This document shows, piece after piece, positions 1 to 64,000 of a stretch of 64,000 nucleotides of DNA; within the stretch, counting starts at the first letter, position 1, and each line of letters opens with the position of its first letter. The stretch is from Halomicrobium urmianum. Its GTDB lineage: Archaea; Halobacteriota; Halobacteria; Halobacteriales; Haloarculaceae. The position numbers and the translations under genes were made by a program. The notes beneath the pieces were generated by a model. It ran no database searches, had not been told where the DNA came from, and saw nothing but the letters and a program-made list of their open reading frames with translations. The DNA lies in the NCBI RefSeq assembly GCF_020217425.1, contig NZ_CP084090.1:1860001-1924000 (forward strand), read 5' to 3'.

Positions 1-688
1 CGCCGCCCATTCCGGGCACGGCGTCCTGCACGCGGTCGGTGATGCTTCCCCGGTCACCCTGCTGGCCGCGCTGGCTCTGATGGCCACCGTGCTGGTGCTG
101 CTGGGTGTGCTGACCGGTCTGATGATGTTGACCCTGCTGGTGGCGCTGGCCGGTCTGCTGCTGGTGGTGCTGACCAGTCTGCTGCTGGTGGCCCTGCTGG
201 CGCTGGTTCTGGTCGTCACCCAGTCCGGGTATCGCACCCTGAACCTGATCAGTGACGTTCTGCTGGCTGGTCTGGTGGTGTCGACCCTGCTGGTGCTGAC
301 CAGTCTGGTGGTGTTGACCGGTCTGATGGCGTTGACTCTGCTGCTGGTGCTGACCTGTCAGGTGGTGCTGGTTGGACTGGCGGTTCTGCTGATGGCGATG
401 GCCCTGCTGGTGATGCTGACCTGTCTGGTGGTGCTGGCCCTGCTGGTGATGATGGCTCTGCTGACCCGTCTGCTGGTGCTGGTTCTGGTCGCTTCCCAGT
501 CCGGGAACGGCGTCCTCCACGCGCTCGGTGAGTTTCCCCTGATACTGCTGTCGATGCTGGTCCTGGCCGCGCTGGTGGTGCTGTCCCTGCCGACCGTGCT
601 GGCCACGCTGCCACTGGTCGTCGTGCTGGGTCTGGCGGTTCTGGTGTTCGGTGCGTCGCTCTCGGCGGTGCTGGTTGCGTCGTGACAT
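1..688 (-). CDS. Gln/His-rich repeat protein with dehydrin K-segment-like motifs (C-terminus beyond left edge)
   Basis: Reading the minus strand from the ATG at 688-686 gives 229 codons without a stop up to the left edge, so the C-terminus lies outside. By hand count about a third of the residues are Gln and a sixth His, in tracts such as GQHHQTGQHHQQ. Three ordered amphipathic segments interrupt them: KLTERVEDAVPG (residues 52-63), NVTDQVQGAIPG (144-155) and SITDRVQDAVPG (215-226), each followed by LG or MG. They align without gaps to the plant dehydrin K-segment core IMDKIKEKLPG. The N-terminus is basic (SRRNQHRRERR). There is no signal peptide or membrane segment. A desiccation, salt or metal-binding protective role is inference. 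The Leu-rich plus-strand reading frame over the same bases is its antisense shadow. Confidence 0.7.
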   Translation of the reverse strand, partial: MSRRNQHRRERRTEHQNRQTQHDDQWQRGQHGRQGQHHQRGQDQHRQQYQGKLTERVEDAVPGLGSDQNQHQQTGQQSHHHQQGQHHQTGQHHQQGHRHQQNRQSNQHHLTGQHQQQSQRHQTGQHHQTGQHQQGRHHQTSQQNVTDQVQGAIPGLGDDQNQRQQGHQQQTGQHHQQQTGQRHQQGQHHQTGQHTQQHQHGGHQSQRGQQGDRGSITDRVQDAVPGMGG

Positions 689-795
689 GATAAGTGAGCG
701 CTGTCGCCCGTCGGTTGATCGCTCCGGGCGGGTACGGAGCCCGTCTTGTCAATTGGATTGTGCGTGGAAAGCCAGGCCCCCTGCAGCTGACGGCT

Positions 796-803
796 ACTTA
801 AAT
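796..803 (-). promoter_or_regulatory. possible TATA box of the Gln/His-rich gene
   Basis: The minus strand reads ATTTAAGT here, the only good haloarchaeal TATA-like octamer upstream of the ATG at 688. It would give a leader of roughly 85 bases, so the assignment is weak. No clear ribosome binding site precedes the ATG. Confidence 0.3.
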
Positions 804-905
804 CGGGTCGCCGTGTGCTGGACTGTGGTCCGACGGTGGTTCCCGGCGGGCCTGTCGGCCGACGCTCCGACGGAGTGCCCCGCAACCGGAGGCGGGTCGG
901 CGGCG

Positions 906-1364
906 CTACTCGTTGACGGGGTACTCCTTCTGGAAGCCGCGGAACTCGGTACGGTGTGCCTCCTCGTCGGCGAGGATGGTGACGGCGAGGTCCTCCGTGA
1001 CGGGGTCGTTGGACTCCTGGGCGGCCTCGACCAGCGAGCGGTAGGTCTCGATGGCGTCCTCCTCGGCGTCGAGCACGCCCTCGATGACCGAGAGCACGTC
1101 CGTGGAGTCCTCGGGCGGCTGGAGGGAGTCCTGGCTGGCGGAGAACTCCGCGGAGCCGGGGATGGTGGCATCTAGCTGCTTGAGGCGCTGGCCGATCTGC
1201 TCGGCGTGGCCGAGTTCCTCCTGGACGTCCGCCTGGAGGCTCTCCTTGATCTCCTCGGCGTGGACGCCGTCGAGCGTGATAGCGTTTGACTGGTAGTTCA
1301 TCACCGTCTCCAGTTCGTCGAAGTAGGCCTTGTGGAGGAGTTCGACGACGCGGTCTGAGGACAT
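906..1364 (-). CDS. ferritin-like domain protein (Dps/bacterioferritin-type four-helix bundle)
   Basis: 152 residues, all helical in character. It carries two ExxH diiron-type motifs, EELGHAEQ near residue 60 and DEEAHRTEF near the C-terminus, plus further Glu in the first and third helices, as in ferritin-like proteins. A role in iron binding or protection against oxidants is inferred from the fold. The start MSSDRV at 1364 was chosen because a TATA-like GTATAAC lies about 30 bases ahead, fitting a leaderless transcript; an upstream ATG at 1388 would add eight residues. It is divergent from the phosphate permease. Confidence 0.75.
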   Translation of the reverse strand: MSSDRVVELLHKAYFDELETVMNYQSNAITLDGVHAEEIKESLQADVQEELGHAEQIGQRLKQLDATIPGSAEFSASQDSLQPPEDSTDVLSVIEGVLDAEEDAIETYRSLVEAAQESNDPVTEDLAVTILADEEAHRTEFRGFQKEYPVNE

Positions 1365-1391
1365 AGCGTACAACTGTTGGAATCCCAACTG

Positions 1392-1524
1392 GTTATACGT
1401 GTTGCTGGCTGGTCCGCGTCGGCGTGGCGGACAGTGCGCGGACGGGCGCGGTGACCGCTATCCCCCCCCGTTTCGAGTGGAGACGGCGACGGACTGCCGC
1501 GTCCGCCGACCGGCACGCTAAAGC
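1392..1524. promoter_or_regulatory. divergent promoter region, ferritin-like gene / phosphate permease
   Basis: On the minus strand CGTATAAC (1393-1400) lies about 30 bases ahead of the ferritin-like ATG. On the plus strand CGCTAAAGC near 1516-1524 lies about 27-32 bases ahead of the permease ATG at 1550. Both spacings fit TATA boxes of leaderless transcripts. Confidence 0.5.
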
Positions 1525-1549
1525 GGGGGCCCGGACAACCGGGGTGCAG

Positions 1550-2749
1550 ATGGTCGGTGCGAGCACGCTCGCGACGCTTGCCGTCGCGTCGCTGGCCAGC
1601 CTGTTCATGGCATGGGCTATCGGCGCGGGGTCGTCTGGGTCGACGCCGTTCGCGCCGGCGGTCGGAGCGAACGCTATCTCCGTGATGCGAGCGGGCTTCT
1701 TCGTCGGCATCCTCGGGCTGCTCGGGGCCGTCCTCCAGGGGGCCAACGTCACCGAGGCGGTGGGGGAGGGCCTCGTCCTGTTCCCGGAGGGCGGCGGGCT
1801 CTCGGCGGCGGCCGCCATCGTCGCCCTCGTGACCGCGGCGCTGCTGGTCGCCGTGGGCATCTTCACGGGCTATCCCATCGCGACGGCCTTCACCGTCACC
1901 GGCGCCGTGGTCGGCGTCGGCCTGGCGATCGGCGGCCGGCCCGCGATCGGGAAGTACGTCGAGATCACGGCGCTGTGGGTCGCCACGCCGTTCGTGGGCG
2001 GCGGCACCGCCTACGCGACGGCGAAGCTCCTGCGCCGCGAGGACGTCCCCGAGCGACTGCTCGTACCGGTGCTGGCGGGGCTGGTGGCGGCCATCCTCGC
2101 CAACGTCGAGTTCGTCCTGCTGGCCCCGGGCACGGAGCAGGCGTCGATCGCCGTGGCGGTCGCGCGGTGGCTGGAGCTGTCCGGCCTCGCCGCGGTCGCC
2201 GCCGTGACTCTCGTCGGTGCCGTCGCCGCGGGGGCGCTGCTCTCCCACGACATCCGGAACGACCCCGAGGCCGGCCAGCGTCACTTCCTGCTCGTGCTGG
2301 GCGGCCTCGTCGCCTTCTCCGCCGGCGGGAGCCAGGTCGGGCTGGCGATCGGTCCCCTCCTGCCGGTGCTCGGTCAGGGGCCCGCCGCGGCCGTTCCGAT
2401 CGCCGGCGTGTTGCTGTTCGGCGGGATCGGGCTGCTGGCCGGGTCGTGGACCGGCGCGCCGCGGATGATCAAGGCGCTCTCACAGGACTACTCCTCGCTG
2501 GGACCGCGCCGCTCCATCGCCGCGCTGATCCCCTCGTTCGTCATCGCCCAGACGGCCGTCTTCTTCGGCATCCCCATCTCGTTCAACGAGATCATCGTCT
2601 CCGGCATCGTCGGCAGCGGCGCGGCCGCTGGCGGAAGCGCGGTCAGCGGCGAAAAGATCGGCAAGACGGTGCTGGCCTGGATCGGCTCGCTCGTGCTGGC
2701 CTTCGCGATCAGCTACGGCGTGATCCTCGCCGTCGAGGCGCTTCTCTAG
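1550..2749 (+). CDS. inorganic phosphate transporter, PiT family
   Basis: 399 residues with about ten hydrophobic segments. It has the duplicated PiT signature: GANAISVMRAGFFVG with GANVTEAVGEGL in the N-terminal half, and GSWTGAPRMIKALSQDYSSLGPRRS with PISFNEIIVSGIVGSG in the C-terminal half. PiT proteins are cation-coupled phosphate permeases of the cytoplasmic membrane. The start at 1550 (MVGASTLATLAV) gives a normal family length; a longer frame opens at 1424 but its extra 42 residues look non-coding. It converges on the DJ-1 family gene with a 4-base overlap of the stop codons. Confidence 0.88.
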   Translation: MVGASTLATLAVASLASLFMAWAIGAGSSGSTPFAPAVGANAISVMRAGFFVGILGLLGAVLQGANVTEAVGEGLVLFPEGGGLSAAAAIVALVTAALLVAVGIFTGYPIATAFTVTGAVVGVGLAIGGRPAIGKYVEITALWVATPFVGGGTAYATAKLLRREDVPERLLVPVLAGLVAAILANVEFVLLAPGTEQASIAVAVARWLELSGLAAVAAVTLVGAVAAGALLSHDIRNDPEAGQRHFLLVLGGLVAFSAGGSQVGLAIGPLLPVLGQGPAAAVPIAGVLLFGGIGLLAGSWTGAPRMIKALSQDYSSLGPRRSIAALIPSFVIAQTAVFFGIPISFNEIIVSGIVGSGAAAGGSAVSGEKIGKTVLAWIGSLVLAFAISYGVILAVEALL

Positions 2750-3441
2750 GCGCTCTTCGGGTGGTCAATTCCGAGTTCCTCCAGCAGTGTCCGCGCCGCG
2801 GCGGCAGAGGACTCGGGCCCGCGGCCGGTGATGAGGCTGCCGTCGACCGTGACGGAGGTGTCCTGGTCGAGCTCGGCGTCCCAGTCGCCGCCGGCAGCGA
2901 CGACCTCGTCCTCGACCCAGTAGGGGAGCTTCCGGCCGTCGGGCATCAGGTCGCGCTCGTCGACGATGCCCTCCTCCCACTCGTTGGGGAAGCCGGTCAC
3001 CTCGCGGCCCTCGGCCAGCAGGTCTCCCTCGGAGTCGCGGGTAAAGGCGAGGATGCCGACGGCGTGGCAGACGACGAGTGCGAGGGCGTCGCCCTCGACC
3101 GCGTCCCGGAGCAGGCGCCGGGCGTGGCGGTCCTGGTTGACGTCCCATTCGGTGCCGTGGCCGCCGGGGAACACGACGGCGTCGTGGCCCTCGACGGACA
3201 CGTCGGCGATCGGTTCGGGGTCGTTGAGCCGCTCGTCGCTCTCGTGGACCTCGCGGACGCGCTCGGCCGTCTCCTCGCCGACGGTGTCGGGGGCGACCGA
3301 GCGCTCGTCGATCACCGGTGGGCTGCCCGTCGGCGTAGCCACCGTGACGTCGACGCCGGCGTCGGTCAGCGTCGTGAGCGGCTCGACACATTCCTCTCCC
3401 CAGTACCCTTCTTCGCTGACGACGAATAGTGCGGACGCCAT
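2746..3441 (-). CDS. DJ-1/PfpI family protein (type 1 glutamine amidotransferase-like)
   Basis: 231 residues with a DJ-1/PfpI alpha/beta fold: MASALFVVSEEGYWGEECVEPL at the start, the FPGGHGTEWD turn, and the nucleophile elbow LVVCHAVGILAF with Cys followed by His. Relatives include Hsp31-type chaperones, glyoxalases and deglycases; the exact activity cannot be told from sequence. A TATA-like CAGTATATTAGG on the minus strand lies about 29 bases before the ATG, so the transcript is probably leaderless. It is convergent with the PiT gene. Confidence 0.8.
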   Translation of the reverse strand: MASALFVVSEEGYWGEECVEPLTTLTDAGVDVTVATPTGSPPVIDERSVAPDTVGEETAERVREVHESDERLNDPEPIADVSVEGHDAVVFPGGHGTEWDVNQDRHARRLLRDAVEGDALALVVCHAVGILAFTRDSEGDLLAEGREVTGFPNEWEEGIVDERDLMPDGRKLPYWVEDEVVAAGGDWDAELDQDTSVTVDGSLITGRGPESSAAAARTLLEELGIDHPKSA

Positions 3442-3536
3442 ACAGCAGTGGGTCGGGGATCCAGCCTAATATACTGCGGGCTACGGGAAAGCGATGGCGG
3501 CACCCAGTTGACTGGAACTGCCGGCGCGGACTGACT

Positions 3537-3746
3537 TCACCGACCCCAGGCGAGGCGCGTGACCGCGTCGTCGATCCGCGAGGAGACGCGGGAAATCCAG
3601 GCGTCCGGCGAGGCGCATTGCATCTCGCGCTCGTCGACCTCGATCCGGTCGCCCTCGAAGGGGTCGTGGCCGCTCTCCTTCTCCTCGACCGCGTCGACGA
3701 CGACGGTCATGGAACAGCGGCCGCAGGCCTCCGTGTCTTTCGCCAT
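3537..3746 (-). CDS. small haloarchaeal CxxC protein
   Basis: 69 residues beginning MAKDTEACGRCSMTVVVDAVEEKES. It has one CxxC pair (CGRC) and a later single Cys (MQCASPDAWISRV), so a small metal site is possible. The product is acidic and cytosolic. The start at 3746 is preferred over the one at 3773 because the TATA-like TTTTAGTG lies about 28 bases upstream. I do not recognise a function; it resembles the many short haloarchaeal proteins with half a zinc ribbon. Confidence 0.6.
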   Translation of the reverse strand: MAKDTEACGRCSMTVVVDAVEEKESGHDPFEGDRIEVDEREMQCASPDAWISRVSSRIDDAVTRLAWGR

Positions 3747-3951
3747 TATTAGTGACGTAATCGCTCGCGACACTAAAAACCATCTGCACGTCGTGAACGG
3801 ACAGACCGGCCCCGATAGCCGCCGGACCGACCGCGATGGATGGCCGCGGCGGGACCGGAACCACCGACGGGCTTATTTCGTCCCCGCAGTTTCTCACTGA
3901 CATGCGAGGACGGGGCACACGAGCGGCGAACGGCGGTGATCGACGGCATCC

Positions 3952-4617
3952 ATGAGCGAGAGCGACGAGCCGGCGACCGACTACGGCGCGGACGACTGGG
4001 AGGACCCGGCCGACGCCGCGGTACCGAAGTCGGAACTGCCCGACGAGATCGTCGAGAACGTGCCCGACTGGGAGGACCCCTACCTCGACCGGGTGAGCGA
4101 CCGGTTGATGTACAACTACGACCTGAAGCGAGGCCACGTCCTCCAGGGCGAGACGTGGGACCTCCACGGCGAGATGCGGGTGCTGAACCAGAAGCAGTTC
4201 TTCCACCCGGCGCTGTCCTACGGGGACCACGAGTCCGAGGAGTACCTCTACGCCCGCCGGGTCGGCCGGCCGACGGTCGGGGAGCTGGAGCGACTGGTCG
4301 AGCTGGGCCACGACCTGGCCGACGAGCGCGTCGACGGCAACGAGGAGCACTTCCGGACGGACTTCACGTTCGTCCTCGTCGCCGACGAACTCCCCGACGA
4401 CGTCCGCGAGTACGTGGCCGGCCAGCGAGAGCGGACGCTCCTGAAGTTCGGCTACTACGGCCACTACGAGGTGAACCTCGGCGTCGTCGTGCCCGACCGC
4501 CGGGCGGTCGCCGCCGGCGAGGCCGCCGACGTCGTCGAGGCCTTCCGGCTCTGGGAGGACGTCTCGAAGCCGGACGAAGGATTCCTCTCGAGGTTCGCGA
4601 AGCGGTTCTGGAAGTGA
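3952..4617 (+). CDS. conserved haloarchaeal protein of unknown function
   Basis: 221 residues, strongly acidic at the N-terminus, with no membrane segment. Distinct stretches are VPDWEDPYLDRVSDRLMYNYDL, the aromatic KFGYYGHYEVNLGVVVPD and a basic tail ending RFAKRFWK. Composition and codon use match real haloarchaeal genes. I do not recognise the family. It stands alone on the plus strand, convergent with the ArsA-CstA chimera, with a TATA-like GGGCTTATTT about 80 bases upstream. Confidence 0.65.
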   Translation: MSESDEPATDYGADDWEDPADAAVPKSELPDEIVENVPDWEDPYLDRVSDRLMYNYDLKRGHVLQGETWDLHGEMRVLNQKQFFHPALSYGDHESEEYLYARRVGRPTVGELERLVELGHDLADERVDGNEEHFRTDFTFVLVADELPDDVREYVAGQRERTLLKFGYYGHYEVNLGVVVPDRRAVAAGEAADVVEAFRLWEDVSKPDEGFLSRFAKRFWK

Positions 4618-4671
4618 CTGGCAGCGGCTGCGCGCGATGCGTTCCGGGCGAAAAACGGGGTGCGGATCGCG

Positions 4672-7023
4672 TCAGTCGTCGCTCGGTTCGACCGCAGCGC
4701 CGCCGAACCGCTCGCGGACCCGCGAGACGTTGTCGTAGCCCTTCTTGACCAGCGCCAGTGCCAGGCTGATCAACACGAGCGCGAGTATCATCTGGACGGC
4801 GGCCGACACGAGACCGAGCCCGCTGGCGCCGCCCTGGATGATGTTCTGGTAGAGGTTCTCGTAGAACGCCAGCCAGGCCAGGCCGAGCACGGTGATGGTC
4901 ACCATGACGGCCATCGGCACGCCAGTGGAGTACAGCTGCTTGTTGTCGTCCCAGTTGGCGAGCCAGACGGTGCCGGTCAGCAGCGCGAGCGCGGCCAGCA
5001 GCTGGTTTGCGCCGCCGAACAGGGCCCACAGCATGGCCCACTGGCCGGAGACGATCATGAGGTAGGCCGCGACGATCTGGATCAGCGGGTTGGTGTAGCG
5101 CCCGCGGCCGATCTCGCCAAGCGTCGAGCGGAGGCCGCCGCCGACATCGAGACCGGTGCTGGTCTCGCCGGCCGGGAGGCCGACGATCTCCTCCATCATG
5201 TACCGCCCGAGGCGGGCGGCCGTGTCAGTCGACGTGAGCAGGAAGCTCACGAGCACCAGTGCCATGAACGGCGCCCCGTAGGCGGCCGGGAGCCCGAGGC
5301 TGGTGAGGATGATGCCGCCACCGGTCGCGAAGTTCGGCAGCGCGGCGCCGATGCCACCGGCCGGATCGGGGAACCCGGCCACGGCGAGCGTCGACAGCGC
5401 GACGGCCGCCAGCAGGCCCTCGCCGAGCATGCCGCCGTAGCCGATCAGGCGGGCGTCGGACTCCTTGTTGAGCTGCTTGGCGGTCGTTCCGGAGGACACC
5501 AGCGAGTGGAAGCCGCTGATGGTCCCGCAGGCGATGGTGATGAACAGCAGGGGGAACAACGGGTACAATCCCGCGGCCTCGACGCCCCAGAACCCGTCGA
5601 AGGCGCTGATCGACGGGTCGATGGTCAGCGGCTCCGCGGACGTGCTGAGCAGCGTGCCGACGACGATCGCCAGCAGCGAACCGCCGACCCCGGCGTACAG
5701 CAGGAACGACGACAGGTAGTCGCGCGGCTGGAGGAGCACCCAGACCGGCAAGGCGCTCGCGACGGCGGCGTAGATCAGCACGACGGGAACCCAGGCTGCG
5801 ACGTTGCCGCCGCCCAGCGCCTGGGCCCCGGGGAGCCACGAGCCGTCGCCGCCGAACAGGACGATGACGGCCATGTCCGCGGTCCGCTCGGCGGTCGGCT
5901 CGAACAGCGCGAGGGGGTACTGGATCCCGATCCAGACCCCGGCGAACACGCCGGCGACGAACAGCACCGTACCGGGGATGAACGGACCGTTCAGCTGGTA
6001 GAGGTACACCCCGAACGCGAGCGCCAGTGCGATGTAGACGAACGACGCCGTCACGGCCTCGGGGTAGGCGTTGAAGACGATCCCCACCACGAGCGCGAAC
6101 ACGGCGACGACGAGGATGATCGTCAGGAACGCGAACCACAGCAGCATGTTCTTGCCGCTCTCGCCGACGTACTCGCCGATGATGTACCCGATCGACTTCC
6201 CCTCGTGCCGGAGCGACCCCGACAGCGAGACGAAGTCGTGGACGGCGCCCATCAGCGGGTTCCCGATGGCGACCCACAGGAGGGCGGGCAGCCAGCCCCA
6301 GATGGCACCCGCCGTGATCGGACCGACGATCGGCGCGCCCCCGGCGATGCTGGAGAAGTGGTGTCCCAGCAGCACCGGTTTCTTCGCCGGTACGTACTCC
6401 TGCCCGTCCTCGTACTTGTGCGCCGGCGTCTCGTTCGCGTCGTCGAGCTCGAGGAACTCGCCGTCCATCACGCGCCGGGGCTCGTTGTTGCCGATGGCGG
6501 CCTTCTCGAAGAGGTCGATGCTCTTCTCGCGCTTGTGCATCAGCCGCTCGATCCACCCCTCCAGGAACTCCGGCAGGCCCAGCAGGCGGAGCGTGCTGCC
6601 GGTCGGCGAGGTGTCGAACACGACCCGGTCGTAGGGATCGGCGTTTCGCATCACGTCGACGAAGCGGTCGAACAGCGCCGACTCGTAGGCGCCGGGCGTC
6701 CGGTGGGCCATCTCCAGCTGCTGGTTGATCTCGTTGACCATCGCCGCCGACACCTGCTCGGAGAGGTCCGACCGGATGCCGTCCAGGTGGCGCTGGACCT
6801 CCTCGTCGGGGTCGATCTCCATCGCGTAGAGGCCGTCGATCCCCTCGACTGGCGCCGGGTCGTCGCTGAACTGCTGGTCGAACACGTCTGAGACGGAGTG
6901 GGCCGGGTCCGTGGAGACGACCAGCGTCTCCCGGCCCGCCCGGGCGCACTTCAGGCCGTAGGCGCAGGAGACGGTCGTCTTGCCGACCCCGCCCTTGCCG
7001 CCGAAGAAGACGAACGGCTCCAT
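4672..7023 (-). CDS. chimeric protein: truncated ArsA/Get3-type ATPase fused in frame to CstA carbon-starvation carrier
   Basis: 783 residues. Residues 1-188 are the N-terminal part of an ArsA/Get3 ATPase: deviant Walker A FFGGKGGVGKTT, switch STDPAHSVSDVF, then VVFDTSPTGSTLRLLGLPEF and EPRRVMDG. The frame then continues without a gap into FLELDDANETPAHKYEDGQEY and VPAKKPVLLGHHFSSIAGG, a CstA protein lacking roughly its first 30 residues including transmembrane segment 1, and runs through the remaining membrane segments (IAGGAPIVGP, SGTTAKQLNKESDARLIGYG) to the end. Roughly the last 100 residues of the ATPase are missing. The start at 7023 is the ATG whose A is shared with the preceding stop codon. 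A deletion-born fusion, a functional fusion or an assembly join are all possible. Confidence 0.85.
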   Translation of the reverse strand: MEPFVFFGGKGGVGKTTVSCAYGLKCARAGRETLVVSTDPAHSVSDVFDQQFSDDPAPVEGIDGLYAMEIDPDEEVQRHLDGIRSDLSEQVSAAMVNEINQQLEMAHRTPGAYESALFDRFVDVMRNADPYDRVVFDTSPTGSTLRLLGLPEFLEGWIERLMHKREKSIDLFEKAAIGNNEPRRVMDGEFLELDDANETPAHKYEDGQEYVPAKKPVLLGHHFSSIAGGAPIVGPITAGAIWGWLPALLWVAIGNPLMGAVHDFVSLSGSLRHEGKSIGYIIGEYVGESGKNMLLWFAFLTIILVVAVFALVVGIVFNAYPEAVTASFVYIALALAFGVYLYQLNGPFIPGTVLFVAGVFAGVWIGIQYPLALFEPTAERTADMAVIVLFGGDGSWLPGAQALGGGNVAAWVPVVLIYAAVASALPVWVLLQPRDYLSSFLLYAGVGGSLLAIVVGTLLSTSAEPLTIDPSISAFDGFWGVEAAGLYPLFPLLFITIACGTISGFHSLVSSGTTAKQLNKESDARLIGYGGMLGEGLLAAVALSTLAVAGFPDPAGGIGAALPNFATGGGIILTSLGLPAAYGAPFMALVLVSFLLTSTDTAARLGRYMMEEIVGLPAGETSTGLDVGGGLRSTLGEIGRGRYTNPLIQIVAAYLMIVSGQWAMLWALFGGANQLLAALALLTGTVWLANWDDNKQLYSTGVPMAVMVTITVLGLAWLAFYENLYQNIIQGGASGLGLVSAAVQMILALVLISLALALVKKGYDNVSRVRERFGGAAVEPSDD

Positions 7024-7319
7024 CAGAAGTGGTACTGCTGGCCCTTGCGCTCGATGAGCGTCTCCCGGTCCCACAGCCGGCGCTCCCAGGCTTCGAACTC
7101 GTCCTCGATGTACGGGAGCAGCTCCGCCGTGTAGTAGGACACCGGCGACGGGATGCCGAAGGCGTCGGGGAAACAGGCCAGCATGAACGCGTCCTCGAGG
7201 TCCTCGGCCTCGTTCTCGATCTTCTCGTAGGCGGGGTGGCTGATCATCCCGTGGTACAGCCCGCGGGCCCACTCGCGCAGCGCGCGCTTCGCCCGTTCAA
7301 TGCGGTCGGCCAGCTCCAT
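7023..7319 (-). CDS. small protein translationally coupled to the ArsA-CstA gene
   Basis: 98 residues, start MELADRIERAKRALREW; mostly helical and amphipathic, with a central ACFPDAFGIPSPVSYYTAELLPY. Its stop TGA overlaps the ATG of the ArsA-CstA gene by one base (TGATG), implying coupled translation. The family is not recognised, but the arrangement suggests a partner of the ATPase or of the carrier. An ATG 60 bases upstream would add 20 unlikely residues. It is divergent from the CobW-type GTPase gene. Confidence 0.65.
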   Translation of the reverse strand: MELADRIERAKRALREWARGLYHGMISHPAYEKIENEAEDLEDAFMLACFPDAFGIPSPVSYYTAELLPYIEDEFEAWERRLWDRETLIERKGQQYHF

Positions 7320-7498
7320 CGTGGTACCGCTACACGGTGCCCGCTTGTAAAGTCTCTCACGATTGTCCGTCGACGACACACGGGCGGATCGGCCCCGTCG
7401 CCGTCACGTTCGACGCCCGCGAGCGCGTTCCCGTCGGCCGTGCCCGCCGGTCGCACGCGGGGCACGGTTTCAAGTCCGCCGCCGCGAAAGGGCGGTCC

Positions 7499-8830
7499 AT
7501 GAGCGAGTCGATTCCGGTCACGCTCCTCTCGGGGAGCCTCGGTGCCGGGAAGACGACCCTGTTGAACCACCTGCTCGCGAACGCCGGCGAGCGGGACCTC
7601 GCCGTCCTCGTCAACGACGTGGGCGAGGTCAACGTCGACGCCGAACTCGTCGCGGAGGGCTCGGACCTCGACGTCGGCGGCGGCGTCACGGAGCTCTCGA
7701 ACGGCTGCATCTGCTGTGAGCTACAGGACGACCTGGAGGCGGCGGTGATCAGGCTGGCACGGAACCGGGAGTTCGACCACCTCGTCGTCGAGGCGTCGGG
7801 CATCTCCGAGCCCGGCCCGGTCGCGCGGCTGTTCACGACGGAGTCGCGCGTGGCCGCGCTGTACCGCGTCGACGCGCTGGTCACGGTCCTCGACACGCCG
7901 CAGTTCCTCGACGCCTTCGCCGGCGTCCTGGCGAGCGAAGCGAGCCAGGGCTCGGGAGACGAGCGAAGCGAGTCTGCCGGCGTTCCGACGAGTACCGCGA
8001 GTCGGGGCTCGACAGGCGAACGGAGTGAGTCTGTCGACGGCGAGCCCGAGCGCCGCGGCGAGGAGGGCGACCGGCCGCTGTCGGACCTGCTCGTCGAGCA
8101 GGTGGAACTTGCCAACGTCGTCCTGCTGAACAAGGCCGACGTCTGTAGCGAGGCGGAACTCGACGAGGCCGAGGAGCTGGTCGGCGCGCTCCGGCCGGAC
8201 GCCGAGACGATCCGGACGGAGTTCTCGCGGGTCGACCCGGACCGGCTGTTCGACCGCGACCTGTTCGACGTCGAGCGCATGAGCGACCTGTCGGGGTGGA
8301 AGCGGGCGCTCGACGCCGCGGAGGACGAAGCAGACGACCACGCGGGCCGCGAGGACGACGACGACCACGCGGGCCACAGCCACCCGGACGAGGTGTACGG
8401 CGTCACATCCTTCGTCTACCGTCGGCGCCGTCCCTTCCATCCGGAGCGGTTCGCCGAGGCCCTCCGGGAACTCCCCGCGGGCGTCGTCCGATCGAAGGGG
8501 ACCGCCTGGGTCGCCGGCAACGACTCGCGCGTCGTGATCGGTCACGCCGGGCCGTCGATCCGGGCCGAGAGCCGGGGGCCCTGGATCACGGGCCTGCCCG
8601 AGGTCGAGCGGGACCTCTACCGGTCGAACCGACCGGACCTGGAGTGGCACGAGGAGCACGGTGACCGGCAGACGGAACTGGTGTTCATCGGCACCGACTA
8701 CGACGAAGGGGCGATCCGGAAACGGCTGGACGACGCGCTGGTCACCGACGAGGAGTGGGACGGGACCGACGCGCTGTCGGACCCGTTCCCTGGCGAACAG
8801 GACGACCCGACGGTCGTCCGGGAACCCTAA
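7499..8830 (+). CDS. CobW/COG0523 family GTP-dependent metal-binding protein
   Basis: 443 residues. G3E-family signatures are clear: Walker A GSLGAGKTTLLNHLL at the N-terminus, the metal site NGCICCELQDDL (CxCC), EASGISEPGPVARL, and NKAD in the GTPase core. A His-rich acidic stretch, ADDHAGREDDDDHAGHSHPDE, precedes the C-terminal CobW domain (VYRRRRPFHPERFAEAL, later KGTAWVAG). Members insert or store Zn, Co or Ni in target proteins; the metal here is unknown. Residues about 143-182 are a low-complexity insert made by a repeated Glu-Arg-Ser-Glu-Ser DNA unit. Its stop overlaps the convergent zinc-ribbon gene by four bases. Confidence 0.85.
   Translation: MSESIPVTLLSGSLGAGKTTLLNHLLANAGERDLAVLVNDVGEVNVDAELVAEGSDLDVGGGVTELSNGCICCELQDDLEAAVIRLARNREFDHLVVEASGISEPGPVARLFTTESRVAALYRVDALVTVLDTPQFLDAFAGVLASEASQGSGDERSESAGVPTSTASRGSTGERSESVDGEPERRGEEGDRPLSDLLVEQVELANVVLLNKADVCSEAELDEAEELVGALRPDAETIRTEFSRVDPDRLFDRDLFDVERMSDLSGWKRALDAAEDEADDHAGREDDDDHAGHSHPDEVYGVTSFVYRRRRPFHPERFAEALRELPAGVVRSKGTAWVAGNDSRVVIGHAGPSIRAESRGPWITGLPEVERDLYRSNRPDLEWHEEHGDRQTELVFIGTDYDEGAIRKRLDDALVTDEEWDGTDALSDPFPGEQDDPTVVREP
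7930..8040 (+). repeat. two tandem degenerate ~50-bp units inside the CobW gene
   Basis: Two related units read GGCTCGGGAGACGAGCGAAG and GGCTCGACAGGCGAACGGAG, each followed by a variant of CGAGTCTGCCGG or TGAGTCTGTCGAC. Similar GAGCGAAGCGAG strings occur between genes elsewhere in the window. The reading frame passes through both units, adding about 40 Ser/Glu/Gly-rich residues between the GTPase core and the NKAD motif. Confidence 0.6.
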
Positions 8831-9033
8831 CAGGCGCACGACCGCCCGGACGCGCGCTCGAAGCGCATCTCCTCGCCGCAGTCCGGACAGGTCGGTTCGC
8901 CCGCCAGGTCGACGTCGCGAATCCGCACGTCGCAGTCGTCGCACCAGTAGGCGCCCTCCGACCCGTCGTCGGGGCGCGGTCTCGCCGCCGAGTCCGAGGC
9001 GAGGGCCTCCTTGACCGTGTCGATGAGTCCCAT
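8827..9033 (-). CDS. small zinc-ribbon protein
   Basis: 68 residues: MGLIDTVKEALAS, an acidic linker, then YWCDDCDVRIRDVDLAGEP and TCPDCGEEMRFERASGRSCAC. The two CxxC knuckles 20 residues apart form a typical zinc ribbon, with an extra CAC at the end. Start at 9033 because upstream codons look non-coding and a TATA-like element lies near 9060 on the minus strand. Function unknown; the tail-to-tail overlap with the CobW gene is noteworthy because CobW proteins serve zinc enzymes, but co-function is only inference. Confidence 0.7.
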   Translation of the reverse strand: MGLIDTVKEALASDSAARPRPDDGSEGAYWCDDCDVRIRDVDLAGEPTCPDCGEEMRFERASGRSCAC

Positions 9034-9114
9034 AGTATCGGATAGTTCTGGACAACCGATACTAACGCTGCGGCGGTCGTGCGTGCGGTTCGCACACACC
9101 CCGCGACGCCGTCC

Positions 9115-9522
9115 TCAGAACGCCTCGTCGGCCAGCGTCTCGACGGCGCGTTGGAGTTCGCCGCGGCGCTTCCAGGCGGCGATCCGGTCGGCGAACGGCA
9201 GCGGCGCGTTCAGCGAGACGGCCGAGCGCGCGGTGACCTCCGATCCCTCGTTCTTCGGGACCACCGTCACGACGGTCTCGAGGTGGTCGAACGGGCCGAC
9301 GTCGCCCTCGGCCGTGTACGCCAGCCCGTCTTCCCGCGACTCGAACCGGAGCGGCACGGCCATCCACGGCCCCGTGGCCGTGACGACGGTGCCCTCGTCG
9401 GTCTCCTCGACGGCCGAGACGGAGAACGTGCCCTCGGCCTCGACGAGCGCCGCTGGCGAGAGCGCGCGCCTGACCTCGTCGGGCCGGGCCGACACGAACC
9501 TCGTCACCTCCACCTCGCGCAT
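9115..9522 (-). CDS. SRPBCC (START-like) superfamily protein
   Basis: 135 residues beginning MREVEVTRFVSARPDEVRRAL, the usual first strand and helix of polyketide cyclase/START-like folds, with later strands EGTVVTATGPWMAVPLRF and LETVVTVVPKNEGSEVTARS and a long C-terminal helix. Ligand unknown. No membrane segment. The start at 9522 matches family N-termini better than the one at 9546. Confidence 0.65.
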   Translation of the reverse strand: MREVEVTRFVSARPDEVRRALSPAALVEAEGTFSVSAVEETDEGTVVTATGPWMAVPLRFESREDGLAYTAEGDVGPFDHLETVVTVVPKNEGSEVTARSAVSLNAPLPFADRIAAWKRRGELQRAVETLADEAF

Positions 9523-9635
9523 ACCCGGAGAGTGGCGGCCGCTCACAAAAAAGCTCCCGCGCGAGCGGGGGACGGCCGCGCGAACGCCGGTCGGAAGCGC
9601 TGCGAGTACCGGCCGGAACCGACGCCCCGTCGCGG

Positions 9636-10028
9636 TCAGTTCACGGGGATGTCGGTCCCGTCGGCGTCGGCCTGCTTCTCGAGCCGGACGGACAGCACGC
9701 CCCGGTCGTAGTTGGCGGTGGCGTCCGGCTCGACGGGGTCGGGTAGCTGGACGGTCCGGCTGGTGCTCTGGCGGCGTCGCTCGCGCGTGACGAACGTCTC
9801 GTCGCCGGCCTCGGCCTCCGTCTCGCGCTCCGCCTGGATGGTCAGTCGCCGGTTCTGGAGGGTGACGTCAATGTCGTCGCTGTCGTAGCCCGGCAGGTCG
9901 GCGCGGACGACGAACTCGTCGCCCTCGTCGACGACGTCGACCGCGATGCCGGTCAGGTCCGTTCCGAGGCCGCCACCGAGCGTGTCGAACGCGCGCTCTA
10001 TCTCCTCGAAGGGGTTCGGTGTCGTCAT
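9636..10028 (-). CDS. Hsp20/alpha-crystallin small heat-shock protein
   Basis: 130 residues. The N-terminal MTTPNPFEEIERAFDTLG is followed by an alpha-crystallin domain with strands GDEFVVRADLPGYDSDDIDV and RRLTIQAERE, and the conserved NYDRGVLSVRLEKQ near the end, where the A-x-x-x-x-G-V-L motif normally sits. It is an ATP-independent holdase in the cytosol. A TATA-like CAATATAAGG is about 27 bases ahead of the ATG, indicating a leaderless transcript. Confidence 0.9.
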   Translation of the reverse strand: MTTPNPFEEIERAFDTLGGGLGTDLTGIAVDVVDEGDEFVVRADLPGYDSDDIDVTLQNRRLTIQAERETEAEAGDETFVTRERRRQSTSRTVQLPDPVEPDATANYDRGVLSVRLEKQADADGTDIPVN

Positions 10029-10116
10029 GTCACTTACAGCTACGCACCGGTCCGCCTTATATTGTCTGCCCGGCGAGGACAGAATCGGCTACCGAGGCCG
10101 GAAGCGGACGGCACCG

Positions 10117-10929
10117 CTACTCGAGGACGGTCTCGGAGTCGTAGGAACCGAGTCGGCGGACCCAGCCCTGCTCGGCGATCTCCTCGATGTCGGCCAGCGC
10201 CGACTGGGTGCGCTCCTCGTAGAGACCTGCGGCGACGTCGATGTGGAAGACGTAGTCTCCGAGGCGCTCCCCGCTGGGGCGGGACTCGACGCGGGTGAGG
10301 TTGATGTCCCGGTCGGCGAACGGTTCGAGCATCTCCAGCAGGAGGCCGGGGTAGTCGACGTCGGGGTAGACGATGAACGAGGACTTCGACCCCGCCTCCG
10401 AGCGCTCCTCGGCGGGCGCGACGACGACGAAGCGGGTCGCGTTCGAGGACTGGTCCTGGATGTCCTCGGCGAGCACCCGCAGGCCCTCGCCCGCGTTGCC
10501 GGGGTGGCCGATGCCGGCGAATCTGGGGTCCTCGCGGGCCCGCTCGACGCCGCGCGCCGTCGAGGCCACGGCCTCCAGGTCCGCCTCGGGGTAGTGCTCC
10601 TCGAGGTACGACCGGCACTGCGCGAGCGCCTGGGCGTGGCTGGCGACGACCTCGAACGACTCCTCCTGGGCCAGCAGCGCGTGACGGATCGGCGTGATGA
10701 TCTCCCGGACGACCGCGACCTCGTGGTTCGCGAAGGCGTCCAGGCTCTCAGTCACCGAGCCCTCGATGCTGTTCTCGACGGCCACGACGCCGCGGTCGTA
10801 CTCGCCGTCGGCGACGGCCTCGACGATGGCCGTGACCGACTCCCGGAACTCGATGTCCTCGTCGTCGGCCACCGCCCGGGCGGCCCGGTGGGAGTAGGTC
10901 CCCTCAGGTCCAAGCGTGAGCGTCGTCAT
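10117..10929 (-). CDS. pheA: prephenate dehydratase
   Basis: 270 residues. The periplasmic-binding-like catalytic part has LTLGPEGTYSHRAARAVAD, FRESVTAIVEAVADGEYDRG, VVAVENSIEGSVTESLDAF and the TRFVVVAP motif. A C-terminal ACT domain follows (residues about 190-265: SFIVYPDVDYPGLLLEMLEP, ESRPSGERLGDYVFHID), with the ESRP motif of phenylalanine feedback sites. It converts prephenate to phenylpyruvate for phenylalanine synthesis. Monofunctional, without a chorismate mutase part. A CTTTTCATT box lies about 25 bases upstream. Confidence 0.92.
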   Translation of the reverse strand: MTTLTLGPEGTYSHRAARAVADDEDIEFRESVTAIVEAVADGEYDRGVVAVENSIEGSVTESLDAFANHEVAVVREIITPIRHALLAQEESFEVVASHAQALAQCRSYLEEHYPEADLEAVASTARGVERAREDPRFAGIGHPGNAGEGLRVLAEDIQDQSSNATRFVVVAPAEERSEAGSKSSFIVYPDVDYPGLLLEMLEPFADRDINLTRVESRPSGERLGDYVFHIDVAAGLYEERTQSALADIEEIAEQGWVRRLGSYDSETVLE

Positions 10930-10993
10930 ACCTGCCGGTACTCCAGTCGCAATGAAAAGCGACCCGGTCGCCGACTATCCGGCCGCGGATCGA

Positions 10994-11614
10994 TCACCGC
11001 CGGCGCCGCGGCGTCCGCTGTCGCCGCCGGACGTGCCAGCTGGCGGCGAAGGCGACGACCGCGCCCCAGAAGCCGAGCGCGGCCGCGTGCAGCACGGTCA
11101 CGTCGTACGCGGACCGCGCGAACGGGTCGTGACCGCCGGTCACCGCCGCGTAGGTCTCGAGGACGCCGGCACCGCCCAGGCCGAGGGCGAACAGCGCGAC
11201 CGCGACGGCCGTCGCGATGCCGCCGGTGACGAACCCGAGGTAGGTGGCCGCGTCCTCGGCGACGTGGACGCCCAGGGTCTCACGCTGCGTCAGCGGTCCC
11301 CGCTCCAGTCGGTACAGCGCCGCGCCCGCGACGACCGTCACGGCCAGGAAGACGAGCCCCCCGCCCAGCGCGCCGAGCGTCGCAACTGTCGGCGTCGCCG
11401 CCGCCGGGTCCGTTCCCGGCAGCGCGCTCGCCGTCGACGCGGGATAGAGCCAGTACATCGGGAGCGTCGCCGCGAGCAGGAACAGGATACCGCCGAGTAA
11501 CGCCAGCTTTCTGGTCGCCGGCCAGTCGAAGTGCGTGTCCCGCTCCCGCCGTCGTTCGTCCGCCGCCGCTCGCTTCCCCACAGCCGTCGCATCGTCCGGA
11601 TGGTCGGTCGCCAT
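10994..11614 (-). CDS. haloarchaeal four-helix membrane protein, unknown function
   Basis: 206 residues. After a charged N-terminus (ADERRRERDTHFDWPATRK) come four hydrophobic segments: LALLGGILFLLAATLPMYWL, TLGALGGGLVFLAVTVVAGA, YLGFVTGGIATAVAVALFAL and HAAALGFWGAVVAFAASWHV, ending in an Arg-rich tail. The topology suggests both termini are inside. Function unknown. An alternative ATG at 11635 adds seven residues; a TATA-like GCTTATG near 11653 does not settle the choice. Confidence 0.6.
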   Translation of the reverse strand: MATDHPDDATAVGKRAAADERRRERDTHFDWPATRKLALLGGILFLLAATLPMYWLYPASTASALPGTDPAAATPTVATLGALGGGLVFLAVTVVAGAALYRLERGPLTQRETLGVHVAEDAATYLGFVTGGIATAVAVALFALGLGGAGVLETYAAVTGGHDPFARSAYDVTVLHAAALGFWGAVVAFAASWHVRRRQRTPRRRR

Positions 11615-11639
11615 GTCGCGTTCTGTCACCGGCATCGCC

Positions 11640-11864
11640 GAACTCGGGACATAAGCTTTGCCTATGAACGGCAGTTAGAGCCGTTCTGTCTGTCAAAATG
11701 GGATCTTTCCGGGAAGCAGCTGACGGCCACGCTGGGGGCAGCGCCCGAGCTGGTCGTAACTATCCGGGAAAGCGTCGGCGGTCGAATCGGGCCGCTGCGC
11801 CGCGGGGCGCGCTCGCGCGCGGCCCCAAGAGAATGTACCCGTTACCGCGCGTGACCGGCCCCAG
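11640..11864. other. intergenic stretch without recognised gene
   Basis: About 225 bases between the membrane-protein gene and the lpdA stop. Apart from the TATA-like box for the former near 11650 I see no ORF with coding character, hairpin or repeat. Confidence 0.4.
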
Positions 11865-13277
<1,413 letters not shown>

Positions 13278-13324
13278 ATCCGGGGCGTCGGACGGCGGCG
13301 TGAAAAGTGGCTATGTCTCCGGAA

Positions 13325-14809
13325 CTACTCCAGCAGCAGCCGCGTCGGATCTGCGAGGTAGCCGGTCAGCGCGTCGAGGAACCGGGCCGCCTCGGCGGCG
13401 TCGACGACGCGGCGGTCGACGGCCAGCGAGAGCGGGAGCGTCGGCGCGGCGACGACGCCGCTCTCCGGTTCGCCGTCGAGGTCGACGCCGTCGGGGAGGG
13501 CGCTGACCGCGACGGGCCGCTCCGTCAGTTCGCCGACGGCCAGGACGGCTGTCTGGGGCGGCCTGATCACCGGATCGGCGTGCTCGCCGCCGGCGTCGGT
13601 CACGGTGAACGTCGCCGTCTCGGTCTCCGCCGCGTCGAGGGTCCCTTCGTCGGCGCGCGCCGTCAGGTCCTCGAGTTCCGCGGCCAGCGCCAGCAGGCCC
13701 TTCCCGTCGACGTCCTCGACGACCGGGACGGTCCGGTCGGCGTCCGTCGCCGCGGCCACGCCGACGTTGCGGACGCCCTCGTAGACGATCTCCTCGCTCT
13801 CGGCGTCGAGCTTGGCGTTGAGAACGGGGTACTCCCGCAGCGCCGCGGCGACGGCCGTCAGCAGAAACGGCATGTCGTTCAGGGTCACGTCGCGCTCCTC
13901 GGCCAGCGGGCGCAGGCGCTCACGAGCCCGCACCAGCCCCGGCACGGCGGCGGTGTCGTGGTGGGTCGCGTGGGGGATCTCCCGCCGGGCGCGGGCCAGT
14001 CGTTCGCCGACGGCCCGGCGCGCGCCGTCGTAGGGCTCGCGGCGGTCCGGGGCGACGCCCTCGACGGTCCGTCCGGTGACGGTCTCGTCGGCCGTCGCGG
14101 CGTTCGGCTCCCCTGCTGCCTCCGCGGACTGCTCGCTCTCGGCGGCCGTTCCCTGCTCGTCGTCCTGGCGGGCCTGCCCCTCGCCGACGCGGCTGACGAC
14201 CGACGTGGGTCCTGCCCCGCCGTCGTCCGTATCGACGCGGCTGACGACGGCGGTCGGTCCGCCCTCGTCGTCCCCTCCGTCGTCCGCACCGACGCGGCCG
14301 ACGACGGACGTGGGGCCGTCGTCGGCGCTCCCGTCCCCGGTCGCATCGTCGTCCTCTTCGGCGGCCTCGCGGACGTCCGACTCGGTGATGCGCCCGCTCG
14401 GACCGGTCCCCTCGACGGCGGCGATCTCCACGTCCAGCTCCCGCGCCAGCCGGCGGACGTTCGGCGGGGCGAACACGCGCCTGCCCTTCGCGGAGACGGC
14501 TCTGGTGGACTCGTCGCCGGTCTCGCCGTCGCCGGCGCCGTCGTCGGACTCGGCCTCGTCGGCGGCCGCCTCGTCGGCGACCTCGATCGCCGCGACGACG
14601 TCGCCCTCGGCGACGACATCGCCGGCGTCGGCGCGCAGTTCCCGGACGGTCCCCGCGACGGGCGAGGGGACGTCGACGGCGGCCTTGTCGGTCTCCACCT
14701 CGGCGAGCACCTGATCCTCCTCGACGGCGTCGCCGGGGGCGACGCGCCACGCCAGTAGCTCGCCCTCGTCGACTCCCGTCCCCAGGTCGGGGAGCCTGAA
14801 CTCGAACAT
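13325..14809 (-). CDS. 2-oxo-acid dehydrogenase E2-like protein with altered active site
   Basis: 494 residues, start MFEFRLPDLGTGVDEGELLAW. An N-terminal lipoyl domain carries the lipoylation loop EVETDKAAVDVPSP (about residues 40-53). A peripheral-subunit-binding domain follows (FAPPNVRRLARELDVEIAAV, GPSGRITESDVREAA). A linker then repeats a (T)SVV(S/G)RV unit three times, and a catalytic-type domain runs from about residue 255. The C-terminal signature, normally DHRVVDGA, reads DRRVVDAAEAARFL: the catalytic His is Arg and the Gly is Ala. Acyltransferase activity should therefore be lost or much reduced, while the lipoyl and binding domains look intact. No E1 genes are adjacent; lipA takes their place. 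Confidence 0.85.
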   Translation of the reverse strand: MFEFRLPDLGTGVDEGELLAWRVAPGDAVEEDQVLAEVETDKAAVDVPSPVAGTVRELRADAGDVVAEGDVVAAIEVADEAAADEAESDDGAGDGETGDESTRAVSAKGRRVFAPPNVRRLARELDVEIAAVEGTGPSGRITESDVREAAEEDDDATGDGSADDGPTSVVGRVGADDGGDDEGGPTAVVSRVDTDDGGAGPTSVVSRVGEGQARQDDEQGTAAESEQSAEAAGEPNAATADETVTGRTVEGVAPDRREPYDGARRAVGERLARARREIPHATHHDTAAVPGLVRARERLRPLAEERDVTLNDMPFLLTAVAAALREYPVLNAKLDAESEEIVYEGVRNVGVAAATDADRTVPVVEDVDGKGLLALAAELEDLTARADEGTLDAAETETATFTVTDAGGEHADPVIRPPQTAVLAVGELTERPVAVSALPDGVDLDGEPESGVVAAPTLPLSLAVDRRVVDAAEAARFLDALTGYLADPTRLLLE

Positions 14810-14962
14810 GCCTCGCACTGCTACGCCCTCGGTCAAACCGTCTTTGATCGGCCGGCCGAAGAAATCTCTGTGCCGGTCAGTCGCCCGCCCGCGCCCGCTG
14901 GCGCGCCTCGGCGGGGTCCTCGCCGTCGAGGACGGCTGTTCGCGGCTCACCTCGTTCGCCGC

Positions 14963-15886
14963 TCACTGGCTCCGTGCTCGCTCCCTCGCCGCTTCCACGT
15001 CGTCGGTCGCGAGCACGCTCTCGACGAATAGCTCGCCCGCACGGTACGACGACCGGACCATCGGCCCGGACGCGCAGTAGAGGAAGCCCAGTTCCTCCTC
15101 CGCCACCCGCCGCCAGGTGTCGAAGGCGTCGGGGTGGACGTACTCGCTGACCTCCAGGTGCGAGCGGGAGGGCTGGAGGTACTGGCCCAGCGTCACCACG
15201 TCGACGCCGACCTGCCGGAGGTCCGAGAGGGCCTGGTACACCTCGTGGGCGTACTCGCCGACGCCGAGCATGAGGCTGGTCTTGACGTAGCAGTCCGACT
15301 CGCGGGCGGCCTGCCGCAGGACGGACAGCGACTGCTCGTAGCCGGCCCGGCGGTCCCGCACGGGCCACTGGAGGCGCTCGACCGTCTCGACGTTGTGGGC
15401 GAAGACGTCCGGTTCGGCGTCGAGGACTTTCTGCACCAGATCCTCCTCGCCCTGGAAGTCCGGGACCAGCGCCTCGACGAGGATGCCGGGGTGGCGCTCC
15501 TTGATCGCCTCGATGGTCCGGGCGAAGTGGCCCGCGCCCTGGTCGGGGAGGTCGTCGCGGTCGACGGAGGTCAGGACCACGTAGTCGAGGCCGATGTCGG
15601 CGACGGCGTCGGCCACCTGCTCGGGTTCGTCCTCGTCCAGCGGGTCCATCCCGCCGGTCTCGACGTCGCAGAAGTTACAGCCCCGCGAGCAGCGGTCGCC
15701 CATCAGCATGAAGGTGGCCGTGCCGGGCCCGTCCCGTCCGCTCCAGCACTCTCCCATGTTGGGGCAGTTGGCCTCCTCGCAGACGGTGTGGAGGTCCCGC
15801 TCCCGGAGGGACTGCTTGATCTCGGTGAAGCGCTCGCCCGACGGCGGCCGCATCTTCAGCCAGTCGGGCTTGCGAGCGCGACTCAT
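14963..15886 (-). CDS. lipA: lipoyl synthase
   Basis: 307 residues. It has the N-terminal auxiliary cluster motif [13 protein letters not shown], the radical-SAM motif [26 protein letters not shown], and the terminal SSYRAGE whose Ser ligates the auxiliary cluster. The enzyme inserts two sulfurs into protein-bound octanoyl groups to make lipoyl cofactors. A GCTTTTCATC box about 27 bases before the ATG fits a leaderless transcript. It is separated by 153 bases from the downstream E2-like gene, whose lipoyl domain is the obvious local substrate. Confidence 0.95.
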
Positions 15887-15968
15887 TACCGGGTGGTTCG
15901 GACGGAGCGATGAAAAGCGTGCGGTCCCGCGACGGGACGGCGACGCTGAGAGAGCGCCGTCCGTGGCG

Positions 15969-17039
15969 TCACTCCACGAACTGGATCCCCAACTGCTCGC
16001 GCAGGTGGGCGGCGGCGGTCCCGCGGCCGCGGTCGGCCGCCAGCCGGTCGTCGCAGGCGGTGCCGACCTCCCGCAGCCACATCTGCTGGACGCTCACGAG
16101 GAAGGCCTCGCCCTCGTGCTCGTAGAACACCGGGCCGCCGGAGTCGCCGGGGACGTTGCGGTACTCGGCCTCGACGCCGTTCCCGCCGAAGTCGACGCAC
16201 TGCTCCCACCCCTCCTCGACGGCCATCCCGGTCACGCGCCCGGTCGTGTTCCCGCTGGACGTGCCGATCTTCCGCACGGTGTGGTCGCCGGTGAGGAACA
16301 GCGCCAGTCCCCACTCGCTCACTCTGCCGCCGATGGGTCGCCGCTCCGAACCGATCAGCTTGATATCGCCGTCGAGTTCGAGTTCCTCCGGCGCGACCAT
16401 GGCCACGTCGCGGTTCTGGTCGTACCGCACGACCGGACCCAGGTAGCGACCGTTCTGGGTGGTCCGGGAGCCGACGGCGTCCTCCCGATTGCAGGACTCC
16501 CAGAGGTGCGCGGCGGTCAGCAGGCGCGGCTCGCCGCCGTCGAAGACGCGACAGCACGCCGTGCCGAAGGCGCCGCCCTCCGCGGCCTCGACGATGACGC
16601 CGCCGGGCACCGGGTCGAAGTCGGCGTCGTTGTAGCAGGCGCTGAGACCGCGTTCCAGGGCCTCTTCGACCGACACCGGGATCCCCTCGACGTCCTTGGG
16701 GAGGTCGATCTCCGCCTCCGGGCTCGCGAGTTCGACCCCGAGACGGAGGCCCGGACGACCGCCGTACTCGACGTCGCTGCGGACCACCTTCAGCCCGACG
16801 ACGTCCTCGAGTCCGGACAGCTGTTCGCCGAGCCGCTCGCGGGCTATCCAGACCGTCTCGACATGGGCTTTCCAGGTATCGGGGACCCGGTCTCTGCGCA
16901 CCGCCTCGTCGCCGGCGAGCAGCGTCGGCACTTGCGCCCCGTTCGAGGACCCGCTCCGGACGGAACAGCCGGCCGTCGAGAGGGTCGCAGCAGATCCGAT
17001 CGTCGTCAGGAAGGTCCGTCTTCCGAACCGGTCGGCCAT
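15969..17039 (-). CDS. exported trypsin-like serine protease, predicted Tat lipoprotein
   Basis: 356 residues. The N-terminus [20 protein letters not shown] has a twin-arginine motif and a following lipobox STAGC, so export by Tat and lipid anchoring at Cys are predicted. A chymotrypsin-fold domain fills the C-terminal half: LLTAAHLW (His), [13 protein letters not shown] (Asp) and [15 protein letters not shown] (Ser) give a complete catalytic triad. Residues about 40-150 form an unassigned N-terminal region. Possible roles are cell-surface processing or nutrient proteolysis; the substrate is unknown. Start at 17039; a frame 20 codons longer lacks a sensible N-terminus. Confidence 0.75.
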
Positions 17040-17231
17040 CGTCTCAGGGCATACGAGTGTCAGCGACGGACTACTTTCGGTAGTGGTGTCCACTCGCACC
17101 CACCCGGCAAGTATCGGCAGGTGACGTCGGCTATCGGCGGCGTCGCCGTCGGAACGGGGTGCTCACGCGGTCCGCACGGCGGGGCGTCGCCGGGGGTCGG
17201 TCGGGGCGGCGCGCCGGATGTCAGGTCGAGC

Positions 17232-17317
17232 GTATAGCGGAGATCGAACGCACTGCCACGCCCGAACGGCATCCGGGGTGCCCTTCGACGTGCGAATAGT
17301 TTCAACCTCTACTATAG
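17232..17317. repeat. 86-bp imperfect palindromic element, copy A
   Basis: The element has TATAG...CTATAG ends and a central GGCATC...GGTGCCC hairpin core. Its reverse complement matches copy B (34572-34657) without gaps at about 66 of 86 positions by hand, with mostly transitions. The two arms are imperfect inverted repeats of each other. It ends about 35 bases before the helicase start, and its right end abuts the CCTATATC box that probably drives that gene. No transposase is nearby. Confidence 0.75.
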
Positions 17318-17352
17318 AAACGCCTATATCGACGCGGTGCCGGGTTCCCGAC

Positions 17353-19734
17353 GTGTCACGCCCCGCCGACAGCGAGCCCTCGGTCGCGGTCGCGGACGTC
17401 CTGCCGGAGTTCTCGGACGCCTTCCCCTTCGAGCGGTTCAACGCGATGCAGTCCGAGACGCTGCCGGCGCTGCTGGAGACCGACGAGAACGTCGTCGTCA
17501 GCGCGCCCACCGCCAGCGGCAAGACCGCACTGGCCGAGATCGCCATCTGCAAGACGCTGCGCGCCGGCGGCACCGCACTGTTCCTCGCGCCCCTGCGCGC
17601 GCTCACCAACGAGAAGGAGAGCGAGTGGGAGCGATTCGAGGACATGGGCTACTCCGTCTACGTCGTCACGGGCGAGCGGGACCTGAACCCGCGCCGCGCC
17701 GAGCGGGCCGACGTGCTGGTGATGACCCCGGAGAAGGCCGACTCGGCCACGCGAAAGCACGACTCGCGCCGGTACGGCTTCATCGAGGACGTCGACTGCT
17801 GCGTCATCGACGAGGTCCACCTGCTGGACTCCGAGCGCCGCGGGTCCGTGCTCGAGGTCACCGTCTCGCGCCTGCGACGGCTCTGCGATCCACGCGTCGT
17901 CGCCCTCTCGGCGACGATGCCCAACGTCGAGGACGTGGCCGCGTGGCTCGACGCGCCGGAGGAGGCCACCTTCTCCTACGGGGAGCAGTACCGGCCCGTC
18001 CCGCTGAACGCCGACGTGAAGACCTACAGCCACGGCGAGAACGCCTTCGCCGACAAGTACCGCCGGCTCTACCGCGCGCTGGACCTGGCCGAGCCTCACA
18101 TCCGCGACGAGGGTCAGGCCCTCGTCTTCGTCTCCTCGCGCCAGGACACCGTCCAGGCCGCGAAGAAGGCCCGCGACGAGATCGCCGAGCGGGACGTCCC
18201 GATCGGCGCCCGCGGCGAGTACGACTTCCACACCGACGCCGCCGATCTGGACAACGACACCCTCAGACAGTCCGTGCTGGACGGCGTCGGCTTCCACCAC
18301 GCCGGCCTCTCGAAGGCCGACAAGGACCGCGTCGAGGACTGGTTCAAGGAGGGCAAGATCCAGCTCCTCTTTTCGACCTCGACGCTGGCCTGGGGGGTCA
18401 ACCTCCCGGCCCGCTGCGTCGTCATCCGGGACACCAAGATCCACGACCCCCTGGAGGGCGAGGTGGACATGAGCCCGCTGGACGTCCTCCAGATGCTCGG
18501 GCGCGCCGGCCGGCCGGGCTACGACGACCAGGGCTACGCCTGGATCGTCTGCGACCGCTCGGACGCCGACAAGTACCGCCGACTGCTCCGGGACGGGACC
18601 GACATCGAGTCCCGCCTCGCGGAGGACTTAGACGCCCACCTCAACGCCGAGATCGCCCTCGGGACGCTCCGGGACGTCGAGGACGTGATGGACTGGCTGG
18701 AGACGACGTTTTACTACCAGCGCGCGCGTGCCGCCCCGGAGCAGTACGCCGACGAGGGCGACCTCCGGGATCGGGTCAGCGCCACGCTGAAGTCGCTCGT
18801 CGACAGCGGGTTCGTCGAGATGGCGGACCTCAGGCTGGAGGGGACGCCGCTGGGTCGGCTGGCATCCAAGTTCTACCTCCGCCTGGACACCGCCGAGCGG
18901 TTCAAGGACTGCGCCGACCGCGCCGACGAGGACCCCGAGGCGCTGGACGAGGACCGACTGCTGGCGGTCGTCGCCGGCGCGACGGAGTTCGACAGCGTCA
19001 GCGCGCGCTCCGACGAGGAGGACGCGGTGGCCGCCGTCCTCGGCTCCCGCGTCGACGACCTCTCGGCCGGCCAGCGGAAGGTGCTGGCCATCCTCCGCTC
19101 GTCGATGTCCGGCACCACGCCGACGGAACTGCAGAGCGACGCCTGGGTGATCAAGCAGAACGCGCTGCGCCTGCTGGCCGCGCTCCGGGCCTTCCTCGAC
19201 CGCTTCGCCGGCCCGCGGGCGGCCAACCTCGCCCGCCGCGTCGAGGGGCGCGTCGAGAACGGCGTCAGCGCCGACGCAGTGGGACTCACTGCCGTCGACG
19301 GCATCGGTCCCGGACGGGCGAGCAACCTCGCAGCCGAGGGCCTGCGAACGCCGGCGGACGTGACCGACGCCGGCGTCTCCGGCCTCCAGTCGGCCGGCAT
19401 CGGCGAGGGCGTCGCCGAGCGCGTCGTCGAGAACGCCCGCGACCTCCCCGACGTCGTCGTCGAGTGGGGCGACTTCCCCGACGCCATTCCGAGCGGCGAG
19501 CGCGAACTCCACGAGGTGACGGTCCGCTCGGTCGCCGGCGGCGCACGCGCGGGGATCAGGGTGACCGTCAACGGCCACGAGATGACGGCCAAGCCCGCCT
19601 ATCTCGGCGAGGCGACGGTCCCCGCGGCCGCCTTCGGCGGCGACGCCGACGACCTGGAGTTCGCCGTCGAGGTGACGTTCCCGGAACTGCCGCTGCCGCC
19701 CGTCGTCGACACGCGGACCGTACGGGTCGAGTGA
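17353..19734 (+). CDS. Ski2-type superfamily 2 helicase (Hel308-like)
   Basis: 793 residues from the GTG at 17353, chosen because CCTATATC (17323-17330) lies about 27 bases upstream. Helicase motifs: FNAMQSETLPALL (Q-like), APTASGKTALAE (I), VIDEVHLLDSERRG (II, DEVH), LSATMPN (III), STSTLAWGVNLPA (V), QMLGRAGRPGYD (VI). A winged-helix and ratchet region follows, then a helix-hairpin-helix AVDGIGPGRASNLAAEGLRT and a C-terminal beta domain of about 90 residues (VTVRSVAGGARAGIRVTVNG). Hel308 relatives unwind lagging-strand forks in repair; the extra beta domain recalls Sec63/Brr2-type helicases, so an RNA role is also possible. Confidence 0.85.
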   Translation: MSRPADSEPSVAVADVLPEFSDAFPFERFNAMQSETLPALLETDENVVVSAPTASGKTALAEIAICKTLRAGGTALFLAPLRALTNEKESEWERFEDMGYSVYVVTGERDLNPRRAERADVLVMTPEKADSATRKHDSRRYGFIEDVDCCVIDEVHLLDSERRGSVLEVTVSRLRRLCDPRVVALSATMPNVEDVAAWLDAPEEATFSYGEQYRPVPLNADVKTYSHGENAFADKYRRLYRALDLAEPHIRDEGQALVFVSSRQDTVQAAKKARDEIAERDVPIGARGEYDFHTDAADLDNDTLRQSVLDGVGFHHAGLSKADKDRVEDWFKEGKIQLLFSTSTLAWGVNLPARCVVIRDTKIHDPLEGEVDMSPLDVLQMLGRAGRPGYDDQGYAWIVCDRSDADKYRRLLRDGTDIESRLAEDLDAHLNAEIALGTLRDVEDVMDWLETTFYYQRARAAPEQYADEGDLRDRVSATLKSLVDSGFVEMADLRLEGTPLGRLASKFYLRLDTAERFKDCADRADEDPEALDEDRLLAVVAGATEFDSVSARSDEEDAVAAVLGSRVDDLSAGQRKVLAILRSSMSGTTPTELQSDAWVIKQNALRLLAALRAFLDRFAGPRAANLARRVEGRVENGVSADAVGLTAVDGIGPGRASNLAAEGLRTPADVTDAGVSGLQSAGIGEGVAERVVENARDLPDVVVEWGDFPDAIPSGERELHEVTVRSVAGGARAGIRVTVNGHEMTAKPAYLGEATVPAAAFGGDADDLEFAVEVTFPELPLPPVVDTRTVRVE

Positions 19735-19909
19735 GTCCGGTCGCGGCCGGCTCCCGGTGCGCGCGGAGAGCGGCGGGAGCCGACCACGAGGGGGTTGGGT
19801 TCGGCTGTTTTCGACGTGAATCAATCGGTGAACCATCCGAACGATTTATTGTCCGATGCTCGCTCTCCCCAGTGTCTCGTGGCATCGAGCCACACGGGGT
19901 GGAGAGGAC

Positions 19910-21661
19910 ATGCACGATCGCGACACGACGGACGACGGCACAGAGTACGGGGAACGGGAGTCTGAGGCGACCAGCGGCGGAAGCTCGCGCCGGCGCTTCC
20001 TGAAGGCGAGCACCGCGGCCGCCGCCGGGGCGTTCGCGCTCGGCGCGGGCGTCTCGCCGGCGGCGGCCCGCCGGACCGAGTGCTCCTCGCAGGGCAGCCT
20101 CTCGGTCGGGGGCGGCGACTTCCAGGTCATCAACAACGACTGGGGAACCCGGGTGGAGGGCGCGGACATCGACATGTGCGCGTTCGCGAACGACGACGGC
20201 TCCTACGGCTACGAGTGGGAGACCCGCTCGGTCGGTGGCTCGCCCAACTACCCGCAGGCCCTGATCGGCACCAAGCCCTGGGGGTCCGACACCGGCGTCG
20301 CCGAGTTCCCGATCCGTCGGGGCGACGTCGACCAGCTGGAGATCGAGGTCGATATCGACCAGAGCATCTCCGGCGGCGAGTGGGACCTCGCCGAGGAGTG
20401 GTGGCCGATGGAGCAGCCGCCCTCCCGGCAGACCGGGCCCCACGTCCACGAGGTCATGATGGTGCTGGACTGGGGCGGCGGCCACGACCACTACATGGAG
20501 GAGCGAAACGTCTGGACCGACCAGTACGGCAACACTGTCGACTACTGGGCGGACTACGACGGCGGCGGGACGAACGCCGACTTCCACATCTTCCGCGTCC
20601 GCGGCGGCCTGACCTCGGGCCGGGTCGACCTCACCGAGGTCATCGAGTACCTGAGCCAGCGCCACGGAATCGGCGACGATCTGTGGCTCTCCGGTGTCGA
20701 ACTCGGCAACGAGTACTGGCAGGGCGCGCAGGGCGACGTCACCTGCGAGCAGTTCGACGTGACGATCAACGGCACCACCTACAGCAGCGGGAGTTCTGGG
20801 GGGAGCACCGGCGGCGGGAGCGGCGGCGGCAGCGGCGGAAGCGACGGCGGACGGTCACCCTACGGCGGATCGCCCCACGCCGTCCCCGGCTGGATCCAGG
20901 CCGAGGACTTCGACCGCGGCGGCGAGGGGACCGCGTACCACGACGCGACGTCGGGCAACGAGGGCGGCGCGTACCGCTCGACTGACGTCGACGTCGAGTT
21001 CTGCGACGAGGGCGGGTACAACGTCGGCTGGATACAGTCCGGCGAGTGGTGGACCTACACCGTCAGCGCCGACGCGTCCGGGACGCACGACCTGCGGGCC
21101 CGCGTCGCGTCGAACGACGGGGGCGGCTCCCTGACCGTCGAGGTCGACGGATCGCAGGTCGGCAGCGCCTCGTTCGACGGCACCGGCGGCTGGCAGTCCT
21201 GGACCACCGTCCCGCTCGGGGCCGCCGACGTCGCCGCCGGCGAACACGTCGTCCGCGTCCGGGCCGACGACGGCGGCTGGAACCTCAACTGGATCGGGTT
21301 CGCCAGCGGCAGCGGGAGCGACGGCGGCAGCAGTGACGGCGACGGTACCGATGGCGGCAGTAGCGACGGTAGCACCGGCGGCGACGGCAGCGGCGGCGGA
21401 TCGTCGGACCCCGTCGCGACCATCGATGCGAGCAGCGCGTCCGTCGGCGTCGGCGAGCGGATCACGCTCCGCGTGAACGACACGTCCGGGTCCGGGCGCT
21501 GGATCGACTCTCTGGAGTGGGACTTCGGCGACGGCACCACGGGCACCGGCTGGTGGCAGAGTCACAGCTACGACGCGGCCGGAACGTACACCGTCGCGCT
21601 GACGGCGACGGCCAACACCGGCGAGGCGACCACTCACGAGGTCGCTATCACGGTCTCGTAG
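19910..21661 (+). CDS. secreted GH12-like endoglucanase with carbohydrate-binding and PKD modules
   Basis: 583 residues; start at 19910 with GGAGAGG eight bases upstream and a GATTTATT box near 19840. Tat signal RRRFLKAS (27-34), probable cleavage near residue 53. Residues about 56-285 resemble glycoside hydrolase family 12: NNDWGTRVEGADIDMCAF, HEVMMVLDW with candidate nucleophile Glu181, and GVELGNEYWQG with the candidate acid/base Glu. A Gly/Ser linker leads to a CBM6-like module (IQAEDFDRGGEGTAYHD, GGYNVGWIQSGEWWTYTV), a second linker and a C-terminal PKD domain (WDFGDGTTGTGWWQSHSYDA). Predicted to hydrolyse cellulose, beta-glucan or xyloglucan outside the cell. Linkers are Gly/Ser/Asp-rich, suited to high salt. 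Confidence 0.75.
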   Translation: MHDRDTTDDGTEYGERESEATSGGSSRRRFLKASTAAAAGAFALGAGVSPAAARRTECSSQGSLSVGGGDFQVINNDWGTRVEGADIDMCAFANDDGSYGYEWETRSVGGSPNYPQALIGTKPWGSDTGVAEFPIRRGDVDQLEIEVDIDQSISGGEWDLAEEWWPMEQPPSRQTGPHVHEVMMVLDWGGGHDHYMEERNVWTDQYGNTVDYWADYDGGGTNADFHIFRVRGGLTSGRVDLTEVIEYLSQRHGIGDDLWLSGVELGNEYWQGAQGDVTCEQFDVTINGTTYSSGSSGGSTGGGSGGGSGGSDGGRSPYGGSPHAVPGWIQAEDFDRGGEGTAYHDATSGNEGGAYRSTDVDVEFCDEGGYNVGWIQSGEWWTYTVSADASGTHDLRARVASNDGGGSLTVEVDGSQVGSASFDGTGGWQSWTTVPLGAADVAAGEHVVRVRADDGGWNLNWIGFASGSGSDGGSSDGDGTDGGSSDGSTGGDGSGGGSSDPVATIDASSASVGVGERITLRVNDTSGSGRWIDSLEWDFGDGTTGTGWWQSHSYDAAGTYTVALTATANTGEATTHEVAITVS

Positions 21662-21672
21662 CCGCGATCGAC

Positions 21673-22317
21673 CTACACCCGCGAGAAGAGCTGTTCGCGC
21701 AGGGCCTCCGGCGCTTCGGCGACCGAATCGGCGGCCGACTCCGCGATGCCGTGTCCGGCCTCGCCGACGCCGAACCCGATCACGGTCATGCCGGCGCGCG
21801 ACGCGGCCAGCGTCCCGTTCGCGGAGTCCTCGACGGCCACGCAGTCACCGGGATCGACGCCCAGCTCCGCCGCGGCGTGCTCGTAGATTCCCGGCTCCGG
21901 CTTGCCGGGACCGTCCAGGTCGGCGGCGCTGATCGTCGCGTCGAACGCGAGCCCGAACCTGTCGAGGACGATCTCGTACCACTCCGGCGGCGACGAGGTC
22001 ACCATCGCCACCGGGACGCCGGCCTCCCGCAGGTCGTCGACGACCTCGCGGACGCCGGGGGTCAGTCCCACTTTCTCGCCGTAGATGTCCTCGGCGGCGC
22101 CCTCGTACAGCGAACAGAACTCGTCGTACTCGACGGCGAGCTCGTAGTCCTCCTCGAGGATGCCGTACAGCTCCTCGTAGTAGACGCCGGTCAGTTCGTC
22201 GACCGACACGTCGGCGTCCGGGAGCGCCTCGGGCAGCACCCGCTCGCGCTCCAGTTCGATCCAGTAGTCTTCGGAGTCGACCAGCACTCCGTCCATGTCG
22301 AAACAGACCGCGTCCAT
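21673..22317 (-). CDS. HAD-superfamily phosphatase (phosphoglycolate phosphatase / beta-phosphoglucomutase-like)
   Basis: 214 residues. HAD motif I DMDGVLVDSE, motif II MVTSSPPEW, motif III GKPEPGIYEHA and motif IV CVAVEDSANG, with a helical cap between motifs I and II (subclass IA). Such enzymes dephosphorylate small sugar or glycolate phosphates; the substrate cannot be told. It converges on the GH12-like gene, 11 bases apart. Confidence 0.85.
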   Translation of the reverse strand: MDAVCFDMDGVLVDSEDYWIELERERVLPEALPDADVSVDELTGVYYEELYGILEEDYELAVEYDEFCSLYEGAAEDIYGEKVGLTPGVREVVDDLREAGVPVAMVTSSPPEWYEIVLDRFGLAFDATISAADLDGPGKPEPGIYEHAAAELGVDPGDCVAVEDSANGTLAASRAGMTVIGFGVGEAGHGIAESAADSVAEAPEALREQLFSRV

Positions 22318-22425
22318 ATCCCCCGCAGGTCGCGGACCGGCATACGCGTGTCGGGTCCTGAATGTGAGTATTGTTGTCGTACGACACTATTAAGCGGACT
22401 GGGGTCCTACTGTCCGTCTCCCTCG

Positions 22426-22680
22426 ATGCCGGACAGTAGCGCACTCTACCGTGAGCTGAGTCGCTCGCGAGAGTGGCTCGGGAACGCTGCCAGCCGGGTC
22501 TCCGACCGACCGCACGCCGCCCTCGAAGCCGGGGCGTTCTGGCTAGCGATCGCCCTCCCGATCGCGTACCTGCCGATCGTGATCGTCCCCGCGGTCGGCG
22601 GCAGTCAGTTCGTTCCCGCCTTGCTGGCGGTCCACGCTCTCTGCGTCGTCCTCGGATCCGATCACACACCGACCGCGTGA
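22426..22680 (+). CDS. small membrane protein, paralogue 1
   Basis: 84 residues: MPDSSALYRELSRSREWLGN, then two hydrophobic segments, AGAFWLAIALPIAYLPIVIV and FVPALLAVHALCVVLGS. It shares the pattern H-x2-LEA-x2-FW-x-A-x2-LP-x-AYL with the next gene (22952), so the two look like tandem paralogues. A TATA-like CACTATTAAG lies near 22385. Function unknown. Confidence 0.6.
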   Translation: MPDSSALYRELSRSREWLGNAASRVSDRPHAALEAGAFWLAIALPIAYLPIVIVPAVGGSQFVPALLAVHALCVVLGSDHTPTA

Positions 22681-22951
22681 CGGGCACGGATCGACGACAG
22701 GTCCGGGTCCGTCGCCGCGGACGCACCCCCGTCGGGAACCGCTGGGTCGGAACTGAGATACAACGACAGAGTGGTGAATAAAACGTCTCGGAAGGTATGG
22801 CTCGGTCTCGCGAAACCGGCGTGAAACGTGAAGAGGTGTCGTAATGCGATAAAACGCGGCAACGGACGGTCGAAACGAGGTGAACTCGAACCAAGGGTCG
22901 GCCCACTGTATAGTGGCCCCGCCCCTCCCCTGAATCGAGGAGCGAGTTCCC
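22681..22951. other. intergenic stretch between the two small membrane-protein genes
   Basis: About 270 bases with no credible ORF. A short dyad CCACTgtatAGTGG at 22904-22917 contains a TATA-like core and lies about 40 bases before the next start, so it may be its promoter or an operator. Nothing else recognised. Confidence 0.4.
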
Positions 22952-23191
22952 GTGTCGAGAGAGTCCGCCGCCGAGGGGGCCGCGTCCGGACCCGCAACCG
23001 CGCTTCGGCACCTGGCGCTCCATCCAGTCGAGGCGGTTGCCTTCTGGGCGGCGGTCCTCCTTCCGCTCGCCTACCTGGCCCTCCTGTACGGCGGCCTCGG
23101 CGCGCGGGAACTCCTGCTCCTCGCGGCCGCGCTCGTCCTCCGCGCGGCCACCCTGGCCCTCGGTCGCGGCTACGACTGCGACCGGGCGTGA
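22952..23191 (+). CDS. small membrane protein, paralogue 2
   Basis: 79 residues from a GTG start: an Ala-rich N-terminus, then HPVEAVAFWAAVLLPLAYLA and ARELLLLAAALVLRAATLAL as two membrane segments and a short tail GRGYDCDRA. It parallels the gene at 22426 in length, topology and the VEA-FW-A-LPLAYL core. No ribosome binding site is evident. The GTG start is the least certain point. Confidence 0.55.
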   Translation: MSRESAAEGAASGPATALRHLALHPVEAVAFWAAVLLPLAYLALLYGGLGARELLLLAAALVLRAATLALGRGYDCDRA

Positions 23192-23334
23192 GAGCGTGAT
23201 CGCTGTGGTCGATTTCGCGGCACCCGGGGGGATCGGACCGCCGCGCCACGGCGACCCCGCGGTCGCCCCACTGGGGGTGGGGACAACGCTTTTCGGCCAC
23301 ACGTTGAAGTAGTGGAACGCGCCCAGGCCAGCCC

Positions 23335-24072
23335 ATGCACGACGGAACGCACGTGCTGGCCGGTGAGTGCACGATGGTCTTCGACGGCTCCCGCGAGCGC
23401 GAGCAGCGCGGCGACGTGATCGTCTTGGTGAAACCCGACAACACGGTTCTGGTCCACGACGCCGACGGCTACCAACCGGTGGCGTGGCTCACCCGGGCCG
23501 ACAGCGTGACGGTCGAGGCCGGCACCGTGGTCGCGCGGGACGGCGACGAACTGCTGCGCGTGGTCACCCACGACGAGCACGGGCGCGCCCGGTATCCGGC
23601 CAGCGTCGCCGGCGTCCCCGTCGGCGACTGTCCGGACTGTCGCGGGACGCTCGTCCGGGCCGACGGCGCCGTCTCCTGTGCCGGCTGCGACGCCCGCTAC
23701 GGGCTGCCCGACGACGCCTCGGTGACGGGCCGGCGCTGCGCGGACTGCGACCTCCCGACGGTCCGGGCCGAGCGCGGCCGGGCCTTCGAGGTGTGTCTCG
23801 ACCGCGATTGCGACTCCCTCGACGAGCGCGTCCGGACGGCCTTCGACCGCGAGTGGGCGTGCCCCGAGTGCGGGAGCGACCTCCGCATCCTCCGGCGAGG
23901 CGGACTCATCGCCGGGTGCGAGCGCTACCCCGACTGCGACACCGGCTTCTCGCTGCCCGCGGGCGTGATCATCGACGACTGCGACTGCGGCCTGCCGGTC
24001 TTCGAGACCGCGACCGGCTGGCGATGTCTCGACGCCCGTTGCGAACGGGCGCGGGCGGCGGACGCCGACTGA
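23335..24072 (+). CDS. NucS N-terminal-like domain fused to topoisomerase-type zinc ribbons
   Basis: 245 residues. The first ~75 (LAGECTMVFDGSREREQRGD, VIVLVKPDNTVLVHDADGYQ, PVAWL) follow the pattern of the N-terminal beta domain of the NucS/EndoMS mismatch endonuclease. The nuclease domain is missing; instead come several CxxC ribbons: CPDCRG/CAGC, CADCDL, and a topoisomerase-type C4 finger CPECGSDLRILRRGGLIAGC with CERYPDCDTGFSLP, then CDCGLPVF/CLDARC. Nucleic-acid binding is likely; enzyme activity is not evident. A gene with such ribbons next to endA would suit DNA or RNA handling, but this is inference. Confidence 0.65.
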   Translation: MHDGTHVLAGECTMVFDGSREREQRGDVIVLVKPDNTVLVHDADGYQPVAWLTRADSVTVEAGTVVARDGDELLRVVTHDEHGRARYPASVAGVPVGDCPDCRGTLVRADGAVSCAGCDARYGLPDDASVTGRRCADCDLPTVRAERGRAFEVCLDRDCDSLDERVRTAFDREWACPECGSDLRILRRGGLIAGCERYPDCDTGFSLPAGVIIDDCDCGLPVFETATGWRCLDARCERARAADAD

Positions 24073-24168
24073 CGCGCCGCCGTCTCGCCTCGACTCGTCG
24101 CCGCCGGAGCGCGCGCCGGGCCGTCCGCGAACGGAACGCTTTACGCCCGCCCGCGGCGACGCTCACCC

Positions 24169-25170
24169 ATGGATCCGACGCTCGCAGGCGACGTGGTCAG
24201 GGCCGGGAGCGAGGGCCGCGAGCGGTTCTACGACTCGCGGGGCTACGGCCGACCCGTCGACGGCGACCTGGAGCTGGCGCCCGTCGAGGCCGCGCACCTG
24301 CTGTACCGGGGCGACCTCGATTCGGTCGACGGGATGGACTTCCGGGCCTTCCTCGCCTCGGCGGCCGTCCCCGAGGTGGCCTTCTTCGTCTACAAGGACC
24401 TGCGGGACCGGGGCTTCTACCTCTCGCCCGCTCGCGAGGGCTGGGTCGACGACCCTGCGGGGGCCGACTTCGTGGTCTACCCACGGGGGAAGGGCCCCTG
24501 GGACGACGCGGTCGCCTACCGCGTTCGCGTCGTCGGCGAGCGCGAGACGGTCCCGGCGGCCGCGCTGGGCGAGTCCGTCCTCGCCGTCGTCGACGAGGAG
24601 TCGGAGATCACCTACCTCGAGACCGACCGACGGGCCGTCGACGGGACCAGCGACGCCGACGTTCCGCCGGTCGAGGGCGACCTGCTGGCCGAGCGGGTGC
24701 TGTGCTGGGACCCGCCCGCGGACCTCTACGAGCGGGCGTTCTACGGCCAGCGGCTCGGCGACGACGAGACTGTCCAGCTCTCTCTCGTCGAGGCGGCCTA
24801 CCTCGCCCAGCGGGGCGCCCTCTCGGTCGACGGCGGCGAGGCGGCGCTGCTGGAGCGCGGCCACGAGGTCGAGGGCGACCGGTTCGACCGCCGGCTGGCC
24901 GTCTACGCCGACCTGCGCGAGCGCGGCGTCGTCCCCAAGACGGGCTTCAAGTTCGGCGCCGACTTCCGGACCTACGCCGACGTCGAGAGCGCCGACGACC
25001 TGGGCCACTCCGAACTGCTGGTGCGCGTCCTCGCAGTCGACCACGAGTTCGCCCCGCGTGACCTGGCGCTGGACGTCCGCCTCGCCCACGGCGTCCGGAA
25101 GACGATGACCTTCGCGCTGGTCGGCGACGACGGCATCGACTGGGTCTCCGTCGAGCGGCTGACGCCCTGA
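24169..25170 (+). CDS. endA: tRNA-splicing endonuclease
   Basis: 333 residues, the double-length form used as a homodimer in Euryarchaeota. It has two endonuclease-like repeats; the C-terminal one holds the catalytic triad: Tyr in FKFGADFRTYADV, His in HSELLVRVLAVDHEF and Lys in AHGVRKTMTFALV. The N-terminal repeat is degenerate. It cleaves bulge-helix-bulge motifs in pre-tRNA introns and in pre-rRNA; both rRNA processing stems in this window are likely substrates. The A/T-richer segment upstream (GAACGCTTTACGCCC) may hold the promoter. Confidence 0.93.
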   Translation: MDPTLAGDVVRAGSEGRERFYDSRGYGRPVDGDLELAPVEAAHLLYRGDLDSVDGMDFRAFLASAAVPEVAFFVYKDLRDRGFYLSPAREGWVDDPAGADFVVYPRGKGPWDDAVAYRVRVVGERETVPAAALGESVLAVVDEESEITYLETDRRAVDGTSDADVPPVEGDLLAERVLCWDPPADLYERAFYGQRLGDDETVQLSLVEAAYLAQRGALSVDGGEAALLERGHEVEGDRFDRRLAVYADLRERGVVPKTGFKFGADFRTYADVESADDLGHSELLVRVLAVDHEFAPRDLALDVRLAHGVRKTMTFALVGDDGIDWVSVERLTP

Positions 25171-25185
25171 TCGGTGTGAGGTGTG

Positions 25186-25210
25186 CGCAAAGCGAACGCT
25201 TTTTGCGCGC
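25186..25210. terminator. hairpin between endA and trpS
   Basis: GCGCAAA (25188-25194) pairs with TTTTGCGC (25202-25209) around GCGAACGC. The T run in the second arm could end endA transcripts or serve as an upstream element of trpS, whose ATG lies 26 bases on. Confidence 0.45.
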
Positions 25211-25234
25211 GTCGGCGCGAGTATCCAGCAATCA

Positions 25235-26863
25235 ATGACGCACGACTCTTCCGACGCCGAGGGGGGCGACTCGCGGCCCCCGTCGGACGCGAGGGCGGAC
25301 GGCGGTAAGCCGAGCGGCGCGAGGCGAGCCACGTCGGATCTGAGATCCGACGGCGGGACCGAGGCCGCCGGGGCGGACGACGTGGCTCTGGACCCGTGGG
25401 GCTCTACCACGGTCGCGGACTACCGGAAGCTGTTCGAGCAGTTCGGCATCGAGGAGTTCGACGAACTGCTCGACGAGGTGCCCGACCCCCACTACCTGAT
25501 GCGCCGCGGGGTCATCTTCGGCCACCGCGACTACCGGCCGGTCGCCCGGGCGATGCGCGAGGGCGAGGACTTCGCCGCGCTCTCCGGGTTCATGCCCACT
25601 GGCGACCCGCACATCGGGCACAAGCTCGTGTTCGACGAGATTATCTGGCACCAGGAGCGGGGCGCCGACGCGCACGGCCTGATCGCCGACCTCGAGGCCC
25701 ACAGCGCCCGCGGGCTCTCCTGGGACGAGATCGACGAGCACGCGAGGAGCTACGTCCTCTCGCTGCTGGCGCTGGGCTTCGACCCCGAGGACGGCGAGCT
25801 GTACCGCCAGTCGGAGAACCGCGCGGTTCAGGACCTGGCCTTCGAGCTCGGCGCCGAGGCCAACTTCTCGGAGCTACAGGCGATCTACGACTTCGACGGC
25901 GAGACCGACGTCTCCCACATGCAGAGCGTCGTCACGCAGATGGCCGACATCCTCTATCCCCAGCTAGAGGAGCCCAAGCCGACGGTCATCCCGGTCGGCC
26001 CGGACCAGGACCCGCACATGCGGCTCGCCCGGGACCTGGCCGCCCGGATGCGCTACTTCGGCGTCACCGAGGCCTACGCCAGCTTCGAACTCGACGAGGA
26101 AGAGCGGCCGCTGGTCGCCGAGGCCTACGAGGCGCTCGGTGCGGACGCCGACGAGGACGACCGGGTCCGCTGCGAGGACGCCGCCGACTGGCTCCGCGAG
26201 CACGTCGACCCGGGAGACGCCCGTCAGCGCGCCGTCGAGAAACTCGACAACGCCGGGAAGGAGCCGCTCCGCCCGCGGACGCGCATCCTGAACCGCAACG
26301 CCACCGAGGAGGCCTTCGACGCCCTGATCGAGGCCGTCGAGGGCGAGAAGCGCGTCTACGAGGCCCACGTCGACGCCTTCGACCTCTCCCGCGAGGCGGC
26401 CGACGAGCTGGCCCGCGAGGTCGAACTCGACCACGGCGGCTACGGCTTCCTGCCGCCGTCGTCGATCTACCACCGCTTCATGACCGGCCTCACGGGCGGC
26501 AAGATGTCCTCCTCGATCCCGGCGAGCCACATCAGCCTCATCGACGACCCCGAGGACGGCTACGACAAGGTCATGTCGGCGACCACGGCCGGCCGGGAGA
26601 CCGCCGAGAAGCAGCGGGAGCTGGGCGGCGAGGCCGAGGAGTGTCCCGTCTACGAGCTGTACGCCTACCTGCTGGCCGGCGACGACGACGAGTTCGCCAG
26701 GGAGGTCTACGACGAGTGCGTCGGCGGCGAGCGCCTCTGCGGCGGGTGCAAGGAGCAGGCCGCGGAGCTGATGGAGGAGTTCCTCGAGGAGCACCAGGAG
26801 AAGCGCGCCGAGTGGGAGGACCGACTCGACGAACTGGACATCCAGCTCGACTCGGACCGGTAA
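25235..26863 (+). CDS. trpS: tryptophanyl-tRNA synthetase
   Basis: 542 residues. Class I signatures: SGFMPTGDPHIGHKLVFDEI (HIGH-type) and TGGKMSSSIPASHISL (KMSKS-type), with the archaeal/eukaryotic VIPVGPDQDPHMRLARDLA between them. It charges tRNA-Trp with tryptophan in the cytosol. The first ~50 residues are a low-complexity Ser/Asp/Gly/Arg extension absent from the catalytic core, whose DNA contains a 21-base palindrome at 25332-25352. The translational start could lie further downstream, but no ATG occurs before the conserved VADYRKLFEQFG region. Confidence 0.92.
   Translation: MTHDSSDAEGGDSRPPSDARADGGKPSGARRATSDLRSDGGTEAAGADDVALDPWGSTTVADYRKLFEQFGIEEFDELLDEVPDPHYLMRRGVIFGHRDYRPVARAMREGEDFAALSGFMPTGDPHIGHKLVFDEIIWHQERGADAHGLIADLEAHSARGLSWDEIDEHARSYVLSLLALGFDPEDGELYRQSENRAVQDLAFELGAEANFSELQAIYDFDGETDVSHMQSVVTQMADILYPQLEEPKPTVIPVGPDQDPHMRLARDLAARMRYFGVTEAYASFELDEEERPLVAEAYEALGADADEDDRVRCEDAADWLREHVDPGDARQRAVEKLDNAGKEPLRPRTRILNRNATEEAFDALIEAVEGEKRVYEAHVDAFDLSREAADELAREVELDHGGYGFLPPSSIYHRFMTGLTGGKMSSSIPASHISLIDDPEDGYDKVMSATTAGRETAEKQRELGGEAEECPVYELYAYLLAGDDDEFAREVYDECVGGERLCGGCKEQAAELMEEFLEEHQEKRAEWEDRLDELDIQLDSDR
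25332..25352. repeat. 21-base perfect palindrome inside the trpS extension
   Basis: CGTCGGATCT and AGATCCGACG are exact reverse complements around a single central G. It encodes the residues TSDLRSDG of the low-complexity extension. It could be an inserted repeat, a protein binding site or an mRNA hairpin. Confidence 0.6.
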
Positions 26864-26896
26864 CCGTCGCCGTTCTTCGCGAGCGCCGCCCGACCG

Positions 26897-27427
26897 TCAG
26901 CCGGTCGCCCCTTCGCTACCATCGTCGGTGCGGTCACTCCCGCGTCCGCTGACGCCCCTATTGGGCTCGCCGGTACACTCGACCGTCGCCTCCCTCGTCA
27001 TCTCGACGCTGGCACCGGACCGGGTGAAGATCGAGAGCTCGACGGTGAACCGCTCGGTCCGCCCGGTCGCCCCGCAGGTGACGTCTGCCGTCAGGGCCGC
27101 CGTTTCACCGACCCTGAGCGGCGCCGTCGGCTCCGCCGTCCCGGACGTGGTCGGCTTCGGCGGGATCATCGTCTCGGACCGGACCTCCACCTCGAGCGAC
27201 GAGATCGTCGTCGGGAAAGTGTTCGTCAGCGTAGCCAGGCGGACGTCCTCGTGGCGCCCGTTACGGAGCGCCTGCCCGTGGAGGTCGACGCGGGGCATCG
27301 CCCCGTCGTCGGCGACGACGACCGAGGCGTCCCGCTCGGCGCTCACGCTGGCGAAGCCGCCGGTGCCGGCGGTCGCCGCCAGCGCGAGGACGACGCAGGT
27401 CAGCAGTGCGGCCCGGCGTCGGATCAT
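26897..27427 (-). CDS. exported protein with SipW-type signal region, paralogue 1
   Basis: 176 residues starting MIRRRAALLTCVVLALAATA, then GTGGFASVSAERDASVVVAD. This junction matches the other two exported proteins of the locus (GTGAFTSVTASRNVDVKVAN and GTGAFSSVQAERDVSVSVED). The rest is a beta-rich domain with LATLTNTFPTTISSLEVEV, a Cys pair (TCGATG / VECTGE) and a disordered tail. Its ATG overlaps the stop of the DUF7344 gene (ATGA), so the two are co-transcribed. Likely an extracellular protein related to TasA-type or DUF1102 proteins; divergence is high. Confidence 0.6.
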   Translation of the reverse strand: MIRRRAALLTCVVLALAATAGTGGFASVSAERDASVVVADDGAMPRVDLHGQALRNGRHEDVRLATLTNTFPTTISSLEVEVRSETMIPPKPTTSGTAEPTAPLRVGETAALTADVTCGATGRTERFTVELSIFTRSGASVEMTREATVECTGEPNRGVSGRGSDRTDDGSEGATG

Positions 27428-28008
27428 CGATCGACTTCCGGTGGGCTGTCGTGCACCTGGAGGCGCATCTCCGTCCGGTTGTAGTACGTGTGGACGACGG
27501 ACGCGACGAGGGCCGTCGTGGCGGCGAACAGCCCCCACGCCCCGTCCGTCAGCGGGTGCGCGACGACGTCGAACGCGACGACGCCGAGCAGCACCGTGTT
27601 CACGACCCCGAGTCCGAGGTAGAACTGGCTCCACGGGACGTCGCGCCCCGCGACGATCTCCATGTAGACGTCGAGGTCGTCTGCGGCCGGCCCGAGTTCG
27701 ACGGTTCCCGAGCGGTCGTCGTATTCGACTACGTCCATGTCGTCCATCCGCGGGAGATGGATCTGTTGGAGCGATGTGTAGACCCGCTTTCGCTCGCTCG
27801 AGGAGACCTCCGTCACGCTGATCTCGTTCTCCCAGGCCGCGATCCGCTCCGCGAGCTCGCCGAGTGTCGCCGACTCCCCGTTCCGGTAGAGGTACTGGAG
27901 CGCGTAGCGTCGGCGGTGGTTGCTGAGTAACTGGAAGCCGTCGTCGTAGGAGACGTCTCCCGTACTCTCGTCGCTTCGAGACCGTGCTTTCGTACCGAGA
28001 TCGACCAT
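27424..28008 (-). CDS. DUF7344-type winged-helix protein with two membrane segments
   Basis: 194 residues. The N-terminal domain (LLSNHRRRYALQYLYRNGES, ATLGELAERIAAWENEISVT, RKRVYTSLQQIHLPRMDDMD) is the haloarchaeal winged-helix family found in many membrane-linked regulators. Two transmembrane segments follow (FYLGLGVVNTVLLGVVAFDV, GAWGLFAATTALVASVVHTY). It probably senses something at the membrane and controls neighbouring surface genes. It is first in a two-gene unit with an exported protein and is divergent from the exported pair at 28468. A TTATTTTAAG box lies upstream near 28045-28055. Confidence 0.75.
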   Translation of the reverse strand: MVDLGTKARSRSDESTGDVSYDDGFQLLSNHRRRYALQYLYRNGESATLGELAERIAAWENEISVTEVSSSERKRVYTSLQQIHLPRMDDMDVVEYDDRSGTVELGPAADDLDVYMEIVAGRDVPWSQFYLGLGVVNTVLLGVVAFDVVAHPLTDGAWGLFAATTALVASVVHTYYNRTEMRLQVHDSPPEVDR

Positions 28009-28467
28009 TGGACCACCCCGCCCTAATTATGCTACCGCTAATTACTTAAAATAAACTTCCTGTTCGTAGAAAGTTCGGGACGGTTTCTGACAGCTAACCG
28101 GTGTTAGGAACCGGATACGTGTCTGACAGTCGGAAAGAAGGGTCTGCGGCCGCCGATCAAACGGAGCGGGGCCTCTCTTCCGGGTACTCGGCTCCCGTTC
28201 AGGACGATCGATACACCGGTCGGTCGCGCTTCCGACTGTCCCGTACGGGTCTCGTCGCGACTTCCGAGGTCCCCGTACGATCGACGTCCAGGGTTCCGGG
28301 TACCTCGTACGCTCCGGGGATTCCGTTCCGGGCCGGCCGTACGTTTCACGACCGAGGCACAGGTAAATTGACACAATGGTGGTGGGGTTCGATGGACGAC
28401 TGCGCACGCCGGGAGGCCCCGACGGCGTCGGGCGTCACCGGGCGTGCTCTAAAGGAAGGTGTCCATC
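28009..28467. promoter_or_regulatory. long divergent control region of the TasA/SipW-like locus
   Basis: About 460 bases without a convincing ORF between the regulator and the exported-protein operon. It holds an A/T-rich box for the regulator (28040-28056), a direct repeat TCTGACAG at 28086-28093 and 28122-28129, an exact 11-base inverted pair GACAGTCGGAA (28125-28135) / TTCCGACTGTC (28230-28240), and several CGTACG strings. A GGTAAATTGACAC stretch near 28362 may be the promoter for the plus-strand operon. Confidence 0.5.
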
Positions 28468-29010
28468 ATGGAACGACGCAAATTCATCGCGACTGTTGGA
28501 TCACTCGCCGCCGGCTCGGCGGCCGCAGTAGGTACTGGCGCGTTCACGAGCGTCACGGCGTCCCGGAACGTCGATGTGAAGGTCGCTAACGACGCGTCCG
28601 CGTACCTCCGTCTCGAAGGTACCGGCGGACCCAACACTCACTACGTCACCGAAGACGGGAGCGGCGGCACGCTGACCATCGACCTGTCCTCGGACAACGA
28701 GACCAGCGCCGGCGGGCAGGGCGTCAACCTCGACGCCGTCACCCAGATCGACGAGCTGTTCGACGTCGAGAACCAGGGGACCCAGGAGGTCGAGGTCACC
28801 ATCGACAAGACCGGGGCCAACAGCGACCTCGTCGAGTTCCACGCGTCGAACAGCTACGACGACGAGATCGGCAGCAGCGCCGACAACGGCGTCACGCTCG
28901 GCCCCGGCGACAGCGTCACCGTCAGCGTCCAGATCGACACTGAGGGCGAGAACCTGAGCGACGGCGACCAGCTGCTCGACTCGGTGACCTTCAACGCGGA
29001 CGCGACGTAA
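28468..29010 (+). CDS. exported TasA/DUF1102-like protein, paralogue 2
   Basis: 180 residues; start at 28468 with AAGGAAGGTG nine bases upstream. The N-terminus MERRKFIATVGSLAAGSAAA is a short Arg-Arg signal followed by VGTGAFTSVTASRNVDVKVA, the SipW-type cleavage region. The mature part is acidic and beta-rich: NDASAYLRLEGTG, GTQEVEVTIDKTG, LGPGDSVTVSVQIDTEG. Archaeal DUF1102 and bacterial TasA/camelysin proteins share this plan and assemble into extracellular fibres; fibre formation here is inference. Two bases separate it from the next paralogue. Confidence 0.7.
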   Translation: MERRKFIATVGSLAAGSAAAVGTGAFTSVTASRNVDVKVANDASAYLRLEGTGGPNTHYVTEDGSGGTLTIDLSSDNETSAGGQGVNLDAVTQIDELFDVENQGTQEVEVTIDKTGANSDLVEFHASNSYDDEIGSSADNGVTLGPGDSVTVSVQIDTEGENLSDGDQLLDSVTFNADAT

Positions 29011-29012
29011 AC

Positions 29013-29609
29013 ATGGACCGAAGACAGTTCGTGGCCAGTCTCGGCGTGCTCGCCGGCGGCGGCGCGGCCGCGATGGGAACGGGTGCGTTCAGCTCGGTTC
29101 AGGCCGAGCGCGACGTGTCTGTGTCCGTCGAGGACGACTCCTCCGCGTACCTCGCCATCCGGCCGACGGACGAGCCCAACGGCAACTACGCCGACGACAC
29201 GGGCAACGGCGAACTCGCGATCGATCTCACCGGGGACAACGGCAACGTCGGCAACGGCATCGCCGGCGGCGAGGGCCTGAACGCCAACGGCCTCACGAGC
29301 ATGGCCGACGTCTTCGAGGTCGTCAACCAGGGGACCCAGACGGTCGAACTCGAAGTCACGCCCCTGCTGTTCTACGATCTGGAGTCGTCGGCGTCGAACT
29401 TCGACGGCCTGCTCGGCGTGTTCCTCGTGCCGCAGAATCCCGACCGGATCGAGGGCTCTCTCAGCTTCCTCCCGGATTTCGTGGCTGTCAAGGACCTCGA
29501 CCCCGGTCAGAAGCTCCGGTTCGGCATCGTCGGCGGTGCCATCCCGGAGAGCTCGATCGGATCGGTCGAAATCGACGACGAGGTCGAGTTCAGCGCAACG
29601 GAGGTGTGA
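29013..29609 (+). CDS. exported TasA/DUF1102-like protein, paralogue 3
   Basis: 198 residues beginning MDRRQFVASLGVLAGGGAAA, then MGTGAFSSVQAERDVSVSVE and DDSSAYLAIRPTDEPNGNYA, closely parallel to the preceding gene. The mature domain has VFEVVNQGTQTVELEVTPLL, matching FDVENQGTQEVEVTI of paralogue 2, and a final strand VEIDDEVEFSATEV. It has a longer middle loop than its neighbour. The pair may be major and minor subunits of one surface structure. Confidence 0.7.
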   Translation: MDRRQFVASLGVLAGGGAAAMGTGAFSSVQAERDVSVSVEDDSSAYLAIRPTDEPNGNYADDTGNGELAIDLTGDNGNVGNGIAGGEGLNANGLTSMADVFEVVNQGTQTVELEVTPLLFYDLESSASNFDGLLGVFLVPQNPDRIEGSLSFLPDFVAVKDLDPGQKLRFGIVGGAIPESSIGSVEIDDEVEFSATEV

Positions 29610-29612
29610 CCG

Positions 29613-29732
29613 ATGAGCGACGACGCTCCCACTCTGAGCGACTACGCGGAGATCGCCGGCGAAACATTCGATCTCTCCGAGGAGGAGAAGCAGGCGATCA
29701 GCGAGGAGATCGAGGAGATCTACAACGCCTGA
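29613..29732 (+). CDS. 39-residue acidic ORF in the TasA/SipW-like operon
   Basis: ATG at 29613, three bases after the previous stop, with GGAGGTG twelve to six bases upstream as a strong ribosome binding site. It encodes MSDDAPTLSDYAEIAGETF, then an amphipathic helix DLSEEEKQAISEEIEEIYNA. No signal peptide, so it should stay in the cytosol. Position and ribosome site support a real gene. The function is unknown; an anti-assembly or regulatory partner is possible. Confidence 0.65.
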   Translation: MSDDAPTLSDYAEIAGETFDLSEEEKQAISEEIEEIYNA

Positions 29733-29888
29733 CTGCCCCCAGCGAGCGACCGCTCGCCCATCCATTCGTCTTCCCAACCCCCCGAGACGCGAACGCGTCC
29801 CCTCGCAACGCCGTCTGCCGCTCACTGATCGGCTCCCTGTCCGTCAACGCACACATTTTTAATCATCGATGGAAACGGTAAAAAGAAA

Positions 29889-31031
29889 ATGGGGCTGGGG
29901 TTCCTGCTCGGCCGGATCGCGGAGGCGGTCGTGGTCGTGCTCGTGATCGCCATGATCGCCGGCCAGCTGCTGGGCCAGCCCGCCGTCGTCGGCTACGTCG
30001 AGACGGGGAGCATGGCGCCGACGCTCTCGCCCGGCGACGGGTTCGTCGCCGTCCCCGCGGCCCTGGTCGGACCGATCGAGGAGGGCGACGTCGTCACCTT
30101 CCGCGCCGAGCGGCTCCACGGCGGCGGGCTCACGACTCACCGCGTGGTCGACGAGACGGACCGCGGGTACGTGACCCGGGGCGACGCGAACCCCTTCACC
30201 GACCAGGACGGCGTTGAGCCGCCGGTCAAGGACGATCAGATCGTGGCCGTCGCCTGGCAGCCCGGCGGCGAGGTGCTGGTCCTGCCGGGCGTCAGTGCCG
30301 CAGTGACGGGCATTCGGTCCGCCCTGGAGGGGACACAGTCCGTGCTCGCCAGGTTCCTCGGAACCGGTGCCGTACTCGGGACGCAGGGGATCGTGTACCT
30401 CCTGTTCGCAGTGACGGGCGCGTACTACGTGGCGAGCGCGCGGTGGGCAGACGGCCCGGGCCGGGACCGGACGCGGGAGCGCGACGGCGACGTCGGCCCC
30501 CGGACCATTGCGGCCGTCGGCACGCTCGCCGTCGTGCTGGTCGTCACCGCCGCGATGGTCGGTCCCGCCGGCACCCAGCGGATCGACGTCGTGAGCGCCG
30601 AGTTCGAGTCGCCGAGCCCCGACGTGATCGAACGGGGCACTACGGGGACGATCAACTACACGGTGTCGAACGACGCCGCGGTCCCGGCCGTCGTCTACTT
30701 CGAGTCGGACGACGGCATCGACGCCGACCCGTCGACGGCGACCGTCCCGGCGCGAGCGACGCAGAACGTGACCCTGTCGGTCACCGCGCCGCCGGAGACC
30801 GGCCACTACCGGTACTTCCTGACCGAGCGCCGCTACCTCGCGATTCTACCGTCGTCGCTCATCGGGGCGCTCTACCGGGTCCACCCCTGGTTGCCCGTCG
30901 CCGCCGTCGACGCCGTGGCCGGCGGTTCGGTCTACCTCGCGTTCGGCGCCGCCCTGGGCTCGGGACGGGCGCGTGACCGCTCGCGCGAGGGCCGCTCGTG
31001 GCTCCGGCGCCTGCGCTCACGCGTGCTGTGA
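29889..31031 (+). CDS. SipW/Sec11-type signal peptidase I with C-terminal beta domain
   Basis: 380 residues. A first membrane anchor is followed by the S26B catalytic core: ETGSMAPTLSPGDGF (nucleophile Ser), GLTTHRVVDETDRGYVTRGD, where His replaces the Lys of bacterial enzymes and the GD Asp follows. A second membrane segment (GTQGIVYLLFAVTGAYYVAS), a third (TLAVVLVVTAAMVGP), an outside beta domain of about 90 residues (INYTVSNDAAVPAVVYFESD) and a final membrane segment follow. ER-type enzymes such as SipW process TasA-like precursors, so the upstream exported proteins are the likely substrates. A TTTTTAATC box lies about 28 bases ahead. Confidence 0.85.
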   Translation: MGLGFLLGRIAEAVVVVLVIAMIAGQLLGQPAVVGYVETGSMAPTLSPGDGFVAVPAALVGPIEEGDVVTFRAERLHGGGLTTHRVVDETDRGYVTRGDANPFTDQDGVEPPVKDDQIVAVAWQPGGEVLVLPGVSAAVTGIRSALEGTQSVLARFLGTGAVLGTQGIVYLLFAVTGAYYVASARWADGPGRDRTRERDGDVGPRTIAAVGTLAVVLVVTAAMVGPAGTQRIDVVSAEFESPSPDVIERGTTGTINYTVSNDAAVPAVVYFESDDGIDADPSTATVPARATQNVTLSVTAPPETGHYRYFLTERRYLAILPSSLIGALYRVHPWLPVAAVDAVAGGSVYLAFGAALGSGRARDRSREGRSWLRRLRSRVL

Positions 31032-31111
31032 AGGGCTCGATCGGCCGCGACGACGCTGCAGAGCCGTCGTGACGCACAACGCTTTTCAGCGGCCGTCACA
31101 ACGGTTCGCAC

Positions 31112-31192
31112 ATGGCGTCCGAACCCCAGTCAGGTGGCATCGCCGCGAAGCCGTCGCGGAGTCAGGGGTTCGGCTTCTTCTTCGCCCCGTAG
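31112..31192 (+). CDS. possible 26-residue ORF
   Basis: ATG at 31112 opens a 27-codon frame ending FGFFFAP. It lies in the 280-base gap before pheS, behind an ACGCTTTTCAGC box about 30 bases upstream that fits a leaderless start. Nothing else supports it. Confidence 0.3.
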   Translation: MASEPQSGGIAAKPSRSQGFGFFFAP

Positions 31193-31311
31193 GGCCGGTG
31201 GACTCCGGGAGACGCGGGAACGCGACCCCGGACGAAACCGCCCTTCGCGGGCGACTTCTCGACACCTGCGAGCGGGAAGTGAGAACCGTTAACTGACGAT
31301 ACCGCGGTACA

Positions 31312-32841
31312 ATGGACAACGACCATCGCATGAAGCTACCACAGGCGCAGGTGGCCCTGCTCCGGGCCGCCGACGCGAACGAGGACAGGCGCATCGCAGA
31401 CGTGGCCGCGGAGGCCGACGTCAAACCCGAGACGGCGACCGGCGCCGCCTTCGAACTCGAGGACGAAGGGCTCGTCACCGTCTCCGATGAGGCCGTCGAA
31501 TCCGTCTCGCTGACCGACGAGGGCCGGCAGTACCTCGGCGACGGACTGCCCGAGGTCCGCTTCTACCGGGCCGCGATCGACGCCGGCGCTGCCGACGAAC
31601 CCGCCGACATGGGCACCGTCATCGGCGGCGCGGGTCTGGAGGGCGACGCCGTCGACATCGCGCTCTCGAACTTCGCCCGGAAGGGGTACGGTCGGATCGA
31701 CAGCGGCGCCGTCCACGCGGACCCGGATGCGGACCCCGACGGGGATTCCGAGGCACGGGCCCTCGAAGCAGTCGAGGACGGCGACGCGGCCGAGGCGGAC
31801 TCGGACGCCCTCGACCAGCTGGAACGGCGCGGGCTGATCGAGCGCTCCGAGTCGACCGTCCGCTCGGTCCGGCTGACCGACGACGGCGTGACGGCGCTGA
31901 TGGAGGGCGTCGAGGCCGCCGAGACCGTCGGCGAGGTGACGCCCGAACTGCTGACCAGCGGCGAGTGGGCGGACGTCGAGTTCGCCGAGTACAACGTCGA
32001 GGCCGACGCCGAACCGGTTCAGGGCGGCAAGGAACACGTCCTCCGGCAGACCGCCAACCGCGTCAAGGACGTCCTCGTCGGGATGGGGTTCAAGGAGATG
32101 CAGGGCCCCCACGCCGACGCGCAGTTCTGGATCAACGACTGCCTGTTCATGCCCCAGGACCACCCGGCGCGGACTCACTGGGACCAGTTCGCCCTCTCGA
32201 ATCCCGAGGAGATCGATCACCTCCCCGAGGACCTCGTCGAGCGCGTCCGCTCCGCACACAGGGAGGGCGTCGGCGAGGACGGGGAGGGCTATCACTCGCC
32301 GTGGACCGAGGACGTCGCCCGGCGGGTGGACCTGCGCGGGCACACGACCTCGCTGTCGATGCGGTACCTCTCCGGCGAGCAAATCGGCGATCTGGAGCCC
32401 CCGGAACGGTACTTCAGCGTCGAGAAGGTGTACCGCAACGACACGCTCGACCCGACGCACCTGCTGGAGTTCTTCCAGATCGAGGGCTGGGTGATGGCCG
32501 AGGACCTCTCCGTTCGCGACCTGATGGGGACGTTCACGGAGTTCTACGAGCAGTTCGGCATCACCGACCTGGAGTTCAAGCCCCACTACAACCCCTACAC
32601 CGAACCGAGCTTCGAGCTGTTCGGCACCCACCCCGAGACGGGCGAGATTGTCGAGGTGGGTAACTCCGGCATCTTCCGCGACGAGGTGCTCGAACCGCTC
32701 GGCGTGGACTGCGACGTGATGGCCTGGGGACTCTCCCTGGAGCGGCTGCTCATGCTCATGTACGGCTTCGAGGACATCCGCGACGTGCACGGGACGCTGG
32801 CCGACCTCGAACTCCTGCGTTCTGAGGAGGTGGTGTACTGA
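31312..32841 (+). CDS. pheS: phenylalanyl-tRNA synthetase alpha subunit
   Basis: 509 residues. The N-terminal half has winged-helix DNA-binding-like repeats (KLPQAQVALLRAADANEDRR, FELEDEGLVTVSDEAVESVSL, later LDQLERRGLIERSES), as in archaeal/eukaryotic PheS. The class II core starts near residue 225 with GKEHVLRQTANRVKDVLVGM and FKEMQGPHADAQFWINDCLF, with motif 2 FSVEKVYRNDTLD and motif 3 WGLSLERLLMLMYG. A second ATG at 31330 would remove six residues. Its stop overlaps the pheT ATG by one base (TGATG). Confidence 0.95.
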   Translation: MDNDHRMKLPQAQVALLRAADANEDRRIADVAAEADVKPETATGAAFELEDEGLVTVSDEAVESVSLTDEGRQYLGDGLPEVRFYRAAIDAGAADEPADMGTVIGGAGLEGDAVDIALSNFARKGYGRIDSGAVHADPDADPDGDSEARALEAVEDGDAAEADSDALDQLERRGLIERSESTVRSVRLTDDGVTALMEGVEAAETVGEVTPELLTSGEWADVEFAEYNVEADAEPVQGGKEHVLRQTANRVKDVLVGMGFKEMQGPHADAQFWINDCLFMPQDHPARTHWDQFALSNPEEIDHLPEDLVERVRSAHREGVGEDGEGYHSPWTEDVARRVDLRGHTTSLSMRYLSGEQIGDLEPPERYFSVEKVYRNDTLDPTHLLEFFQIEGWVMAEDLSVRDLMGTFTEFYEQFGITDLEFKPHYNPYTEPSFELFGTHPETGEIVEVGNSGIFRDEVLEPLGVDCDVMAWGLSLERLLMLMYGFEDIRDVHGTLADLELLRSEEVVY

Positions 32842-34580
32842 TGCCCGTCGTCGACGTCGACCCCGACGAGCTGCGCCGTCTGACCGGCAAGGCGGAGAAG
32901 GACGACGACGAACTCCGCAGCGACCTGTTCTCGCTGGGCCTGGAGTTCGAGGGCCGGACCGAGGACGACGAGTTCCAGCTGGAGTTCGCGCCCGACCGCC
33001 TCGACCGCCTCTCCGTCGAGGGCATCGCCCGCTCGCTGCGCTACCACTACGGCGAGGACCGGGGCGTCTATATCCCCAACACGAACGAGCCGGAGTGGAC
33101 GATCGAGGTAGAGGACCAGCCCGAGGAGCGGCCCTACGTGACGGGCGCTGTCGTCCGGGGGCTCGACCTCGACGAGCGCTCGTTGGAGTCGCTCATCCAA
33201 CTCCAGGAGAAACTCCACGCGACGATGGGCCGCCAGCGCGCCAAGGGCGCCATCGGCGTCCACGACCTGACGATGCTGAAAGGCGAGGCGGCCGTGGACG
33301 GGAGCGGGAAGTCCATCCGCTACACCAGCGTCGACCCCGACGAGGAGCGGTTCGTCCCGCTCGACAGCGACCAGGAGATGACGCCCGCCGAGGTGCTGGA
33401 AGAGCACGAGACCGGCGAGAAGTTCGCCGACCTCGTGGCCGAGATGGACCGCGTGCCCGCCATCTACGACGGCATCGGTCTGTTCTCGTTCCCGCCGGTG
33501 ATCAACGGCCGCCGGACGGAGGTCACCACGGACTCGCGGGACCTCTTCGTCGAGATGACCGGCACCGACCAGTGGACGGTCGACCACATGCTGAACATCG
33601 TCTGCTACGCGCTCGAGGCGCGGGGCGGCCAGGTCGAGCGCGTCGAAGTGGAGTACGGGACCGACGCCCCCGGCGACTACGCCGGCCGCACGCTGGACCG
33701 GCCCGACTTCGCGGTCAGGACCAAGACGGTCACCCACGACCGGATCGAGTCCGTCCTCGGCGTCGAACTGGATCCCGAGGCGGTCGTCGACTACGCCGAG
33801 CGGGCCGGCCTCGACGCAGAGGCCGACGGCACTGGCAGCCTCTACGAGGTGGAGATCCCGCCCTACCGCGTGGACGTCCTCCACCCGCTGGACGTCATCG
33901 ACGACATCGGGCGCGCGCTCGGGTTCAACGACCTCGAACCGCGCTACCCCGACGTCTCCACGGTCGGCGGCCGTCACGAGCGCTCCCGGCTGGAGGACGC
34001 CGCCCGCGACGCGCTGGTCGGCCTGGGCTTCGAGGACCTGCTGAACTTCCACATGATCAGCGAGGAAGAGAACTTCGAGCGGATGAACCTCCCCGCGTCC
34101 GGCGAGAGAGAGGGTGACGTCCTCGGCGCCACCGACCCGGTCACCATCCGCGAGCCCTACAGCGAGGACTACACCATGCTCCGGACGTGGGCGCTGCCCT
34201 CCATTATGATGGTCCTGGAGAACAACACCCACCGCGCCTACCCGCAGGACCTCGTGGAGATCGGCCTCGCCGCACACGTCGACGAGTCGGAGAACACCGG
34301 CGTCGCCGAGCGCCAGACGGTCGCGGGCGCACTCGCTCGCACGGACGCCTCCTACGAGGACGCCAAGGCGCGCCTCCAGGCCATCGCCGAGGCCTTCGGG
34401 ACGGACCTCGAGACGCCGCCGACCGAGCACCCGACGTTCATCGACGGCCGCGCCGCCGAGGTCGTCCTCGACGGCGAGTCCGTCGGCGTCGTCGGCGAGG
34501 TCCACCCGAAGGTGCTCGTCGAGCACGATCTAGAGTTGCCCGTCGCGGCCTTCGAGTTCCGGCTGGACGGGCTAGAGTAG
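32841..34580 (+). CDS. pheT: phenylalanyl-tRNA synthetase beta subunit
   Basis: 579 residues, the short archaeal type. It contains the B3/B4 editing region (about residues 90-260, with PPVINGRRTEVTTDSRDLFV) and B5/B6 and class II-like domains at the C-terminus (EVEIPPYRVDVLHPLDVIDD, LRTWALPSIMMVLENNTHRA). It forms the alpha2-beta2 enzyme with pheS and provides proofreading of Tyr-tRNA-Phe. Translation is coupled to pheS by a one-base overlap. Its last codons overlap the left end of palindromic element copy B. Confidence 0.95.
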   Translation: MPVVDVDPDELRRLTGKAEKDDDELRSDLFSLGLEFEGRTEDDEFQLEFAPDRLDRLSVEGIARSLRYHYGEDRGVYIPNTNEPEWTIEVEDQPEERPYVTGAVVRGLDLDERSLESLIQLQEKLHATMGRQRAKGAIGVHDLTMLKGEAAVDGSGKSIRYTSVDPDEERFVPLDSDQEMTPAEVLEEHETGEKFADLVAEMDRVPAIYDGIGLFSFPPVINGRRTEVTTDSRDLFVEMTGTDQWTVDHMLNIVCYALEARGGQVERVEVEYGTDAPGDYAGRTLDRPDFAVRTKTVTHDRIESVLGVELDPEAVVDYAERAGLDAEADGTGSLYEVEIPPYRVDVLHPLDVIDDIGRALGFNDLEPRYPDVSTVGGRHERSRLEDAARDALVGLGFEDLLNFHMISEEENFERMNLPASGEREGDVLGATDPVTIREPYSEDYTMLRTWALPSIMMVLENNTHRAYPQDLVEIGLAAHVDESENTGVAERQTVAGALARTDASYEDAKARLQAIAEAFGTDLETPPTEHPTFIDGRAAEVVLDGESVGVVGEVHPKVLVEHDLELPVAAFEFRLDGLE

Positions 34581-34657
34581 AAATTGAAACTATTTACACA
34601 TCGAAGGGCATCACGGGTGCCCCTCGAGTGTGTCAGTGCGTTCAATTTCTACTATAG
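34572..34657. repeat. 86-bp imperfect palindromic element, copy B
   Basis: Ends are CTAGAG and CTATAG, with a central GGGCATCACGGGTGCCC hairpin core and arms GTAGAAATTGAA / TTCAATTTCTAC that are exact reverse complements. It matches copy A (17232-17317) in inverted orientation over its full length at about 77 percent. Its left end contains the pheT stop codon. Confidence 0.75.
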
Positions 34658-34669
34658 AGTCGGGACCGC

Positions 34670-34714
34670 GAACGAGCGAAGCGAGTGAGCGGCTTTTTTC
34701 GCCCACGTTTTTTG
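34670..34714 (+). terminator. T-rich terminator region after pheT
   Basis: Two T runs (34694-34699 and 34708-34713) follow a GAGCGAAGCGAGTGAGCGGC stretch. Archaeal termination at poly-T needs no hairpin, so these probably end the pheST transcript. Confidence 0.5.
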
Positions 34715-34809
34715 GCCGGGGTTGAGCGCTCGCCTGTGGCGAGCGCGAACCCCCGGTGAAAAAAGGTAGGTTGACAAGACCTATAGCCGTCCGCTCACAC
34801 CGCTGGCGT

Positions 34810-35001
34810 ATGGCCGACGAATCCGCGCTGGAGCGGTTCTCACGGAAGGGCCGGCGAGTCCTGATCGTCGTGTTCCTCCTCGCAGCGCTCGTGGTTGGCG
34901 GCGGGCTCTGGGTGGCGTTCAACGCCGGGCCGCTGGAGGCGACGGCGTACGTGATCCTCTCCTCGATGCTCGTGGGGTTCATCTTCCCGCGGCTGGTCTG
35001 A
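34810..35001 (+). CDS. small two-helix membrane protein
   Basis: 63 residues: a charged start MADESALERFSRKGRR, then LIVVFLLAALVVGGGLWVAF and ATAYVILSSMLVGFIFPRLV. A hairpin of two membrane segments is predicted. Start at 34810 because GACCTATAGCC lies about 28 bases upstream. Function unknown. It is convergent with pyrD. Confidence 0.6.
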   Translation: MADESALERFSRKGRRVLIVVFLLAALVVGGGLWVAFNAGPLEATAYVILSSMLVGFIFPRLV

Positions 35002-35025
35002 CGGGTGCGCCCCAAGAGAAGCGAC

Positions 35026-36081
35026 CTATTCGAGGTCCGCCCCGACGGCGTCCTCGACCGAGTCGAAGCCGTCTCGCTCCAGTAGCTCCAGCAGGCCCTC
35101 GTTGATCTCCCGGGCCAGGGAAGGCCCCTCGTAGACGAGGGCAGTGTACAACTGGACGAGCGACGCGCCGGCACGGATCTTCCGGTACGCGCCCTCCGCG
35201 GAGGAGACGCCGCCGACGCCGACGACGGGGACGTCGACGCGCTCGGCGACGAACCGGACCATCCGCGTGGCCTCGTCCTCGAGGGGCTTCCCGGAGAGCC
35301 CGCCGGTCTCCGCGCGGTTCTCGCTGCGCAGCGAGGCCGGTCGCTCGGTCGTCGTGTTGGTGGCGACGACGCCCTCGAGCTCGTACTCGCGGACGATGGC
35401 CAGCGCGTCCTCGACGGCGGGCTCGGGCAGGTCCGGCGAGAGCTTGATCAGGAGAGGGGCGGCGCCCGCGTCCCGCAGCGCCTCGACGATGGCCGCCATC
35501 GACTCCCTGTTCTGGAGCTCCTCGAACCCCTGTGAGTTCGGGCAGGAGACGTTGACGACGAAGAAGTCCCCTCCCTCGGCGACGCGCTCGTAGGTGTATC
35601 GGTAGTCCGCCGGAGCGTCGGCCCCGCCGACGTGCTCGCTCTTGGCGACGTTGACGCCCACTGGGACCGGCGCGTCGACCCCGGCGAGGCGCTCGCCGAC
35701 GACGTCGGCGCCGTCGTTGTTCAGGCCCATCCGGTTGATGATGGCGCCGTCCTCGCGGAGGCGGAACATCCGCGGTCGGGGATTGCCGGTCTGGGGCTCG
35801 GCCGTCACGCCGCCGACCTCGACGAAACCGAAGCCCAGCGCCGCGAGCGGACCGGGGACCTCGGCGTTCTTGTCGAACCCGGCCGCGACGCCGACGGGGT
35901 TGGGGAACTCTCGGTCGAAGGCCTCGACAGCGAGGCGGGGGTCCCGGACGCGGTACCGTCGGGCCATCGCCGACTCGACCGGCGTACCGTCCGATGCGCG
36001 GAGCAGGCCGTGGACGATCCCGTGTGCCGTCTCGGCCGGGAGCGAGAAGAGAAGCGGTCGTATCAGATCGTAGCCGTTCAT
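35026..36081 (-). CDS. pyrD: dihydroorotate dehydrogenase, class 2 (quinone-linked)
   Basis: 351 residues. FMN-binding barrel with NPVGVAAGFDKNAEVPGPLA, GFVEVGGVTAEPQTGNPRPR, INRMGLNNDGADVV, the catalytic Ser of class 2 in VVNVSCPNSQGFEEL, LIKLSPDL, TNTTTERP, and phosphate-binding VGVGGVSSAEGAYRKIRAGA. It oxidises dihydroorotate to orotate in pyrimidine synthesis and passes electrons to membrane quinones; the N-terminal MNGYDLIRPLLFSLPAETAH is the helical membrane-contact region. It follows the AbrB-like gene by about 50 bases. Confidence 0.94.
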   Translation of the reverse strand: MNGYDLIRPLLFSLPAETAHGIVHGLLRASDGTPVESAMARRYRVRDPRLAVEAFDREFPNPVGVAAGFDKNAEVPGPLAALGFGFVEVGGVTAEPQTGNPRPRMFRLREDGAIINRMGLNNDGADVVGERLAGVDAPVPVGVNVAKSEHVGGADAPADYRYTYERVAEGGDFFVVNVSCPNSQGFEELQNRESMAAIVEALRDAGAAPLLIKLSPDLPEPAVEDALAIVREYELEGVVATNTTTERPASLRSENRAETGGLSGKPLEDEATRMVRFVAERVDVPVVGVGGVSSAEGAYRKIRAGASLVQLYTALVYEGPSLAREINEGLLELLERDGFDSVEDAVGADLE

Positions 36082-36132
36082 ATCAGTCCCCCGACCCCTC
36101 GGTCCGTGTGCGCGACGCGGCTGATGGTGCTC

Positions 36133-36330
36133 TCAGAACTCGTGTTCGACGTCGTCTGGATCGGCCTTTTGAATGATGATCTTGTTGTCCCGGACGCGGA
36201 CGAACACCTCGTCGCCGATCTCCATGCCCGCGACGGCAAGCTCGTCTTCGTGAATGTTGATGTGGACGTTGTGGTACTCGCCATCTTCGTCTTTGGCGCC
36301 ACTCGGGCTGAGCTTCTTCTTTCGCACCAT
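36133..36330 (-). CDS. AbrB/SpoVT-type swapped-hairpin protein
   Basis: 65 residues: MVRKKKLSPSGAKDEDGEYH, NVHINIHEDELAVAGMEIGD, EVFVRVRDNKIIIQKADPDD. The VxI...GDEVFVRVxxNKIIIQK pattern is the AbrB/MazE beta-hairpin fold that dimerises to bind DNA. It probably regulates transcription. Tight co-direction with pyrD suggests one transcript, but a specific link to pyrimidine genes is not shown. Confidence 0.75.
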   Translation of the reverse strand: MVRKKKLSPSGAKDEDGEYHNVHINIHEDELAVAGMEIGDEVFVRVRDNKIIIQKADPDDVEHEF

Positions 36331-36553
36331 CGCGCTATCCTACCCGTGCTTCGCCGCAGGACACACTTAAGTCTACCGTGCGAATCCCGGCGCGTGCGAT
36401 GGGCCGCTGGCGCGCGCCGTCGACGGCGGGGGAGTTCGCCGATATCGGGCCCGTTCTATTTCTAATATATAATTGTATCGCCCAGACAGGACCCAATCGG
36501 GGGGTATTTTTATGTGGGGTCGTGTGTTGAGTTGGCATGGAGCGGTGAAAACC

Positions 36554-36865
36554 ATGGCACGCGACAAGGACAAGCGCAATTTCGCGCTCCGAACCGAGGA
36601 CGGTGACGAAACGAGCGTCTTCTCCGGTGGGACGCCGCGGCAGGCAGCACTGAAGGCAGCCCGCCGACTGGACCCCGCCGACAGCGAGGAAGACGCGAAT
36701 CCGGAGGAACTACGCCTCCGTGAGAAGGGAACCCACAAGGTCCACATCTACGAAGGCTGGGCCTGGGAGGAAGAGGCACCCAGCGACAAGCCGGACTGGA
36801 TGCCGGGCGACATCACCAAGGGCAACGTCTCGAAGCAGGGCGTCGAACACCTGGACGAGATCTAG
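36554..36865 (+). CDS. non-histone chromosomal protein MC1
   Basis: 103 residues: MARDKDKRNFALRTEDGDET, SVFSGGTPRQAALKAARRLD, then EELRLREKGTHKVHIYEGWA and DKPDWMPGDITKGNVSKQGV. This is the MC1 family of monomeric DNA-bending chromosomal proteins of haloarchaea and Methanosarcina. Start at 36554. Upstream are two A/T-rich boxes, TTTCTAATATATAATTG (36457-36473) and GGGTATTTTTATG, suggesting strong or dual promoters. It lies just before the rRNA operon. Confidence 0.92.
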   Translation: MARDKDKRNFALRTEDGDETSVFSGGTPRQAALKAARRLDPADSEEDANPEELRLREKGTHKVHIYEGWAWEEEAPSDKPDWMPGDITKGNVSKQGVEHLDEI

Positions 36866-37107
36866 CCCCGCGAGCGACCTTTCTCGGTCAGCCGACGCCG
36901 ACCAGCGACGGCACTGTCCCGGGAGACATATCCCTCTCGCGTGGCCACGCATACGTGCGCGGCATCACCCAGTCAGACCCGACGCCCGACGCGAGGGATG
37001 ACCGACTGGCCTCCGACCGCGCTACATTCTCAGATGACGCGCCACCGCGACGACTTCTGTATCAGCCATCGGGGCGTGTAATCGCATGACGAAGCGGCTA
37101 CCGAACG
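36866..37107. other. intergenic region upstream of the rRNA promoters
   Basis: About 240 bases after the MC1 gene with no credible ORF, repeat or hairpin. It probably contains the MC1 terminator and distal rRNA control sequences. Confidence 0.4.
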
Positions 37108-37386
37108 TTACGCTTAAGCATCCCAGCGCTTTCCGAACGAGTACGAAGCGGCACGGGACAGACGAACCCCGTCGGGCTTCACCCACCTCCGACCTCCCGG
37201 TCGACGAGACGCGTCGGGGGCGATTGCAACCAACTCTCGTCGTGTGGTTCCGACGGGGTCGATCCGACGCCCTTAAGTGAAACAGGGCACTCCGGGTCGA
37301 ATGCGAACGAAGTCCGGCCGGGCCACCCCGGCCGACACGGACTGACCGGCGTCCCATCGCCGGACGGAAGTCGAAGCCCTTATGAG
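37108..37386 (+). promoter_or_regulatory. three rRNA operon promoters
   Basis: Three similar boxes precede the 16S gene: CGCTTAAGCAT (37111), CCCTTAAGTGA (37270) and CCCTTATGAGG (37377). Their CTTA(A/T)G cores fit the TATA-like elements of the tandem promoters known upstream of haloarchaeal rRNA operons. Spacing is about 160 and 107 bases. Confidence 0.65.
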
Positions 37387-37460
37387 GGCTTCGACACTAC
37401 GTTCAAGTCCGAGGAAATGAGGATTCCACCCCTGCGGTCCGCCGTATAGATGGGATCTGA

Positions 37461-37478
37461 TGTTAGCCCTGGTAGTTC
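37461..37478 (+). other. 16S processing stem, 5' arm
   Basis: TGTTAGCCCTGGTAGTTC is the exact reverse complement of GAACTACCAGGGCTAACA at 39125-39142. The two arms enclose the 16S RNA and form the long helix in which archaeal pre-rRNA is cut by the tRNA-splicing endonuclease. Confidence 0.8.
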
Positions 37479-37575
37479 GGTGACACTCGGTCGGCGAGTG
37501 TCGTCGGACGCTCTTCGATAGCGACCACACCCTTTGGGTGTGATCCCGCCTAACCTCCTGGCTCTGCCGGGAGAC

Positions 37576-39048
<1,473 letters not shown>

Positions 39049-39124
39049 ACTGACCGGGACCTGGCCTTCGGGCCAGGCCCACCTTTGGCGGGGCGTCCGA
39101 GGACCTCGCCGACCGGGCACCTAT

Positions 39125-39142
39125 GAACTACCAGGGCTAACA
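39125..39142 (+). other. 16S processing stem, 3' arm
   Basis: Exact reverse complement of 37461-37478; it closes the pre-16S helix just before tRNA-Ala. Confidence 0.8.
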
Positions 39143-39160
39143 CCCTGCGAACCTGACGTC

Positions 39161-39232
39161 GGGCCCATAGCTCAGCGGCAGAGCACCTCCTTTGCAAGGA
39201 GGAAGCCCTGGGTTCAAATCCCAGTGGGTCCA
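39161..39232 (+). tRNA. tRNA-Ala (UGC)
   Basis: 72 bases. Acceptor GGGCCCA pairs with TGGGTCC; D stem GCTC/GAGC; anticodon stem CCTCC/GGAGG with loop TTTGCAA (anticodon TGC); T arm CTGGGTTCAAATCCCAG. No CCA encoded. Its place in the 16S-23S spacer is standard for Euryarchaeota. Confidence 0.97.
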
Positions 39233-39252
39233 TGTCACGTGCCCGTTCCGAA

Positions 39253-39276
39253 CCGTGCCCCTTAAGTGGGGCACGG
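39253..39276 (+). promoter_or_regulatory. spacer promoter within a dyad
   Basis: CCGTGCCCC and GGGGCACGG flank TTAAGT, placing a haloarchaeal TATA-like box at the tip of a 9-base dyad. Internal spacer promoters upstream of 23S are known in haloarchaea, and the box resembles the leader promoters. Confidence 0.55.
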
Positions 39277-39386
39277 CGTACGATTCGGGTACGGAAGACC
39301 GGTGCACCATCCCGTGCAAGCGCGGATGGGAAGGGTCGATGCACGCACCCCTGCAGACCACCTGGGGCGTGTAAATGAAACCGTGT

Positions 39387-39422
39387 GTACGTGCGATCCA
39401 GGCGTCCACTGGACTCGTTCAT
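39387..39422 (+). other. 23S processing stem, 5' arm
   Basis: GTACGTGCGATCCA and TGGACTCGTTCAT, separated by nine bases, pair with ATGAACGAGTCCA and TGGATCGCACGTAC at 42439-42474. The interrupted helix has the two-sided bulge expected of a bulge-helix-bulge target of EndA. Confidence 0.8.
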
Positions 39423-39448
39423 CGAGTCACAACGTCAAGTATCCGAAG

Positions 39449-42362
<2,914 letters not shown>

Positions 42363-42438
42363 ATACCGCATTGTGACTCGAGCGGTGGAGTGAAACCGCT
42401 GGAGCGTTCGTCGCTCCAGTCTTTCGCTCCACCGCGAA

Positions 42439-42474
42439 ATGAACGAGTCCAGGCGCAATCTGGATCGCACGTAC
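42439..42474 (+). other. 23S processing stem, 3' arm
   Basis: Pairs with 39387-39422 in two perfect helices (13 and 14 base pairs) around a nine-base bulge on each side, enclosing the 23S RNA. Confidence 0.8.
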
Positions 42475-42534
42475 GCACGGTGTTCGACCACCGACGGTGG
42501 TCTTCGATCGCGGTTCGATTCCGCGAGTCGGCGT

Positions 42535-42656
42535 TCAGGCGGCCACAGCGGCGGGGCAACACCCGTACCCATCCCGAACACGGAAGTTAAGCCCGCCTGC
42601 GTTCCGGCGAGTACTGGAGTGCGCGAGCCTCTGGGAAATCCGGTTCGCCGCCTACC
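42535..42656 (+). rRNA. rrf: 5S ribosomal RNA
   Basis: About 122 bases. TTCAGGCGGCCACAGCGGCG at the start pairs with CGCCGCC near the end; loop region CCCGTACCCATCCCGAACAC and GTACTGGAGTGCGCGAGCCT are typical of haloarchaeal 5S. Exact ends are uncertain by a few bases. Confidence 0.93.
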
Positions 42657-42671
42657 ACTCATACTTCATCA

Positions 42672-42705
42672 CCCCTCGAACAGCAGCGGCGCTGTTCGGG
42701 GGGTT
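42672..42705 (+). terminator. rRNA operon terminator hairpin
   Basis: CCCCTCGAACAGC pairs with GCTGTTCGGGGGG around AGCGGC and is followed by GTTTCGCATTTCG. It lies 16 bases after 5S. GGTTTCGCATTTCGA-like strings recur at about 42704 and 42746. Confidence 0.6.
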
Positions 42706-42868
42706 TCGCATTTCGAACCCCGGCCAGTCGCCACGCTGGTCGGGATTTCGCATTTCGACTGCGGGTCCACCGGCGAATCGATTCGATACGCAGGTAGTCC
42801 GCATCTGGATTCTATCGTGCCGTGTTAGCGAGTCAACGACTATCTGCGTTTAGAGCGTACTGTCTTCT

Positions 42869-43126
42869 ATGCCCGAGAAGGTCAAACTCAACGAACTCAA
42901 CGAGGTCTTCGGCCGCTTCCAGTATCCGGTAGTACGCGACGACCTGGCGGCCCAGTTGGACGACGTCGTCCTGCGTTACGCCGATGGCGAGGAGGAACTG
43001 CAGGCCGTCCTCGATCGCGTCGACGACCAGAAGTTCGACAGCCGGGACGAGCTCGAGAACTCCATCTACAACGCCCTGCCGACGGAGGCCGTCGGCGAAC
43101 CCGGACAGTCGGAAGGCGAGGGGTGA
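42869..43126 (+). CDS. DUF5789 family protein
   Basis: 85 residues: MPEKVKLNELNEVFGRFQYP, VVRDDLAAQLDDVVLRYADG, LDRVDDQKFDSRDELENSIY and NALPTEAVGEPGQSEG. The pattern is that of the small haloarchaeal DUF5789 family, predicted helical and acidic. Function unknown. An A/T-rich GCGTTTAGAGCGTAC box lies about 20-30 bases upstream. Confidence 0.75.
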   Translation: MPEKVKLNELNEVFGRFQYPVVRDDLAAQLDDVVLRYADGEEELQAVLDRVDDQKFDSRDELENSIYNALPTEAVGEPGQSEGEG

Positions 43127-43237
43127 TCTGGCGGTCGGCACTTCGGTAGCACGCCCGTCCTCCCGGACGTACGCGTCGGCTGACCGGTGATCCGAGACCG
43201 CTACGCTTAAGCGAGTCACCCGGTTAGCTGTGAGTGT

Positions 43238-43313
43238 GCCAAGGTGGCAGAGTCCGGCCTAACGCAGCGGCCTGCAGAGCCGCCCATCGCCGGTTCAAAT
43301 CCGGCCCTTGGCT
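43238..43313 (+). tRNA. tRNA-Cys (GCA)
   Basis: 76 bases. GCCAAGG pairs with CCTTGGC; the anticodon arm CGGCCTGCAGAGCCG presents GCA; T arm GCCGGTTCAAATCCGGC. Preceded by a TACGCTTAAGCGAG promoter-like box about 30 bases upstream and followed by TTTTCTT. Confidence 0.95.
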
Positions 43314-43518
43314 TTTCTTGATTCGACCGGACTGAGAGTCGTGTCTGCCGTCAGCGATTCGAAGTGAGCGAGGAGCTTCCGTGTTAGTTTTCGTACGCGC
43401 GCACGAGTTCCGAACGCCTCGGTAACCGTACCCCCCTGTTCTGCCGATCAACGATACGACGTCGGAAACTCGGTGGCAAAGGTAATCGTTATAGGTCGCC
43501 GCATACGACCGTCGGAGT

Positions 43519-44622
43519 ATGCAACGACGAGCCGCGGCGATATATTTCGTGCTCCTTCTCGTCGTCGGCGTCGGTGCCTACGCGTACATCGACGTCGCCG
43601 AGGGGACCCAGCAACCCGAGTTGGAACTCGAGGGAACGACGCTCGCCGAGGGTGACACAACTACTATCGACGGAGTCGAGTACACGGTGTCTTCACTCGG
43701 CGTCGAATCCGGCGGTGGCGGTGGTCACGGCGGTGGCGGTGGGGCGTCGCCGACGGCCACTATGGCATGGACGAACGACTCCGCGCAGTTCTCCGCTCAG
43801 CTGGCGAACAACGACACTGTCTCGGCCGCGAACGTCGCCTGGGAGGGACAGACCGGTCGCTCCACCGCGGAACTGGACGACGGCTCGACGGTGCAGTTCA
43901 ACGGTTCGGAGTACAGCGTAGCGACCAACGCGTCGGCCGAGTCGCTGACTCTCGAACAGGCCTCGGGCAACGGTAGCGAGTCCTTCGGCGTCGGCGACAC
44001 GGTCCAGTATCAGAACAACGCAACGGTGCTGACGCAGGTCTCCGAGGAGAGCGCGACCCTGGCGTGGGGCGATCAGTACCGGGTCAGCATCCCCAACGAG
44101 TCGGACGTCTCCTCGCTCACGATGCGCCAGGAGATCAACACGACCCAGCGCCTCCTCGCCGACGACGACGTCTACGACCAGACGGTCACCATCAACGGGA
44201 CCGAGTACGTCACCTACCGCGAGAACGACAGCAACGTCCCGCTGAACCAGTACCTCCCCGAGCCGACCACGTCAACCATCGAGGAGGGCGACACGGTCCA
44301 GTATCAGGGTAACGAGACGACCGTGGCCAACGTGACGACCGAGGCGGCCACGCTCGAGTGGGGTGGCACGCGGACCGAAACCGTCGCGCTTCAGGAGGGC
44401 GGTAACGTAACCCTCGCCGGCGGTGGCCAGTACTTCGCCCACTACCCCAATCAGGAGGAAGTCGTCCTCGCTCCGCAGTCGCAGTACGAGAACTACGCCC
44501 AGTGGAACAACGAGGTGGACTACTTCCACGAACGGATCAACGGCCTGTGGGGCGTCGCGATCATCGCGCTGATCGGCGCGATCCTCCTGCTCGGGATGGC
44601 CCTCATGCCCGTCCGGGGCTGA
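43519..44622 (+). CDS. membrane-anchored surface protein with repeated beta units
   Basis: 367 residues. The N-terminal MQRRAAAIYFVLLLVVGVGA is a membrane anchor or signal, and LWGVAIIALIGAILLLGMAL near the end is a second membrane segment, placing about 290 residues outside. The outer part repeats the sense 'GDTVQYxxN-x-T-x-V-x5-ATL-x-WG' at least twice (QNNATVLTQVSEESATLAWG and QGNETTVANVTTEAATLEWG) and has a Gly/His tract. Many Asn-x-Ser/Thr sites could be glycosylated. Function unknown. Confidence 0.65.
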   Translation: MQRRAAAIYFVLLLVVGVGAYAYIDVAEGTQQPELELEGTTLAEGDTTTIDGVEYTVSSLGVESGGGGGHGGGGGASPTATMAWTNDSAQFSAQLANNDTVSAANVAWEGQTGRSTAELDDGSTVQFNGSEYSVATNASAESLTLEQASGNGSESFGVGDTVQYQNNATVLTQVSEESATLAWGDQYRVSIPNESDVSSLTMRQEINTTQRLLADDDVYDQTVTINGTEYVTYRENDSNVPLNQYLPEPTTSTIEEGDTVQYQGNETTVANVTTEAATLEWGGTRTETVALQEGGNVTLAGGGQYFAHYPNQEEVVLAPQSQYENYAQWNNEVDYFHERINGLWGVAIIALIGAILLLGMALMPVRG

Positions 44623-44707
44623 AAACGACCGTTTTCCGGGCCGATCGGGTGCCGTGCCCGTCTGCTCCGGACTTCTTCGTCTCCGTCACCGGTTCTCGAC
44701 CGCGCTC

Positions 44708-44920
44708 TTACTCGCCCATCCAGCTGAGGTACGCCAGTCCGACGCCGACCACCATCGACAGGAGCGCTCCGAGCACCGTGATGACGACGGGTCCGAGGTT
44801 CGGGTTAGTAGCCCAGGGCGCGCCGAGCAGCGTCCCGAGTCCCATCAGGACGAGGAAGGCGCCGGCGGCGATGCCAAGCGGTTCGAGTGCGTCGTCGAAG
44901 TGGTCCGTGACTGCGTTCAT
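44708..44920 (-). CDS. small two-helix membrane protein
   Basis: 70 residues: MNAVTDHFDDALEPLGIAAG, LVLMGLGTLLGAPWATNPNL, VVITVLGALLSMVVGVGLAY. Two membrane segments are joined by a short loop. Start at 44920; longer frames upstream run into the tRNA-like repeats. It is convergent with the surface-protein gene. Function unknown. Confidence 0.6.
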   Translation of the reverse strand: MNAVTDHFDDALEPLGIAAGAFLVLMGLGTLLGAPWATNPNLGPVVITVLGALLSMVVGVGLAYLSWMGE

Positions 44921-44998
44921 AGTCGTTCGCTCGTCAGTGAACGTGGTAAATCGATTGGTTCCTGTCGGGCGCGGTACGTGGGACTCTCCGTGAAGCGC

Positions 44999-45209
44999 GC
45001 CGGGAGGGACTTGAACCGGAGCCAGACGGTCGGCCTCGCTCCACTCAGCCGCTGCGACTGGCAGGGCTCGAGTCCTTCCTGCCGGTTCACTCACCGCGTC
45101 GCTGACGCTCCGCGGTTCGTTGCACGAGCCGGGAGGGACTTGAACCGAGTGGAGACGGTCGGCCTCGCTCCGCTCGGCCGCTGCGACTCCCCGGGTTCAA
45201 GTCCTCCAT
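44999..45209. repeat. two palindromic units built from the tRNA-Lys 3' end
   Basis: GCCGGGAGGGACTTGAACC, the complement of the tRNA-Lys T arm and acceptor, recurs at 44999-45017 and 45128-45146 besides its place in the tRNA (45249-45267). In each extra unit it is followed by GACGGTCGGCCTCGCTCC, then by CCGCTGCGACT, and then by an inverted T-arm copy (GGCTCGAGTCCTTCC at 45065; GGGTTCAAGTCCTCC at 45193), making hairpin units of about 80 bases. The repeat spacing is 129 and 121 bases. Confidence 0.75.
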
Positions 45210-45245
45210 GACCTCTCCGCTCCTCACGTCCGTTCGTCGCAGGAG

Positions 45246-45319
45246 CGGGCCGGGAGGGACTTGAACCCCCGACCATCTGGTTAAAAGCCAGACGCTCTGC
45301 CGAACTGAGCTACCGGCCC
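45246..45319 (-). tRNA. tRNA-Lys (UUU)
   Basis: 74 bases on the minus strand. GGGCCGG pairs with CCGGCCC; the anticodon arm TCTGGCTTTTAACCAGA presents TTT; T arm GGGGGTTCAAGTCCCTC. No CCA encoded. Its 3' end sequence is the source of the two palindromic units just downstream. Confidence 0.96.
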
Positions 45320-45359
45320 TCGTGGTACAGTGCGGGGAGGGCAGGCTAATGACTTACGG

Positions 45360-46349
45360 TCACTCGCCGTCGAACGGGAGTTCGGGTTCGTAGCCGACGG
45401 CGTCGATGGCGGCGTCGAGGACGCCGTCCACGTTGTCGTCTTCGGTGACGCTCATGTAGTGGTCGGCCTCGACATCGGTGGAGCGGTCGGACTTGTTGCA
45501 GACGGTCAGGACGGGGACGTCGAAGCGGTCGACGACGTCGTCGCGGAGCTCCAACTGGACCTCGAGGGGGTAGCCACACTCCCCGCTGGCGTCGACGAGA
45601 ACGAGCACGGCGTCGGCGAGGTGCTCCAGGGCGCTGACGGCCTGGGACTCGATGTCGTTGCGCTCCTCGGGCCGGCGGTCCAGCAGGCCTGGCGTGTCCA
45701 CGAGCTGGTAGGTGATGTGATCGCGCTCGACGTGGCCGACGTCGATCTGCGTGGTCGTGAACGGGTAGCTGGCGGTGTCCCCGCGGGCGTTGGTGACCGC
45801 GTTGACGAACGAGGACTTGCCGACGTTGGGGTAGCCGGCGACGACGATAGCGGGCTCGTCGGGGCGGATGTCGGGGAGGTCACGCAGCGCGTCTCGCGCC
45901 TCGGCGACGCCGGCGAGGTCATCTTCGATCTCCTCGACGACGTCGGCGATGCGAGCGAAGGCCTGCTTGCGGAGCTTGCGGGCGGTGTCGGCGTCGCCAC
46001 GCAGGCGGCCCTGGTACTCGCTCTCGATCTCCTTGGCCTTGCGGGAGGCCCAGGTGACCTCCGAGAGGTGCTGACGCAGGGCGTCGACGCCGCCCTCGCC
46101 CTCGACGTTGCTCGTGACGATGGCGTCCGCCAGTTCGACGTAGAAGGGGTGCAGCGTGTCGATGTCTGGCCAGGCGGTGACGGCGTTCTCCAGGTTGTCG
46201 GAGACGATGTTGGCGGCCGTCTGGAGCATCGACTGCTGGGCCTCGAGGCCGGACTTCGCGCGGCCGGCGCGGGCGGCCCGCGAGAAGGCCTTGTCGATGA
46301 CCTCCTCCGACGTCGGCGTGGTGGGGAGATCCTCGAAGGGGTGGCTCAT
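45360..46349 (-). CDS. NOG1-type GTPase
   Basis: 329 residues. A helical N-terminal domain (FEDLPTTPTSEEVIDKAFSR, then LHPFYVELADAIV) typical of NOG1 is followed by a G domain: GYPNVGKSSFVNAVTNARGD (G1), ASYPFTTTQIDVGH (G2), VDTPGLLDRRPEERN (G3), NKSD (G4). NOG1 proteins act in large-ribosomal-subunit assembly in eukaryotes; in Archaea the same role is assumed. The nearness to the rRNA operon fits but proves nothing. Confidence 0.87.
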   Translation of the reverse strand: MSHPFEDLPTTPTSEEVIDKAFSRAARAGRAKSGLEAQQSMLQTAANIVSDNLENAVTAWPDIDTLHPFYVELADAIVTSNVEGEGGVDALRQHLSEVTWASRKAKEIESEYQGRLRGDADTARKLRKQAFARIADVVEEIEDDLAGVAEARDALRDLPDIRPDEPAIVVAGYPNVGKSSFVNAVTNARGDTASYPFTTTQIDVGHVERDHITYQLVDTPGLLDRRPEERNDIESQAVSALEHLADAVLVLVDASGECGYPLEVQLELRDDVVDRFDVPVLTVCNKSDRSTDVEADHYMSVTEDDNVDGVLDAAIDAVGYEPELPFDGE

Positions 46350-46435
46350 TGGGCGCTGATAGACGGCCTGCCCGTAAAAGCGCGTCCGTTCCCGTCTCGA
46401 TCAGGCTTTTCCGGGAGCCGGGCGAACGGTGACGT

Positions 46436-46759
46436 ATGGCCGAGATCGACGCGAGCGAGATTCTGCCGAACGAGCACCTCCAGCAGATGGTCGCCGAGGG
46501 GCGGGTCACGCAGCTGCACCGCGGCCACCGGTACGCCGATGAGGGCGACGTCTTCGAGATAGAGGGCGAGCGCTTCGAGGTGACCGACGTCACCGACCGC
46601 ACGCTTGGCAACCTGACCGACGAGGACGCCCAGCGGGAGGGCTCGGAGGATCTGGACGCTTACCGGGAGCGCCTCCGGCGCGTCCACGGCGACTTCGAGT
46701 GGGACCCCGAGAGCGACGTCGTCCGGCACCGGTTCGAACCAGTCGCGGGGAGCGACTGA
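46436..46759 (+). CDS. ASCH-domain-like small protein
   Basis: 107 residues: EILPNEHLQQMVAEGRVTQL, HRGHRYADEGDVFEIEGERF, EVTDVTDRTLGNLTDEDAQR, YRERLRRVHGDFEWDPESDV. A compact beta barrel with the GDxFEIEGxxFEVTDV strand pair and a C-terminal RVHGDFEW segment resembles ASCH/PUA-like RNA-binding folds. A TATA-like box is not obvious. Function in RNA metabolism is inference. Confidence 0.65.
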   Translation: MAEIDASEILPNEHLQQMVAEGRVTQLHRGHRYADEGDVFEIEGERFEVTDVTDRTLGNLTDEDAQREGSEDLDAYRERLRRVHGDFEWDPESDVVRHRFEPVAGSD

Positions 46760-46826
46760 CGGCCGGTCGGACCCCGTCGCCGACAGCGCCGACAGGGATA
46801 TCGGACGCGAGCGCCTATCGGCGGGT

Positions 46827-47189
46827 ATGACAGACTGGCGCGCCGTACTCTGGGGATTCGTCGCCGGCATCGTACTCGGGCTGTTCGCGTTCGCCATCCC
46901 GGTGGTCGGCCACGTCGGCGCGGGGCTGATCGCCGGCGGCGTCGCGGGCTACCTGGCCGGGGGCGGGCTCGGGAGCGGCGCCTGGCACGGCTTGCTCGCC
47001 GGGGCACTGGACGGGATCGCCCTCGCACTGCTGTTCGCGCCGGTCGGTGCGGTGCTGGGCGGTCTCGGCGCCGGCCCGGTCGGCGGGCTGGTCGGCGGGT
47101 TCGGCGTCGTCGCGGTCGGCGTCCTGATCGCACTGGTCTTCGCCGTCGACAGCGCCATCGGGGGCGCAATCGGCGCGCTGTTCGCCTGA
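46827..47189 (+). CDS. DUF5518-like membrane protein
   Basis: 120 residues, Gly/Ala-rich, with about four membrane segments: AVLWGFVAGIVLGLFAFAIP, GAGLIAGGVAGYLAGGGLGS, GIALALLFAPVGAVLGGLGA and GVVAVGVLIALVFAVDSAIG. The pattern matches DUF5518 proteins common in haloarchaea. Function unknown. Confidence 0.65.
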   Translation: MTDWRAVLWGFVAGIVLGLFAFAIPVVGHVGAGLIAGGVAGYLAGGGLGSGAWHGLLAGALDGIALALLFAPVGAVLGGLGAGPVGGLVGGFGVVAVGVLIALVFAVDSAIGGAIGALFA

Positions 47190-47206
47190 GAAGAGCGGCC
47201 TGCCGG

Positions 47207-47506
47207 CTATCGTCGCTCCGCCAATTCTTCACGCAGATCGTCGAGATCCATGTCCTTCATCGCCAGCAGCACGAGCATGTGGTAGACGATGTCGGCGGAT
47301 TCGTGGGCGATCTCCTCGCGGTCGTCGTCCTTCGCGGCCAGCAGGAGCTCCGTCGTCTCTTCGCCGAGCTTCTCCAGCACGGCGTTCTCGCCCTTCTCGT
47401 GGGTGAACAGCGATGCCGTGTAGGAGTCCTCCGGCAGGTCGGCCCTGCGCTGCTCGACGACGTCGAACAACTCCTCGAGAATCTCGTCCGCGTCGGCGTC
47501 GGTCAT
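47207..47506 (-). CDS. hisE: phosphoribosyl-ATP diphosphatase
   Basis: 99 residues. EILEELFDVVEQRRADLPED, SYTASLFTHEKGENAVLEKL, GEETTELLLAAKDDDREEIA, HESADIVYHMLVLLAMKDMD: the MazG-like all-alpha fold with the HisE metal-binding ExxE...ExxD residues. It removes pyrophosphate from phosphoribosyl-ATP in histidine synthesis. Start at 47506; the ATG at 47515 would add three residues. Confidence 0.92.
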   Translation of the reverse strand: MTDADADEILEELFDVVEQRRADLPEDSYTASLFTHEKGENAVLEKLGEETTELLLAAKDDDREEIAHESADIVYHMLVLLAMKDMDLDDLREELAERR

Positions 47507-47566
47507 GTCCCCCATTCCGCGAGCGGCGGGCATTAGCGTGGCGACTCTGCACCGGGCGGAGTCCGG

Positions 47567-47716
47567 TCACCACTCCGGTGCGTCGCCCAGACTACCGTTC
47601 GCCTCGCGACTGAGCCCCCGAAGCTCGTCGGCGACGGCGGCGTCCCGCTCCGCTCGGCGTCGATAGCCCTCGGCCAGTCGCTCCGCGTCGCTCGTGCGTA
47701 TCCGTATCCGATCCAT
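47567..47716 (-). CDS. 49-residue basic ORF between hisE and pdxT
   Basis: From ATG at 47716 it reads MDRIRIRTSDAERLAEGYRR, RAERDAAVADELRGLSREAN, GSLGDAPEW, mostly one charged helix. GTTTACA lies about ten bases upstream. Codon use is normal for the region and it fills an otherwise empty gap. No family recognised. Confidence 0.45.
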   Translation of the reverse strand: MDRIRIRTSDAERLAEGYRRRAERDAAVADELRGLSREANGSLGDAPEW

Positions 47717-47752
47717 ATCTTGTAAACTCCCGGACAATCGTAGCGGCGTGGA

Positions 47753-48346
47753 TTACACTTCCACGCTCTCGAAGAACGCCAGGTCGTGGATTCGGGAGTC
47801 CTCGGTGAGCTCGGGGTGGAAGGAAGTGCCGACGACGGGGCCGTCGCGGACGGCGACGGCCTGGTCGTCCCACTCGGCGAGCACCTCGACGTCGTCGTAC
47901 ACCTCGGTGATGACGGGAGCGCGGATGAAGACGGCCGGGAACGGCTCGTCGAGTCCGGTGACGTCCAGCGGGGCCTCGAAGCTGTCCGTCTGGCGGCCGA
48001 AGGCGTTGCGCTCGACGGTGACGTCGACGAGGTTGAGGGCGTCGACGCGGTCGTCCTGCGCGTCGGCGCTGGCGACGATGAGGCCGGCGCAGGTCGCCAG
48101 CATGGGCTTGCCGGCGTCGACGTGGTCGACGATCTCCTCGGCGATGCCCTCCCGCTGGAGTTGGCGGGAGATGGTCGTTGACTCGCCGCCCGGCAGGAGC
48201 AGGACGTCGCAGTCGGGGACCGTCCCCGCGGTCCGGATCTCGTGGACCTCGCTGTCCTCCCCGTGGGCGGCGGCCGCGCGCTCGATGGCGTCGGCGTGCT
48301 CGGAGACGTCGCCTTGGACGGCGACGACGCCCGCTGTCAGCGTCAT
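47753..48346 (-). CDS. pdxT: pyridoxal 5'-phosphate synthase glutaminase subunit
   Basis: 197 residues. Class I glutaminase of the PdxT family: AGVVAVQGDVSEHADAIERA, LLPGGESTTISRQLQ, nucleophile Cys in MLATCAGLIVASA, and the His-x-Glu pair in VGTSFHPELTEDSRIHDLA. It feeds ammonia from glutamine to the PdxS subunit, which makes vitamin B6; pdxS is not in this window. Start at 48346 (MTLTAGVVAVQ); a longer frame upstream is non-coding. Confidence 0.94.
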   Translation of the reverse strand: MTLTAGVVAVQGDVSEHADAIERAAAAHGEDSEVHEIRTAGTVPDCDVLLLPGGESTTISRQLQREGIAEEIVDHVDAGKPMLATCAGLIVASADAQDDRVDALNLVDVTVERNAFGRQTDSFEAPLDVTGLDEPFPAVFIRAPVITEVYDDVEVLAEWDDQAVAVRDGPVVGTSFHPELTEDSRIHDLAFFESVEV

Positions 48347-48478
48347 GGCGGTTCCTAGTCGGCCGGGAGCGAAAAAGGGCACGTTCCGACGCGTCGGCCC
48401 GCCGAATCGCGGAACGGCGAACCAGCCGCGCCGCGGTCGGTGGCAAACCATTAGGCGGCGGCGTCCTCAGAACTGGCC

Positions 48479-49486
48479 ATGGCACCGAGACGGCGGGACC
48501 CCGTCGAGGCCCGCAGCGACGGGAGCGACGACCTCTACGAGGTCGCGGACTGGGAGGTCAGGTCGCGCGTCGACTGGCTCGCCTACTGGCTGTACCGCGC
48601 GCTCGTCGTCGTCGCGAAGGGCGTCGTGATCGTAGCGGCGTTCGGCATCCTGCTGGCCCAGTTCGTCCTCGGCGGGCTCGGTGCGGTGACGGATCCCGTC
48701 GTCGGCGCCTTCACGCTGCTGTCGGCGGTCCCCGCCCTCCTGCTCGCGGCGTACGTCTGGCACGCGGACGTGACCACCTCGGAGCCCCTGTGGCTGCTGG
48801 TCGTCACGTTCCTGCTGGGCGTGCTCCTGGCGGGGTTCGCCGGCGTCGCCAACGAGTACGTCGGGGGACCGATCAGGGACGCCGTGCCGCTGCTGGGGCC
48901 GCTGCTCTTCTTCTTCCTCGTGGTGGGGCCCGTTGAGGAGACGGTGAAGCTACTGGCCGTGCGGCTGGTGGCCTACCGGAGCCCGCGGTTCGACGCCGTC
49001 ATCGACGGGGCGGTGTACGGCGCCGTCGCGGGGCTGGGCTTCGCCACCATCGAGAACGCGCTGTACATCACGCGCACCACGGGCGCGACGATCTCGGCGG
49101 CGGACGCCATCGGCCAGGCCGGCGGGATCACGTTCGTCCGCTCGCTGGCGGGGCCGGGCCACGTCATCTACTCGGCGTTCGCCGGCTACTACCTCGGGCT
49201 GGCGAAGTTCAACCCCGACGACGCCGGCCCGATCGTGCTTAAGGGACTCCTGATCGCCGCCGTGATCCACGGCACCTACAACACGCTGGCCGGCGTCGCC
49301 CCCGCCGTCCTCGTCGGCCTCTACGGGCTGTCGCCGTTCGGCGCGCTGTTCGTGTTCGTGCTCGTCTTCGACGGCCTGTTCGGGCTCGTCCTCCTCCGGA
49401 AGCTCTCGGCCTACGAACACGCGTACGTGCAGACCGGGTCGGTCTCGGACGATCTGACGCCCGAGCGCACGGAGTTCGATCCCTAG
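48479..49486 (+). CDS. PrsW-family intramembrane metalloprotease
   Basis: 335 residues with about eight membrane segments. Motifs of the family are GPVEETVKLLAVRLVAYRSP (EExxK), FDAVIDGAVYGAVAGLGFAT followed by IENALYI, GPGHVIYSAFAGYYLGLAKF (His) and IHGTYNTLAGV (His). Bacterial PrsW cuts membrane anti-sigma factors; haloarchaeal substrates are unknown. A cytosolic N-terminus of about 35 residues precedes the membrane part. Its stop overlaps that of the convergent riboflavin synthase gene by four bases. Confidence 0.88.
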   Translation: MAPRRRDPVEARSDGSDDLYEVADWEVRSRVDWLAYWLYRALVVVAKGVVIVAAFGILLAQFVLGGLGAVTDPVVGAFTLLSAVPALLLAAYVWHADVTTSEPLWLLVVTFLLGVLLAGFAGVANEYVGGPIRDAVPLLGPLLFFFLVVGPVEETVKLLAVRLVAYRSPRFDAVIDGAVYGAVAGLGFATIENALYITRTTGATISAADAIGQAGGITFVRSLAGPGHVIYSAFAGYYLGLAKFNPDDAGPIVLKGLLIAAVIHGTYNTLAGVAPAVLVGLYGLSPFGALFVFVLVFDGLFGLVLLRKLSAYEHAYVQTGSVSDDLTPERTEFDP

Positions 49487-50061
49487 ACCATCCGCTCGAC
49501 GTACTTCGCGATCACGTCGACTTCCAGGTGGACGGGGTCGCCGACCGCCTTCTCCGAGAGGGTCGTCAGGTCGTAGGTCGTCGGGACGATAGCGACGGCG
49601 AAGGCGTCCCCGGTGCGGTCGGCGACGGTCAGGCTGATGCCGTCGACCGTGATCGAGCCCTTCTCGACGACGTACCGCTCCAGGTCGGCCGGCAGCGAGA
49701 ACCGGAAGCGCCAGTCCTCGCCGACCTCCTCGACGGCCAGCAGTTCCGCTGTACCGTCGACGTGCCCCTGGACGACGTGGCCGTCGAAGCGCCCGTCGGC
49801 CGGCATCGCCCGCTCGAGGTTGAGTTCGTCTCCGGTGCCCACCTCCCCTAGGTACGTCCGGTCGACGGTTTCCTCGGCGAGGAACACGGAGAACCACTCG
49901 CCGGGCTCGTGGTCCTCGACGGTCAGACAGACGCCGGCCACGCTGATCGAGTCCCCCTCTGACAGGTCCCCGAAGTCGGTCGCGATCCGGAGTCGACGCC
50001 CATCGCCGGTCTCCGTCACGTCGGTCACCTCGCCCGTCTCCTCGACGATCCCGGTGAACAT
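49483..50061 (-). CDS. ribE: riboflavin synthase, alpha-chain (lumazine-binding) type
   Basis: 192 residues. It starts MFTGIVEETGEVTDVTETGD and has the duplicated lumazine-binding barrels: DSISVAGVCLTVEDHEPGEW in the first half and GSITVDGISLTVADRTGD in the second, with GHVVQGHVDGTAELL between. The enzyme dismutates two lumazines to riboflavin. This bacterial-type enzyme is used by haloarchaea in place of the archaeal RibC form. Start at 50061. Confidence 0.93.
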   Translation of the reverse strand: MFTGIVEETGEVTDVTETGDGRRLRIATDFGDLSEGDSISVAGVCLTVEDHEPGEWFSVFLAEETVDRTYLGEVGTGDELNLERAMPADGRFDGHVVQGHVDGTAELLAVEEVGEDWRFRFSLPADLERYVVEKGSITVDGISLTVADRTGDAFAVAIVPTTYDLTTLSEKAVGDPVHLEVDVIAKYVERMV

Positions 50062-50160
50062 ACCCCGACCTTGCGATGGGTGTCGCAAAAGGGTTACGAG
50101 TAACGAATGTGGAACGTCCGAGCCGGACTGCTTTTGCTCGTCAGTCGCATACTGTCGGCC

Positions 50161-50397
50161 GTGGCACGAGGCATCCTCGAGACGTTCGGCCTCGCGGGAT
50201 CCGTCCTGCTGGCTGCGCCGCCGGCGCTGTTCGGCGCCCAGCGGCTGGTCGACGGGGACGCGCTGCTGGGCGGGGGTTTTCTCGCCCTCGCGACGCTGAT
50301 GATCCTCGTCCCGCAGTACGCGAAGACGCCCGACGACGTCGTCGTCGGGACGGTCGAGCGCGGGGTCGGGTGGATCGTCGACAGCGACGACGAGTAG
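50161..50397 (+). CDS. DUF7533-like small membrane protein
   Basis: 78 residues from a GTG start: ARGILETFGLAGSVLLAAPP, ALFGAQRLVDGDALLGGGFL, ALATLMILVPQYAKTPDDVV. Two membrane segments and an acidic tail. The GTG was preferred to an ATG at 50107 because the conserved ARGILETFGL begins there and GGACTGCTTTTGC lies about 30 bases upstream. Function unknown. Confidence 0.6.
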   Translation: MARGILETFGLAGSVLLAAPPALFGAQRLVDGDALLGGGFLALATLMILVPQYAKTPDDVVVGTVERGVGWIVDSDDE

Positions 50398-50398
50398 C

Positions 50399-50424
50399 GA
50401 GGCCGACCACAGGGAGGCCTCGTT
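50399..50424. terminator. hairpin between convergent genes
   Basis: GAGGCC and GGCCTC pair around GACCACAGGGA, directly after the DUF7533-like stop. The remaining ~110 bases to the PIN-domain gene hold only GAGCGATGCGAAGCGA-type intergenic strings. Confidence 0.4.
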
Positions 50425-50537
50425 AGGGCGAGCGGGAACCGAGCGATGCGAAGCGACACGCGAGCCGTGTGAGCACTCGCTCCCGTCGAGTGCCCGCCAC
50501 CGCTCACTCGCGGTGGAACGCGACGGCGAAGAGCGAC

Positions 50538-51224
50538 CTAGCGGTCGCCTTCGCCCCGTGCCTTCCACCGCTCGCGCTCCCCCGCGGTCAGGTACTCCTC
50601 GAGCAGCGACGGGAAGTTCCGTCCCTTCAGGTAGCGCAGGCCGAAGTCCTCGGCCCAGTTGATGATCCCCTGATCCTCGGTGACGACGCCGGCGTCCAGT
50701 TCTCGGGCGAGGATCAGCAGGTCGAAGTCCTCCCGCGAATCTAGGACGCCCTGCCGGAGCGCGTCGCGGTACTCGTCGCGCAGTTCGGAGATGACCTTGT
50801 CGACGCCGGTCATGTGGTCGTGGTCCTCCAGCTGCTCGGCGCGGGACTCCTCGGCCTTGCGGACGGCCTTCTCGGAGACGCGCAGGCCGCGGTTGACGCG
50901 GTCGGACATCTCGTCGACGAACTCGTAGACCATCTCCGCGGGAATCATCACCTCGAAGCGAGCGGGCGCCTTCGTGATGACCCACGTGTCGAGCTTCTCG
51001 AAGACGGCCTCGTCGACGTCGCGGTCCCGGAGCATCGTCGTCAGCTCCTCGTCGATGGAGGGCGGCATGTAGCAGGAGATGTTGTGTGCGAGCTTGGCCT
51101 CCGCCACCAGGTCCAGCAGCCGCAGGCAGGCGTCCTCGACGGTTTCCTCGTCCTCGCGGATCTCCGGGGTCAGGAACACGGACGTGTCGAGGACGAACCG
51201 CTGTTTCAGCGGATGCTCGGCCAT
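50538..51224 (-). CDS. RNA ligase partner protein (PIN domain)
   Basis: 228 residues. [20 protein letters not shown] has the first PIN Asp; [20 protein letters not shown] in the form [20 protein letters not shown] carries the later Asp, followed by [20 protein letters not shown]. It matches the partner protein found beside archaeal Rnl3-type RNA ligases, and the ligase gene is indeed next door, divergent by 165 bases. It may be a nuclease that creates or trims ends for the ligase; this is inference. Start at 51224. Confidence 0.8.
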
Positions 51225-51389
51225 ACTCTGGGGATAGTCAACCGCTGCACTAAGGGCCACCGGCGGGAGCGATGGGTCGCCGGTCGGCTGCCGGGGCGGT
51301 TACGCGGCATCTCAGTCTCGTCGGGCGCCCGCCGAACCGCCGGACGGCGGACCCGAGCGCTTTTCCGAGACCGTGCCATCAGTTGACAC

Positions 51390-52514
51390 ATGGGCCGTGA
51401 CTGGGCGGCCGTTCTCGACGTCGACGTCGAGCCGGCGGACCTCCGCGAACACGTCGACCTGGCCGATTTCCGGGGGCACGAGTACGAGCTACTGCCCGAT
51501 CAGCGCCACGGGGTCGAGCGCGGAACGGTCTTCCTCGACGGGGCGGTGGTCCGCGGCTATCCCTCGGTCTCGCGGACGCTCGTGCTGGACCCCGGCCTCA
51601 CCAACTACTTCGAGGACCGCCTGATCGTCGAGGAGAAACTCGACGGCTCGAACGTCCGGGTCACGCGCGCGCCGGACGAGTGGGCGGAGTCGGTGCTGGC
51701 GCTGACCCGAAGCGGCTACGTCTGCCCGTACGCGACGCACCTCGCGGCCGAGTGCGAGGAGATGGGTGACTTCCTCGCGGACCGTCCCGATCACGTCCTC
51801 TGCTGTGAACTCGTCGGGGCGGACACGCCCTACACCGATCACGACTACCCGGAGGTCGACGGCGCGGACCTGTTCGTCTTCGACGTCCGCGAGCGGGCGT
51901 CGGGCGAGCCCCTGTCCGTCCCGGAGCGCCGTCGGCTCTGCGAGGGGTACGGGCTCCGGCAGGTCCCGGCCTTCGGCACGTACGATTCCGGCGCGGCCGT
52001 CGGCGCGGTCCGGCGTGCCGTCGCAGACCTGGACCGGCGCGGTCGGGAGGGCGTCGTGCTGCAGTCGCTGTCCGGCCGTCACCAACTGAAGTACACCACC
52101 AGCGCGATCCACCGCTCTGATCTGGCGCACGCCTTCTCCATGCCCTTCGACTACGGCCGCCAGTTCGTGTTCTCGCGGCTGATCCGGGAGGCGTTCCAGA
52201 CCGTCGAGTTCGAGGACGACGACGAGGCCGCCCGCGAGCGAGCCCGGGCGCTCGGCGAATCGATCCTCCTGCCCATGGTCGAGGCCATCCGAGACGTGCG
52301 AGCGGGCGAACCCGTCGGCGAGTCCCACGAGGTGCGCGGCGACCCCGAAGCGATCGAGGACCTCCTGGCGCACTTCCGGGACCAAGGGATCGCCCTCTCC
52401 GTGGAGCGCGACGAGCGGACCGACGGCGACCGTGTCGTCGCGTTCACGAAGGTCGCCGAACGGACGCGAGACAAGACTGAGTACTACCTCGCGGGCGGGA
52501 CGAGAGACGAGTAG
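51390..52514 (+). CDS. ATP-dependent RNA ligase, archaeal Rnl3-type
   Basis: 374 residues. Nucleotidyltransferase motif I EEKLDGSNVRVTRAPDEWAE with the adenylated Lys, TRSGYVCPYATHL, motif III-like LFVFDVRER, motif IV EGVVLQSLSGRHQLKYTTSA containing the motif V Lys, and a helical C-terminal dimerisation part. Relatives such as Pyrococcus Pab1020 join or circularise RNAs. The divergent PIN-domain gene is its usual neighbour. Confidence 0.87.
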   Translation: MGRDWAAVLDVDVEPADLREHVDLADFRGHEYELLPDQRHGVERGTVFLDGAVVRGYPSVSRTLVLDPGLTNYFEDRLIVEEKLDGSNVRVTRAPDEWAESVLALTRSGYVCPYATHLAAECEEMGDFLADRPDHVLCCELVGADTPYTDHDYPEVDGADLFVFDVRERASGEPLSVPERRRLCEGYGLRQVPAFGTYDSGAAVGAVRRAVADLDRRGREGVVLQSLSGRHQLKYTTSAIHRSDLAHAFSMPFDYGRQFVFSRLIREAFQTVEFEDDDEAARERARALGESILLPMVEAIRDVRAGEPVGESHEVRGDPEAIEDLLAHFRDQGIALSVERDERTDGDRVVAFTKVAERTRDKTEYYLAGGTRDE

Positions 52515-52618
52515 CGGAGCGAGAGGCGAACGGCGAAGCGCCGATCACACGGACTGCTGTCGTTCGGTACGACCGCCGGCCGGGCGGCCGACCGGGACCA
52601 CCGCTACAGCGGTCCGTG

Positions 52619-54469
52619 TCAGTCCGAGGAGGCGGCCGGCAGCGGCTCCTGGGCCTCGATCAGCAGTTCCTCGGGCGCGACGTCGACGGGCTCGTTCTCC
52701 AGCAGGACATCGATCGGCAGCGTCGGCGCGCCGTCGACGAGGTTCTCCATGAGGACGAGGCGCTCGCGGGCGCGGGACATGCCGACGTAGAAGACCCGCC
52801 GCTCGTTGTCGGTCAGCGTCGGGACGGGGTCGGTGTGCTTGGTGAACTCGCCGTCGCCGGGGATGGGCACGCCCTTCTGGTCGACGGTCGCGGCCATCTG
52901 CTCGACGACCTTCTCGGTGAGGTCGGTGCCGACGAACACGTGGTCGGCCTCCCGACCCTTGGCGGAGTGGATGGTGCCCAGGCGGACGCGGTCGGCGGCC
53001 ATCCCCCGGTACTCGCCGCGGAAGTACGCCTCGACGGAGCGCTCCTGGAAGTTCGTGACCTTCCGGAGCATGTCGGCGGCCGAGCGCGGGTCCGGGGCGA
53101 AGGGCGCGTGCTCGCGGACGACGTCGGGATCGATCTCGATCTCCGCGAGGTCCTCCTCCTCGCTCTCGTCGGCGATGTCGTCGAGTTCGTCGAAGAGGTC
53201 GTCGCGCTCGCCGGTGCCGAACGCGGAGTCCATCAGCATGTCGGCCAGGCGACGTGCCTCGAGGACGGTCATCGGCTCGTCCTCGTCCATGGCCTCGATG
53301 CCGCTGACGTACTCTCGCAGGCGGTCGGTCCACATCCGCTGGTCGGTCAGGCAGGTGAAGGGGATCCCCTGGCCGATGAACTCGTCCATGAACTGGAACA
53401 TCTGGTAGCGGGCGCGGAACAGCAACATGACGGTCCCCTCGTCGTCCTCGACCGTGCGCCGGATCTCCCGTACCAGATCCAGCATCGAGGGGTTGGTCAT
53501 TGGCAGGACCTCGCCGCCCTCCTTGCGCGGGTTGAGGTCCTTCTCCTGTCGCTTGTCGATGTGGCGGACTTCCCTGTTGACGACGTTGAGAATCGACGAG
53601 GGGAGACGGTAGGAGTTGGGGAGAATCTCGTCGACGTCGACGTCCTCGTCCAGCAGGAGGTCCGGATCGGCGCCCTGCCAGGCGTAGACGACCTGGTCGT
53701 CGTCGCCGGCGATGAGGATCCGCTCCATGTGGGGCTTCCACTCGTCGTAGACCTCGTACTGTAGCGTGGTGATGTCCTGAAACTCGTCGATGACGAGGTA
53801 GTCGACGCTGGGGAGCAGCGAGCGCTGCTCGACGCGCTCGAGCATGTCGGCGAACCCGGTCAGGTCGTTCTCGCCCTTGTAGGAGCGCCAGGCGCGGATG
53901 GCCTCGGGGACGTCGAGGCGGTCGTCGTCACTGGGCCAGGTCGGCGTGTACTTGTTGCCCGTCTGAGCGTTGTCGTCGATCTCCGGCGGCAGGCGGACCT
54001 CCTCGTCGTCCCACTGGAAGGGGACGTCGTACCAGTCGGCGACGTCGCGGCCGGTCCGCTGGAGCCACTGGCTGGTCGCGATGACCTTGTTACCCAGGGT
54101 CGTCGAGCGCGCGGAGCGACGACGGGAGCCCTCGTACTCGTCCTCGAACTCCAGGCCGAACTCCTCGCAGAACCCCTCCTTGTCGTCCTCGCCGACGACG
54201 TCCCCCCGGGAGAGATTCAGCAGCTCGTAGGCCTTCGCGTGCATCGTGCAGACGTTCCCCTTCAGCGATCGGGGGTTCATGTCGAGGCGCTCGGCCAGCC
54301 GCTCGCGAATCTCCGCGGCGGCGGCACGCGTGTAGGAGACGACCAGCACGTCCCTGACCGCGACGTCTTCCTCTGTCAGTAGCTCTTCGACGCGGTCGAG
54401 CAGTGCCGTGGTCTTCCCGCTCCCCGGCCCACCGAACAGCCGGACCACCTGTGGGCTCGTGTCAGCCAT
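52619..54469 (-). CDS. UvrD/REP-family superfamily 1 helicase
   Basis: 616 residues. Motif I FGGPGSGKTTALLDRVEELL, Ia VVSYTRAAAAEIRERLAERL, II YLVIDEFQDITTLQYEVY, III AGDDDQVVYAWQGADPDLLL, IV LLFRARYQMFQFMDEF, V LGTIHSAKGREADHVFVGTD, VI NERRVFYVGMSRARERLVLM. A 3'-5' DNA helicase or translocase in repair or replication restart. No nuclease domain. Start at 54469 (MADTSPQVVRLF). Confidence 0.9.
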   Translation of the reverse strand: MADTSPQVVRLFGGPGSGKTTALLDRVEELLTEEDVAVRDVLVVSYTRAAAAEIRERLAERLDMNPRSLKGNVCTMHAKAYELLNLSRGDVVGEDDKEGFCEEFGLEFEDEYEGSRRRSARSTTLGNKVIATSQWLQRTGRDVADWYDVPFQWDDEEVRLPPEIDDNAQTGNKYTPTWPSDDDRLDVPEAIRAWRSYKGENDLTGFADMLERVEQRSLLPSVDYLVIDEFQDITTLQYEVYDEWKPHMERILIAGDDDQVVYAWQGADPDLLLDEDVDVDEILPNSYRLPSSILNVVNREVRHIDKRQEKDLNPRKEGGEVLPMTNPSMLDLVREIRRTVEDDEGTVMLLFRARYQMFQFMDEFIGQGIPFTCLTDQRMWTDRLREYVSGIEAMDEDEPMTVLEARRLADMLMDSAFGTGERDDLFDELDDIADESEEEDLAEIEIDPDVVREHAPFAPDPRSAADMLRKVTNFQERSVEAYFRGEYRGMAADRVRLGTIHSAKGREADHVFVGTDLTEKVVEQMAATVDQKGVPIPGDGEFTKHTDPVPTLTDNERRVFYVGMSRARERLVLMENLVDGAPTLPIDVLLENEPVDVAPEELLIEAQEPLPAASSD

Positions 54470-54751
54470 TGGGCACCTAGACGAGCTACTCACTCATAAA
54501 CGACGTGCTTTGGGGGCCGGCTCGGCTGAATGCGGGCGTCCGCGGGATTCGGTACCGAGGCGCTCGCTATTGGAGGTCGTCGCTCAGTATGCGGTTCCTC
54601 CCTCCGGTCGGAACCGCACGGCTCGCGTGTCACTCCTATCGTCGTTCCCGATCGCATTAACGAGAGCGCGACCGAAGGGAGCGGTCTCGCTACCTCACGG
54701 CTCCCTGTGGTCGCCGTTCGGTTTTCCGAGGCCTCACTTCGTTCGGCCTCG
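54470..54751. other. intergenic region without recognised gene
   Basis: About 280 bases between the UvrD-like gene and the membrane-protein gene stop. It contains only short GAGCGCGACCGAAGGGAGCG and ACTTCGTTCGGCCTCGCT-type strings seen between other genes here. Confidence 0.4.
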
Positions 54752-55060
54752 CTACCGATACAGCGAGACGTATAACATGCTGAAACCGACGATGTAGGGG
54801 ATGGTCTCGGCCAGCTGGAAGAACGTCCGGACCAGCTCCGTCGTCTCGCCGGCGCTGAGCTGGGTGACGAGGCTGGAGACGGCGACGGCCATGCTGATGA
54901 AGGCGAAGCCGATGAAGGCGTACTGAAGCCGCTCGGAGGGACGCTTGCGGTAGGCCTGGAAGCTGATGAGCGTGATTCCCAGCGTCAGACCGAACACGGC
55001 CATCCGCATCAACACGAGCACCCCCCGGGCGAGCGCGACGCCGTCCACCATCGCTTGCAT
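54752..55060 (-). CDS. DUF7521-like membrane protein
   Basis: 102 residues with three membrane segments: RMAVFGLTLGITLISFQAYR, LQYAFIGFAFISMAVAVSSL and TIPYIVGFSMLYVSLYR. It follows the winged-helix gene by 21 bases. Such regulator plus three-helix membrane-protein pairs are frequent in haloarchaea, but their role is unknown. Confidence 0.65.
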   Translation of the reverse strand: MQAMVDGVALARGVLVLMRMAVFGLTLGITLISFQAYRKRPSERLQYAFIGFAFISMAVAVSSLVTQLSAGETTELVRTFFQLAETIPYIVGFSMLYVSLYR

Positions 55061-55081
55061 AGGTTTGATCGGGCTACTAAA

Positions 55082-55432
55082 CTACTCGGGGTTCAGTTCG
55101 TCCCACAGCTGGCTGAACCGATCCGGGAGGTTCTCCTCGCGGTAGATCCGGACGTGGTACTGGTCCTCCTCCAGCGAGATGACCGTCGACTCGAAGTTCG
55201 ACTCGTAGACCTTGTAGTGGTTGCCGTCCTCGGCCACGAGGGTCCGGTCGGTCACGAGGTCGTACTCGTCGAGCATCTCTATGCGCCGGTACACCGTGGG
55301 GAGGGACAGGTCGCACTCCTCGGCGAGTTCCTTGGCCGACTTGGGTTCGCGGCTGATCGCGGCCAGCACTCGCCGGGCGTGCTGGTCCCCGATCGTGTCG
55401 AGAATCTCCTCGATGCTCTGCTCGTCGTCCAC
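55082..55432 (-). CDS. ArsR-like winged-helix transcription regulator
   Basis: 116 residues: SIEEILDTIGDQHARRVLAA, ISREPKSAKELAEECDLSLP, TVYRRIEMLDEYDLVTDRTL, then a C-terminal beta part with YKVYESNFESTVISLEEDQY. The helix-turn-helix AKELAEECDLSLPTVYRRIE is clear. Probably regulates its own operon with the membrane protein downstream. Confidence 0.8.
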   Translation of the reverse strand: MDDEQSIEEILDTIGDQHARRVLAAISREPKSAKELAEECDLSLPTVYRRIEMLDEYDLVTDRTLVAEDGNHYKVYESNFESTVISLEEDQYHVRIYREENLPDRFSQLWDELNPE

Positions 55433-55728
55433 TACCCGGTGGTTTTCCTCCCGTCACATAAGCGTTTTCGAGCGTGAATCGACACGTCCGAAGCCGACAG
55501 CCCCGTCGAACGAGCAGTCGCTCCTCCTGATCGTCGGTGACCGTGTGAACCCTGCCGGCGGTGTTGTCCTCGCTGGACGGAAACACGCTCTAGAGCGGTT
55601 CTACGACATGATAACGAGCTACTGCATCTAGCGCGACCGGGGCTTTTTCACGCCGAGAAAACGCTGAACGGTTTATATGGTACCTGCGGTCATAGGCTTC
55701 AGTGCGGATCGACTCCAGGTGAACACGA
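55433..55728. promoter_or_regulatory. divergent region ahead of the PadR-like gene
   Basis: About 300 bases. GGTTTATATGG (55671-55681) is a strong TATA-like box that gives a leader of about 25 bases for the PadR-like gene, whose ATG is preceded by AGGTG. No convincing ORF lies within. Confidence 0.55.
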
Positions 55729-56214
55729 ATGTCCGGGGATCAACTCCGCCGCATGACGGTGGGCGAAACGGTGGGTACAGGCACCGACGAGCGACCGACG
55801 GCTCTCGTCGGTAACGACCACGAGGCGCCCGACAGCGGCGGGACCGCACTGACCGACGTGCTGTCCTCGGGCGACGACCCTCTCGACGGAGACGGTTCCG
55901 TCGACGAGGGGCTCGTCACGGAAAGTCTGGACGAGATCCTCATCGCGATGATCGCGTCGTCGGCCGACGAGACGCACGGTACCGGACTGATGGACGAACT
56001 GGACCGTCTGTTCGACGTCCAGTTGAGTCCGGGAACAGTCTACCCCCGGCTGCACGAGCTCGAATCCGAGGACCTCCTCGAGATGCACGAGCTCGTCCAG
56101 ACGAAGCAGTACTCGATCGACGACCCGTCGAGTGCGCGCGACCGGGTCGAGCGCGCGGTGCGACAGCACCTCGCTATCGGGCTGTTCCTGCAGGCGTCGC
56201 TCGACGCACTCTAA
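55729..56214 (+). CDS. PadR-like transcription regulator
   Basis: 161 residues. An acidic, low-complexity N-terminus of about 60 residues leads into a winged helix: ESLDEILIAMIASSADETHG, TGLMDELDRLFDVQLSPGTV, YPRLHELESEDLLEMHELVQ, TKQYSIDDPSSARDRVERAV. The LSPGTVYPRLHELE motif is the PadR recognition helix. The target is unknown. The TATA box at 55671 and AGGTG before the ATG support this start. Confidence 0.8.
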   Translation: MSGDQLRRMTVGETVGTGTDERPTALVGNDHEAPDSGGTALTDVLSSGDDPLDGDGSVDEGLVTESLDEILIAMIASSADETHGTGLMDELDRLFDVQLSPGTVYPRLHELESEDLLEMHELVQTKQYSIDDPSSARDRVERAVRQHLAIGLFLQASLDAL

Positions 56215-56311
56215 CCCCCCATCCAACCCCCCTATCACCCCCATTTCGACCAACCCCATTCCGGTCCTACCCCCCATTTCGGACCACCCCTTCCGGACCA
56301 CCCCTTCCTGC
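56212..56311. repeat. C-rich tract after the PadR-like gene
   Basis: About 100 bases of short C runs separated by A/T (ACCCCCCATCC, AACCCCCCTATC, ACCCCCATTTCG, TACCCCCCATTTCGG, ACCACCCCTTCCGG). The minus strand has G runs that could form quadruplexes. The unit CCCCATTTCGGACC or CCCCTTCCGGACC repeats imperfectly. Confidence 0.55.
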
Positions 56312-56505
56312 GAACGCGACGCTGACGACCAGCGTCGGGTCTCACGTCAGCGGAGACACTGACGCGTCGTTATCGGCGAGTGCGCCGTCGCCGTCGCTCC
56401 GGAGAGCGCGGCCGCCACGCTTCCGATCGACCGCGGCGGCGAGCTCTTTCGGTGTCACCCGATCAGCCGAAAAATGCCGTCTAACCGCGGCCGCTACCGG
56501 ATCAG
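56312..56505. other. intergenic stretch without recognised gene
   Basis: Just under 200 bases between the C-rich tract and the HVO_0416-type gene. No ORF with coding character, RNA gene or repeat is seen. Confidence 0.35.
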
Positions 56506-56685
56506 CTATCGTCCCGGTACCCAGCCGCACACCGAGCACTCCGTCGCGCCCTCGTCGTGGAGTCCGCCACAATCCGGGCACTGCTTCTTGTTGTAGCTCT
56601 CCTCCCAGCCGGGCGACTCGACGTCGTGGCCGCGCTGAGACAGAAATTCGTCGAACATGTCGTCGGTACTCGGTGCGGAGGCCAT
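56506..56685 (-). CDS. HVO_0416-family zinc finger protein
   Basis: 59 residues: MASAPSTDDMFDEFLSQRGH, DVESPGWEESYNKKQCPDCG, GLHDEGATECSVCGWVPGR. The CPxCGGLHDxxAxxCxVCGW ribbon is that of the HVO_0416 family of haloarchaeal small zinc-finger proteins. Function unknown. Start at 56685; the minus strand has GGTATACCATGGCATG about 10-20 bases upstream. Confidence 0.85.
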   Translation of the reverse strand: MASAPSTDDMFDEFLSQRGHDVESPGWEESYNKKQCPDCGGLHDEGATECSVCGWVPGR

Positions 56686-57138
56686 ACATGCCATGGTATA
56701 CCACACCAGCGTAAATGTCTGTTGGTACAGGCCAATGGCACCACGTCCCACTCTCGACTGTGCGGCCACTCCTCGCGGGGGACTACCGTCCGGACGCAGC
56801 CGTCGCTCTCGGTCAGCTGTTCGGATCGTCACAGCGTCGCGACTATCGGGCGTGAAAACGGAAAGTGGGTGGTGGGTGGGGTGGGTGGGAAGGGGGGGAT
56901 CGGCACCAGGAATGGTGCCGTACCAGCCTGTGAGGAGTCGCTAATAATAAAGGCATCGGCGACGTTCTCTCCGCTGATAATTGCGAACCGACCCCGCCTC
57001 GCTTCCGGTCTCGTCGTGGCGGGGTGGGCGGCGCTCCCGACGCGGGATTCTCCCTGTTCGTCGCAGTGGCCGTCAGAAGAGTGTCCCGGCGTCCTCCCGA
57101 GTGAAGCGACGGAGGGCTCGGGAGGGCTTTGCTCTTCC
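56686..57138. other. intergenic region with quadruplex motif and hairpin
   Basis: About 450 bases without a credible gene. It holds the G-rich tract at 56867-56898, the hairpin at 56902-56919, and an A/T-rich CTAATAATAAAGG stretch near 56942. The T-arm palindrome follows at 57139. Confidence 0.5.
56867..56898 (+). other. G-quadruplex-forming tract
   Basis: At least five runs of three or more G separated by one to three bases (GGGTGGTGGG, TGGGGTGGG, TGGGAAGGGGGGG) within 32 bases, on the plus strand. A 7-base-pair hairpin (GGCACCA ggaa TGGTGCC, 56902-56919) follows at once. Confidence 0.6.
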
Positions 57139-57193
57139 GGCGGATGTGAACCGCGAGGCCTCCCTACGGTCGTCCTCTGGGCTCAAATCCGCC
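57139..57193. repeat. T-arm palindrome downstream of tRNA-Val
   Basis: GGCGGATGTGAACC (57139-57152) and GGGCTCAAATCCGCC (57179-57193) are near-exact inverted copies of the tRNA-Val T arm (GGCGGATTTGAACCG in plus sense at 57252). The loop is GCGAGGCCTCCCTACGG and neighbours. It lies 50 bases beyond the tRNA 3' end, like the units beside tRNA-Lys. Confidence 0.65.
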
Positions 57194-57243
57194 AGCCGCT
57201 TGACACACGCGGCGCTCGAAAGCGAGCGCCGCGAGAGTTGCAG

Positions 57244-57316
57244 TGGGTCCGGGCGGATTTGAACCGCCGACTACTTCCTTGTAAGGGAAGTGTCATAACC
57301 ACTAGACCACAGACCC
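57244..57316 (-). tRNA. tRNA-Val (UAC)
   Basis: 73 bases on the minus strand. GGGTCTG pairs with CGGACCC; the anticodon arm CTTCCCTTACAAGGAAG presents TAC; T arm GGCGGTTCAAATCCGCC. No CCA encoded. Confidence 0.95.
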
Positions 57317-57402
57317 GCTACGTGAAGCCAATCGACGGGGAGAAATAACGCTTTCTCTCTGGGGGCGGAACGCTTACCCCGCAGACGTGTGATCGTTCCC
57401 GC

Positions 57403-57897
57403 ATGGTACGGCGGTCGACGGCGGCCTTCGCGGTCGTGGTGGGGGTAATCGTGGTCGTCGCGCTTCTCCTGCAGACGGGGCTGTGGATCAGCCTGCTTCC
57501 CATCGGCGAGTACGAAGAGACGACGGTGACCGTCGTGGACGGCGACGGCGAACAGCTGGGGTCCGTCGAGGCCCGCGTCGCGGATTCGACGCCCAAGCGG
57601 CTCGTCGGTCTCAGTCGAACGGACGATCTCGGTCCGGACGAGGGGATGCTGTTCGTCCACGACGAAGCGGAGCGTCACGCCTACGTCATGCGGGAGATGG
57701 CCTTCCCGCTGGACATCGTCTTCGTAGCGGCCAACGGTACGATCACCGAGATCCATCACGCGCCGGTTCCGTCCGGGGGCGGCGACCTCCGGGAGTACCC
57801 CGGTCACGGGAAGTACGTCCTCGAAGTCCAGCGGGGCTGGACCAACCGGACGGACACTGCAGTCGGCGACCGCGTGCGTTCGCCCGCCATGGAGTGA
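57403..57897 (+). CDS. DUF192 family protein, membrane-anchored
   Basis: 164 residues. An N-terminal membrane anchor (AAFAVVVGVIVVVALLLQTG) precedes a DUF192 domain: EARVADSTPKRLVGLSRTDD, LGPDEGMLFVHDEAERHAYV, MREMAFPLDIVFVAANGTIT, HGKYVLEVQRGW. The GMLF...M...PLDIVF pattern is the family signature. The domain would sit outside the cell. Function unknown. An ACGCTTTCTCTCTGG stretch upstream may hold its promoter. Confidence 0.82.
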   Translation: MVRRSTAAFAVVVGVIVVVALLLQTGLWISLLPIGEYEETTVTVVDGDGEQLGSVEARVADSTPKRLVGLSRTDDLGPDEGMLFVHDEAERHAYVMREMAFPLDIVFVAANGTITEIHHAPVPSGGGDLREYPGHGKYVLEVQRGWTNRTDTAVGDRVRSPAME

Positions 57898-57992
57898 CGT
57901 ACGGCCGCAGTCCACCCCGCCAGATTCGCGGCCTTTGGCACTCTCTAGCACGAGGACGACGGCCTTTTTGCCGGCGCGCTCCTGACACGTCC

Positions 57993-59945
57993 GTGGACAT
58001 CGACGCCGGGGACGACGACGCCTTCAAGGACGTGCGGGAGCACGTCGACCACCCGATGCGGCGGCTGTTCGCCGAGTACGGCAGCGATAACGCCGGTGCG
58101 TTCGCCGTCGGCTTCGTCAGCAGCGTCGCCGCCCGCCTGCTGGACCTGCTCCCGCCGGTGCTGCTCGGCATCGCCATCGACGCGATCTTCCGCGGCGAGC
58201 GTCGCTTCGCTCTCGGTCCGATCCCGCTCGATCAGTACGCGTCGGATCCCGAGAGCCAGGTCGTCCTGACGGCGGGGATCGTCGCCGGAGCTTTCCTGCT
58301 CGGAGCGGGCTTTCACTGGCTGCGCAACTGGGGCTGGAACGCCTTCGCCCAGCACATCCAGCACGACGTCCGGACCGACACCTACGACAGGATGCAGCGG
58401 CTGAACCTCTCCTTCTACTCGGAAAAACAGACGGGCGAGATGATGTCGGTGCTCTCGAACGACGTCAACCGCCTGGAGCGGTTCCTCAACGACGGGATGA
58501 ACTCGGCGTTCCGGCTGGCCGTGATGGTGCTCGGCATCGCCGCGATCCTCTTTTACTACAACTGGCAGCTGGCCCTCGTCACGATCGTCGTCGTCCCAGC
58601 CATCGCCTTCTTCACCTACCGGTTCATCCAGACGATCCAGCCGAAGTACGCCGACGTGCGCTCCTCCGTGGGGCAACTGAACTCCCGGCTGGAGAACAAC
58701 CTCGGCGGCATCCAGGTGATCAAGACGGCCAACACGGAGGACTTCGAGTCCGAGCGCGTCGAGGACGTCTCCGAGGACTACTTCGACGCCAACTGGGACG
58801 CCATCGAGACCCGGATCCGCTTCTTCCCGGGGCTGCGCGTGCTCGCGGGCGCTGGCTTCGTCGTCACGTTCCTCGTCGGCGGCCTGTGGGTCTACGCCGG
58901 CGAGGGACCGCTGTTCTTCACCGGCGACCTCACGACGGGGGAGTTCGTGGTCTTCATCCTCCTCTCGCAGCGCTTCATCTGGCCCATGGCGCAGTTCGGA
59001 CAGATCATCAACATGTACCAGCGGGCCTACGCCTCCGCCGAGCGCGTGTTCGGCCTGATGGACACGCCCAGCCGCATCGAGGAGGCACCCGGCGCCGAAC
59101 CGCTGGATGTCGTCGAGGGCCGCGTGGAGTACGACGACGTCACCTTCGGTTACGACGGCGGGGGCGGCACGGCCGAGGACAACGTCCTCGCGGACGTCTC
59201 CTTCACAGTCGAGGGCGGCGACACCGTCGCGCTGGTCGGCCCCACCGGAGCCGGCAAGTCCACCGTGATGAAGCTCCTCCTGCGGATGTACGACGTCGAC
59301 GAGGGCGCCGTCAGGATCGACGGCCAGGACGTACGCGAGGTGACCATCCCGAGCCTGCGCGAGTCGATCGGCTACGTCAGCCAGGAGACGTTCCTCTTCT
59401 ACGGGACGGTCCAGGAGAACATCACCTACGGTGCCTTCGACGCGGACGACGAGGACGTCGTCGAGGCCGCGAAGGCCGCGGAGGCCCACGGATTCATCCA
59501 GAACCTCCCGGAGGGCTACGACACGATGGTCGGCGAGCGCGGCGTGAAGCTCTCCGGCGGCCAGCGCCAGCGGGTCGCCATCGCCCGGGCGGTCCTCAAA
59601 GACCCCGAGGTCCTCGTGCTGGACGAGGCCACCAGCGACGTCGACACGGAGACGGAGATGCTGATCCAGCGCTCGCTGGACCGGCTGACCGCCGACCGCA
59701 CGACCTTCGCCATCGCTCACCGCCTCTCGACGATCAAGGGCGCCGACCAGATCGTCGTCCTCGAGGACGGCCGCGTCGTCGAGCGGGGCACGCACGACGA
59801 ACTCCTGGCCGAGGACGGCCTGTACGCCAACCTCTGGGCCGTCCAGGCCGGCGAGATCGACGAGCTTCCGGAGGAGTTCGTCCGGCGGGCGACCGAACGG
59901 CGGTCCCGCGTTGAGACCGACGACGCCGAAGCGGACGACGATTGA
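57993..59945 (+). CDS. ABC-type exporter half-transporter (fused membrane and ATPase domains)
   Basis: 650 residues from a GTG start at 57993. A six-helix exporter domain (VGFVSSVAARLLDLLPPVLL to about residue 360; coupling segment SEKQTGEMMSVLSNDVNRLE) is followed by an ATPase: Walker A GPTGAGKSTVMKLLL, Q-loop GYVSQETFLFYG, signature VKLSGGQRQRVAIARAV, Walker B VLVLDEATSDVD, H-loop AIAHRLSTIK. It should work as a homodimer, exporting a lipid, peptide or drug. Preceded by GGCCTTTTTGCCGG about 30 bases upstream. Confidence 0.9.
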   Translation: MDIDAGDDDAFKDVREHVDHPMRRLFAEYGSDNAGAFAVGFVSSVAARLLDLLPPVLLGIAIDAIFRGERRFALGPIPLDQYASDPESQVVLTAGIVAGAFLLGAGFHWLRNWGWNAFAQHIQHDVRTDTYDRMQRLNLSFYSEKQTGEMMSVLSNDVNRLERFLNDGMNSAFRLAVMVLGIAAILFYYNWQLALVTIVVVPAIAFFTYRFIQTIQPKYADVRSSVGQLNSRLENNLGGIQVIKTANTEDFESERVEDVSEDYFDANWDAIETRIRFFPGLRVLAGAGFVVTFLVGGLWVYAGEGPLFFTGDLTTGEFVVFILLSQRFIWPMAQFGQIINMYQRAYASAERVFGLMDTPSRIEEAPGAEPLDVVEGRVEYDDVTFGYDGGGGTAEDNVLADVSFTVEGGDTVALVGPTGAGKSTVMKLLLRMYDVDEGAVRIDGQDVREVTIPSLRESIGYVSQETFLFYGTVQENITYGAFDADDEDVVEAAKAAEAHGFIQNLPEGYDTMVGERGVKLSGGQRQRVAIARAVLKDPEVLVLDEATSDVDTETEMLIQRSLDRLTADRTTFAIAHRLSTIKGADQIVVLEDGRVVERGTHDELLAEDGLYANLWAVQAGEIDELPEEFVRRATERRSRVETDDAEADDD

Positions 59946-60095
59946 CGTGAGGTTCCGAGCGGAAGCGAGGTGCCTCATACCGAGCGAGCGGGAGTGAGCG
60001 AAGCGAACGACACGCGAGCCGCGAGGCCCGTCTAATACCGTGAACAATGATATCGCATAACAATCATTATTGTCCATCGAATTTAATACAGGAGT
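59946..60095. other. intergenic stretch
   Basis: 150 bases with GAGCGAGCGGGAGTGAGCGA-type strings, then an A/T-rich segment (60050-60085, TATCGCATAACAATCATTAT) that probably holds the promoter of the next gene. Confidence 0.45.
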
Positions 60096-60521
60096 ATGGC
60101 AGCGACGCAGCTGGCGAGCGCGCTCGTCATGGGCGCGCTCGTCGCGATCGTGGTGGCCGCAGTGGTCCGCGGTCGACGGTGGCGGCAGTACGCGCCGCGA
60201 CCGGACGAGAACGTCGAGGCGCGACCGCTCCCCGGCGGGGCGGCCGAGGACCCCGTCGGGCTCTGGGTCGCGGCGTTCGTCGTGGCCGCGCTCGGAGCGA
60301 TGGCCGGGGCCGTCGCGCTCGTCTCGACGCCGGACCTCGGGCTCACGTCCGGTCCCGTCCTGATCGGCGCGGCCGGAATCGTCTCGCTGTACCTCCTGAG
60401 CGGCGTGTACTTCCTCGCGCGGGAGCGGGGCCACCCGAACTCGCTGGCCGTCGCGGAGACGGCGACCGTCGTCGGCGCGCTCTTCCTCGCGGCCGTCGCC
60501 GCCCAGTTGATCGGGGCCTGA
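60096..60521 (+). CDS. four-helix membrane protein next to the oxidase operon
   Basis: 141 residues: ASALVMGALVAIVVAAVVRG, VGLWVAAFVVAALGAMAGAV, PVLIGAAGIVSLYLLSGVYF and TATVVGALFLAAVAAQLIGA as membrane segments, with a hydrophilic loop RRWRQYAPRPDENVEARPLP. It converges on coxD, four bases apart. A link to the respiratory chain is only positional. Confidence 0.6.
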   Translation: MAATQLASALVMGALVAIVVAAVVRGRRWRQYAPRPDENVEARPLPGGAAEDPVGLWVAAFVVAALGAMAGAVALVSTPDLGLTSGPVLIGAAGIVSLYLLSGVYFLARERGHPNSLAVAETATVVGALFLAAVAAQLIGA

Positions 60522-60525
60522 CCCG

Positions 60526-60795
60526 TCACGTGATCGAGTAGGCCGCGGCGGCGGTCAGCGCGAGCGCGACGATCAGACCTCCGCCGGCCAGGTACGACAC
60601 CGCCCGGGGCTCCCAGCGGAGGTGCTGGTAGTAGCCGGCCACCAGCAGCGCCTTGGCCGCCGAGAGGACGAGGATGACCCAGAAGGCCAGCCAGTAGCTG
60701 GACTCCAGCAGGCCAGCGTACTCCACTCCGGCCTGGACGGTGGCCAGGACGAACAGGACGCCGAAGATCGCCGTGTACAGTTTCGCGTGGCTCAT
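60526..60795 (-). CDS. coxD: cytochrome c oxidase subunit IV
   Basis: 89 residues with three membrane segments: LYTAIFGVLFVLATVQAGVE, SYWLAFWVILVLSAAKALLV and YLAGGGLIVALALTAAAAYS. AKALLVAGYYQHLRWE is the usual signature of prokaryotic subunit IV. Its ATG follows the coxAC stop by two bases, so it is co-translated with the oxidase. Confidence 0.85.
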   Translation of the reverse strand: MSHAKLYTAIFGVLFVLATVQAGVEYAGLLESSYWLAFWVILVLSAAKALLVAGYYQHLRWEPRAVSYLAGGGLIVALALTAAAAYSIT

Positions 60796-60797
60796 GG

Positions 60798-63413
60798 TTA
60801 CAGGATGTAGAACAGCGGGAACAGGAACAGCCAGACGATGTCGACCAGGTGCCAGTACAGCCCGAAGTACTCGATGGGCGTCTCGTCGCCGAGGTAGGCC
60901 CCGTTCCACGCCCGGACGAACATGTACCCGACCATCAGCAGGCCGATGGCGACGTGGGCGCCGTGGAGGCCGGTCGTCAGGTAGAACGTCGACGACGCGA
61001 TGTTCGTCGTCAGGTCCCAGCCGTTGACGACGTTCTCCGCGCTGCAGCCCCGCAGGCCGCCGTGGCCGGCACACCACTCGACGTGGAACAGGTGGTTCCA
61101 CTCGACGGCCTTGTTGATCAGGAAGCCGACGCCGAGCGCGAACGTGGCGCCCAGCGACGCGAGCACGCCGCGACGGGAGCCCTTCTCCGCCGCGACCATC
61201 GCCAGCACGACGGCGAAGCTGGAGGTCAGCAGCAGGTAGGTGTTGATCAGCCCCGGCATCGTGACGTGGGCGGCCGGGATCAGGTCGTGCCACGCCTGCC
61301 AGCCGTAGGCGACCCGGATGAAGGCGTACGAGCCGATGAACGCCCCGAACAGCACGATGTCCGAGGAGAGGAAGATCCACATGCCGAGCTTCGTCTTCTC
61401 GACCGTCTCGAAGGGCCACCGCTCGGCGATGGCCGCCTCCGGCGCGAAGAACGGCTCGCGGGCCATCCCCACGAGGCCGCCGAACGTGACCACGCCGCCG
61501 ATCGCCGCCAGCGCGACGTAGGGAGCGGCCGTCGTTCTGACGCCGGACAGGCCGAGGAACGCGAGGAACCCGCCGACGGAGACGATCAGCGGCCAGTAGC
61601 TGGCGTGGCTGGGACCCCCGCCGTGCCCGTGGCCGGCCTCGGTGCCGGTCGCCATCGCGGCGGTCTCGGGGGTGGCGAGCCCTCCGTCACTTGCGGGCTC
61701 TCCGCCGCCGTCCGCGGCCGCGTGCCCCCCGCGCCCGGTCCGCTCGGCGACCTCGTCGTCGGTGAGGAACGACAGGCTGCCGCCGGCGTAACTGGGGATC
61801 CCGTCGAAGTTCTCCAGGGGCGGCGGCGAGGAGACGGCCCACTCCGCCGAGGTGGCGTACTCCCAGGGCCGGTCGCCGACCTCCTCGCCGCGCCAGTAGC
61901 TGACGAAGAGGTTATAGAACATGATCAGCATCGAACCGCCGAGCATGAACGCGCCGACCGTCGCCACGTTGTGCCAGGTCACGTAGGCGACGTCGACGGT
62001 TGCCAGGCCGGGGATCGAGACGGTCGTCGAGTGGCCGCCGTACTGGAACACGCGGCGGGGCGTCTCCCAGGCGAGGAACATCGGGAAGTACAGCAGGTTG
62101 AAGCCGACGAAGAAGACGGCGAAGTGGACCTTCCCCAGGAACTCGTTGTACATCCTCCCGGTGATCTTGGGGTACCAGTAGTAGAGGCCGCCGAACAGCG
62201 CGGTGGCCCCGGCGACCATCACGTAGTGGAAGTGCGCGACGACCCAGTAGGTGCCGCGGAACTGGTAGTCGAGCACGACCGCGCCGAGGAAGACGCCGGT
62301 GATCCCGCCGAGGATGAACAGGATCAGGCCGCCGAGGCAGAACAGGAACGGCGTCGCGTATCGGATCTTCCCCTTGATCATTGTGTAGATCAGCGCGAAC
62401 ACCATGAGGTCGAAGGGCAGCGAGATGCCGATGGTGGTCGCCATGAACACCGTCTTTATCTGGAGGTTGATCCCGGTGAGGAACATGTGGTGCATCCAGA
62501 CGACGAAGCTCTGCAGCGCCACCAGCACCATCGCTAGGATGAACCACTTCCGGCCGACCAGCCGCCGCCCGGTGAACGTCTGGAACACCTCGGCCATCAC
62601 GCCCAGCGCCGGGAAGAACACGATGTACACCTCGGGGTGGCCGAAGAACCAGAACAGGTGCGCCCACAGCAGCGAGGCGCCGGGGTTGGTCGACCCCGCC
62701 GTAATCTCGCCGTCGGCGACCTGGTAGACGAAGTAGTTAGTGCCGAGGACGTGGTCGGCGGCGAGGATCACCAGCGCCGCCAGCAGGGCGGCGAAGGCGA
62801 AGAGCATCATCCAGACGGTGAGGTTGATCGACAGCGAGAACAGCGGGAGGTCCCGCATACGGAGCCCCTCCGCGCGCATGCGGTACATCGTCGTCAGGAA
62901 GTTCACCGATCCGACGGTGATGCTCGTGACGAACATGACCAGCGCGAGGACGACCGTCGTCGCGCCCAGCGCCTCGCCCGGGATGTAGGCGGGCGTGTTC
63001 AGCGGGGCGTACATCGTCCACCCGCCGGAGAACGTCTGGCCCTGGAAGAAGGAGACCCCGAACAGGATGCCCGAGAAGAGGTACAGCCAGTACGACAGCG
63101 CGTTCAGTCGCGGGAAGGCCAGGTCGTCGGCGCCGATCTGCAGCGGGACGACGTAGTTGGCGAAACCGAAGGCGAACGGCGAGATGAACCAGAACACCAT
63201 CAGCAGGCCGTGGGCCGAGACCGCCTGGTTGTAGCCGCTCTCCCCGAGGAAGTCCGCCGCGGGCGACAGCAGTTCGATCCGGAACAGCAGCGCCAGCATG
63301 CCGCCGAACACCAGGAAGAACAGCGCGGTGACGAGATAGAGGATCCCGATGTCCTTGTGGTTGGTCGTCTGGAGCCACCGGGTGACCTTCGACCTGGGCG
63401 GGAGGTCGCTCAC
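60798..63413 (-). CDS. coxAC: cytochrome c oxidase subunits I and III, fused
   Basis: 871 residues. Residues 1 to about 560 are subunit I: AVSAHGLLMVFWFISPFAFG with the low-spin heme His, LFWFFGHPEVYIVFFPALGV (Cu-B His cross-linked to Tyr, and the Glu of type A1 oxidases), VVWMHHMFLTG (Cu-B His pair) and GTYWVVAHFHYVMVAGATAL (heme ligands). A Gly/His-rich linker (EAGHGHGGGPSHASYWP) joins subunit III from about residue 620 (VEKTKLGMWIFLSSDIVLFG, FYLTTGLHGAHVAIGLLMVG). The enzyme reduces O2 and pumps protons. Its ATG overlaps the coxB stop (ATGA). Confidence 0.95.
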   Translation of the reverse strand: MSDLPPRSKVTRWLQTTNHKDIGILYLVTALFFLVFGGMLALLFRIELLSPAADFLGESGYNQAVSAHGLLMVFWFISPFAFGFANYVVPLQIGADDLAFPRLNALSYWLYLFSGILFGVSFFQGQTFSGGWTMYAPLNTPAYIPGEALGATTVVLALVMFVTSITVGSVNFLTTMYRMRAEGLRMRDLPLFSLSINLTVWMMLFAFAALLAALVILAADHVLGTNYFVYQVADGEITAGSTNPGASLLWAHLFWFFGHPEVYIVFFPALGVMAEVFQTFTGRRLVGRKWFILAMVLVALQSFVVWMHHMFLTGINLQIKTVFMATTIGISLPFDLMVFALIYTMIKGKIRYATPFLFCLGGLILFILGGITGVFLGAVVLDYQFRGTYWVVAHFHYVMVAGATALFGGLYYWYPKITGRMYNEFLGKVHFAVFFVGFNLLYFPMFLAWETPRRVFQYGGHSTTVSIPGLATVDVAYVTWHNVATVGAFMLGGSMLIMFYNLFVSYWRGEEVGDRPWEYATSAEWAVSSPPPLENFDGIPSYAGGSLSFLTDDEVAERTGRGGHAAADGGGEPASDGGLATPETAAMATGTEAGHGHGGGPSHASYWPLIVSVGGFLAFLGLSGVRTTAAPYVALAAIGGVVTFGGLVGMAREPFFAPEAAIAERWPFETVEKTKLGMWIFLSSDIVLFGAFIGSYAFIRVAYGWQAWHDLIPAAHVTMPGLINTYLLLTSSFAVVLAMVAAEKGSRRGVLASLGATFALGVGFLINKAVEWNHLFHVEWCAGHGGLRGCSAENVVNGWDLTTNIASSTFYLTTGLHGAHVAIGLLMVGYMFVRAWNGAYLGDETPIEYFGLYWHLVDIVWLFLFPLFYIL

Positions 63414-64000
63414 GCCGCCTCACCTCCGTTCGCGCTCTCGTCGTACCACGCCCGGAACCGGTCCGCCTCGACCACGCGGATGTCGGCGTTCATGTACGAG
63501 TGGCCGGCACCGCACAGCTCGTAGCACTGGGCACGGTAGGTGCCCGTCTCGCGGGCGACGAACCACGTCCGGGTGTACTGCCCGGGGACGGCGTCGGTCT
63601 TCACCCGCAACTCGGGGGCCCCGAAGTTGTGGAACACGTCCGTCGAGGTGACGTTCAGCATCACCATCCGGTTCACCGGGACGGTGAGCGTGGAGTTCGT
63701 CTGGCCGTTCGGGTAGGTGAACCGCCAGCCGAACTGGAACCCCTCGACGTCGACCTCCAGGGCGTTCTCCCGGGCCTGCCGGTCGTCGGGTCCCTGCTCG
63801 ATGTACAGCAGCGTCGTGTACGTCCAGCCGATCAGCGAGAGGACGATGATCGCGCTGATGCCGAAGGAGAGGAACAACTTCCGCCCGCCGCCGCCACCGG
63901 TCGGGAGTTCGCCGGGCTCGGGGCGGTCCACGTCGACTCCGTCGCCGTTCCCCGAACCGTCGCGGTACGCGTAGGCGTTGTACACCGTGTACGCGATCAC
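63410..64000 (-). CDS. coxB: cytochrome c oxidase subunit II (N-terminus beyond right edge)
   Basis: The visible 196 residues open at the right edge; the GTG there is probably internal, because subunit II has two membrane segments and only the second (LFLSFGISAIIVLSLIGWTY) is seen. The Cu-A domain is complete: VEGFQFGWRFTYPNGQTN, DVFHNFGAPELRVKTDAVPG (His), and CYELCGAGHSYMNADIRVV with both Cys, the Glu, His and Met ligands. It accepts electrons, in haloarchaea probably from the blue copper protein halocyanin. First gene of the operon in this window, before coxAC and coxD. Confidence 0.93.
   Translation of the reverse strand: MIAYTVYNAYAYRDGSGNGDGVDVDRPEPGELPTGGGGGRKLFLSFGISAIIVLSLIGWTYTTLLYIEQGPDDRQARENALEVDVEGFQFGWRFTYPNGQTNSTLTVPVNRMVMLNVTSTDVFHNFGAPELRVKTDAVPGQYTRTWFVARETGTYRAQCYELCGAGHSYMNADIRVVEADRFRAWYDESANGGEAA

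Follow-up and report, generated by a model that had tools for sequence, protein, structure and literature searches.

A single open reading frame on the minus strand of the analysed window (64,000 nucleotides of the Halomicrobium urmianum contig NZ_CP084090.1), located at 4672..7023, joins the N-terminal part of an ArsA/Get3-type ATPase in frame to the transporter CstA devoid of its first transmembrane helix. This 783-residue chimera is probably the outcome of a real and very recent in-frame deletion, and its product is probably largely defective. Starting from the ATG at 7023, the frame runs through 783 codons without an internal stop. ORF reading and Pfam both bear out the preliminary description, in which one frame was said to combine residues 1-188 of an ArsA/Get3 ATPase with CstA. 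The ATPase part (6460..7023, minus strand) contains the P-loop GGKGGVGKTT, switch I (DPAHS) and switch II (DTSPTGSTLR), its residues 4-174 match positions 3-168 of the 305 in the ArsA_ATPase profile PF02374 (E 2.8e-50 for the protein), and with 188 bits the chimera also lies above the cut-off of 135 for TIGR00345. From residue 190 onwards, the chain matches CstA PF02554 (E 5.1e-123), beginning at profile position 28 of 560; this part (4675..6459, minus strand) extends from the equivalent of CstA residue 28 to the C-terminus. The join itself falls inside codon 189 (GAG for Glu, split after GA), window base 6458 being the last on the ArsA side and 6457 the first on the CstA side.

The ATG of the fused frame overlaps the stop of a gene (7023..7319, minus strand) for a 98-residue protein resembling the NCBIfam family 'cory-CC-star', the upstream partner of arsA, albeit with a score of 54.8 bits against a cut-off of 80. 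Further out lie a conserved divergent gene for a CobW-family GTPase (7499..8830, plus strand) and, downstream of cstA, a conserved convergent gene for a hypothetical protein without family match (3952..4617, plus strand). The CobW-like gene also displays a repetitive stretch of GAGCGAAGCGAG type amid its GTPase domain (window 7925-8065) as well as a His/Asp-rich stretch at about 8330-8390. In relatives, the order cobW / cory-CC-star / arsA / cstA / hypothetical forms a syntenic block, and the CobW GTPase upstream and the family-less gene downstream are common to the Haloarcula-type loci, Halobellus and Halorubrum. Compared with this haloarchaeal block (e.g. in Haloarcula japonica and Halobellus salinus), the chimeric locus agrees in order, strand and neighbours, whereas the block comprises separate full-length arsA and cstA genes, encoding proteins of about 324 and 617 residues, respectively. 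The expectation that relatives might carry separate arsA-like and cstA genes in the same order was thus confirmed. The two halves of the chimera share 83-93% identity with the corresponding stretches of two neighbouring but separate genes in the closest relatives (86% with the Haloarcula japonica protein for the 595 residues of the CstA half), and hence its architecture is not due to chance.

At the DNA level, the locus was compared with four Haloarcula-type loci and Halorubrum aquaticum. In each of these five relatives, the matches break at the adjacent query bases 1043/1044: the alignment runs without gaps to window base 6458 and resumes at 6457, while the relatives hold 746, 664, 667, 664 and 649 bp in between. 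The roughly 400 lost bases assumed in the preliminary description are therefore an underestimate, the actual difference being 649-746 bp (664-667 bp in three of the four Haloarcula-type loci). This missing block contains 136 arsA codons, the arsA stop, an AT-rich spacer, the cstA start and 27 cstA codons. Within the spacer, TATATAATAACTATTAATAGC is conserved in Haloarcula, and the AT-rich region with this element is likely the cstA promoter. A chimera made by deletion should show unbroken synteny on either side and a single continuous stretch missing in comparison with relatives, and both are found here. Among the origins proposed earlier, a recent deletion between adjacent genes is well supported, given that the relatives' genes are intact, adjacent and in the same order with the same neighbours, and that one block of 0.65-0.75 kb is gone.

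Both halves of the protein have lost parts of their families' folds. With its deviant Walker A P-loop, switch I and switch II, the ATPase half belongs to the ArsA/Get3 family, but its nucleotide domain is incomplete. Residues 189-324 of the relative are absent, and these correspond to the region aligned to the late strands, the Asn of the NQL/NKL motif and the A-loop region. Hence, the ATPase is indeed truncated, although not by the last third as initially estimated but by 136 of 324 residues (42%). In Get3, adenine is selected by an Asn in strand beta-7 and contacted, along with the ribose, by the A-loop, while Get3d proteins without the A-loop still hydrolyse ATP with the rest of the domain kept (PMC10248533). 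Judged from this comparison, the ATPase half of the chimera would be unable to complete a nucleotide site. In contrast to other ArsA/Get3/TRC40 ATPases (TIGR00345, PF02374), it lacks the last 136 residues and is joined to a membrane transporter. The CstA core is recognisable by the PF02554 match and conserved motifs such as HHFSSIAGGAPIVGPITAG, and in E. coli members of this family use protons to drive pyruvate transport (PMC7730263). The alignment with relatives, however, confirms that the usual CstA start is missing, with the first 27 residues absent; the 27 lost codons account for the greater part of helix 1, which a model of the intact protein places at residues 5-30, so that the full set of membrane helices is not present. 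Every full-length homologue aligned has kept this N-terminal helix, the loss of which probably hurts CstA insertion or activity. Compared with the CstA family (PF02554, TC 2.A.114), the first 27 residues and helix 1 are swapped for an ATPase fragment, and the cstA part is without its own promoter and start. The break lies just past the first helix and ahead of a conserved loop with the remainder of CstA whole, which counts against a reading as deletion damage. Structure prediction gave a good model of an intact haloarchaeal CstA (pTM 0.86), with weak matches to LeuT/APC-type folds, and an unreliable one of the fusion (mean pLDDT 42, pTM 0.26), modelled without a deep alignment spanning both halves.

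The age of the join can be approached through sequence conservation. None of the 92 ArsA positions with at least 95% conservation (79 sequences) and none of the 272 such CstA positions (98 sequences) is changed; the earlier impression that both halves are well conserved accordingly holds for all 364 strongly conserved positions. Likewise, dN/dS of the chimera halves versus relatives is low (about 0.11-0.28). Measured from Halobellus, the chimera is about as distant as Haloarcula: dN of the ArsA part amounts to 0.071 for the chimera and 0.058-0.062 for Haloarcula, and that of the CstA part to 0.125 and 0.125-0.136, respectively. With all 364 codons (about 820 nonsynonymous sites) unchanged, a rough upper bound (95%) of about 0.004 substitutions per site is obtained for unconstrained evolution since the join. 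If the synonymous divergence of the lineage is set at half of dS 0.36-0.64, this bound equals about 1-2% of it. As neither half has decayed, the join must be very young, or an assembly error, or its product is still under selection; full conservation of both halves thus also fits a functional fusion or a misassembly.

According to the favoured explanation, a single deletion of about 0.65-0.75 kb would have removed the arsA 3' end, the spacer, the cstA start and the first-helix codons, leaving the frame open by chance (one in three). It would have taken place in the organism, beyond the assembly alone. Expression of the resulting 783-residue chimera would presumably depend on the promoter that serves the cory-CC-star/arsA unit. 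Its half-ATPase would lie in the cytosol, attached to a CstA that, lacking helix 1, would be impaired or non-functional. Pseudogenisation of the locus would then have just begun, in a genus that can do without the transporter.

An assembly or consensus error, in which the organism possesses intact arsA and cstA and about 0.7 kb was dropped from the assembly, is rather unlikely. Such an error would account for a fused form that is a singleton among the matches listed and without trace of decay, and the assembly consists of six contigs, two of them very small. However, the junction is embedded in the 3.36 Mb contig (3,355,004 bp), the 120 bp around the join are unique (next best matches of 23 bp at 96%), and the missing block is found nowhere else in the genome, the 1,649-bp contig C6 reading entirely as N. 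Judged from the relatives' sequences, neither microhomology nor flanking repeats as a deletion mechanism are seen at the join; with zero common bases, repeat collapse is not an obvious cause either. As a separate observation on the small contigs, the first 2,000 bases of C5 (4,491 bp) have a G+C content of 48%, compared with 68% in the window.

A selected fusion tethering the ATPase to CstA, also considered in the preliminary description, is clearly unlikely; in it, a truncated ArsA-type module would regulate or power the transporter. The frame is open and free of decay, 59 of 80 named loci have arsA and cstA no more than 400 bp from each other on a common strand, which hints at a functional link, and the positive residues after helix 1 make a cytosolic position of the ATPase half plausible. 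Against this, 42% of the ATPase chain is gone, including the late strands and the adenine-binding region with its Asn and A-loop, and CstA is without a helix that its aligned full-length homologues all retain. Positive support for the proposal was not obtained from the survey of 391 Halobacteria genomes either. Of these, 306 match the junction query, but only this genome yields a join-spanning match among the matches listed, the others beginning at the CstA side, and hence no independent or sister example of a kept fusion appears there. Apparent full-length fusions elsewhere (open frames of 970-1276 residues) proved to be separate genes with stops in all cases checked by ORF reading. Regulation of CstA in this lineage by a half-ArsA that works while tethered to the membrane is very doubtful; if true, it would be a physical form of the ArsA-CstA partnership hinted at by haloarchaeal gene order. 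An internal start at Met186 (in-frame ATG three codons ahead of the join, at about window 6466-6468), yielding only a shortened, working CstA behind a passive ATPase leader, is highly improbable, as no Shine-Dalgarno-like sequence is seen just upstream and helix 1 would still be absent.

Within the genus, two genomes possess separate arsA and cstA genes (CstA 62% identical), while in four of six the ArsA-type matches are no more than weak and a CstA match is absent. A recent transfer from Haloarcula, suggested by the presence of CstA in only two same-genus genomes, appears less likely than ordinary descent, since the neighbours on both sides are common also to distant genera. In the genome itself, a second copy, as contemplated earlier, exists for the ATPase only: two other full ArsA-type genes are present, but no CstA besides the chimera. 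Elsewhere in the survey, a CstA match in genome G362 (C1:2107187-2107399) is part of an open frame just 322 codons long, possibly a second broken CstA.

Beyond the chimera, the conserved gene neighbourhood itself deserves attention. Of 80 named haloarchaeal loci, 59 have a full-length ArsA-type gene that is followed on its own strand, after 68-387 bp (median 185), by a full-length CstA gene, and 58 of these 59 also carry a cory-CC-star gene ahead of arsA. Variations on this arrangement occur as well. In Natrinema altunense and three genomes of the window's family (loci L055 and L058-L060), the cory/arsA pair and CstA share a strand but are separated by a few kb, with cstA coming first or at a greater distance, so that the block is rearranged, and in Halorubrum distributum (L111) a spacer insertion has extended the arsA-cstA spacing to 1,684 bp from the usual ~185 bp. 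A literature search found no study on an ArsA-CstA link, on cory-CC-star or on the cory-CC-star/ArsA/CstA block. The conservation of this neighbourhood across Halobacteria suggests a functional link between the ArsA/Get3-like ATPase and CstA, and also suggests that the ArsA-family ATPase of the block serves CstA or its membrane insertion. The cory/arsA/cstA block is a more lasting lead than the chimera; if the deletion is real, the strain carrying the latter would offer a naturally arisen mutant in arsA and cstA alike.
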